46,037 nt of DNA from Deltaproteobacteria bacterium (GTDB lineage Bacteria > Myxococcota_A > Polyangia > Polyangiales > Houyiibacteriaceae), in assembly GCA_013151775.1 (NCBI GenBank), contig JAADHO010000204.1, forward strand, positions 8,580 through 54,616. Direction: 5' to 3'. Below are positions 1 to 46,037 of this stretch, in pieces. Both the position numbers and the translations under genes were made by a program. The notes beneath the pieces were generated by a model that saw only the letters and a list, made by a program, of their open reading frames with translations, ran no database searches and was not told the DNA's origin. Every line of letters begins with the position of its first letter. Position 1 is the first letter of the stretch.

Positions 1-2
1 AG

Positions 3-80
3 GCCCGCCGCGAAGCCCACGGCCTCACGGTCCATCTCAACCCTCTTCGCCTCACCCATGCCATCTCCCATCGCGGCTGA
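3..80 (+). CDS. C-terminal fragment of an ORF entering from the left edge; possibly a truncated tyrosine recombinase
   Basis: Open frame ARREAHGLTVHLNPLRLTHAISHRG* ending at tga 78-80; weak resemblance to the H-x-L-R-H box II region of tyrosine recombinases. Confidence 0.25.
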   Translation, partial: ARREAHGLTVHLNPLRLTHAISHRG

Positions 81-405
81 ACTCCCCAGCCGGTGCTCTG
101 GATACCATCGCGACTGAAAGCTGACCACCACCCCCCCCGAATCTCTTTGGTGTGATGCAACACGTATGTGTGCGAGACCGTGCAGGCAGGCCTAGGCGCT
201 CCGAGGCTTCTCCATTCGAGCTACAAGCCTCCGCTTGACAAGCGCGGCCAGCGGCGTGTCGAGTCGGCGGTGCTGGTGCAACCGCCCACGTCGTCGATCT
301 GCGCCGTGCTGACGGCCCGCCCCTCGAGCTGCGCGCGGATCAGCTTGGCCAGCGGAAGCCCTGCGCCTCGAGCAGCGTGGATCGCAGGAGAGACAGGTCG
401 CCGCC

Positions 406-1647
406 TCAGCCGCGATCGGCCAGGAAGACGTAGCCGACCGTGGACTCGAGACGGTAGCCGTAGGTGCTGATGGCGGCGTCTCGCTCGCTGGCGCTGGGGG
501 GGTAGAAGTGGTCTCCGATGCTGCCGTTGACCAAGCGGTAGAGCGGCACACCGCCGCAGCCCGCGCTCGGCGCGATGTAGCCCAAGGTCTCCACGACGAC
601 GCCCGCGCCCTCGCAGCCGGCGCTGGTGGCCAGAAAGTTCGTGGCGCCGGATGAGTTGAGGCGGCAACGGTAGAGAGGCCGAAACCCGCCGGGGTCGCTG
701 GTGTAGAGCCAGAAGAATTGGGCGCTCTCGATCACCCGGTCCGGAGGCTCTCCGGCGACCGCCAGCTCCTTGGTGTAGATGTGCCCGCCGTTGCCACCGG
801 GCAGCGTGGGATCCCAGCTTCGGTAGATGCTCGTGCGGCAGCCCGCGAGCTCGTCGCAGCTGCCATCGCAGTCGTCGTCCGCGGCGTTGCAGACCTCGGC
901 GGGAGGCGTGCAGCTCGGCGCGCAAGCGTCGGAGCAGTCGCTGCTACCGGTCGTCCCGCAGCGGGTGGTGCAGCTCGAACCCGCGGCGCAGCTCACGCTG
1001 AGCTCACAGCCGTTGGCGTCGTTGCCGTCGCAGTCCGCGAAGCCCGCGTTGCAGCGATCCACCCGACAGCCCCTCGAGACGCAGGCGGCGCTGGCCTGAA
1101 TGCGCACGCAGGCGAGGCCGCAGCCGCCGCAGTTTGCCACGTCGCTCGAGGTGTCGACGCAGCGATCGGTGCAGTAGACCTCACCCGGCGCGCAGAACGA
1201 GACGCAGGCGCCCGCCATGCACGCCTGACCCGTCGCGCAGATCGTCCCGCAAGCGCCGCAATTCGCCTCGTCGCTCTGCGTGTCCACGCAGCCGCCCGCG
1301 CAACCCGTGGTGCCGCCAGGGCAGCTCAGCATGCACGCCCCCGAGGCGCACACGTTGCCGGCCTCGCAGCGCACGGCGCAGCCGCCGCAGTGGCTCGGAT
1401 CCAGCGTCAAGTCCCGGCACGCCCCATCGCAGAAGGCTTGACCCGTGGGACACGTCGTGCCGGCGTCGGGGGCGCTCGCGTCGCGACCCGAGTCCAGGGC
1501 GCTCCCGTCCAACGGCGCGACGCCCGTGTCGCCAGCCCGGGCGTCTAGCGAGGCGTCGCGGCGTGTGGTCGGAGGCGGCACGTCGTGACCCTTGGCGCAG
1601 GCCGCGAAGAGTAGCGTCGTGAACACACAGAGAGAGAGCAGCCGCAT
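406..1647 (-). CDS. Cysteine-rich putative lipoprotein with C-terminal DUF5648-like repeats
   Basis: Start at MRLLSLCVFTTLLFAACAKG (lipobox FAAC); repeated CxxGxxxCxGxCVDTxSDxxNCGxCG modules; C-terminal IYRSWDP...HIYT / PLYRLVNGSIGDHFY repeats. Confidence 0.8.
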   Translation of the reverse strand: MRLLSLCVFTTLLFAACAKGHDVPPPTTRRDASLDARAGDTGVAPLDGSALDSGRDASAPDAGTTCPTGQAFCDGACRDLTLDPSHCGGCAVRCEAGNVCASGACMLSCPGGTTGCAGGCVDTQSDEANCGACGTICATGQACMAGACVSFCAPGEVYCTDRCVDTSSDVANCGGCGLACVRIQASAACVSRGCRVDRCNAGFADCDGNDANGCELSVSCAAGSSCTTRCGTTGSSDCSDACAPSCTPPAEVCNAADDDCDGSCDELAGCRTSIYRSWDPTLPGGNGGHIYTKELAVAGEPPDRVIESAQFFWLYTSDPGGFRPLYRCRLNSSGATNFLATSAGCEGAGVVVETLGYIAPSAGCGGVPLYRLVNGSIGDHFYPPSASERDAAISTYGYRLESTVGYVFLADRG

Positions 1648-1717
1648 GCGGGCAGGATGCCACGGAGAGCTCTCTCGACCCAAATGCCTGCACGCCACGA
1701 GACCTTCGATCCGGACG

Positions 1718-3097
1718 CTAGGCCGCGACCTCTCGGCGTGGGAGCTCGAGCACGAAGCGAGCGCCGGCGTCGGTGCGCTCGACGTAGAGTCGCCCCGCGT
1801 GGCGCTGCGTGACGATGTTGTGGGCGATGGCCAAGCCCTGACCGGAGCCGCAGCCCACCTCTCGGGTGGTGAAGAAGGGATCGAAGATGCGGTCCTCGAT
1901 GGCCTCGTCCACTCCGGGTCCGCTGTCTTCGACGACGACTCGGACGACATGCTCGTGGCAGGAGGTGCTCACCAGGATGCGACCCTTGCGCTCCGGCTCT
2001 GGGCCCACGACCTCGGTGATGGCTTGGGCGGCGTTGACGATCAGCACGAGGATGGCCTGGTTCAGCTCCGCCGCGACCGCCATCACCATCGCGTTGGGCG
2101 CCAGATCGAGCTCGAGCTCCGCGACCCCTTTGTAGCTGCCTCGCGCCACGATCGCCGTGCTCGACACGCAGGCGCTGAGATCCGTCATCGCCTTGCTGCT
2201 CTGGCCTGGATGGGCGAACTCCTTCATGGCGCGCACCAGACCACCGACGCGTTCGATGCCCTCGACCGCCTGAGTCAAAGAGGCCGGCAGCTCGCGCTCG
2301 AGATAGTCGAGCTTCAGCTTGCGACGCAGCTTCGCCAGCTCCTTGTCGGCCTGTGGACCGCCGATCTCGCGATGCGCGTGCAGCATCTCGATCAAGCGCG
2401 AGACGCCCTGTCGCGCGAAGCTGAGATTGTCGGCGACGAACTGGGCGGGGGTGTTGATCTCGTGGGCGATGCCCGACGCCAGCCTGCCCACCGCCTCGAG
2501 CTTCTGGGCCCGCAGCAGCTCCGTCTGTGCGCACTCGCGCGCGGCGCGCTCCGCCCGCAGCTCTTGATTCGCCTGCTCCAGCTCCAGCACGCGCTCCGCG
2601 AGCTTCGCGTCGAGGCAAGCGAGCTTGACCTGCGCGGCTCGCCGGAGCGTCCACTTATGCGTCAGCGAACGCGCACAGGCTCGCAGTTCGGCGGCCTCCA
2701 GCGGCTTCTTCAGCACCAGGAAGCGCTCACGGGGCGGCATCTTGACGTCCGCCGTCGCGGCGTCCGTGAGGTGCGCGGCCGTGACCATCACGACCTCGAG
2801 GTTGGGATCGAGTTCCAGCATCCGGGCGGCGCCCTCGAGGCCGTCCATGGGTCCCGGGAAGCACTGGTCCACGAAGGCCAAGGCGAAGGGGCGCCCTGCC
2901 TCGAGGGCCTCGCGCAGTGCCTCGATGCCCGCCTCGGGGCTCGCCTGACAGCATAGCTCGAAGGGCCCGCCCGCCAGATCGGCATCGACCAGAGGCCGCA
3001 TGGTGCGCTGGTAGGCGCGCAACACAGACGGCTCGTCATCGATCACGAGCACGCGACGGTTGTTGGGCAGAGTCGATGTGGCGCAGGGCGTAACCAT
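1718..3097 (-). CDS. Response regulator receiver - sensor histidine kinase (N-terminal REC, C-terminal HisKA/HATPase)
   Basis: Start at MVTPCATSTLPNNRRVLVIDDEPSVLRAYQR; REC motifs VIDDE, FVDQ, LKKP; LASGIAHEINTPAQFV H-box; N/G boxes LNQAILVLIVNAAQAI, DSGPG, GSGQGLAIAHNIV. Confidence 0.88.
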   Translation of the reverse strand: MVTPCATSTLPNNRRVLVIDDEPSVLRAYQRTMRPLVDADLAGGPFELCCQASPEAGIEALREALEAGRPFALAFVDQCFPGPMDGLEGAARMLELDPNLEVVMVTAAHLTDAATADVKMPPRERFLVLKKPLEAAELRACARSLTHKWTLRRAAQVKLACLDAKLAERVLELEQANQELRAERAARECAQTELLRAQKLEAVGRLASGIAHEINTPAQFVADNLSFARQGVSRLIEMLHAHREIGGPQADKELAKLRRKLKLDYLERELPASLTQAVEGIERVGGLVRAMKEFAHPGQSSKAMTDLSACVSSTAIVARGSYKGVAELELDLAPNAMVMAVAAELNQAILVLIVNAAQAITEVVGPEPERKGRILVSTSCHEHVVRVVVEDSGPGVDEAIEDRIFDPFFTTREVGCGSGQGLAIAHNIVTQRHAGRLYVERTDAGARFVLELPRREVAA

Positions 3098-3149
3098 GTC
3101 CTCTCCAGAGGTACATTCTCCCCATCGGCTGGATCCCGTCCGCACTTGA

Positions 3150-3160
3150 GGGGGGGGGGG
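3150..3160. repeat. Poly-G homopolymer, 11 G, in the divergent intergenic region
   Basis: Direct read cacttga ggggggggggg tcgc; phase confirmed by the overlapping ORF translation MRGGGSLLQ. Confidence 0.9.
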
Positions 3161-3287
3161 TCGCTTCTCCAGGTGTCGCTCCTGCTGATATCGTCCCCTG
3201 GACGCAAGCGACTCGCGCCTTCGCTGGTGCCCGACGTGAACGCAAATTCTGCCAGCGCGCTGGCATTGCCATCTCGGAGGTTGGACC

Positions 3288-6047
3288 ATGATCGCTCGTA
3301 TGGACTCGAGGGCTCCTCATGCAGGAGCATTCGTCTGGATCTCGACCCTTCTCGTGACCCTGTCGGCGGCGCTGACGTCGGGCGCGTCGGCACAAGGCCT
3401 GCCGCCCTACATCACCGACAACGGGCTCGAGGGAAACGCGCGAGTCGCTGCGGGATACCTCGACGCCACGCTCTACGATGGCGCGGGAGGCAACGCCGTA
3501 GACCCCACGGGAGTCCTGGATTCGACGGCCGGTATTCAGGCCGCGCTCGACGACGCCTACCTCTACGGCATGGTCACCTACCTGCCAGCAGGCACCTATC
3601 TGGTCTCCGACACTCTGGTGAGGTCACAAGAGGGCGCAGACGTGGTCGCGTGCGCCGAGGCCGTGAGGGATTGGGGCACTGGGTACTATGCACGGCGCGC
3701 ACCGAGCCTAGTCGGACCCGAGGAGGGACCGCGTGCCGTCTTGAAGCTGATGGATTCATCGCCAGGATTCGACGACGATGGCAACCCCAAGCCCATCGTC
3801 TATTTCTACAACGACAAAGGCTCCGGATGGGACGGAGGACCGACCTGCGGATTCGGGTTCGTCGCGCGGAATCTCGAAATCGTCATCGGTAGTGGAAACT
3901 CGGGAGCCATCGGATTGCAGGTTCCGAGCGCTCAATATAGCACCATCGAAAACATCAAGATTGACGCAACGGGCGGTTACGCAGGTCTCCGGGGAGCGAA
4001 CTCGACCAATGTCGTAGTCAACCTAGATGTCACTGGCGGACGTTTCGGAGTAATCCATTCGGTTTGCTGTGGGCTCGCTTTCAGCGGCCTGCGACTGCGT
4101 GGACAGACCGAGGTCCCACTGGTACTCGACACCTATGGGGCCGTCGCCATCGTCGGATTCGATATCGAATCCGGAGGTGAGAGCGCAGTCCGGATGTTGA
4201 GTGGAGGATCGGGGCACACCAACCAAGTATCCTTGGTCGAAGGAGTCATTCGACACAGCGGTTCCGGCCCGGTCGTCGACAACGCTCTAGGCAAGACGCT
4301 CTACATGCGCAACGTGTACATCCAGAGTGACCGCACGCTCATTCAGAGCGGAAGTGAAACCGTAGATTCCACGAGTTTGAGTTGGCAACATATACGAGAA
4401 TACGCCTATGCGAACCGGCGCACATCCACGATGGATGGCGTAGACACGAAATCCTACACAATCATCGATGGAGTCATCAGCCAAGCGGGAGTAACTGACG
4501 TGGTCTCCTCGGATACTCCACCGCAGGATCTGGTTACTCGACATCTTCCAGGTTTGCTTCCGCACTTCGAGGGAGACGGCGTGCTCAACGTTCATGACAT
4601 GGGCGCGCTGGGCGATGGCACGACAGATGACCGCGCCGCCATTCAAGCAGCTATCGAGGCGTCTTCCGACGTGTTTCTTCCTCGAGGCGACTATATGATC
4701 AGCGGACCGATCATTCTGCACGCCAACACACGCATCTTCGGATCTCCTGGGATGAGAACGCGGTTGCGGCCGCACGATTCATGGCCACTGAGCACCGAGT
4801 ACGAACACCTCGTCCAGACCGACGACGACCCGAACGCGCGCACCGTCCTGCGCGATCTCGCGATCCACGCTCCAGGCGAGCCAACCGACGATTTTCGGCG
4901 AACCTACGTCGGCGCGGTCGACTGGCGCGCGGGCCGTCACTCCATCGTGAGCCAGCTGGAGATCAACTTGCCTCGAACTCCCCGTGGGTCCGACCGGAGC
5001 AGCGCCGATCGACGCCTGACTTGGATCCGCGGCTCAGGCGGTGGCCGCTGGTACGGGCTCGCCGCGCATATCTCCGCCTCGCGGCGCACGCGCGGAGACG
5101 ACTTCCGTTTGGTGATGGTCGACGGCACTCGAGAGCCTCTGACGTTCTACGGCCCGAACACCGAGAAGGCGGCTCAGAATCCGCACACCACAATTCTAGG
5201 TGCGTCCAACGTGCGAGTCTTTGGGATAAAGCGCGAGGGCAGTTTTTCGCTCTTCCGTGTGGAGAACTCGAGCAACATATTCCTCGCGTCGCTCACGGCG
5301 GCGAGGCTGAACCGACCCTTCGTCGACCTGTCGAACTCGACACAGGTGCTGCTCTCAGCGGTCGCCCTCTGGCCGGCGTTCGCGAGCACGCGGGTGGGCG
5401 GACGCAGCGTGACCGAATCGGCTCCCGATGGAAGTGAAGAGTGGGTCGACGGACCAGACAACGTAGCGCTCTTCCATCGCGGTCTGTTCGACGACAGCGC
5501 CTTCCCCTACTGCGGCGACGGAGTCTGCGATCCGAACAACGAGACCGCGAGCTGCTCCGTGGACTGCTCCGTGGACGTCAACGCCGCACCGACCGTCGAC
5601 GCCGGCGCAGACCTCTCGGTGACTCTGGGAGACGGCGCCTCGCTGACCGGCACGGCGGCGGATGACGGGCTGCCTGCGGATCCCGGCGCGCTCAGCCTGA
5701 CGTGGGCGCAGGTCGACGGACCGGGCACGGCAGCGTTCAGCTCGCCCACGAGCGCGGCGACGCTCGTGTCCTTCGATGCCGTCGGCGTCTACACGCTCTC
5801 ACTCAGCGCCAGCGATGGCGAGCTGTCCGCGAGCGACGAGCTGCAGGTGAGCGTGGTCGACGGGGGGCGTGGACCCAGCCCGCCGCCACCGACGAGCTGC
5901 GACGGCGGCCCCTGTGGCCCCTCAGCCTCCACATCGGGCTGCGGGTGCAGTCTGGCCGGAGCGGAGCGCCCAGGCGCCCTGCCCGTGCTGATGGTCGCCC
6001 TCGTGCTGCTGTTCGTGATTCGGCGTCGCGTGGCCATCGAGGCCTGA
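3288..6047 (+). CDS. Secreted right-handed beta-helix / pectate-lyase-superfamily protein with PKD/Ig-like domain and MYXO-CTERM-like tail
   Basis: Signal peptide; two blocks resembling pectate lyase superfamily segments (DSTAGIQAALDDAYLYGMVTYLPAGTYLVSDTL; DMGALGDGTTDDRAAIQAAIEASSDVFLPRGDYMISGPIIL); APTVDAGADLSVTLGDGASLTG; tail GCGCSLAGAERPGALPVLMVALVLLFVIRRR. Confidence 0.85.
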   Translation: MIARMDSRAPHAGAFVWISTLLVTLSAALTSGASAQGLPPYITDNGLEGNARVAAGYLDATLYDGAGGNAVDPTGVLDSTAGIQAALDDAYLYGMVTYLPAGTYLVSDTLVRSQEGADVVACAEAVRDWGTGYYARRAPSLVGPEEGPRAVLKLMDSSPGFDDDGNPKPIVYFYNDKGSGWDGGPTCGFGFVARNLEIVIGSGNSGAIGLQVPSAQYSTIENIKIDATGGYAGLRGANSTNVVVNLDVTGGRFGVIHSVCCGLAFSGLRLRGQTEVPLVLDTYGAVAIVGFDIESGGESAVRMLSGGSGHTNQVSLVEGVIRHSGSGPVVDNALGKTLYMRNVYIQSDRTLIQSGSETVDSTSLSWQHIREYAYANRRTSTMDGVDTKSYTIIDGVISQAGVTDVVSSDTPPQDLVTRHLPGLLPHFEGDGVLNVHDMGALGDGTTDDRAAIQAAIEASSDVFLPRGDYMISGPIILHANTRIFGSPGMRTRLRPHDSWPLSTEYEHLVQTDDDPNARTVLRDLAIHAPGEPTDDFRRTYVGAVDWRAGRHSIVSQLEINLPRTPRGSDRSSADRRLTWIRGSGGGRWYGLAAHISASRRTRGDDFRLVMVDGTREPLTFYGPNTEKAAQNPHTTILGASNVRVFGIKREGSFSLFRVENSSNIFLASLTAARLNRPFVDLSNSTQVLLSAVALWPAFASTRVGGRSVTESAPDGSEEWVDGPDNVALFHRGLFDDSAFPYCGDGVCDPNNETASCSVDCSVDVNAAPTVDAGADLSVTLGDGASLTGTAADDGLPADPGALSLTWAQVDGPGTAAFSSPTSAATLVSFDAVGVYTLSLSASDGELSASDELQVSVVDGGRGPSPPPPTSCDGGPCGPSASTSGCGCSLAGAERPGALPVLMVALVLLFVIRRRVAIEA

Positions 6048-6060
6048 CTCGGAGCCGTCG

Positions 6061-6136
<76 letters not shown>

Positions 6137-6183
6137 GAGCCGTTGCGAGACTTAGCCGCCTGACCTCGGAGCGTCAAGCGAAG

Positions 6184-9015
6184 TCAGTCGTCGCTGAGCA
6201 GGTCGTCGAAGGCCCGGTCGAGCTCGTCGTCGCTCGCCGTCGGTGCGACCGGCTCGGGGGGCGCGGGATCCGTCAGCCTGCGGATCGTCTTCTGCACACC
6301 GCGAAACTCGGGGTCGCGCTTCTGCACTTTGTGGAAGTAGTAGAGCGCCTCTTGCGGATCCTCGAGACCCTCGTAGGCGAGGCCGAGTTCGAAGTAGAGC
6401 CCCAGCTCCTCGTTGGGCGTCTTGGCCTCGGCGTAGAGGCCCTTCTTGAAGTGGCTGATGCCGTCGGGGATGCGCCCCACCTCGACGTAGCACATGCCGA
6501 TCATGGTGTGGGAGATGCACTCGCGCGCCGGGTTATGCATCGCCAATTCGAACTCGTGGACCGCCTCGTCCACGAGGCCCATCTCCTTGTAGGCGATGCC
6601 CAGATCGAAGTGAGTGTCCGTGTCCTCGAGACCTACCTGTTGCTCCACTCCCTTGCGGAACTGATCGATCACGACCTCGAGGGCGACCTCCTCGGAGCCC
6701 GTGGCGAGCGGCTCACCCTCGTCCACCAACTCCTCCGCGAGCTTCTCGGCCAAGGCGAAGCTCTCATCCAGAGCAGGCGGCAGTACGCTGGCGAGGGCCG
6801 ACTCCTGAGCGGCCTCGGTGATCTCCTGCAGCTTGTCCACCAGCACCGGATGCCCCGGGTGGGACGACAGCATATCCTCGAGAATGTCCCGCGCCTCGTC
6901 CCACAGCGCCTGGGCCATGAAGAACTCGATCTCCTCTAGCGTCTCTTCGATTTCTCCCGGGGGAAGCGACGCTCGCTCCACGGCGGCGGCCTCGGCGGCG
7001 GCCAATTCGTCGTGGCTGGGCCCAGCCGCGGGCGGCGGTGCGGGCACCTGGAACAGCTCGTCGGGCAGCGCCTCGGTGACCGTGCTCGACTCCACGTCGT
7101 CGAAGGGAGACTCCGCCAGCGCCTCCGGAAGCATGGCCTCAGGCGGAGGCATGGCCTCACGCGCAGGCTCTTGGGGCACCGCGACCTCGGAGGTCGGTGG
7201 CCCGTCTTCGAACACCAAGTCCTCGACGGCGGGCGCGGCGGTCATCATGGTCGCTGGCGAGTCCGCCTCGTCGTCCTCGATGAAGAGCAGCGCCTCCTCT
7301 TCCTCTTCCTCGGCGGGGACCTCGACTACGGCGTCGACGCCGGACCCGAGCTCGGGGCGCGACATCAGGGTGGCGTCGGGCGACTCGGCGGCGGCGAGCA
7401 GCTCGGGACCGCCGATCACCGTGGAGTCGTCGAAGTCCGTGTCGGGCGCCGCGTCGGTCGCTGGGGGGTGGATCGCGTCGGCGTGGGGACGCTCGGAGCG
7501 CATGGACTGGACGCGGGGGTCGTCTGGCGCGAGCTTGCGCAGCTCCGTGAGGTGGATCTGGGCGAGCTGCGGCTTCTCTTCCTGGAAGAGATCGATCAGC
7601 ACGTGCAGCTGCAGGACGGCGTCGCTGATGCGGCCGGCGTCGAGGTAGGCGTCCTTCAGGCGTTCGCGGCCTTCGACGTTGTCCGGCGCGATGCGCGCCA
7701 CCTCCTCGAGCTGCCCGATCACCTTCTCCTTCAGCCCGTAGCGCGCGAAGACGTCGCACTCCGTCAGCAAGCGCGCCACGTTCGCCTCGTGGGCGACGTC
7801 GTCCGGGATCGAGGACCGGGACGCGGCGGGAGGAGGCGCTGGCTCCGACGCGATGGACACGTCGATCATCGGCTCCTCATCGACGATCAGGATCTCTTCA
7901 TCGTCGTCGTCGTCGACGATCAAGACCTGATCTTCGTCTCCATCCTCATCGAGGATCATGACCTCGCCGTCGTCGTCGAGCAGCTCCACGTCGTCGTCGA
8001 GCAGCTCCACGTCGTCGTCGTAGAGTTCGGGTTCGGGCGCGGCGCGGGCCGAGGAGCCCACCACGGCCCCGGGGGGCATCCCCATGCGCTGCGAGAGCTC
8101 ACGCGCGGACGGCGCGGGGGCGTACCTCGCGAGGGCCTGCAGCGCCTCCGCGTCGCCCGGATCCAGCTCGAGGATACGCTTCAGATACAGGGCGCGCTCC
8201 TCCGGGCGCTTGCCTTCGCCATAGATGCGCGCGATCTCCCGATAGACGCTGACGGTCTTCGGCGTCTGGCCCAACAGGCGAAACGCTTGGGCCAAGAGCT
8301 CCAACGTGCGTACGTCCTTGGAGTTGGCCTTGAAGGCCAGCTGCAGCTTGGCCAGCGCCCGCTTGGCGTCGTTGCGCTCGAGGTAGACGCTGGCGAGCTT
8401 GCGGGCGAGCTCCAGATCCGTCGGCCGGTGGTAGAGCAGGCGCTCGCTGACCTTCAGGTAGTCCTCGATGCGGCCCTGCTGCTCGAGCAGCGCGGCGCCG
8501 GCTGCGAACTCCTCCGCGGCGTCCTGCGTGCGGCCCGCCTTGGACAGGGCCTCGGCGTACTTGATGCGCACGGGGATGTTGTCGGCGTCGAGCTTCGCCA
8601 TGCGCCCGAGGGTGTCGAGGGCGCGCTCGACGTTGCCGGCCCGCGCGAAGGCCTGCGCGACCTGCTCGTAGGTGCTCAGCGCGTCGCTGACGAGCTGCAG
8701 CTCCTCGTACATCTGCCCGAGCCTCAAGGAGACCTCGATGCGGCCGGGTTCGAGCTTCAGGACCTGCTTGCACACGGCCACGGCCTTGAGAAAGAACCCC
8801 TGCCCGGCGTAGTGCTCGGCGACCTGTTCGTAGGTCCGCACGGCCTCGCGCCGGGCACCCTTACGCGTGTAGATGTCGCCGATCTTCAGCAGCGTGCGCA
8901 CGTCGTGCGGGTCGTCGTCGACCAGCTTGCGGTACTCGGCGATCGCCCGCTCGAAGTTGCCCTTCGCGAGATGCTTCTGCGCAACTTCGATGACTTTTGC
9001 GCGGTTCAGCGCCAC
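6184..9015 (-). CDS. Large tetratricopeptide-repeat protein with acidic low-complexity linker
   Basis: MALNRAKVIEVAQKHLAKGNFERAIAEYRKLVDDDPHDVRTLLKIGDIYTRKG... multiple TPR units; acidic DDDVELLDDDVELLDDDGEV segment; C-terminal TPRs. Confidence 0.88.
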   Translation of the reverse strand: MALNRAKVIEVAQKHLAKGNFERAIAEYRKLVDDDPHDVRTLLKIGDIYTRKGARREAVRTYEQVAEHYAGQGFFLKAVAVCKQVLKLEPGRIEVSLRLGQMYEELQLVSDALSTYEQVAQAFARAGNVERALDTLGRMAKLDADNIPVRIKYAEALSKAGRTQDAAEEFAAGAALLEQQGRIEDYLKVSERLLYHRPTDLELARKLASVYLERNDAKRALAKLQLAFKANSKDVRTLELLAQAFRLLGQTPKTVSVYREIARIYGEGKRPEERALYLKRILELDPGDAEALQALARYAPAPSARELSQRMGMPPGAVVGSSARAAPEPELYDDDVELLDDDVELLDDDGEVMILDEDGDEDQVLIVDDDDDEEILIVDEEPMIDVSIASEPAPPPAASRSSIPDDVAHEANVARLLTECDVFARYGLKEKVIGQLEEVARIAPDNVEGRERLKDAYLDAGRISDAVLQLHVLIDLFQEEKPQLAQIHLTELRKLAPDDPRVQSMRSERPHADAIHPPATDAAPDTDFDDSTVIGGPELLAAAESPDATLMSRPELGSGVDAVVEVPAEEEEEEALLFIEDDEADSPATMMTAAPAVEDLVFEDGPPTSEVAVPQEPAREAMPPPEAMLPEALAESPFDDVESSTVTEALPDELFQVPAPPPAAGPSHDELAAAEAAAVERASLPPGEIEETLEEIEFFMAQALWDEARDILEDMLSSHPGHPVLVDKLQEITEAAQESALASVLPPALDESFALAEKLAEELVDEGEPLATGSEEVALEVVIDQFRKGVEQQVGLEDTDTHFDLGIAYKEMGLVDEAVHEFELAMHNPARECISHTMIGMCYVEVGRIPDGISHFKKGLYAEAKTPNEELGLYFELGLAYEGLEDPQEALYYFHKVQKRDPEFRGVQKTIRRLTDPAPPEPVAPTASDDELDRAFDDLLSDD

Positions 9016-9201
9016 GATTCGACCCGACTACCAAGACCTGGACAGCTTGAAAAACCAGCCGCCGAAAGCCGCTCTGGCCGCGGAATTATTCCGAATTCTG
9101 AGAGCCCCATGGAAGCGCTGCGAGTGTATGCGTCGGCCCCGCGGGGGTCAACCGCCGCGCGCGGGTCGCACAGGGCGATCGGAGCGCGATCCGGCTGCGC
9201 T

Positions 9202-10557
9202 TCAGCCGCCACTCGAGGACGCTTCGGCGGCCATTCGCTCGAGCAGGCGCGTCGAGTAGCGCCCCGAGCGGAATTCCGCATTGTCGAGGATCCGCCGATG
9301 CAGCGGGACGTTGGTGCGAATGCCGGTGAAGATCGTCTCGTCCAACGCGCGACGCATGCGCGCGATGGCCTCGTCGCGGTTGCGCCCGTGGGCGATCACC
9401 TTGGCCAAGAGCGAGTCGTAGGCGGCGGGGACGCGGAAGCCTCCGTAGACGCCGCTGTCGACGCGGATGCCCGCACCACCGGGTGGGTGATACTCGAGGA
9501 TCGGGCCGGGCCAGGGCGCGAAGGTGTCTGGATCCTCCGCGTTGATGCGACACTCGATGGCGTGCCCGCGCGGCGTGACGGGTCCCTCGGGGAAGGTGAT
9601 CTCCTCGCCCGCGGCGATGCGAATCTGCTCGGCCACCAGGTCGAGGCCCATCACCATCTCGGTGACCGGGTGCTCGACCTGAATCCGCGTGTTCATCTCC
9701 ATGAAGGAGAGGCCGCCGCTCTCGTCCATCAGAAATTCCACCGTGCCCGCCGACACATAACCCGTGTCCGCCATGGCGCGCATGAGCGTGCTCGTCATGT
9801 CGGCGCGCAGCTCGGGATCGAGGCCGCAGGAGGGAGCCTCCTCGAGCACCTTCTGGTGGCGCCGCTGCACCGAGCACTCGCGCTCTCCGAGCACGCGCAC
9901 TCCACCGCGACCGTCAGCCAGGATCTGGAACTCGATGTGTCGCGGCTCCTCGACGAAGCGCTCGAGGTAGAGATCGCCGTTCTTGAAGCCCGCCTGAGCC
10001 TCGGCCTGCGCCTGGGGAAACACCACGCGCAGCCGCTCGGCGTCGCGGATCACGTGCATGCCGCGGCCGCCACCGCCACCCGACGCCTTGAGCATGAGCG
10101 GGAAGCCGATGCGCTCGGCCTGACGCACGGCGTCGTCCACGTCGGCCAGCACGGCGCTGCCCTCGGAGAGCGGGAGCCCGAGTCGCTTGGCCAGCGCACG
10201 CGCCTGCACCTTGTCGCCCCATTGGCGCATATCCTCGGGACGCGGTCCGATGAAGGTGAGCCCGCAGCGCGCACAGATCTCCGCGAAGTCGGCGTTCTCG
10301 GACAGGAAGCCGTAGCCGGGGTGCAGCGCGTCGGCACCGCTGATCTCGGCGGCCGCGATGATCGCAGGCACGTTGAGGTAGCTGCGCGCGGCCTCCGCCG
10401 GACCAATGCACACGGCCTCGTCGGCGAAGCGCACATGCAGCGCGTCGTCGTCCACGTCGCTGTGCACGGCGACGGTGGCGATGCCCATCTCTCGACAGGC
10501 CCGGATCACGCGCAGAGCGATCTCCCCGCGGTTGGCGATGAGGACTTTCTGGAACAC
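9202..10557 (-). CDS. accC: Acetyl-CoA carboxylase, biotin carboxylase subunit
   Basis: GTG start VFQKVLIANRGEIALRVIRACREMG; ATP-grasp KASGGGGGRGM; EMNTRIQVEHPVTE. Starts 2 nt after the accB stop. Confidence 0.95.
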   Translation of the reverse strand: MFQKVLIANRGEIALRVIRACREMGIATVAVHSDVDDDALHVRFADEAVCIGPAEAARSYLNVPAIIAAAEISGADALHPGYGFLSENADFAEICARCGLTFIGPRPEDMRQWGDKVQARALAKRLGLPLSEGSAVLADVDDAVRQAERIGFPLMLKASGGGGGRGMHVIRDAERLRVVFPQAQAEAQAGFKNGDLYLERFVEEPRHIEFQILADGRGGVRVLGERECSVQRRHQKVLEEAPSCGLDPELRADMTSTLMRAMADTGYVSAGTVEFLMDESGGLSFMEMNTRIQVEHPVTEMVMGLDLVAEQIRIAAGEEITFPEGPVTPRGHAIECRINAEDPDTFAPWPGPILEYHPPGGAGIRVDSGVYGGFRVPAAYDSLLAKVIAHGRNRDEAIARMRRALDETIFTGIRTNVPLHRRILDNAEFRSGRYSTRLLERMAAEASSSGG

Positions 10558-10559
10558 GG

Positions 10560-11000
10560 TCAGCGCGGCGCGATGCGGAAGAGGCGGGCCCCGAATTCCA
10601 CGGGCTGACCGTTCTCGATCAAGACCTCGAGGATCTGGCAGGCCTGCTCGGCCTCGATCTCGTTCATCAGCTTCATGGCCTCCACGATGCACAGCGTCTG
10701 GCCCGGGGTGACCTCCGCGCCCGCGGAGACGAAGGCCGGCAATTCGGGCGAGGGCGCGCTGTAGAAGGTGCCCACGAAGGGAGAGGTGATGAAGTCTCCC
10801 TCATCCTCGGACGCGGCGTCCTGCGCGGGCGGTGGATTCGGCGTGGCGCTCGGTGCGGACACCGCGGCGGCGGGCGCGACGTGCCCGCGCTCGAGCACCA
10901 AGCGTTCTTCTTCGTCCTCGAGCTCGACGCGTGTGACGTCGAACTCACCCATGGCCTGCATGAGCTCTCGGAGGCGTTCGAGATCGATCTCCATCGGCAT
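10560..11000 (-). CDS. accB: Acetyl-CoA carboxylase biotin carboxyl carrier protein
   Basis: N-terminal IDLERLRELMQAMGEFDVTRVELE; Ala/Pro linker; biotinylation motif VEAMKLMNEIEAE. Confidence 0.95.
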   Translation of the reverse strand: MPMEIDLERLRELMQAMGEFDVTRVELEDEEERLVLERGHVAPAAAVSAPSATPNPPPAQDAASEDEGDFITSPFVGTFYSAPSPELPAFVSAGAEVTPGQTLCIVEAMKLMNEIEAEQACQILEVLIENGQPVEFGARLFRIAPR

Positions 11001-11030
11001 CTCCTGTGTGGGACTCGCTCGGCGAAGGGC

Positions 11031-11510
11031 CTAGCGGCGCTGTGCGAGATAGTCCATGAGCGCCCTCAAGCCAAGCACATAGCTGCCGGGACCGAAGCCG
11101 CTGATGCTGCCGAGGCAAACGGCGGCGAGCATGGAGTGGCGACGAAACTCCTCGCGCGCGTGCACGTTGCTGAGGTGCACCTCCACTACGGGCACGCCGA
11201 TGGCCGCGATGGCGTCACGCAGGGCGATGGACGTGTGGGTGTAGGCCGCCGCGTTGAGCACCACTCCGTCGGCTCCTTCCTGGGCCTCGTGCAGCCAGTC
11301 CACGAGCTGTCCCTCGTGGTTGCTCTGGCGGACGTCGAGCTCCACGCCCAGCTCGGAGGCGTGGCCCTCGAGCGCGGCGTTCAGCTCCGGCAGCGTGGCG
11401 GAACCGTAGGTGTCGGGCTCTCGCTGGCCCAAGAGATCGAGGTTGGGACCGTGCAGCACCATCAGGCGGATCCGGCCCTCGGGGCCGTGCACCGTCGACG
11501 GATCGGGCAT
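11031..11510 (-). CDS. aroQ: Type II 3-dehydroquinate dehydratase
   Basis: MVLHGPNLDLLGQREPDTYGSATL; QSNHEGQLVDWLHEA; LNAAAYTHTSIALRDAI; EVHLSNVHAREEFRRHS. Confidence 0.95.
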   Translation of the reverse strand: MPDPSTVHGPEGRIRLMVLHGPNLDLLGQREPDTYGSATLPELNAALEGHASELGVELDVRQSNHEGQLVDWLHEAQEGADGVVLNAAAYTHTSIALRDAIAAIGVPVVEVHLSNVHAREEFRRHSMLAAVCLGSISGFGPGSYVLGLRALMDYLAQRR

Positions 11511-11872
11511 CAGCTCAGCTCTTCGACCAGGCGCCCACCCCGCGTGCGAAGCATGTAGCGCGCCTTGCCCACGTTGGCGCCGGGGACGAGGGTCATGGCG
11601 ATGAAGTACTCGTCCGTGAGGTAGCGAACCACGGTGGTCAGCTGCTCGGCCTTGATCGACACCTCGAGCGCGGCGCCGACCTCGAGCATTTCGACCGCCT
11701 TTCGAACACCCGAGAGGATGACGCTGTACTCCATGCCGACGGTCTGGACGTCGATCGAGCTGTCGCTGCGCACGTATTGATCGACCGCGATGCCGTCGTA
11801 GCCCATCAAGAGCCCGGCGACACCGCCCTCGGTTCCGTCTACGACTTCCTTCAGGACTTGCTTGAACATCAT
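11510..11872 (-). CDS. Roadblock/LC7 (MglB-like) domain protein
   Basis: MMFKQVLKEVVDGTEGGVAGLLMGYDGIAVDQYV... one compact roadblock-like domain; stop overlaps aroQ start. Confidence 0.75.
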   Translation of the reverse strand: MMFKQVLKEVVDGTEGGVAGLLMGYDGIAVDQYVRSDSSIDVQTVGMEYSVILSGVRKAVEMLEVGAALEVSIKAEQLTTVVRYLTDEYFIAMTLVPGANVGKARYMLRTRGGRLVEELS

Positions 11873-11913
11873 GGCCTCCAGAGGCTGATCTGCGCACGCA
11901 TCATGGGTGCCCG

Positions 11914-12051
11914 TCAAGCTTCGTGCGGCGGCCGGGGCGAGCGCTCGGGCGCGGCGCGGCTGCGCTCTGGGCCTCGGTGGTCGAGGCTCTGGGCCAGGCG
12001 GATGAAGAGCAGGCCGCTCAGGAAGAAGAGACCGAAGGCGAGAGAATGCAT
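11914..12051 (-). CDS. Small predicted membrane protein (hypothetical)
   Basis: From internal ATG: MHSLAFGLFFLSGLLFIRLAQSLDHRGPERSRAAPERSPRPPHEA, one hydrophobic helix. A start at 12102 would overlap the terminator hairpin. Confidence 0.35.
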   Translation of the reverse strand: MHSLAFGLFFLSGLLFIRLAQSLDHRGPERSRAAPERSPRPPHEA

Positions 12052-12070
12052 GGTGAATCCAGCGGGCAGC

Positions 12071-12106
12071 AACAAAGAGAGGGTGTCCGCAAGCGCGAAC
12101 ACCCTC
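12071..12106 (-). terminator. Rho-independent terminator downstream of the tRNA-Leu-like gene
   Basis: Minus strand GAGGGTGTTCGC-GCTT-GCGGACACCCTC (12-bp stem with one G-T pair) followed by TCTTTGTT. Confidence 0.75.
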
Positions 12107-12110
12107 TGGG

Positions 12111-12190
12111 TGGGGACGAGAGGACTCGAACCTCCACGGGTTTTACCCCACTAGATCCTTAGTCTAGCGCGTCTGCCAGTTCCGCTCCCC
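12111..12190 (-). tRNA. Leu-type tRNA-like gene, anticodon AAG; acceptor/D-arm junction looks about 4 nt short (possible pseudo-tRNA)
   Basis: Minus strand GGGGAGCGGAACTGGCAGACGCGCTAGACTAAGGATCTAGTGGGGTAAAACCCGTGGAGGTTCGAGTCCTCTCGTCCCCA: anticodon stem CTAGA/TCTAG, loop CTAAGGA, long variable arm, T-arm present; GGGGA pairs with TCCCC but positions 6-9 look missing. Confidence 0.65.
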
Positions 12191-12234
12191 GGGCAGTTTT
12201 TCGAGCGCCGACGCTAGCTCGCCCCCCACGGTTG

Positions 12235-13266
12235 TCAAGCGGAGCGACGCCCGGCCATGGCGCCGCTCTGCTTCAGGAACTGGGCCGTGCGCGCGATGCC
12301 CTCGCGCAGATCGACCGCGGGCGTCCATCCGAGGTCGCGCTCGGCCGCCTCGATGCGAAAATAGTGGTGGGTGCACATGTAGCGAATGGCGAAGCGGGAC
12401 AGCCCCGTGTCGGCGCCGAGCGTGTCGCCACGCAGACCCTTGAACGCCTCGGCGACGGCGGCCGCCCCGTAGGCCACGGCGTAGGGCACTCGCCCGCGTA
12501 TGGGCGGCAAGTCGAGGGCCTCGAGCATGCGCCCGACGAAATCCCAGAAGGCCATGGGCTCGCCGTTGGTGATGAAGTAGGGCTTGCCCGCGCAGGCCGC
12601 TCCGGGCTCGACTCGACGCAGCGCCGCGAGGCAGGCGTCGACCAGGTTCTCGACGTAGGTGAAGTCGCTGAGCTTGTTCTCGCGGCCCACGCCATAGCGC
12701 AGACGGCCCGCGTTTGCGCGCTCGAGGATGGCGGGCAGGAAGCGCCCGTCGTGGGGCCCGAAGATCACGTGGGGACGCAGCGCCACGCTGGCGAGGTCGT
12801 CGTCACTCGCGGCGAGCACGTCCTGCTCCGCGGCGATCTTGCTCTCGGCGTAGGGCGCCTGGGGGATCCGGCAGTAGGGCAGGGACTCGTCCCCCGCCTC
12901 GATGTCCTCGCCTTGATAGACGACGCTGCCGCTCGAGACGTAGACGAAGCGCGGCACATGCTGGGCGCGACAGGCGCGCAGCATATGCGCCGTGCCGCCG
13001 TGGTTGATCGCCCACACGTCGGCGACGCACGTGTCGCGTGTGTGCACCATGGAGGCGTTGTGGATCACGCCGTCGGCGCCCTCGAGCAGACGCGTGACGG
13101 CCTCGAGATCGCGGATGTCCACGCGCTCGTAGCGCACGTCCTGGCGGTGAATTCGCGGCGTGATGTCCGAGGCGACCACGTCGTAGTCGGCCTGAACCAG
13201 GGCGTCGACCAGGTGCCGGCCGACGAAGCCGGCGGCCCCCGTGACCACGACGCTCTGCTTGCTCAT
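12235..13266 (-). CDS. NAD-dependent epimerase/dehydratase (extended SDR, 3-beta-HSD-like)
   Basis: MSKQSVVVTGAAGFVGRHLVDALVQADYDVVASD; GxxGxxG; VYVSSGSVVY...YAESKIAAE; ITNGEPMAFWDF. Confidence 0.9.
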   Translation of the reverse strand: MSKQSVVVTGAAGFVGRHLVDALVQADYDVVASDITPRIHRQDVRYERVDIRDLEAVTRLLEGADGVIHNASMVHTRDTCVADVWAINHGGTAHMLRACRAQHVPRFVYVSSGSVVYQGEDIEAGDESLPYCRIPQAPYAESKIAAEQDVLAASDDDLASVALRPHVIFGPHDGRFLPAILERANAGRLRYGVGRENKLSDFTYVENLVDACLAALRRVEPGAACAGKPYFITNGEPMAFWDFVGRMLEALDLPPIRGRVPYAVAYGAAAVAEAFKGLRGDTLGADTGLSRFAIRYMCTHHYFRIEAAERDLGWTPAVDLREGIARTAQFLKQSGAMAGRRSA

Positions 13267-14528
13267 GGGGCCGCGTATCGCACGGAAAAGGCGAGCCAGC
13301 CAGCACGCACGGCGTAGCGCCCGGCACAACCGACCTTCACGCGCTCGCCCAGCAGGCAGCGCCCATCCACCGCCGGCACCTCCTGCGAGCCGAAGGAATA
13401 ACTCACCGCGAAGTCGAGCTCAAAGTCGGCCACGGAGATACCGAAACCCGCGTAGAAGGCCTGCAAGAGGCCCGGTGGCGGCATGAAGCTCTGCATGGCT
13501 CGAGCGCGCGAGGCGCTGGTGGAGAGGTTGTAGCCGATGCGCAGAGGCACATCCCCTGCCATCCACTCGGCGCCGATGCGCCCGGAGTAGACGTTCTTCC
13601 ACTCCAGCGGCACGACGATGCGCTCGTCCGCGACTCGCAGCACCTGCTCGCGATTGGCCTCGCGATGAAACTGCACCCTCAGCTCCGCGGTCGTGAGCAG
13701 CCGGTCGGACAAGGCGTGATAGGCCACGCCGAAGCCCAGCGCATGGGGCACGGACCAGGAGGTGCGCGTGGGCGACTGCAACGGGACGTCTCCATCCGAG
13801 AGCGTCAGCGACGTCTGCCCGCGCATCTGGATCACCACCTTGGAGCGGTAGGTCAGAGCCAGCGCCAGGTTCGGGGTCGGCCGGTAGGTGGCGCCCACGA
13901 GCACGCCGGGGAGACCGAACCCCGAGACGCTCTGCTGCACGGGCACCCAGGCGTCAGGGTAGATCTCCTGGGTCACGCTGGCGGCCTGACGTCCGTAGGG
14001 CAGGCGCAGGCTGAAGCCCAGATCGAGCTTGTCGGACATCCGGTACGCTACGGGCAAGGAGAGTTCGCCGATGAAGAGCAGTGCGGACTGATCTTGGGGC
14101 GATGCGAGATCGTAGCCCGCGATCCGCGTGACGTTGGCGAAGCGACCGCCGTAGCCGGTGTTGAGGTAGGCGCCGAAGCCCACCACGAGGCGATCGCTGA
14201 AGCGCCTCGCGGCTCCCACCAACACCAGAGGCGCCAAGGACAGGCCCGTGTGGCTGGTGGTTCCGTCACCGCGCACGGGCGCCGCCAAGTCCACGCCGAT
14301 CAGCGTGGCGGAGACGCTGGCCTCGAAGCGCTTGATCCCGACGAGATTCGCCGGGTTGTGGAAGAGCGCCGCCGGGCTGTCGAGGAAGGCGAGCCCAGTG
14401 CCGCCCATGCCCACGGCGCGGGCGTCGAAGGCGGGCGCCTCTGGGTTCGCGCGCGCGACAGCCGGCCAGTGGACCAGCGACAGCGCGAGCAGTCCCAGGG
14501 CGAGACGCTTGGAGTGACGGAAATTCAC
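13263..14528 (-). CDS. FadL/OMPP1/TodX-family outer membrane transport protein
   Basis: Signal peptide then NPEAPAFDARAVGMGGTGLAFLDSPAALFHNPANLVGIKRFEASVSATLI; beta-barrel pattern; GTG start inferred; stop overlaps next ATG. Confidence 0.8.
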   Translation of the reverse strand: MNFRHSKRLALGLLALSLVHWPAVARANPEAPAFDARAVGMGGTGLAFLDSPAALFHNPANLVGIKRFEASVSATLIGVDLAAPVRGDGTTSHTGLSLAPLVLVGAARRFSDRLVVGFGAYLNTGYGGRFANVTRIAGYDLASPQDQSALLFIGELSLPVAYRMSDKLDLGFSLRLPYGRQAASVTQEIYPDAWVPVQQSVSGFGLPGVLVGATYRPTPNLALALTYRSKVVIQMRGQTSLTLSDGDVPLQSPTRTSWSVPHALGFGVAYHALSDRLLTTAELRVQFHREANREQVLRVADERIVVPLEWKNVYSGRIGAEWMAGDVPLRIGYNLSTSASRARAMQSFMPPPGLLQAFYAGFGISVADFELDFAVSYSFGSQEVPAVDGRCLLGERVKVGCAGRYAVRAGWLAFSVRYAAP

Positions 14529-14616
14529 GGGCGAGATGCTACCATCGCCCACCGACGCCAAGTCACGCTTCGACGCCAAGCGGCGCGAGACGGGTCTGAA
14601 GTGTAAGCTGCGGCGC

Positions 14617-15564
14617 ATGACCCTCCCTCAGACCGAGAGCGCCAACTCGGATGCGGACGCGAGCGCGACCCAGGCGAGCTGGCAGACGCGCGTGCGCAGC
14701 GCCGAGACCCACTCCCTCGACGGCACGCGCATCTACTACGAGACCGTGGGCGACGGCCCCGAGACCTTGCTCCTGGCCAACGGCCTCGGCGGTCGCCTGC
14801 ACGCCTGGGCGCCGCTGCTCGAGGCGCTACACGAGCGCTATCGGCTCTTGACCTGGGACTACCGCGGGCTCTTCGAGTCGGACTCTCCCCCGAGCCACCG
14901 CAGCCTGGCGATCACGCGTCACGTGGAGGACGCCGTGGCCATCCTCGACGCCGAGGGCGTGGAGCGCGCCGTGCTCTGCGGCTGGAGCATGGGCGTGCAG
15001 GTCTCCCTCGACGTGGCGGCCATGCACCCCTCGCGGGTGCGCGGCCTGGTGCTGCTGAACGGCACCTACGGCCACGTCTTCAGCACGGGTTTCCAGCCCT
15101 TCTTCACCGTCCCGGGCATCCCCAAGCTGCTGCACCTCGCCGTGCAGCGGCTGCGGGACGAGCCACGCACGCCCAAGGTGCTGCGGGCCCTCGCGCGCTT
15201 CAGCGAGCCCCTGACCTTGCTCGCCTTCGGGCTCACGGCGGGCCGCCGCAGCTTCTCCCTCGCGCCGACTCTGCGCCAGTACAACGAGGACGTGCTGGGC
15301 GAGAGCTTCGACCACTTCATGCACCTGTTTCAGGAGCTGGACGCGCACAGCGTCTACCACGTGCTGCCCGAGATCACGGCGCCTGCGCTGATCGTCAGCG
15401 GCGCCCTCGATCTGCTCACGCCCGCACGCCAATCGCGCGAGATGGCCAAACGCCTGCCCCACGCCCAACGCCTGGCGCTCTTGCGCGCGAGTCACTTCGC
15501 GCTGCTCGAGCGGCCGGAGACGGTGGTGCCCGCCGTCGAGCGCTTCCTGCGCGAGCTGGACTGA
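14617..15564 (+). CDS. Alpha/beta hydrolase
   Basis: IYYETVGDGPETLLLANGLGGRLHAWAPLLEAL; nucleophile elbow GWSMG; PALIVSGALDLLTP; ASHFALLERPE. Confidence 0.9.
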   Translation: MTLPQTESANSDADASATQASWQTRVRSAETHSLDGTRIYYETVGDGPETLLLANGLGGRLHAWAPLLEALHERYRLLTWDYRGLFESDSPPSHRSLAITRHVEDAVAILDAEGVERAVLCGWSMGVQVSLDVAAMHPSRVRGLVLLNGTYGHVFSTGFQPFFTVPGIPKLLHLAVQRLRDEPRTPKVLRALARFSEPLTLLAFGLTAGRRSFSLAPTLRQYNEDVLGESFDHFMHLFQELDAHSVYHVLPEITAPALIVSGALDLLTPARQSREMAKRLPHAQRLALLRASHFALLERPETVVPAVERFLRELD

Positions 15565-15592
15565 GGCGACGCCATGCGTGGTAGCCTGGGGC

Positions 15593-17038
15593 ATGGGAAA
15601 GACGCTCGTCGGCGGGCTCGCGCCATGGCTGCTCTGCCTCGCCCTGGCCTGCGACGCGGGCGCCGGAGGCCCTGAGCCCATGACCCACTTCATCCACGAC
15701 TCCGACGGACGCGCCATGATCCTGCGTGGCGTCAACGTGATGAGCTCGTCCAAGAGCGATCCCCTGCGCATGCCCACCCTCGAGGCGCCCGACGTGACGC
15801 GCATGGCCGAACGCTGGGGCTTCGACTTCGTGCGCTTCCTGATCTTCTGGGACGCTCTCGAGCCGGAGCCAGGAGTGATCGATCAAGCCTACCTGGATCG
15901 CGTCGAAGAGCGCCTCGACTGGTTCGCCGCCGCCGACATCGCCGTGCTCCTCGACATGCATCAGGACGTCTACTCCGCGCGCTTCTGCTGCGACGGCGCG
16001 CCCGAGTGGGCCATCCACGACGACGGCCTGCCCTTCGAGCTTCAGGGTGTGTGGTTCGCCAACTACTTTCAGCCCGCGGTGGTGCGCGCCTTCGACAACT
16101 TCTGGTCCTACGAGGGCGAACACCGGCAGCTTCAAGATCACTACGCCAGCGCCTGGGCCGCAGTGGCGCAGCGCTTTCGCGACCATCCCGCGGTGATCGG
16201 CTACGACCTGATGAACGAGCCCTCGCCGGGCTCCGCCTTCGACGCCCTCGAACTTGGGCGTCCCGCGAACGAAGACGGCGCCTCGGCGACCTTCGATCGC
16301 GAACGCCTCGGGCCCTTCTATCAGCGGGTGATCGACGCCATCCGCCGCGAGGACGCCGACACCTACCTCTTCTACGAGCCGCGCTACGGCTTCCCCGGTG
16401 CGGGCGCCGCGAGCTACCTGCCCACGCTGAGCGATCCGCGCGAGGGCGAAGCGCGTCTGGTGATGGCGCCGCATCTCTACTCCATCGGTCTGGAGGCGAC
16501 GGGCGCCTACGGCCCAGGAGACTCGACCGTGCCGGATTGGGAGGCGCGCCGCGGGCTCGAGTCCGGGGCAGCGGGGACCCCCGTGGTGCTCGGCGAGTGG
16601 GGCCTCGACTGGAGCACCACGGACGCCGACCGCTTCGGCGAAGACGTGGTCAGCATGGCCGACCGGCTGATGGCCGGCTGGGCCTACTGGAGCTACGACC
16701 CCGGCAGCTGGGGCTTCTGGGATCCCGCCACACAGACCGAGACCGGCGGCGTCGCGCATCTGGTGCGCCCCTACCCGCGACGCGTGGCGGGCGAGCCTCT
16801 GGCCTTCTCCTGGGACGCAGCGGCCGGCGTCTTCTCCCTGCGCTGGCGCGGCGCACCTGAGGTCACGGCGCCCACGGAGTTGGTGCTGCCGGCGCGGCTC
16901 TTCCCGGAGGGTTACGACGTCGACCTCGGCGCAGACGCAGACGCCGCATCCCAGAGCGTCGACGCCGCGCGTGGAGTGCTCTCCATCCGCCTGCCCGCCG
17001 ACGGGCGCGAACATCAGCTGCGCGTGACGCGACGTTGA
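15593..17038 (+). CDS. Endoglycoceramidase-like glycoside hydrolase (GH5-type) lipoprotein
   Basis: LCLALACDAG lipobox; ILRGVNVMSSSK; VRFLIFWDALEP; VLLDMHQDVYSARFCCDGAPEWA; acid/base YDLMNEP; nucleophile VLGEWGLDWS. Confidence 0.85.
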   Translation: MGKTLVGGLAPWLLCLALACDAGAGGPEPMTHFIHDSDGRAMILRGVNVMSSSKSDPLRMPTLEAPDVTRMAERWGFDFVRFLIFWDALEPEPGVIDQAYLDRVEERLDWFAAADIAVLLDMHQDVYSARFCCDGAPEWAIHDDGLPFELQGVWFANYFQPAVVRAFDNFWSYEGEHRQLQDHYASAWAAVAQRFRDHPAVIGYDLMNEPSPGSAFDALELGRPANEDGASATFDRERLGPFYQRVIDAIRREDADTYLFYEPRYGFPGAGAASYLPTLSDPREGEARLVMAPHLYSIGLEATGAYGPGDSTVPDWEARRGLESGAAGTPVVLGEWGLDWSTTDADRFGEDVVSMADRLMAGWAYWSYDPGSWGFWDPATQTETGGVAHLVRPYPRRVAGEPLAFSWDAAAGVFSLRWRGAPEVTAPTELVLPARLFPEGYDVDLGADADAASQSVDAARGVLSIRLPADGREHQLRVTRR

Positions 17039-17937
17039 GGGAGCTAGCCGTGACGATCCGCCGCGTCCTCAGCGAAGCCTGGCGCTCCTACCGCCTGCAC
17101 GACGGGCCGCTGCTCTCGGGCGCCGTGGCCTTCTACGGCCTGCTCTCCGTCGCACCCTTCGGGGTGATGGGCCTCGCCGTGGCGAGCCGGGTCTTCGGCG
17201 GCGACGTGGACGCGCTCAGCCTGGCGTCGGGCCTCGAGCCCTGGGTCGGCGCCGAGTCGGCGAGCTTCGTGGCCGACATGATCCAGCGCACGAGCGAGCA
17301 CGGCGGCAGCGGCCTCGCAGGCGGCCTGGGCCTGGTGTTCGTGCTCTTCGCCACCAGCCGGCTCTTCCTGATGCTCCACGCGGCCCTGAACCTGGTGCTC
17401 GGCGTACGCGCGAAGGTGCCCGAGAGCATCCGCGGGCGCGCCTGGCGCGTGCTCCGCAAGCGCCTCTTGGCCTTCGCCATGGTGCTGCTCTTCGGCGCGG
17501 CGCTGGTGCTCTTCCTGGGCATCGAGACGATGCTCTTCTTCGCCGCGGATCGCTTCGGCGGACCCGACATGCACCGCGCCCTGCCCATGGGCACGGCGCT
17601 CTTGGTGATGACGGCGATGCTGACGCTGCTCTACCGCTGGCTGCCGGACGCGCGCTTGGCCTGGCGCGACACCTTCCTGAGCGCCGCCTTCACCGCCGTG
17701 ATGAGCGCCGTGGGCTCCGTGCTCTTCGGCAGCTACCTGGCCATGGCGAGCCCGGCCTCGGCCTACGGCGCCGCGGGCTCCCTCGTGCTCTTGCTGCTCT
17801 GGTTCTACTACTCGGCCCAGATCTTCTTCCTCGGCGCCGAGGTGGGCAGCGCCGCCGCGCGTGAGAGCGGTCGCGGCGTGCGCCCCCTGCCCTCGGCGGA
17901 TCGCATCGGCGTTCAGGAACGCCACACGCTGATCTGA
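17035..17937 (+). CDS. YihY/BrkB-family inner membrane protein
   Basis: LSGAVAFYGLLSVAPFGVMGLAVASRVFGG; multiple TM segments; YGAAGSLVLLLLWFYYSAQIFFLGAEV. Actual start may be 17050. Confidence 0.88.
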   Translation: MRELAVTIRRVLSEAWRSYRLHDGPLLSGAVAFYGLLSVAPFGVMGLAVASRVFGGDVDALSLASGLEPWVGAESASFVADMIQRTSEHGGSGLAGGLGLVFVLFATSRLFLMLHAALNLVLGVRAKVPESIRGRAWRVLRKRLLAFAMVLLFGAALVLFLGIETMLFFAADRFGGPDMHRALPMGTALLVMTAMLTLLYRWLPDARLAWRDTFLSAAFTAVMSAVGSVLFGSYLAMASPASAYGAAGSLVLLLLWFYYSAQIFFLGAEVGSAAARESGRGVRPLPSADRIGVQERHTLI

Positions 17938-17942
17938 GTCAT

Positions 17943-18059
17943 CTCGACGCTCGCCGTTCTCACGCTTCTCACCGTGCCGCGCCGGACTTGTCCGGTGCCT
18001 CCCTCGACGCTCGCCGTTCTCACGCTTCTCACCGTGGCGCGCCGGACTTGTCCGGTGCC
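17943..18059. repeat. Tandem direct duplication (60-nt period), each copy with a perfect hairpin
   Basis: 17943-17999 and 18003-18059: ctcgacgctcgccgttctcacgcttctcaccgtg[c/g]cgcgccggacttgtccggtgcc, one mismatch; stem gcgccgga-cttg-tccggtgc. Confidence 0.92.
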
Positions 18060-18067
18060 GCGAACCG

Positions 18068-19255
18068 CTACGCCACGCTGCGCTCTTCGGCGGGCGCCTC
18101 GATCACATACGCCCTGAGCGGCTCCTGCACGCTGCCGCGCGAGGCGAAGTTCGCGAGGCGCATGCGCAGAGCCTCCGTGACCTCGATGCCCTTGGCGAGC
18201 AGCACGGCGCCGTTGTCGGTCATGACGTCCTCCGCGATCACCATGCCCGCACGGATCTCCTTGGCCAGGAGCTCGCGCAGCACCTTCTGGGGCGCGGTCT
18301 GCCGACGACTGAAGAGGGCCTGGAGCACGCGCGGATCGTAGCTCTTGGCCCGACTCGCGAGCGTGTCCCGGATGGTCTCGGCGTCGAGCCCGCGCGCCTC
18401 GAGCGCCTGCATGTCGAGCACGGCACGCAAGATGCGCGCGCCGAGGGGCAGCTCCTCACCGCGGCGGTCGTCAGCGGGCGAACCCGAGCCATCGAAGCCC
18501 TTCTGCTGATAGCGCAGGATCTCGCGCACGGGTCCGAGGCGCGGGATGGGCGCGAGCAGCTCCACGGCCACCTCGGGCAACCGCGCGACCATCTTGCGTT
18601 CCTCCGCGCTCAGCACGGCGCCCTTCTGATAGCGCTCGAGCACGTCCGGAGGCAGGGTGATCAGAGGCAGCGAGGCGAGCATGCCAGCGACCTCGATGGG
18701 CCAGCGATCCTCCGCCCCGAGCTGATCGAGGATCTGCGTCACGCGATGCTCCGTGCGCTTGGCGTGACCGAAGGCCGAAGGGCTCGCCATGGCCAAGGTC
18801 TCGGTCAACGCCTGCACGGCGCCGCGCAAGGTCTGCTCGAGCAGGATCTTCTCCGAGGTGATCAGCCGATGCTGCTCGATGGCCGCCTCCACGGTCTGCA
18901 GCAGCACGCTGGGCGGACAAGGCTTGGTCAAGAAGCGGAAGAGCTGACCGTCGTTGACGGCGGCCACGGCGGACTCGAAGTCGGACTGCCCGGTGAGCAG
19001 CACGCGCGTGACGTCGGGATGTTGCTGGCGCACGGCGGCGAGGAAGGCGGCGCCGTTCATCTCCGGCATGCGCATGTCGCTGATCACCATGGCGAAGGGC
19101 TGCTCGTCGCTCTCTTCGCTGAGGACGTCGAGCCCCGCGCGTCCGCCGGTGGCCTTGAACACGTCGTAGTCGAGGGCCAGGTGTCGCTCGAGTCCGTCGA
19201 GCACCTTCGGCTCGTCGTCCACCAACAGGATGCGTGCGTTCTCTTCCTCACTCAT
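18068..19255 (-). CDS. Response regulator with degenerate HD-GYP-like output domain
   Basis: REC: ILLVDDEPKVLDGLERHL, VISDMRMPEMNG, FLTKPC; C-terminal RYQQKGFDGSGSPADDRRGEELPLGARILRAVLDMQA resembles the HHE..DGSGYP..LKGEEIPLGARIL region. Confidence 0.82.
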   Translation of the reverse strand: MSEEENARILLVDDEPKVLDGLERHLALDYDVFKATGGRAGLDVLSEESDEQPFAMVISDMRMPEMNGAAFLAAVRQQHPDVTRVLLTGQSDFESAVAAVNDGQLFRFLTKPCPPSVLLQTVEAAIEQHRLITSEKILLEQTLRGAVQALTETLAMASPSAFGHAKRTEHRVTQILDQLGAEDRWPIEVAGMLASLPLITLPPDVLERYQKGAVLSAEERKMVARLPEVAVELLAPIPRLGPVREILRYQQKGFDGSGSPADDRRGEELPLGARILRAVLDMQALEARGLDAETIRDTLASRAKSYDPRVLQALFSRRQTAPQKVLRELLAKEIRAGMVIAEDVMTDNGAVLLAKGIEVTEALRMRLANFASRGSVQEPLRAYVIEAPAEERSVA

Positions 19256-20460
19256 GCCGACTTCTCCAGAACTTCCTGGGCCTTCTCCAGCAGCTGATGC
19301 ACGCTCATGGAGACCCCGAGGGACTCCAGCTCGTGGGACGTCAGGCGCGGAAAGGTGCCGCCCGGCCCAGGCGCACCCACGTCATGCATCGCGCGATCCG
19401 CGAGGTAGACGGCCACGGACGGATCCAGCGTGCGATCGGCCAGGGCCTCGGGACGATGATGCATGGCCACCGCGTCCATCACGGGATAGGGCATGCCCCA
19501 GAGCCCGAGCAGGTAGGCGCCGACCTCCGCGTGGCTGACCGCGCGACTGCGCAGCTCCACCTCGTGCAGCGGCACGCCTTCCGAGCGCGCCGTGCGATCC
19601 GCCTGGCTGATGTAGTCGGGCAGACGTGAGGCCAACACGAGCACGCCCAGGTCGTGCAGCAGCCCACCCAGAAAGGCGTCCTCGCGCATATGCCGATCCT
19701 GCACCAGGGAGTTGGCGAGGTTGGCGACCTGCAGCGAGTGCTTGTGGATGGCGTCGAGATCGAGATCGCAGCCCGGCGGCGCCTTGAAGCTCTTGGCGAT
19801 CTCCGAGGCGAGCACGATGCCCTTCAGCACCTTGCCGCCCAGACGCGTCACTGCGTCCCGCACACTGCTGACGCGTACGGTGGGGGCGAAGAACGCCGTG
19901 TTCACGGTGTGCAGCACCTGCGCCGAGATGGCGATGTCCTGCTCCACGACCTTGGCCAGATCCTGCATGCTCGTGCGCTCGTCTGCGAGCATCGCGCTCA
20001 CCTTGGCGAAGACCTTCGGCCGCGCGGGCAAGGCCTGCACGTCGCCGACCACCTCGCGCAGGGCCGGATCCGAAACCAGAGCCTGCAGCGCGACGGCGCG
20101 CTCGAGCACACCCACCAACACCTCGGCCTTGCAGGGTTTGCTCAAGAACTGGTGCGCCACGGGCATGGCGCGCAGAGCCGCCTCGAGCTCCGTGTGCCCG
20201 CTGAGCACCACCCGGGCCATGTCGGGATGCCTCGCGTGGGCGCGCTTCAAGAGCTCGGCGCCGTCCATGCCGGGCATGCGCATATCCGTGACGATCACGT
20301 CGTAGGGCTCCTCGTCCATCAGCTCGAGGGCCTCGGCGCCGTTGTCGACGAAGTCCATCTCCCACTCGTCCGAGTAGTCGAAGAGCAGGCGCTCGAGGGC
20401 GTTCAGAATGTTCTGCTCGTCGTCCACGAAGAGGATGCGCTTGAGGTCGCCGTCGCTCAT
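19252..20460 (-). CDS. Response regulator with HDOD output domain
   Basis: REC: ILFVDDEQNILNALERLL, VIVTDMRMPGMDG, FLSKPC; HDOD: LPARPKVFAKVSAMLADERTSMQDLAKVVEQDIAISAQVLHTVNTAFF. Confidence 0.9.
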   Translation of the reverse strand: MSDGDLKRILFVDDEQNILNALERLLFDYSDEWEMDFVDNGAEALELMDEEPYDVIVTDMRMPGMDGAELLKRAHARHPDMARVVLSGHTELEAALRAMPVAHQFLSKPCKAEVLVGVLERAVALQALVSDPALREVVGDVQALPARPKVFAKVSAMLADERTSMQDLAKVVEQDIAISAQVLHTVNTAFFAPTVRVSSVRDAVTRLGGKVLKGIVLASEIAKSFKAPPGCDLDLDAIHKHSLQVANLANSLVQDRHMREDAFLGGLLHDLGVLVLASRLPDYISQADRTARSEGVPLHEVELRSRAVSHAEVGAYLLGLWGMPYPVMDAVAMHHRPEALADRTLDPSVAVYLADRAMHDVGAPGPGGTFPRLTSHELESLGVSMSVHQLLEKAQEVLEKSA

Positions 20461-23039
20461 TCCGCCGCCTCCTCGGCGCCCTCGGCCGTGTCCGCCTGCT
20501 CGAGGGGCAGGACCAAGGTGAAGGTCGCACCCTCGCCCTCCACGGACTCGAGCTTCAGATCGCCGTGATGCCCGTCGAGCATCACCTTGCGCGCGATCGC
20601 GAGACCTTGGCCCGTGCCCTTGCCCACGGGCTTGGTGGTGAAGAAGGGATCGAAGACCCGCTCCTGAATCGCCGCGGGCACGCCCGTGCCGTCGTCGGAG
20701 ATGCGGATCTCCACGTGGTCGTCGACCAAGCGCGTGGCGATCTTGATCGTGCCCTTCTCCGCGCTGCCCTCGCCGAGCTTCTCCCCGATGGCGTGCGCCG
20801 CGTTCACGACGATGTTGAGGATCACCTGATTCAGCTCGTCGGGCAGCACGGGCACGCTCGGCAGATCATCGGCGAGATCGAACTCCACCTCGGCCACGTA
20901 CTTCCACTCGTTGCGCGCCACGGTCACCGTCGTCTTCACGGCGCGGTTCAAATCCGTCGGGCTCATGCCCCCGCCGCCGGGGTGCGAGAACTCCTTCATG
21001 GCGCGCACGATGGTGGCTACACGCTCGAGCCCTTCGAGGCTCTGCTCGATCGCCTTGGGCACCTCGCGTCGCACGAAGTCGAGCTTGGCCTTGCGCGCCG
21101 TCTTCTTGAGCGCGGCGAAGTGCGCGGGTGTGACCTCGCCCGCCTTGTCGGCCGCGACCATGGCCTCGGCGGCGTCGAGGAAGGGCCCGAGGCGCTTGAA
21201 GGCGGTCTCGAAGAAGTGGGTGTTGTCCGAGACGTACTGCGTCGGCGTGTTGATCTCGTGGGCGATGCCCGCGGCGAGCTGCCCGATGGCCTCGAGCTTC
21301 TGGCCCTGCATGCGCTCGGCCTCGAGCTGCTTCATGTCCGTGATGTCCTGAAGCACGGCCATGGCGAACTCGACCTCCTCGCCCTCACCGAAGATCGGCG
21401 CGCCCCACATGCGCACGATGCGCTTGTCGCCCTTCACCGTGACCTCCACCTCCTCGACGCTCTCCTCCCCGCCGTAGGCGCGCACCAGAGGCAGGCGCTC
21501 GAGGTTGCGTCGGCCGACGCGACCGAGACGCTGCTCCCCATCCAGAGTGTCCGCCACGTGACCGATCAAGGTCAGATCCTCGCCCCCAGGGCCCTGCTCC
21601 GAGGCGGGCTCCTCGGGGTGCATGCTCTGCTCACGCCCCAGGAGCTCGCGAGCTCGGTCGTTCACGTAGTAGGTCGCGCCCTCCGAGTCTTCGACGAAGA
21701 CCCCGAGGGGCAGGACGTCGAGAAAACGCCGGATCCGCAGATCGGCCTGCCGACGCTCGGACTCCGCGCGAGCCTGACGCGTGACGTCGCTGAGCACGCC
21801 CACGACCTTCAGAGGTTGGCCCGAAGGATCCCGATGCACGACGCCCGCGCAGCTCAACACCAACTCGGCGGCGCCGGAGCGAAAACGGAAGCGGCTGGCG
21901 ATCGGCCCCTGCCCGCTCAGGCCGGCCTCGACGGAAGCGCCGAAGGCGGCGCGATCCTGCTCGTGCACGCGGGCGACGAAGTCCTCACGGCTGAGGCCGC
22001 CTGACGAAGCGTCGAGGTCGAGCTTCTGGCGCAGGTGTTCGTCGAGCACGAGAGCGTCCTCCTCCACGTGCCAGACGAAGGAGCCCGTGCCGCCGGCGGC
22101 CATGGCCATGCCGAGCTGCTCCTGCTGATGGGTGAGCAGCTGCTGTGCCCGCTCGAGGTCGGTGTTCTGCCGATCGAGCCGGCCGTGGGCGTCGTTCAGG
22201 CGCTCGGCCGCCTCGAGCAGGCTGCGCTGACGCAGACCCAGCTCGAGGGCCAGCGCTGCCAGGGGCAGGAGCGCGGCGAAGAGCTTCAGCCCGTGGGCCG
22301 CCAGGGTCCGCGTATCCGTCAGCTCACCCGAGACCCCGAAGGCCAGGGACTCCGCGAGGAGCTGAGGCACGAGAGAGGCCAGCAGCGCCACGGCGATGGG
22401 AGGAACTCCTCGGGACAGCTGGTGGCGGTGGCGCGAGCCCAACAACAAGGCGGCGGCGAAGAGCAGACCGGGCGCCCAACGCAGGACGCGCATCGCGCCC
22501 TCGGGAGGCGAGGCCAGCCAGTCGAGACCGAGGGCGACGATCGCCAGAGCGGTCAATATCGCCGAAGCATCCACCAGCCAGACCAGGCGAAGGCTCCGGC
22601 CCTTGGGAGAGTCGGCGTCCTGCCGGCCACAGCAGGCGAGCAGGACATAGCCCGTGGCCAGGAACACTCGCACCAGCAGCCGAGCGGCTTCGTCGCCCGC
22701 TCCACCGACCGCGCCCAAGAGCTGATCGTCGAACAGGGTCTGGACTCCGTCGAGCAGACCGGCGAAGCCAAAGATGGCGCCTAACAACGCAGGCAGGGTG
22801 GTGCGACGAAAGACCCACCAATAGAGCAGCGCCAAGAGCGCCGTCACGCAGCCGATGCCGACGCTGGTCCACTCGACCACGGCGTGCGCGACGCTCTCGA
22901 GCGCCAGGGCCGAGGTGGAGTGGGGCACGGGCACCCGCAAGAGCCCCGTGGCCAAGAGCAGACTCAGGGCGCCGACACCCAACACCACCGCCACGGTGCG
23001 TGGAAAATCGAGTCTCTGGATATCCTGCTTGATCTGCAT
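20457..23039 (-). CDS. Membrane sensor histidine kinase with PAS domains
   Basis: Multi-TM N-terminus; PAS-like segments; EAIGQLAAGIAHEINTPTQYVSDN H-box; LNQVILNIVVNAAHAIGE, DDGTGVP, FDPFFTTKPVGKGTGQGLAIARKV. Confidence 0.92.
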   Translation of the reverse strand: MQIKQDIQRLDFPRTVAVVLGVGALSLLLATGLLRVPVPHSTSALALESVAHAVVEWTSVGIGCVTALLALLYWWVFRRTTLPALLGAIFGFAGLLDGVQTLFDDQLLGAVGGAGDEAARLLVRVFLATGYVLLACCGRQDADSPKGRSLRLVWLVDASAILTALAIVALGLDWLASPPEGAMRVLRWAPGLLFAAALLLGSRHRHQLSRGVPPIAVALLASLVPQLLAESLAFGVSGELTDTRTLAAHGLKLFAALLPLAALALELGLRQRSLLEAAERLNDAHGRLDRQNTDLERAQQLLTHQQEQLGMAMAAGGTGSFVWHVEEDALVLDEHLRQKLDLDASSGGLSREDFVARVHEQDRAAFGASVEAGLSGQGPIASRFRFRSGAAELVLSCAGVVHRDPSGQPLKVVGVLSDVTRQARAESERRQADLRIRRFLDVLPLGVFVEDSEGATYYVNDRARELLGREQSMHPEEPASEQGPGGEDLTLIGHVADTLDGEQRLGRVGRRNLERLPLVRAYGGEESVEEVEVTVKGDKRIVRMWGAPIFGEGEEVEFAMAVLQDITDMKQLEAERMQGQKLEAIGQLAAGIAHEINTPTQYVSDNTHFFETAFKRLGPFLDAAEAMVAADKAGEVTPAHFAALKKTARKAKLDFVRREVPKAIEQSLEGLERVATIVRAMKEFSHPGGGGMSPTDLNRAVKTTVTVARNEWKYVAEVEFDLADDLPSVPVLPDELNQVILNIVVNAAHAIGEKLGEGSAEKGTIKIATRLVDDHVEIRISDDGTGVPAAIQERVFDPFFTTKPVGKGTGQGLAIARKVMLDGHHGDLKLESVEGEGATFTLVLPLEQADTAEGAEEAAE

Positions 23040-23206
23040 CTTGCTCCCCTGAGCGTCTACTCATCTCATCGGCGGCCTGCCGCAGTACTGAAGGCCGTTC
23101 GCGTGACCATGCCGAGCGCGTTCGAGGTGAAGTCTCGAGCATCGAGTCCGTACTTGGGGACGCTGCGGCCCTGTTCCACGCTCAAGTTCGCAGCAAAACG
23201 GCCGTA

Positions 23207-23950
23207 GTGGATCCCAACGGGAGGCGTTGGAGAGAAGCCTTGACGCAGACAAGCCTAGCCGGGGCGCAGAGTGGAGAACGACCCGTCAGCTCGGGCGCCG
23301 CCGCGCGCATCGTACAGACCGCCCTCGCCCCCGACTGCTCCTTGCCCGAGCTGGCGAAGCTCGCCGAGAGCGATCCAGCCTTCGCCATCCGTGTGCTCTC
23401 CGTGGTGAACAGCGCGGCCTTCGGCCTGAGCTGTCAGGTGGGCGACGTGAAGCGCGCCGTGGGCCTGCTCGGCGTGCGCGGTCTGCGAAACCTCGCCTTG
23501 GGTTTCATCGTGACCAGCATGGTGCCCTCGGGCGAGCTCGGCACCCTGATCCTCGCCCAAGCACTGAGGCGCGCCACGGCGTCGCGAGCGGTGGCCCAGG
23601 CCCTGGGCGAGCGTCGCGCTGACGAGGCCTTCACCGTCGGGCTGCTGCTCGAGTGTGGTCTGATGAACCTCGCCAGCGAAGACGCGGAGATCGCACAGGA
23701 GGTGGTTCGTGCGCCGGCGGCCCATCGCTCTCTGAGGGAGAAGGCGCTGGGACCGCGAGCCGCATCCCGTGACGGGCGCGCGCATGATGCAGGAATTCGG
23801 CCTACCCGAAGAGCTGGCCGAGGCCATCGCGCATCACCACGACGCGGAGCCTCCGGCCGACCGCTTGGGGCGCGCCGTGTGGCTGGGCGAGCGCCTCGCG
23901 GGCCTGTTCGAAGGCGGCAATTTCGCCGTCAGCCGCGAGCAGGCACGTGA
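23207..23950 (+). CDS. HDOD domain protein, apparent N-terminal part of a frameshifted HDOD-GGDEF gene
   Basis: AARIVQTALAPDCSLPELAKLAESDPAFAIRVLSVVNSAAFGLSCQVGDVKRAVGLLGVRGLRNLALG; after EKALG (about 23751) the frame becomes non-native Arg/Gly-rich sequence. Confidence 0.7.
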   Translation: MDPNGRRWREALTQTSLAGAQSGERPVSSGAAARIVQTALAPDCSLPELAKLAESDPAFAIRVLSVVNSAAFGLSCQVGDVKRAVGLLGVRGLRNLALGFIVTSMVPSGELGTLILAQALRRATASRAVAQALGERRADEAFTVGLLLECGLMNLASEDAEIAQEVVRAPAAHRSLREKALGPRAASRDGRAHDAGIRPTRRAGRGHRASPRRGASGRPLGARRVAGRAPRGPVRRRQFRRQPRAGT

Positions 23951-24734
23951 GGACGCGCGAGCCATCGGGCTCGAGGACGACGCGATCGACAGCCTGCTCG
24001 AGCAGCTCCCGACACTGGTCGCCGAGGGCGCGAGCGCCTACCAATGGAAGCTGGGAAAGCAGATCTCCCTCGACGAGCTGATGCGTGACGCCAGCCGCAG
24101 CCTGGTGGAGATGAACCTCCACTACGAGGGCACGGTGCGCGCCCTGGAGGCCGTGCTGGCCGAGAAGGACGCGCTCACCCGCGAGCTGTCGGCGGCGAAC
24201 GAGAAGCTCGCGGCCCTGGCCTCCACGGACGGCCTGACGGATCTGCCCAACAAGCGCACGCTGCTCAGCGCCATGGCCCGCGATCTGGCCCACGCCGATC
24301 GCGAGGGCACGGCCTTGAGCGTGATCTTCATCGACGTGGATCACTTCAAGCTCTTCAACGATCGCTGGGGGCACGCCACCGGGGACGAGGTGCTGCGCGT
24401 GGTAGGCCGCCTGATGAAGCAGGGCCTGCGCCAGGGGGATCTGCCGGCGCGCTACGGCGGCGAGGAATTCGTCATCGTGCTGCCCCACACGGACGCCGAG
24501 GGCGCGCTGCTGGTGGCCGAGCGCGTGCGCGCCAGCCTGGAGGCCGAGAGCGTGAAGGGCCCCGAAGGGCCGCTATCGGTGACCGCCTCCTTCGGGGTCG
24601 CGTCGGTGCGCGGACCGGGCTGCAAGGACGCCACGGAGGGCCTACTCGGGCGAGCCGACGCAGCGCTCTACGTGGCCAAGGACAATGGCCGCAACCAAGT
24701 CTCCGTCGCACAGGCAGAGGTCGTGGCTGCGTGA
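23769..24734 (+). CDS. Diguanylate cyclase (GGDEF), C-terminal part of the frameshifted HDOD-GGDEF gene
   Basis: HDOD C-terminal tail MMQEFGLPEELAEAIAHHHDAEPP then STDGLTDLPNKR, FIDVDHFKLFND, ARYGGEEF; I-site RQGD upstream. Confidence 0.88.
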   Translation: MTGARMMQEFGLPEELAEAIAHHHDAEPPADRLGRAVWLGERLAGLFEGGNFAVSREQAREDARAIGLEDDAIDSLLEQLPTLVAEGASAYQWKLGKQISLDELMRDASRSLVEMNLHYEGTVRALEAVLAEKDALTRELSAANEKLAALASTDGLTDLPNKRTLLSAMARDLAHADREGTALSVIFIDVDHFKLFNDRWGHATGDEVLRVVGRLMKQGLRQGDLPARYGGEEFVIVLPHTDAEGALLVAERVRASLEAESVKGPEGPLSVTASFGVASVRGPGCKDATEGLLGRADAALYVAKDNGRNQVSVAQAEVVAA

Positions 24735-24806
24735 TGCGGCGCGCCATGGGCGCCGTCGAATCGAACTCCGGTGGCGGTTGGGCGCCATAGACCGTAGGAA
24801 GGGGAG

Positions 24807-26215
24807 ATGTCGCTCGAGTTTCGGCTGCTGCGGATTCCCGTCCGGATCCACGTCTGGTTTCTGATCACGGGGTTCTTCCTGTGGCAACTGCAGACGGAAG
24901 GCAGCGACAGCACACGCGGGCTCCCGACGCTGCTGGTGACCATCGCCATCCTGGCGCAGGGCGTGCTGATGCACGAGCTCGGGCACGCTCTGGTCGGGCG
25001 CTCCTACGGGCTCTCTCCGCGCATCGAGCTGCTGGCCCTGGGCGGACTCACCTGGTGGGATGGAGGCGAGCCGCTGACGCCCAGGCGACGCATCCTGGTG
25101 AGCTTCGCGGGACCGGCCGTGGGTTTGGTCTTGGGTGCGCCCGCCCTGGTCTGGGCGCTGATGGCGCCGCCCGCGCACCCGGTGGCGGCCTACGCCCTGA
25201 GCTTCTTCTGGTTCGTCAATTTCGGCTGGGCGATCTTCAACCTGATGCCGATGATGCCACTCGACGGCGGCAACATCATGGCGGCCGTGTTCGAGATCTT
25301 CTCGCGCGAGCGGGGTCGGCTGATGGCCCGCTACGTCTCTTTCGGGGTGATCGGCCTGTTGGTCGCTGGCGCCGCCGCTCTGGAAGACGGGCTCTTGGCG
25401 GTGTTCTTGGCCTTCCTGGCCTTCGGCAACTACCAAGGCATGAAGGCCGAACGCATCTTCCGCGAGCGACTGGCGGGCTTGCGCGACGAGGCGCTCGCGC
25501 AGGCGGATGGGGCCGAAGAGGACGCGCCGGAGATCGAGACCGACCCGGCCCTGGACGCGTTGGCGCGCGGCGACGGAGCCGGCGTGGTAGCGGGAGCGGA
25601 GCAGCGCCTGGACGAGGCCACGGAAGTGGAGGATCGGGACGAAGCCTGGCACCTGATGGCCTGGGGTAGGCTGCTGCTCGAGGACGCGGCGGGGGCGCGC
25701 GAGGCGCTCGACCAGATGAGCGGAGATCGGGCGGCGGACCCGGCCCTCGACGGAGCCATCGCGCTCGCGACGGACGACGTCGAGCTGGCTCTGGAGCGGC
25801 TCTTGGTCGCCCTGCGCGAAGGACAAGTGGACGGCTTCGTCGAGTCTCGCCTGGTGGAGGCCGCCCGAGCGAGCGGAGACTACGGCGCGCTGCGCGAGCG
25901 GCTCGCGGCCCTGCCCGACGAACGCGTCAGCCCAGAGCTGGTTCATCGCATCGAGGCCGCAGCCTTCCGCGCGGGTCTCTTCGAGCAGGCCGCTGGCTAC
26001 GGCGAGTGGCTGTGGGAGCGCACCGGGCACGGCCTCGCGGCCTTCAACGTCGCCTGCGCCATGACCCGCCTCGAGCGCCACGGCGACGCCATGAGCTGGC
26101 TCGAGCGCGCTCGGGACGCAGAATTCGTGGATCCCGAAGTCTACGATCAGGACGAAGATCTCGAGAGCCTGCGCCTGCGCCCCGAGTGGAAAGCGTTTCG
26201 AGCAAGCCTCGGGCC

Positions 26216-26219
<4 letters not shown>
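24807..26219 (+). CDS. M50-family (site-2-protease-like) membrane metallopeptidase with C-terminal TPR-like region
   Basis: HELGHALVGRSYG; NLMPMMPLDGGNIM; helical repeat-like C-terminus with AFNVACAMTRLERHGDAMSWLERA. Confidence 0.88.
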
Positions 26220-29119
<2,900 letters not shown>

Positions 29120-29156
29120 TTGTTTCCGCTGGGCACGTGCGCTAGTCTGCGCCCCG

Positions 29157-29924
29157 ATGACGCCGAAACCGCTCTACCTGCGCATGGGTGGGCACGTCTT
29201 TCCATTGCGAGATGGCGAGATGGCGCTCGGCCGGAGCAGTCAATGCGAGGTGGTGCTGGTGGACGGACGCGCGTCACGACGCCACGCGCTGATCCGCATC
29301 GTGGAGGGCCACGCGACCATCGAAGACCTGCAGAGCCGCAACGGAATCCTGGTCGACGGAGTGCGCGTCAGCGAGCCCACGGCCCTGCTCTTGGGCTCGC
29401 GCATCACCATCGGCTCCACGCATCTGATCGTGGTGGACACGGCCGGGACCGCCGCAGACACGGCCCAAGACGTGGCCCGCATGCGCAGGCGCACGCGTGA
29501 CTCGGCGGCGGCGACGGAGCCCGGTGACATCTTCGGTGGGCTCTTGGACCAATGCGCCAACGACCTCGACGAGGGACGCGTCTCGGACGCGGAATTCTCC
29601 ATCACGAACCTGTTGATGAGCATGCAGGCTGGCGTGGAGGGTGGCGCCAACATCGAGCCGAAGCTCTTCGAGTTGGCCACCGAGTTGGCGAGCCTGTTGG
29701 CCGAGCAGACGGGTCACCACGACTGGCTGGACCGCGCCCTCGAGCTGCACCGCGCCGCGGGACGCGTGCTGGGGCCGAGCGCTCTGCGACGCATCGAGTC
29801 GGGAGACGTGCGCCCGGATCCGAGCGTGCTGGCGCAGTACGTCAAAGAGGTCAGCGCCCGCCCACTGCCCCTCGACGCGCGTGAGCGACTCGAGCGCCTC
29901 GGCCGACTCTCCCAAGGACACTGA
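29157..29924 (+). CDS. FHA domain protein
   Basis: FPLRDGEMALGRSSQCEVVLVDGRASRRHALIRIVEGHATIEDLQSRNGILVDGVRV. Confidence 0.9.
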   Translation: MTPKPLYLRMGGHVFPLRDGEMALGRSSQCEVVLVDGRASRRHALIRIVEGHATIEDLQSRNGILVDGVRVSEPTALLLGSRITIGSTHLIVVDTAGTAADTAQDVARMRRRTRDSAAATEPGDIFGGLLDQCANDLDEGRVSDAEFSITNLLMSMQAGVEGGANIEPKLFELATELASLLAEQTGHHDWLDRALELHRAAGRVLGPSALRRIESGDVRPDPSVLAQYVKEVSARPLPLDARERLERLGRLSQGH

Positions 29925-29990
29925 GCCGGCCGGCCCCAGGTCTGACGTACGCGTTGCTGCGCGCGAGTGCCTGAAGTAGCCTGGGCGCCC

Positions 29991-30839
29991 ATGCCTATTC
30001 GAGACCTCGGCTATCGGCCCTATGAGGGAGAGCGGCTGCCGCCAAGCCACAACATGGCGGTGCTGCTGCGCCACGGACTCCGTCGCGCCTGGGGTTCGTG
30101 GCTGGTCAAGATCGCCGCCTTCTTGGGCTGGGTGCCGACCGTGGTGGCCCTGGCCCTGCTGGGGCTGCGCTACGTCATGGAGCAGCGCGGCGCCCAGGTT
30201 GGCGCCCTCGACGCGGGCCAAGCGCTGCACACGCTCACGCTCTTTCAGCTCTGGCCCTTCATCACCATGGTGACCCTGGGCGCCGGCGCGGGTGTGATCT
30301 CCCGAGACCTGACCCACCGTGCGTTCCAGTTCTACTTTTCGAAGCCCGTAACGCCCACCCAATACCTGGTGGGGCGCACCTCGGCCGTGGCCATCTGGTG
30401 CTTCTTCCTGATCTGGCTGCCGAGCCTGATCACCGTGGTGGTGCTCGTGGGCACGGCGCCCGCGGAGCTGCGCCTCGAGCGCCTCGGCCTGATGCTGCCT
30501 GCCACGCTCGACGCCGCGCTGATCGCCGCGGTCTGCGCCACGGCGTCGGTGGGCATCTCCTCCCTCAGTCGAAGTCGCGCCTTCAGCATGAGCGCCTGGC
30601 TGGTGCTGCTCTTCGTGCCCCACGTGCTGGCCCAGATCGTCTTCGCCGTGGGCGACTGGCCGTGGCTGCGCCTGGCCTCCATCCCCGCGCTGCTCTCGAT
30701 CGTGGGCGAGGCGCTCTACCGCATCGAGCCCGACAGCGCTCTGCGCTGGTATCACGCCCTGCCGGTGCTGGCGGGCGTCATGGCGGGCGCCATCACGTTG
30801 GCCATGAATCGACTCCGACACACGCAGGTGATCTCGTGA
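29991..30839 (+). CDS. ABC-2 type transporter permease
   Basis: MPIRDLGYRPYEGERLPPSHNMAVLLRHGLRRAWGSWLVKIAAFLG; several TM helices; GAGVISRDLTHRAFQFYFSKPVTPTQYLVGR. Confidence 0.85.
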   Translation: MPIRDLGYRPYEGERLPPSHNMAVLLRHGLRRAWGSWLVKIAAFLGWVPTVVALALLGLRYVMEQRGAQVGALDAGQALHTLTLFQLWPFITMVTLGAGAGVISRDLTHRAFQFYFSKPVTPTQYLVGRTSAVAIWCFFLIWLPSLITVVVLVGTAPAELRLERLGLMLPATLDAALIAAVCATASVGISSLSRSRAFSMSAWLVLLFVPHVLAQIVFAVGDWPWLRLASIPALLSIVGEALYRIEPDSALRWYHALPVLAGVMAGAITLAMNRLRHTQVIS

Positions 30840-31897
30840 GCCCGGTGCAGAAGCCCGCCGACTCGGACGTGTACGTCCGGGCCGTGCGCCTGACCAAGTG
30901 GTACGGCAAGGTCACCGCCCTGTCGGATCTCTCACTGCATCTCGAGCCGGGGATCTGGGGCCTCTTGGGTCCGAACGGTTCCGGCAAGACCACCTTCCTC
31001 AGCCTGGTGGCGGGACAGCTCAAGCCCAGCCTGGGCGAGGTGCAGGTCGCGGGCGAGCGCCCCTTCGCCAACCCCAACGTGCTGCGCCGCATCGGCCTAT
31101 GTCCCGAGGCCGACGCGCTCTACGACGAGCTGACGGGGCTCGAGCTGGTCAGCGCCCTGGCTGAGCTCTCGGGCTACCCGCGCGCCCAAGCCCGTGAGCG
31201 GGCGGCCCAGGCCCTGGACGAATTCGGTCTGACGAGCGCCATGGAGCGCAAGTCCGGGGGCTACAGCCGCGGCATGCGCCAACGCGTGAAGCTGGCCCAA
31301 GCCATCGTGCACGACCCCGACGTGCTGCTGCTCGACGAACCTCTCACCGGCACGGATCCCACCTCGCGCGCGGTCATCTTGGAGTCCGTGAAGCGCCGCG
31401 CCAGCGAGGGCGCCATCGTGCTCTTCTCGACCCACGTCCTGCCCGAGATCGAGGCGCTGACCGACCGCGTGCTCTTGATCGCCCGCGGGCAATTGGTCGC
31501 CAAAGGTGAGGTGCACGAGATCCGCGAGCTGCTCGAGGAGCACCCGCATCACGTACGCGTGGAGTGCGATCGGCCACGGGAGCTGGCGGCGGCCCTGATG
31601 CAGGTCGCGGGCATCGTCGGCGTGCACTTCCCCGGCGACTCCGCGGCCGTCTTCCAGACCCGAGACCCGGACGCGACCTACGCGGCCGTGTGCCGCGTCG
31701 CCGTCGAGGGCGCCTTCGACGTCCACTCTCTGACCAGCCCGGACGCCTCCCTCGAGGCGCTCTTCCACTACCTGGTCGAGCGCAGCGCCCACATGGCGGG
31801 CACGGGCTCGGACGCAGCGGTCGGCAGCGCGCTGCCATCACCCTTCGCCGGCGCCGCGAAGACCAGCGCGGCGGCTGGAGAAAGCAGCGCCCCATGA
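30836..31897 (+). CDS. ABC transporter ATP-binding protein
   Basis: GTG start VSPVQKPADSDVYVRAVRLTKWYGKVTAL; LLGPNGSGKTTFL; SGGYSRGMRQRVKLAQAIVHDPDVLLLDEPLTG. Confidence 0.93.
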   Translation: MSPVQKPADSDVYVRAVRLTKWYGKVTALSDLSLHLEPGIWGLLGPNGSGKTTFLSLVAGQLKPSLGEVQVAGERPFANPNVLRRIGLCPEADALYDELTGLELVSALAELSGYPRAQARERAAQALDEFGLTSAMERKSGGYSRGMRQRVKLAQAIVHDPDVLLLDEPLTGTDPTSRAVILESVKRRASEGAIVLFSTHVLPEIEALTDRVLLIARGQLVAKGEVHEIRELLEEHPHHVRVECDRPRELAAALMQVAGIVGVHFPGDSAAVFQTRDPDATYAAVCRVAVEGAFDVHSLTSPDASLEALFHYLVERSAHMAGTGSDAAVGSALPSPFAGAAKTSAAAGESSAP

Positions 31898-32682
31898 CCG
31901 CCCCCGACGTGCCCTCCTTCCCGACCTCCGTGTTGGCTGTCGCGCGGCTCTCCGGCCTGCGGCTGATGCGCGGCAAGAAGCTGCGCCTGGCCGTCGTGGC
32001 CACCCTCTTGGTGCTCTTCGCCGTGGTCGCCTCGCGCTATCTCGGCGACGGCGTGGATCCGGCCGTCGCCACCCGCGAAGGCACGGAGTGGGGCTTCTTT
32101 CGTCTGCTGCTCTTCCTCGTGCCCTTCCTGTTCAACTCCGGTGCCATCGCCGAGGAGGTGGAGGCGCGCACCTTCAGCTTGCTCGCTGCGCGCCCCGTGT
32201 CGCGCCCGGCCATCGTCTTCGGCAAGCTGATGGCAGGAGCCGCCTTCTCCCTGCTGGTGATCGTCCCTGGCCTGTTGCTGCTTCACGTGGCCTGCTTCGC
32301 CACGGAGCCCAGCGCCATGTTCGAGCAATTCCCCGGAACGCTCCGGGTGATCGGCGCCGCCACCCTGCTGACGCTCTTCTACTCCACCGTCTGCGCCTTC
32401 TGGGGCGCGCTGCTGCCGGAGGCCGCCGGGATCGTCTCCGCCCTCTATCTGTCCGTGGTGGAGTTCTGCTTCGCGTGGACGCCCGGCTTCTTCCGCTTCA
32501 TCTCCATGAACTACCTGGCTCAACAGATCGCCGGCTTCCCCAAGCGAGGGTTCTTGCTCGACAGCATCCCCGACCTCTCCGCCCCGATCGCCATCGGGGT
32601 GCTCGTGAGCGCCACCGTGCTCTTCGCGGCCCTCGGCGCGCTGGTGGTCGGACTCAGCGAGTATCGTTTTGCCAGCGCCTGA
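31894..32682 (+). CDS. ABC-2 type transporter permease
   Basis: MTAPDVPSFPTSVLAVARLSGLRLMRGKKLRLAVVATLLVLF; SGAIAEEVEARTFSLLAARPVSRPAIVFGKL; overlaps the ATPase stop by 4 nt. Confidence 0.87.
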   Translation: MTAPDVPSFPTSVLAVARLSGLRLMRGKKLRLAVVATLLVLFAVVASRYLGDGVDPAVATREGTEWGFFRLLLFLVPFLFNSGAIAEEVEARTFSLLAARPVSRPAIVFGKLMAGAAFSLLVIVPGLLLLHVACFATEPSAMFEQFPGTLRVIGAATLLTLFYSTVCAFWGALLPEAAGIVSALYLSVVEFCFAWTPGFFRFISMNYLAQQIAGFPKRGFLLDSIPDLSAPIAIGVLVSATVLFAALGALVVGLSEYRFASA

Positions 32683-32703
32683 ACCCAGGCCGACGGGGGG
32701 CTG

Positions 32704-33342
32704 ATGCGGGCCGTCGCCCACGTGAGCGTGGCCAGAGCCGAGGTGCGCGGCAGACGCCTCGGACGTCACGCGGCGCGCGTCCTGGCCGGCGGCAGCGCCT
32801 GCGCCGTGGCCAGCGCTCGAGGCTGGCCGCGCCTCTTCGCGCCATGCCTCGAGGTGAGCCTAGACGGATTCGCCGCCTGCATCGGCGAGCGCTGCGGATC
32901 GCCCGAAGAGCGCTTGGAAAAGGCGCTCGAAGCCGCTCGCGAGGCCCTGGCGGCCTACCTCGATCGCCTGGTCGAGCGCGTACTGCCCGACGTCGCGCTC
33001 ACGGCCTTCGTGCTCGGCGACGGCGCCCTGCACGCCGCCCGCGTGGGCGGAGGTCGCGTGTACATGCACCGGCGAGGCAAGACCGCCCGGCTCACGCCCC
33101 GCGGCGAACCCGGAGGTGGACTCTTGACCGCTCCCATCGAGCGATCCGACACCAACCTGCGCAGCGGAGACCTGATCCTCGCGGGCTCGTCCTCGGCGTT
33201 CTCCGCCAACGCCGTGGAGGCCGCCGCCGAGGCTGTGGCACGCGACCCGAGTGTGCCGCCGAGCGTGCTGGCCAACATGCTCACCACGCCCGCCGCCGAC
33301 GCCGCCATCGGCGCCGTGGCGCTGGTCGCGCGAGTGCGCTGA
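32704..33342 (+). CDS. PP2C-like protein lacking canonical metal-binding residues (putative pseudophosphatase)
   Basis: VALTAFVLGDGALHAARVGGGRVYMHRRGKTARLT and LRSGDLILAGSSSAF follow the PP2C spacing (LHVANVGDSRAYL..., L.pGDLLLLCSDGL) with the Asp motifs replaced. Confidence 0.6.
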   Translation: MRAVAHVSVARAEVRGRRLGRHAARVLAGGSACAVASARGWPRLFAPCLEVSLDGFAACIGERCGSPEERLEKALEAAREALAAYLDRLVERVLPDVALTAFVLGDGALHAARVGGGRVYMHRRGKTARLTPRGEPGGGLLTAPIERSDTNLRSGDLILAGSSSAFSANAVEAAAEAVARDPSVPPSVLANMLTTPAADAAIGAVALVARVR

Positions 33343-33372
33343 CGCCTCGGCCCAGCCTCACTCGACCCAGCC

Positions 33373-36300
33373 TCAGGGCACAGGCGGCGGTACGGGACCG
33401 CCGACGGGAACACATTGACCACGCCGCCGCCCGCTGGTCACGCAGCGCAGACCGGGCTGCACCATGTCACAGAAGGACTGGCCGCCGAGGAAGTCGCAGC
33501 GCGGCGCGCACACGCGATAGGTCTGCGTCCAGCACACCTGCTCGAGACTCCCCACGCCAACGCAGTCGCTGTTGCGATCGCAGCGACAGGTGAAGATATC
33601 CGTCTGTCCGTCGCCGGTGTTGTCGATGCCGTCACAGCACTCGCCGGCGGCGCCGAAGGGTGAGCAGTCCGGATCCGCGCAGTCCAGCGGCCCGTCGCAG
33701 TCGTTGTCGAGGCCGTCGGTGCACATGGCGACGCCCTTCTCGCGCGCCGTGCACACCATCGCGTCGGGCAGCCCGGCATCGAACGGGCCCGCGTCGGGCG
33801 GCCCGGCGTCCACGAAGCAGGCGGGATCGCCCGCACACTGCGGGTCGGCGCAGTCCGTCAACCCATTGCAGTCGTCGTCCGCGCCGTTCACGCAGCTGGC
33901 CTCCGTCGGCAGGCACACGGGCGCGCAGGCGGGATCGCCCGCGCAGTCTGGATCCGCGCAGTCCACCAGCCCGTCGCAGTCCTCGTCGATGGGCACGTTG
34001 CAGATCTCCCTCGGCAAACACGCGCCGCAGACCGGATCCGACGCGCAGTCGGGATCCGCGCAGTCCGTCAGGCCGTCGCAGTCGTCGTCCGTGGCGTTCC
34101 TGCAGCGCAGCCCCCCGGCCTCGGGCACGCAGGCGCCCGTGCACGCGGGATCGAAGACGCAGGCGAAGTCGTCGCAGTCGGTCCGCCCGTTGCAGTCGTC
34201 GTCCACGCCGTTGCCGCAGAACACCTCGCGCGGCAGGCAGACCATGCAGATGGGGTTGCCCGTGCAGTCCGAGTCGGAGCAGTCGACGCGTCCGTCGCAG
34301 TCGTCGTCCACGCCGTTGCGGCATTGCTCGGCGGTGGGCACACAGCAGGCGGCCGAATCGACGCAGTCCGGATCGGCGCAGTCGGACAGTCCGTCGCAGT
34401 CGTCATCGCGGCCGTTTCCGCACACCTCGGGCGAGCAGACGATGCAGGCGGCGTCCATGGCGCAGTCGGGATCCGCGCAGTCCACGAGTCCGTCGCAGTC
34501 CTCGTCGTTGCCTCCGGTGCAGGCCTCGGGCACGGGCAGGCAGCAGGCGACGTCGGCCGTGCAGTCCGGATCCGCGCAGTCGGTGCGGCCATCGCAGTCG
34601 TCGTCGCGGCCGTCGGCGCAGCGCGTCTCGAAGGGATCGCAGACCGTGCAGGCCGGATCCCCAGCGCAGTCGGGATCGTCGCAATCGGTCAGTCCGTCGC
34701 AGTCCTCGTCGAACGGGATGTTGCACTGCTCCGGGAAACAGACGCTGCACAGAGGCTGGCCCGAGCAGTCTGGGTCCGCGCAGTCGACCAAGCCGTCGCA
34801 GTCGTCGTCGCGGCCGTTGCGGCAGGCCTCGGGCACGCAGCCGGGACCGCAGGTCGGCTCGCTCGCGCAGTCGGGATCCGCGCAATCGGCCAAGCCGTCG
34901 CAGTCGTCGTCGATGGCGTCTGTGCAGATCTCCACAGGTCCACAGAAGCTGCAGATGCGTGTGCCCGCGCAGTCCGGGTCGTCGCAGTCGAGCAGCCCGT
35001 CGCAGTCGTTGTCGATGCCGTCGCGACAGATCTCGGCGGCCACACAGGCGCAATTCGAGGAGCTGGCGCAGTCCGGATCCGCGCAGTCGACCAAGCCGTC
35101 GCAGTCCTCGTCGCGGCCGTTGTTGCAGAGCTCGGGCGTACAGGTGTCGCAGGCCGGATCCATGGCGCAGTCCGTGTCGGAGCAGTCGATGCGATCGTCG
35201 CAGTCGTTGTCGACTCCGTCGCCGCAGATCTCGGGCGTGCAGACGATGCACGCTGGATCCATGGCGCAGTCGGGATCGGAGCAGTCGACGCGGCCGTCGC
35301 AGTCCTCATCCTCTCCGCCCGTGCAGACCTCGGGTGTGCAGACGATGCACGCAGGCACGCTCGCGCAGTCCGGATCCGCGCAGTCCGTCAGTCCGTCGCA
35401 GTCCTCGTCGACCCCGCCGCTGCAGCGCTCCGGGGTCGGTACGCAGATTGGGCACAGAGGCCCGCCCATGCAGTCGGGATCGTTGCAATCGACCAGCCCA
35501 TCGCAGTCCTCGTCCTCCCCGCCCGAGCAGAGCTCCGGGGTGCACACGCTGCAGAAGGGATCGCTGACGCAGTCGCTGTCGGAGCAATCGGTCAGCCCGT
35601 CGCAGTCGTCGTCCGCGCCGTTGCCGCAGACCTCTGGACGCGGCATGCAGCAGCGCGGCTCTGAGCGGCACTCCGAGTCGGCGCAATCGGTCAGCCCGTC
35701 GCAGTCCTCGTCGAGTCCGTCGAAGCAGTTGGTCTCGGCGGGCGCGCACACGCGGCAGGCGGGATCCGCGGCGCAGTCGCTGTCGGCGCAGTCGATGCGC
35801 CCGTCGCAGTCCTCGTCGACCAAGCCCGTACAAAGTTCGCGCGCACCGGGGTTCACCGCGCGGTTGTCGTCGTCGCAGTCGTTGCCGCCGCAGCCGTCGT
35901 CCGTGTAGCCGTCGCGGTCCCGGTCCGGCGCTCGGTGACCGCAAGCGCCCGTGGCCTCGTCACAGCTGTCGACCGTGCAGGACACGCCGTCGGAGCAGTT
36001 CGGGCTCATCCCGGGCAAGCAGCCGCGTCGCGGGTCACAGCTCTCCACACCGTCGCAGTAGAGCCCGTTGTCGCAGAGGGCGTCGCGGGGGGTGCTGATG
36101 CAGCCACCGGCGGCCTCGTTGCAGGCGTCCTCCGTGCAGCCGATGCCGTCATCGCAGCGCGGCAGGGCGCCCGACTGACACACGCTGTCCACGCAGAGTT
36201 CCACGCCGTCGCAAACGAAGCCGTCGTCGCAATCGGCGTCGCCCGTGCAACCGACCACCTCGCAGCCGCCGGGGATCACGCAGATGGTTCCGTCGGGACA

Positions 36301-36627
36301 CAGCGCGGGATCGGGCGCGGACTCGCAGCCACGGCTCGACTCGACACAGCGATCCGCCGTGCAGGAGATGCCGTCGTCACAGTAGATCGGTTCACCGGCG
36401 GTGCAGGTCCCCGCGAGGCACTGCTCCGCGCCGTTGCAGAAGAAGCCGTCGTCACATTCGGAGTCCGCGCGGCAGCCCAAGGGCGCGTCGGGCATGGCCC
36501 GGTCGCGACCGGGGCCTCCGTCGTCGAAGGTGTTGAGGGTGCTGCGCCCGCACGCCAAGGCGAGGGGCAGGAGCAAGAGGGCGGGCCAGAGGCGCGCCGC
36601 GCGCAGAGGTCGAATCATGGAAGACAT
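33373..36627 (-). CDS. Large Cys/Asp-rich MopE-like repeat lipoprotein
   Basis: LLLLPLALACGRSTLNTFDDGG lipobox; N-terminal DDGFFCNGAEQCLAGTC modules; about 21 copies of DEDCDGLxDCADPDCxxxPxC. Confidence 0.88.
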   Translation of the reverse strand: MSSMIRPLRAARLWPALLLLPLALACGRSTLNTFDDGGPGRDRAMPDAPLGCRADSECDDGFFCNGAEQCLAGTCTAGEPIYCDDGISCTADRCVESSRGCESAPDPALCPDGTICVIPGGCEVVGCTGDADCDDGFVCDGVELCVDSVCQSGALPRCDDGIGCTEDACNEAAGGCISTPRDALCDNGLYCDGVESCDPRRGCLPGMSPNCSDGVSCTVDSCDEATGACGHRAPDRDRDGYTDDGCGGNDCDDDNRAVNPGARELCTGLVDEDCDGRIDCADSDCAADPACRVCAPAETNCFDGLDEDCDGLTDCADSECRSEPRCCMPRPEVCGNGADDDCDGLTDCSDSDCVSDPFCSVCTPELCSGGEDEDCDGLVDCNDPDCMGGPLCPICVPTPERCSGGVDEDCDGLTDCADPDCASVPACIVCTPEVCTGGEDEDCDGRVDCSDPDCAMDPACIVCTPEICGDGVDNDCDDRIDCSDTDCAMDPACDTCTPELCNNGRDEDCDGLVDCADPDCASSSNCACVAAEICRDGIDNDCDGLLDCDDPDCAGTRICSFCGPVEICTDAIDDDCDGLADCADPDCASEPTCGPGCVPEACRNGRDDDCDGLVDCADPDCSGQPLCSVCFPEQCNIPFDEDCDGLTDCDDPDCAGDPACTVCDPFETRCADGRDDDCDGRTDCADPDCTADVACCLPVPEACTGGNDEDCDGLVDCADPDCAMDAACIVCSPEVCGNGRDDDCDGLSDCADPDCVDSAACCVPTAEQCRNGVDDDCDGRVDCSDSDCTGNPICMVCLPREVFCGNGVDDDCNGRTDCDDFACVFDPACTGACVPEAGGLRCRNATDDDCDGLTDCADPDCASDPVCGACLPREICNVPIDEDCDGLVDCADPDCAGDPACAPVCLPTEASCVNGADDDCNGLTDCADPQCAGDPACFVDAGPPDAGPFDAGLPDAMVCTAREKGVAMCTDGLDNDCDGPLDCADPDCSPFGAAGECCDGIDNTGDGQTDIFTCRCDRNSDCVGVGSLEQVCWTQTYRVCAPRCDFLGGQSFCDMVQPGLRCVTSGRRRGQCVPVGGPVPPPVP
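33660..35850 (-). repeat. Coding tandem repeat array of about 0.1 kb units (DEDCDGLTDCADPDC module)
   Basis: Recurring + strand cgcagtcgggatccgcgcagtcggtcagtccgtcgcagtcctcgtcg variants across the whole interval. Confidence 0.9.
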
Positions 36628-36814
36628 ACCGTTCCCCCCTAGCTCGGGGCCGCACCAATGTAGACCAAAACGAGGCGCGGGGCGAAAACGCCACTAGAAC
36701 ACACTTCACTCGAGGTCCAGCGCCCACCCGAGGCAGACGCGCTGAAAGTCTACACGCCTTGGGAATAGACACCCAGCCCACGTGTTCAGGGGGCGCGACC
36801 AGACCCTGGCTGGC

Positions 36815-36842
36815 TTGACTGCGAGGTCCTCGCAGTTACCAT
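36815..36842 (+). promoter_or_regulatory. Candidate sigma70-like promoter with embedded perfect 19-nt inverted repeat (operator candidate)
   Basis: TTGACT (36815-36820), 16-nt spacer, TACCAT (36837-36842); ACTGCGAGG-T-CCTCGCAGT at 36818-36836. Confidence 0.5.
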
Positions 36843-36880
36843 CCGCCGCCCCGCTCCGGGGCCGTGGGAGAAGAGTTCAA

Positions 36881-37990
36881 ATGACTGAAGTGATGATCGA
36901 AGCCCGACACCTCACGAAACGCTACGGCGACGTGAAGGCGCTCGATGACGTCAGCTTCGAGGTGAAGAAGGGTGAGGTGCTCGGTTTTCTCGGCCCGAAC
37001 GGCGCTGGCAAGACCACGACCATGAAGATCCTGACCTGCTTCATCGCGCCCACGCAGGGCACGGCGAAGGTGAACGGGGTCGACATCTTCGAGGACTCCC
37101 TCGCGGTCCGAAGCGCCATCGGCTACCTGCCCGAGAGCACACCCCTCTACACCGAGATGATGGTCACCGAATACCTGGATTTCGTGGCGCGCATGCGCGG
37201 ATTCCGTGGTGAAGATGCCCGCAAACGCATCGCCAAGGTGGTCGACCAGACCGCCCTCGGCGCGGTCTTCGGCAAGGAGATCCGCGCCCTCTCCAAGGGC
37301 TACCGGCAGCGCGTCGGCATCGCCCAGGCGCTGATCCACGAGCCTCCCCTGCTGATCCTCGACGAGCCACTCAGCGGCCTCGATCCCAACCAAGCGGCGG
37401 AGGTGCGCCAGCTCATCACCCATCTGGGCAAAGAGCGCACGGTCATCCTCTCGACGCACAACCTGGCCGAAGTGCAGACCACCTGCAGCCGCGTGCTGAT
37501 CATCGCCAACGGCAAGCTGGTGGCGGACGACACGCCCGAGGAGCTGCGCGATCGCGCCGGCAAGCCGCGTGTGATCGCCACCTTCGTCGCCGAAGGTGCC
37601 GAGCTCGAGAAGGTGCGCAAGGTGCTCGCTGGGATTCCGGGCGTGGCCGAGGTGAAGCGCATCGACGGTGGCGGCACGGAGGCCGAGTACGCGCTCACCG
37701 CGCGAGGGTCGGACGATCTGCGGCCGATGGTCTTCCGGGCCGCAGCCAAGAACGAGCTCAACCTGGTCGGCCTCGAGCAGCGAGGCGAGAACCTCGAGGA
37801 CGTGTTCCGTGACCTGACCATGGCGGACGCCCCCGAGACCGCGAAGAAGACGACGTCCGACGAGAAGAAGTCCAGCGAGCCCGAGAAGCAGAAGACGTCC
37901 GACGCCGCTCCGGCGAAGGACACCACGAGCGACACCGAAGATGAAAAACCCGCCGACGCCGACAAGAGCGACGACGAGAGCGCGGCCTAG
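36881..37990 (+). CDS. ABC transporter ATP-binding protein (GldA-like)
   Basis: MTEVMIEARHLTKRYGDVKALDDVSFEVKKGEVLGFLGPNGAGKTTTMKILTCF; LSKGYRQRVGIAQALIHEPPLLILDEPLSGLDP; Lys/Glu/Asp-rich C-terminal tail. Confidence 0.93.
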   Translation: MTEVMIEARHLTKRYGDVKALDDVSFEVKKGEVLGFLGPNGAGKTTTMKILTCFIAPTQGTAKVNGVDIFEDSLAVRSAIGYLPESTPLYTEMMVTEYLDFVARMRGFRGEDARKRIAKVVDQTALGAVFGKEIRALSKGYRQRVGIAQALIHEPPLLILDEPLSGLDPNQAAEVRQLITHLGKERTVILSTHNLAEVQTTCSRVLIIANGKLVADDTPEELRDRAGKPRVIATFVAEGAELEKVRKVLAGIPGVAEVKRIDGGGTEAEYALTARGSDDLRPMVFRAAAKNELNLVGLEQRGENLEDVFRDLTMADAPETAKKTTSDEKKSSEPEKQKTSDAAPAKDTTSDTEDEKPADADKSDDESAA

Positions 37991-38002
37991 GCAGAAAGCA
38001 TC

Positions 38003-38713
38003 ATGTCCAACACATCAACCATCGCGGGACGTCAGTTCCGCAGCTACTTCAACGGCGCCGCCGCCTACATCGTGATCTCGATCGTGATGCTGGCTCTGGG
38101 CATCCTCTTCTGGAAGACCTTCTTCCTCTACGGCAAGTCGACCACGCGCGAGATGTTCCGCTGGCTCTCGCTGATCCTCGTCTTCGCAGCGCCTGCCATC
38201 AGCATGGGCCTGCTCGCCGAGGAGAAGCGCACGGGCACCATCGAGCTGTTGATCACCATGCCCGTGAAGGACTCCGAGGTGATCCTCGGGAAATACATTG
38301 GCGTCATGGGCCTCTACGTCGTGTTGCTGCTCTTGACTCTTCCCTACCCCTTCAGCGTGAGCAGCCTGGGCCACCTCGATTGGGGCACCGTCATCTCCGG
38401 CTACGTCGGTCTCTTCCTCTGGGGTGGCGCGATGCTGGCCATCGGCCTGATGGCCTCGAGCTTCACGGACAACCAGCTAGTAGCCTTCTTCATCGGCCTC
38501 GCCATCAACTTCTCCCTCTGGTTGATCGGCCCGATGTTGCAGCTCTTGCCCGCGGAGTTCGCCTCGATCTTCCAGTGGCTCTCCTTCGACTTCCACTTCG
38601 AGCGCATGCAGCGCGGCGTGATCGCCGTGCGAGACGTGATCTACTTCCTCTCGATCGTCGCTATCGGCCTCTCCGTGGCCTTCCGTTCCCTCGAATCCCG
38701 ACGCTGGAGCTGA
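38003..38713 (+). CDS. ABC transporter permease (GldF-like)
   Basis: FRSYFNGAAAYIVISIVMLALGILFWKTFFLY; AAPAISMGLLAEEKRTGTIELLITMPVKDSEVILGKYIG; multiple TM segments. Confidence 0.92.
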   Translation: MSNTSTIAGRQFRSYFNGAAAYIVISIVMLALGILFWKTFFLYGKSTTREMFRWLSLILVFAAPAISMGLLAEEKRTGTIELLITMPVKDSEVILGKYIGVMGLYVVLLLLTLPYPFSVSSLGHLDWGTVISGYVGLFLWGGAMLAIGLMASSFTDNQLVAFFIGLAINFSLWLIGPMLQLLPAEFASIFQWLSFDFHFERMQRGVIAVRDVIYFLSIVAIGLSVAFRSLESRRWS

Positions 38714-38715
38714 AC

Positions 38716-40461
38716 ATGGCTGCCACAGAATCCAAGGCCACCACGGCCAAGAACCAACGCGGGCGCCTCGCAGGCGAGTCCTTGCTCTTCCTGAGCCTGC
38801 TGATCGCCATCGCCGTGGTGCTGAACGTGATCGGCTACCACTTCGACATGGGCAAGGTCGACCTCACGGAGGCGGGCCTGTGGTCCCTCTCCGATGGCTC
38901 CAAGCGCGTGGCCGCGAGCCTCGACGACCGCATGGAGATCACCGCCTACTACACCGACAACTTGCCCGCACCCTTCAACACGGTGGAGGAGTCCGTGCGC
39001 GATCTCCTGGCCGAGTACGCCGCGGCCTCGGGCGGCAAGATCCACGTGCGTATCGTGCATCCGAGCACGGACGAGGAGCGCCAAGCCGCGGAGGACGCAG
39101 GCGTCCCGGCCCAGCCCTACCAGGGCATCGTGGACGATGTGCCCACGGCCGTGCAGGGCTACTCGGGCATCGTCATGACCTACCTCGGCAAGAAGCAGAC
39201 GCTGCCCAACGTGCGCAGCACGGCGGGGCTCGAGTACACGCTGACCCAGAAGATCCGTGAGCTGATCGGCGACAAGATCACGATCGGTGTGCTCACGGGC
39301 CACGACGGGCCGACGCTGACGGAAGGCCTGACAGGCCTGAAGTCGGCGCTGCCCACCTACAACATCCAAGAGGTCGACGCGCATCAGGAGATCAGCCACG
39401 ATCTGAAGGCGCTCTTGATCATCGGACCGGAGACCGAGATCAGCGAGATCGAGCTGCGACACATCGATCAATACGTGATGGGCGGCGGCTCCCTCGGCGT
39501 CTTCGGCGGCGGCATCAAGCTCAGCCTGCAAGGGCAGCCCAGCGCGGAGGCCGTGCAGACGGGCCTGAACGCCCTGCTCACCCACTGGGGTGTGCGCATG
39601 CACGACGACCTGGTGGCCGACGCCCAATGCAGCCGCGCGCCCATGCGCGGACCCTTCGGCCTGCAGGTCGCCGTGCCCTACCCGCCGGTACCGGTGGTCA
39701 ACTTCGACGAGGCCGCGCGCGCACACCCCGCCCTCTTCCGACTGAACACCGAGGCCTTCCCCTTCACCTCGAGCCTCGAGCTCACGACGGCTCCCCCCGA
39801 GGCCAGCGTGAGAGTGCTCGCGCGCAGCTCGGACAACTCCTGGCTGATGACGGGCGCACACATGGACATCCAGCCCAAGCGCCCCGAGGAGTGGCATTTC
39901 GAGGGCGCCAGCGGGCCCTTCCCGCTGATGGTGGCGATCCAGGGCACGCTGCCCTCCGCCTACGCGGCGGCCTCCGTGAGCACACCCGATGGGGGCGTCC
40001 CCAGCAACGGCGGCGTCGAGACGCCCGCCACGTCCACGGCGCCCGCGCGGGTGATGGTCGTAGGCACCAGCGCCATGTTGCGCGATGAGTTCCTGCCCCA
40101 GTCGGGCCCCAACGGTGAGCGCGACACCAGCCGCATGGCCATGGCTCTGAACATCGTCGACTGGCTGGCCCAGGACGACGCGCTGATCGCCATCCGCGCC
40201 AAGAACGTCGAAGACCCCGGTCTCGATGTGCCCTCGGCGGTCAAGAACGCCTTCGCCCAGGCCCAGCAGGCGGCCCAGGCGGGAGATCGGGAGGGCGTCC
40301 AGGCAGCGCTCGGTCAGCGAAGCGCCGAGCTCGACAAGTGGCGTCACAAGAAGGCTATGTACCGCTGGTTCAACACCCTCGGCATCCCCTTCGCCTTCGG
40401 CATCTTCGGATTCATCCGCTGGCGCATGCGCCAAGCCCGCAAGCAGAGCGCACAGGCCTAG
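38716..40461 (+). CDS. GldG-family ABC transporter-associated protein
   Basis: N-terminal TM; DLTEAGLWSLSDGSKRVAASLDDRMEITAYYTDNLP; LEYTLTQKIRELIGDKITIGVLTGHDGP; GGSLGVFGGG; C-terminal TM. Confidence 0.92.
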   Translation: MAATESKATTAKNQRGRLAGESLLFLSLLIAIAVVLNVIGYHFDMGKVDLTEAGLWSLSDGSKRVAASLDDRMEITAYYTDNLPAPFNTVEESVRDLLAEYAAASGGKIHVRIVHPSTDEERQAAEDAGVPAQPYQGIVDDVPTAVQGYSGIVMTYLGKKQTLPNVRSTAGLEYTLTQKIRELIGDKITIGVLTGHDGPTLTEGLTGLKSALPTYNIQEVDAHQEISHDLKALLIIGPETEISEIELRHIDQYVMGGGSLGVFGGGIKLSLQGQPSAEAVQTGLNALLTHWGVRMHDDLVADAQCSRAPMRGPFGLQVAVPYPPVPVVNFDEAARAHPALFRLNTEAFPFTSSLELTTAPPEASVRVLARSSDNSWLMTGAHMDIQPKRPEEWHFEGASGPFPLMVAIQGTLPSAYAAASVSTPDGGVPSNGGVETPATSTAPARVMVVGTSAMLRDEFLPQSGPNGERDTSRMAMALNIVDWLAQDDALIAIRAKNVEDPGLDVPSAVKNAFAQAQQAAQAGDREGVQAALGQRSAELDKWRHKKAMYRWFNTLGIPFAFGIFGFIRWRMRQARKQSAQA

Positions 40462-40475
40462 CCCAGAGGTACATC

Positions 40476-41687
40476 ATGGAATTCATTCACAACAATCGTC
40501 TCGGTATCGGCGTGGCCGTATTGGTCGTCCTGGGTGCGGCGCTCTACTGGGGGCTGGACAAGCGCGAAGAGGCCAACGCGGCGTCCGACGACATCGCCGC
40601 GCCGAGCTTGCCCGAGCTCGACAAGGACGCCATCACCAGCCTCGAGATCACGCGGCCCGATCACGAGACCATCCGGCTCGAGAAGTCGGGCGACAGCTGG
40701 CGCATGACGGCGCCCGTGGAGGCCGACGCGGACCAGAGCGCCGTGAGCACGGCCCTCGACAAGCTCGCGGGGCTCGAGGTGAAGGGCGTCGCGGCCAGCA
40801 ACCCGACGAACCACGAGCGCCTCGAGGTGGACGCCGCCCACGGCATCCACGTGGTGGCACGGGCCGGCGAGGGCGACCCTCTCGACATCGTGATCGGCGC
40901 CTTCCGCGGCGGCAACTCCATGGTCCTGCCCAGCGGTCAGGACGTGGTGCTCAGCGTCGAGGGATCGATCAAGTACGCCTTCGACAAGGACGCCAAGGAC
41001 TTCCGCGATCGGCGCATCGTGGACGTGGCCCCCACGGACGTGGTGGACGTTCAATTCCAGAGCCCCGAAGGCAGCTTCCACTTCCTGAAGACCGGCAGCG
41101 ATTGGACGCCGGCTGAGGGCCAGGAGGAGATCGAGCGCTTCGGCTCCTCCAAGGTGCAGTCCGCCGTCGGCACCTTCGCGCGCATGCGCGGCGTGGACTT
41201 CGCCGCGGCAGACGTCGACGCCGCCGCCGCGGGCATCAGCGAGACCAGCCCCACGGTGACCTTCACCGTCCGCCACACGGCGGAAACGCCAGACGGAGGC
41301 ACGGCGCCAGCCCCGACGGAGGAGACCATCAGCCTGCGCCTCGGCAACGCCACGCCGGGCAACGACCAGCAATTCTACGTGCAACGCTTGGGCAACCCGC
41401 TGATCTTCGTGGTCTCCCGCTTCCTCGCGGATCGCATGCACCCCGACGCGAGCAAATTCCAGAACCCGGAGCCGGGTTCGGAGCCCGCGAGCGCCATGAC
41501 CCAGGCGCCAGCCGGAATGCCCGGAATGCCCGGAATGCCCGGAATGCCAGGGATGCCCGGGATGCCAGGAGCAATGCCCGGGATGCCCGGCGGCGGTATG
41601 GGCGGAGGTCAGATCCCGCCCGAGCTGATGCAGCAGATCCAGCGGCAGCTGCAGCAGCAGGCCGCGCAGCGAGGAGGCATGCACTGA
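40476..41687 (+). CDS. DUF4340-like membrane-anchored protein with (MPG)n C-terminal tail
   Basis: MEFIHNNRLGIGVAVLVVLGAALYWGLDKREE; ITSLEITRPDHETIRLEKSGDSWRMTAPVEADADQSAV; tail GMPGMPGMPGMPGMPGMPGAMPGMPGGG. Position after a GldG-family gene is typical. Confidence 0.85.
   Translation: MEFIHNNRLGIGVAVLVVLGAALYWGLDKREEANAASDDIAAPSLPELDKDAITSLEITRPDHETIRLEKSGDSWRMTAPVEADADQSAVSTALDKLAGLEVKGVAASNPTNHERLEVDAAHGIHVVARAGEGDPLDIVIGAFRGGNSMVLPSGQDVVLSVEGSIKYAFDKDAKDFRDRRIVDVAPTDVVDVQFQSPEGSFHFLKTGSDWTPAEGQEEIERFGSSKVQSAVGTFARMRGVDFAAADVDAAAAGISETSPTVTFTVRHTAETPDGGTAPAPTEETISLRLGNATPGNDQQFYVQRLGNPLIFVVSRFLADRMHPDASKFQNPEPGSEPASAMTQAPAGMPGMPGMPGMPGMPGMPGAMPGMPGGGMGGGQIPPELMQQIQRQLQQQAAQRGGMH
41513..41592 (+). 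repeat. 9-nt tandem repeat (ggaatgccc/ggatgcccg variants) encoding MPG units
   Basis: ccggaatgcccggaatgcccggaatgcccggaatgccagggatgcccgggatgccagga. Confidence 0.93.
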
Positions 41688-41715
41688 GCGCGGGACGCTC
41701 TGCGCGAGTGACGAC

Positions 41716-43956
41716 ATGACCCAGCGCGTCCCCCGCCTCGCGACCCTCTGCTGCCTGCTGCTCGCCGCCGGCTGCGGCCGCACTCCGAGGGTCCATGACA
41801 CCACGGCTGTCGATGACTCTCCAGAGGCGCGCATGCACGAGCTGAACGCGCGCGCACGTCGCGGCGCCGTCACGGAGACGCTGCACGGCCAGCGTGTGGA
41901 GGATCCCTACCGCTCCCTCGAAGAGGACAGCCCGGCGACGGCGGCGTGGGTCGAGGCCCAGACCCTGCGCACCGAGCAGGCGCTCGCGGCCTACGACGAT
42001 CCCGCGCGAGACGCACGCATCGACGCGCTGCTCTCCATCGGCAGCATCGACGGCGCGCAGGTCGGCGGCGCGCGCGTCTTCTACCGCAAGCGCGAGGGCG
42101 ACGCGGAGCAGCCCATGCTCTTCGTCCGCGAGGGAGACGCCTCGCGCATGCTCCTCGACCCGAGTCAGCTCGGGGAACACGCGGCCATGGATTGGTACTT
42201 CGCGTCACCCGGCGGGCGCTACGTCGCCTATGGCGTCAGCGAGGCCGGGAGCGAGCGCAGCGTGCTGCATCTGCTCGACGTCGACTCGGGCGAGACCCTC
42301 GGGGACAGCATCGAGCGCACGAAGTGGAGTCAGATCTCCTGGCTGCACGACGAGGCGGGCTTCTACTACACGCGCTATCCCGCGCCCGGCGAAGCAGGCT
42401 ACGACGCGGAGCATCCGGACGCCTACTTCCCGCGCGTGTACTTCCACCTCATCGGGCGCCCGAGCGCGGACGATCCCATGGTCTTCGAGGCCGAGGAGGG
42501 CGCGCATTTCCCCGGCGCCAGCGTGGGCGAGGACGATCGCTACGTCGTGCTCACCACCTTTCGCGGCTGGTCCGCGAGCGACGTGCGCGTGTTCGACCGC
42601 GGGGAAGACCCGAGCACGCGGGTCGCTGCGCCGGATGACGACCACCCGCTGCGCGACGTGATCGTGGGCGAGGAGCACGTCACGGTCGGCCGCGTCGCCG
42701 ACGGGGAACTCTTGCTCTACACGAACAAGGACGCGCCCCGCTATCGCATCGCCAAGGTCGGGCTCGGCGGCGCGCTCGGCCCCGACGCCTGGACCGAGGT
42801 CGTGCCGCAGAGCGAGGGCAAGATCGACGGCTGGGAGCTGAGCCATGGCGAGCTTCTGCTGACGCTGATCGACGACGTCCACTCGCGCATCGTGCGCTAC
42901 GACCTTCTGGGACACGCCCTCGGAGAGATCATTTTGCCCGCGCTCGGATCCGTCAGCAGCGCCTCGGGTACGGCAGACAGCGACATCTTCGCCTTCAGCT
43001 TCTCGAGCCCGCTGACACCCCCGAGCCTCTACCTGGTCGACCTGACGACGCCGGCGCCCGGAGCTTCGAACGACAGCCAGGGCGCCACCACTCCACCCAC
43101 AAACGCCGCAGCCGTGCTCGTGGACCAAGTGGAGAGCGACGTCGACACCTCCGCCTTCGTCGTCGAGACGGTGCACGTGACATCGGAGGACGGTACCGAG
43201 ATCCCCCTGCGCCTGATCCACCGCCGCGACCTGCAGCGCGACGGCGACAACCCGGCCCTGCTCTATGGCTACGGCGGCTTCGACGTCTCGCTCTTGCCCG
43301 AGTTCACGCGCTCGGCTCTCTACTGGGTAGAGCGAGGCGGCGTCTACGCCGTGGGCAATCTGCGTGGCGGAGGCGAGTTCGGCGAGGACTGGCATCGCGC
43401 CGGCGACCTCGAGAACAAGCACCACGTCTTCGAGGACTTCGAGGCGGCCATCCGCTTTCTGAGCACGAGCGGCATCAGCCGCCCCGAGCGCATCGCCATC
43501 ACCGGCGGCAGCAACGGCGGGCTGTTGATGGGCGCCATGATCACGCGCGTGCCCGAGAGCTTCCGCGCGGCTGCGAGCTACGTCGGCCTCTACGACATGC
43601 TGCGCTACGACCGCTTCCCCCCGGCGCAGCTCTGGATCCCCGAGTACGGCACGGCCGCGGACGCGGCGCAGTTCCTCTACCTCTACGCCTACTCGCCCTA
43701 CCACCACATCGTCCAAGGCGTCGCCTACCCCGCGGTGCTGATCGAGACGGCGGAGAACGACAGCCGCGTCTTCTGGGGCCACTCCACCAAGTTCGCCGCG
43801 CGCCTCGAGGAGGCGACCTCCTCCACGCGGCCCATCTACTTCTACATGGAGCGCGCCCAAGGCCACGGCGCCGGCACCCGCCGCAGCGACCTCGTCCGCC
43901 GCTACGCCCGCATGTACGGCTTCCTGGAGCACGAGCTCGGCATGACGTCACCCTGA
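41716..43956 (+). CDS. Prolyl oligopeptidase family (S9) serine peptidase, putative lipoprotein
   Basis: LLLAAGCGRTP lipobox; VEDPYRSLEEDSPATAAWVEAQ; GGSNGGLLMG nucleophile; YGGFDVSLLPEF; ERAQGHGAGT. Confidence 0.94.
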   Translation: MTQRVPRLATLCCLLLAAGCGRTPRVHDTTAVDDSPEARMHELNARARRGAVTETLHGQRVEDPYRSLEEDSPATAAWVEAQTLRTEQALAAYDDPARDARIDALLSIGSIDGAQVGGARVFYRKREGDAEQPMLFVREGDASRMLLDPSQLGEHAAMDWYFASPGGRYVAYGVSEAGSERSVLHLLDVDSGETLGDSIERTKWSQISWLHDEAGFYYTRYPAPGEAGYDAEHPDAYFPRVYFHLIGRPSADDPMVFEAEEGAHFPGASVGEDDRYVVLTTFRGWSASDVRVFDRGEDPSTRVAAPDDDHPLRDVIVGEEHVTVGRVADGELLLYTNKDAPRYRIAKVGLGGALGPDAWTEVVPQSEGKIDGWELSHGELLLTLIDDVHSRIVRYDLLGHALGEIILPALGSVSSASGTADSDIFAFSFSSPLTPPSLYLVDLTTPAPGASNDSQGATTPPTNAAAVLVDQVESDVDTSAFVVETVHVTSEDGTEIPLRLIHRRDLQRDGDNPALLYGYGGFDVSLLPEFTRSALYWVERGGVYAVGNLRGGGEFGEDWHRAGDLENKHHVFEDFEAAIRFLSTSGISRPERIAITGGSNGGLLMGAMITRVPESFRAAASYVGLYDMLRYDRFPPAQLWIPEYGTAADAAQFLYLYAYSPYHHIVQGVAYPAVLIETAENDSRVFWGHSTKFAARLEEATSSTRPIYFYMERAQGHGAGTRRSDLVRRYARMYGFLEHELGMTSP

Positions 43957-44014
43957 GGCGGCGAGCGTGAGGCCTGTCCTTTTCTCTTTCGCCCGATGGC
44001 GCTAGGACGTCTCC

Positions 44015-45688
44015 ATGGTCACCCCCTTCAATCAGCCGCCGCCCGAGCTGGGCAACACCTACCACCACGATCCCGTGCTGCGTCCGTGGCTCGAGCGGGT
44101 CTTCGCGAGGGAGCTGCTCGAGAGCGTCGAGCCCTCCCTCGCCCGCATGGGCGAGCTGGCCGGCGAGGAGCTCTATCCCCTCTCGCTCGAGGATCTCCCG
44201 AACGAGCCCGTGCTCACGCGTTGGGACGCCTGGGGCGAGCGCATCGACCACATCGAGCTGACTCGCCTGTGGCAGCGCGCCGAGCAGATTGCCGCCGAAG
44301 AGGGCGTGGTGGCCACGGCCTACGAGGCCAAGCATGGGGCGCTCTCGCGGGTGCATCAGTTCGCGCTGGTCTACCTCTTCGGACCCTCGAGCGACGTGTA
44401 TGCGTGTCCGCTGGCCATGACCGACGGCTGCGCGCGCAGCCTGCTCGACGCCAAGAACGACGCCCTCGCCGACCAGATCTTGCCCCATCTGCTCAGCCGC
44501 GATCCGGGGGAGTTTTGGACCAGCGGCCAGTGGATGACGGAGTCGCCTGGGGGCTCCGATGTCGGCCTCAGCGAGACCGTGGCGCGCCAGGACGAGAACG
44601 GACAGTGGCGGCTCACGGGCCGCAAATGGTTCACCTCGGCGGCCACGAGCCAAGTGGCGCTGACCCTCGCGCGGCCCGAAGGCAACCCCGAGGGAGGACG
44701 CGGCCTGGCGCTCTTCTTGGTCAAGGCGCGCGACGAGCAGGGGCGGCTGATCAACATCCGCCTCGAGCGCCTCAAGGACAAGCTCGGTACGCGCAAGCTG
44801 CCCACGGCGGAGCTGTGGCTCGACGACACGCCGGCGGAGCTGGTGCTCGGCACCACGGACGGCGTGAAGAACATCACGCCCATGCTGAACATCACCCGCA
44901 CCTGGAACACGGTGATCGCCGCCGGGGGCATGCGCCGCGCCGTGACGCTGGCGCGCGACTACGCCAAGAAGCGCTTCGCCTTCGGTCAGAACCTCGAGGA
45001 CAAGCCGCTCCACATCGAGACCTTGGCCAACATGGAGGCGGAGACCGCCGCCGCCTTCCATCTCTCCTTCGAGGTAGTTCAGCTCCTGGGCAAGAAGGAG
45101 GCAGGCGAGATCAGTCCCGAAGAGATGAAGGTCTGGCGCCTGCTCACGCCCATCGCGAAGCTCACCACGGGCAAGCAGGCCGTGGCCGTGGCGAGCGAGG
45201 CCCTCGAGGCCATCGGCGGCGCGGGCTACGTCGAGGACACGGGCCTGCCCATGCTGCTGCGAGACGCCCAGACGCTGCCCATCTGGGAGGGCACGACGAA
45301 CGTGCTCTCCTTGGATTCGCTGCGCGCCATCGGCCACACGGGCGGAGCGCGCGAGCTGCTGACCCGCATCGAGGCCTGCGTAGGAGGCGCCAGCGGAGAC
45401 GACGCCCTCGAGGACGCCGGACGCGCCGCCGTCGACGCCATGATGCGCGCTCTGACCTGGCTCGCCGAAGCGCAGGCGGCGGGTCAAGACACGCTCGAGG
45501 CCGGCGCGCGCGGCTTCGCCCTCACCCTGGGGCGCTCCACCGCCCTCGCCTGCATGGTGCGCCAGGCCGTCTACTCCAGCGCACACGACGACGCGCGTCC
45601 ACGGGCCGCGGCGATTCGCTTCGCACGCATTGGCGTCAACTGCCTGAAGCCCACGGATCTCGAAGAGGCGCGCCTGCTGATCGGCTGA
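44015..45688 (+). CDS. Acyl-CoA dehydrogenase family protein (AidB/ACAD11-like)
   Basis: GQWMTESPGGSDVGLSETVARQDENGQWRLTGRKWFTSAATSQ; RDYAKKRFAFGQNLEDKPLHIETLANME; GGAGYVEDTGLPMLLRDAQTLPIWEGTTNVLSLD. Confidence 0.94.
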   Translation: MVTPFNQPPPELGNTYHHDPVLRPWLERVFARELLESVEPSLARMGELAGEELYPLSLEDLPNEPVLTRWDAWGERIDHIELTRLWQRAEQIAAEEGVVATAYEAKHGALSRVHQFALVYLFGPSSDVYACPLAMTDGCARSLLDAKNDALADQILPHLLSRDPGEFWTSGQWMTESPGGSDVGLSETVARQDENGQWRLTGRKWFTSAATSQVALTLARPEGNPEGGRGLALFLVKARDEQGRLINIRLERLKDKLGTRKLPTAELWLDDTPAELVLGTTDGVKNITPMLNITRTWNTVIAAGGMRRAVTLARDYAKKRFAFGQNLEDKPLHIETLANMEAETAAAFHLSFEVVQLLGKKEAGEISPEEMKVWRLLTPIAKLTTGKQAVAVASEALEAIGGAGYVEDTGLPMLLRDAQTLPIWEGTTNVLSLDSLRAIGHTGGARELLTRIEACVGGASGDDALEDAGRAAVDAMMRALTWLAEAQAAGQDTLEAGARGFALTLGRSTALACMVRQAVYSSAHDDARPRAAAIRFARIGVNCLKPTDLEEARLLIG

Positions 45689-45755
45689 ACCCGGCTCTCG
45701 CCCAGAGGGATCGCCCAGACCTGATTGGGTCGCGGGAACGTGCTATGCCCTCGCC

Positions 45756-46037
45756 GTGATCTGTCCCGACGCCATGCTCGATGGCTTGCTGCTCGCCGCG
45801 GCCGCGCGACCTGCGTCGAGTTCGGGAGCCAACCCGCGCGCGGAGACCGGACTGGCCCCGGGGCTCGCTCGGGTGGTGCGAGATCGGGTGCAGGAGTTCG
45901 AGGCGCTGCCCACGGCCGAGCGGCACCTCGCGCTGGGACAGGCGGCGCGGCAGCTGATGCCCGCGATCTCGGGCGAGGCGCTGCCTGCGCGCGCCCGCGC
46001 CCTCTTGGCCACCGAGGTGGAGCGTGAGCTCGGCGGG
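45756..46037 (+). CDS. Partial hypothetical protein running off the right edge
   Basis: GTG start VICPDAMLDGLLLAAAARPASSSGANPRAETGLAPGLARVVRDRVQEFEALPTAERHLALGQAARQLMPAISGEALPARARALLATEVERELGG, open to the end; absent from the ORF track because it has no stop. Confidence 0.6.
   Translation, partial: MICPDAMLDGLLLAAAARPASSSGANPRAETGLAPGLARVVRDRVQEFEALPTAERHLALGQAARQLMPAISGEALPARARALLATEVERELGG

Follow-up and report, generated by a model that had tools for sequence, protein, structure and literature searches.

A tRNA-Leu gene with anticodon AAG is found on the minus strand of the window, the whole stretch of 46,037 nucleotides analysed here, and positions 6–9 of the tRNA are absent from it in the assembly (Table 1). 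The anticodon and the gap are best considered separately. From comparison across genomes, the AAG anticodon is an inherited and conserved trait of the lineage, with a cause separate from that of the 4-nt gap, and the gap is probably an assembly or consensus error in an otherwise normal tRNA-Leu(AAG) housekeeping gene. A sequence-only reading of the window had counted the AAG anticodon as part of the oddity of the gene, which does not hold: tRNA-Leu(AAG) is carried by 37 of 58 relatives in a pattern search, GAG by 10, and both by none. The spread of the AAG anticodon in Myxococcota matters more than the gap itself.

As assembled, the minus strand reads GGGGA-GCGGAACTGGCAGACGCGCTAGACTAAGGATCTAGTGGGGTAAAACCCGTGGAGGTTCGAGTCCTCTCGTCCCCA from 12190 to 12111, and the sequence across the gap, with positions 6–9 absent, is GGGGAGCGG. 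The Rfam model RF00005 spans the gene end to end with model positions 6–9 deleted, and its score of 33.8 bits (gathering cut-off, 29) is the lowest in the genome; of the 43 matches to a tRNA, the one ranked just above it reaches 52 bits. ARAGORN does not call the gene, and its sole call in the window is tRNA-Gly(CCC). The Rfam match and an alignment with 17 relatives show a class II tRNA with a leucine-type D arm and a long variable arm, and tRNA-Leu genes of relatives match the interval with E values down to 2e-42. The 7-bp acceptor stem and the connector nucleotides 8–9 are what the assembled gene fails to provide; it is classed as tRNA-Leu(AAG) by orthology despite the absent positions 6–9. 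The anticodon AAG given in the earlier reading is confirmed by the sequence itself, by the alignment and by the ARAGORN call on the homologue in G001, a genome of the same genus (MAG Myxococcales bacterium CG_2015-01_69_45).

Table 1. Features of the tRNA-Leu(AAG) locus in window coordinates.
Feature	Position	Strand	Basis or remark
tRNA-Leu(AAG) gene without nucleotides 6–9	12111..12190	minus	RF00005 match and comparison with G001
Anticodon arm CTAGA-CTAAGGA-TCTAG, anticodon AAG	12151..12167	minus	sequence; ARAGORN reports aag for the G001 homologue
Intrinsic terminator hairpin, 13 pairs, directly 3′ of the gene	12078..12107	minus	stem kept in G001, loop differs
TTGACA, probable −35 element	12233..12238	minus	same spacing in G001; alignment read by eye
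TAGCGT, possible weak −10 element	12211..12216	minus	16 nt after the −35 element; TACTTT in G001

The strong terminator hairpin noticed earlier directly after the gene is indeed present, and the terminator search found this one hairpin against 0.3 expected. A consensus promoter scan flagged no promoter upstream of the gene; the promoter-like elements in Table 1 come from the comparison with G001.

The G001 copy, which is called by ARAGORN, reads GGGGA-TGTG-GCGG, with positions 6–9 filled, and comparison with it sets the gap in the window copy between GGGGA and GCGG, at 12186/12185. An automatic MAFFT alignment sets the gap after G1; the GGGGA-[TGTG]-GCGG placement, which is free of mismatches, is preferred. 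Thus the claimed absence of about 4 nt is upheld both by the Rfam deletion and by the TGTG missing relative to G001. The CGTG that had been proposed as the missing sequence does not agree with G001, although it is present in other relatives such as G004 and G053. From position 10 to the discriminator, the window gene and the G001 gene are identical at 75 of 75 nt, and they share the same terminator stem and the same TTGACA element, while the DNA around the gene aligns at only about 73%. The chance of no change in 82 unconstrained sites at 73–80% identity is about 1e-8 to 1e-11. Nearly all other copies in relatives are likewise called tRNA-Leu(AAG) by ARAGORN. All relatives examined across the gap (G001 and about 25 further, spread over the order) have a 7-bp acceptor stem and nucleotides 8–9, and the missing 4 nt are therefore private to this assembly. 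Furthermore, covariation of the cloverleaf is seen across 18 aligned copies, 16 of them distinct, in which seven pairs are changed on both sides, indicating that the cloverleaf is under selection. These include the acceptor pairs 2–71 and 6–67 (alignment columns 2/82 and 6/78), the latter occurring as AU, UG, and CG.

The gene is the only recognisable tRNA for CUU and CUC in the assembly. The tRNA-Leu inventory of the genome, made with Rfam and with ARAGORN on stretches, consists of CAA, CAG, TAA, and TAG in addition to the one match of the AAG kind. tRNA-Leu(GAG), whose absence had been suspected, was not found in this assembly, whose tRNA set is incomplete: tRNA-Phe(GAA), tRNA-Gly(GCC), and tRNA-Arg(CCG) are also lacking, and all three are present in G002, a genome of the same family that is 100% complete. 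tRNA-Leu(GAG) was not found in G002 either, where AAG is the sole reader of CUU and CUC among 47 tRNA genes. Taken with the mutual exclusion of AAG and GAG in the 58 relatives, AAG appears to replace GAG as the CUU/CUC reader in both genomes. Of the 1394 leucine codons in genes of the window, 586 are CTC (42%) and 40 are CTT, and CUC would be poorly served by U34 reading alone. With such heavy use of CUC and no GAG gene found, the tRNA-Leu(AAG) gene should be essential, and a cell without it could hardly translate.

It is on this expected essentiality, on the otherwise perfect conservation of the gene, and on its being intact at this place in every relative examined that the preferred explanation is based. 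The gene would be a single-copy housekeeping tRNA-Leu(AAG) gene; positions 6–9 would be present in the molecule of the cell, the gap being an error of the draft; and TadA would convert A34 to inosine, so that the tRNA reads CUU and CUC. The error is thus deduced from expected lethality, and two findings count against it. No frameshift is found in the coding genes of the window compared with G001, so that indel errors are infrequent here, and three other tRNAs are absent from the draft, so that an intact Leu copy left unassembled is conceivable. Such a copy would be needed if the 4 nt had really been deleted in the recent past, with CUU and CUC being read by it or, poorly, by tRNA-Leu(UAG). The gaps of the draft and the existence of two AAG copies in G032 and of a second copy reduced to its 5′ half in G013 and G002 lend this course of events some credit, but nearly all matching relatives are single-copy, as is the genome itself by its matches, and CUC, frequent as it is, would be served poorly by U34 alone; a recent deletion is therefore rather unlikely.

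The best fit is an error in the assembly (or a lesion of very recent date); the other two origins offered in the earlier reading, a decaying pseudo-tRNA and a non-canonical tRNA, fare worse. A working short tRNA would stack an acceptor stem of 5 bp on a T stem of equal length, leave two nucleotides unpaired on the 3′ side and do without the connector nucleotides 8–9. It would be consistent with the Rfam score still above the family cut-off and with the conservation of the promoter-like sequence, the terminator and all of the remaining sequence. U8 belongs to the core of the L-shape of tRNA. Unusual bacterial tRNAs do exist: allo-tRNAs and other non-canonical tRNAs likewise depart from the 7/5 rule for acceptor and T stems, with reviewed configurations of 8/4, 9/3, and 8/5 (PMC7609411). 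Those, however, form families of their own with a branch of 12–13 bp, whereas the assembled gene is a one-off 5/5 with a 2-nt bulge, 10 bp in all instead of the 12 bp of the 8/4 or 9/3 allo-type, and none of the bacterial exceptions in that review matches a functional 5/5 tRNA that lacks nucleotides 8–9. The short form is shared by no relative, including that of the same genus, where the tRNA is canonical, and folding of the shortened sequence shows no preference for a cloverleaf, a calculation that is equally uninformative for the intact G001 copy and does not separate the two forms. A working short tRNA is thus very improbable, and still a little less credit can be given to the fuller proposal that the 80-nt product is transcribed and, with only 5 bp in its acceptor stem and the D arm following without a connector, serves as a functional leucine tRNA and sole reader of CUU and CUC in the cell; if true, a bacterial tRNA would here be truncated to an extreme degree. 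Least probable of all is an old pseudogene in decay. The missing acceptor and connector nucleotides and the lack of an ARAGORN call are what such a gene would show, but there is no other difference from the intact G001 gene over 75 nt between flanks of about 73% identity, the terminator is intact and the promoter-like sequence is kept, and no substitute reader of CUU and CUC was found in the assembly; conservation excludes long-term decay. The gap thus serves as a warning: where an essential tRNA looks broken in a draft genome, an error in the sequence is a likelier cause than biology.

The distribution of the AAG anticodon is wide. According to a paper from 2026, almost all bacterial tRNA-Leu(AAG) genes in the genomic tRNA database belong to Bacilli (PMC13249217). 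In our phylum-wide sample, AAG is found in at least 10 families (f1, f2, f3, f18, f21, f39, f43, f47, f68, and f69) and other families carry GAG. The present genomes show that tRNA-Leu(AAG) extends beyond Bacilli and is widespread in G+C-rich Myxococcota. Isoacceptor identities did not discriminate between an origin of the AAG gene from GAG and one from CAG, and a literature search for inosine and tRNA-Leu in Myxococcota found no papers.

Inosine at position 34 is expected in this tRNA, since its anticodon loop is nearly identical to that of tRNA-Arg(ACG) (CUAAGGA and CUACGGA, differing solely at position 35) and fits the YUAMGRA motif, and a TadA gene is present. The TadA gene, the search for which had been proposed earlier, is located at G000:C112:15816-16268 (174 bits, above the curated cut-off), with tRNA-Arg(ACG) at 15010-15083 of the same contig stretch. 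YUAMGRA is the TadA motif reported for Streptococcus pyogenes (PMC11472039), and inosine adds CUC to the CUU that is read by unedited A34 (PMC13249217). tRNA-Leu(AAG) of S. pyogenes was not edited by Escherichia coli TadA in the same study (PMC11472039), and an adaptation on the enzyme side is thus possible. Comparison of 26 TadA proteins from AAG and GAG genomes gave no clean signature; three positions discriminate loosely and are confounded by descent.

The closest known parallel is tRNA-Leu(AAG/IAG) of Lactobacillales and Oenococcus. There too, A34 replaces GAG in whole clades, AAG and GAG are almost never found together (PMC13249217, PMC11472039), and the anticodon loop conforms to the motif recognised by TadA (PMC11472039). 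The present lineage belongs to another phylum and is G+C-rich with CUC dominant, whereas those genomes are A+T-rich; the loop differs from that of tRNA-Arg only at position 35, whereas positions 35 and 37 differ in S. pyogenes; and here editing is predicted from sequence and the window copy is without positions 6–9 in the assembly. Myxococcota therefore offer a second bacterial setting for testing how the substrate range of TadA became wider, and whether codon use is reshaped by I34 on a leucine tRNA where CUC, not CUU, dominates.

Some minor observations concern individual genomes and the surroundings of the gene. AAG-bearing genomes in the phylum sample include G063, G066, G309, G325, G345, and G439, and G435 apparently has both AAG and GAG, which are mostly mutually exclusive elsewhere in the sample. 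Six family members (G010, G014, G021, G024, G026, and G031) have neither by the pattern used, reflecting incomplete assemblies or divergent genes. The half copy in G002 and G013 precedes the intact gene by 159 bp (L012 and L017, about 1333–1370). A break in synteny with L084, at 12256–12262 of the window, precedes the tRNA gene by about 60 bp, and the regions 6061–12256 and 12262–14180 are arranged differently in G001. The region 1666–6060 (about 4.4 kb), which adjoins tRNA-Gly(CCC) and contains an ORF of 919 aa at 3288–6047, has a counterpart of only about 565 bp in G001, through insertion here or loss there.
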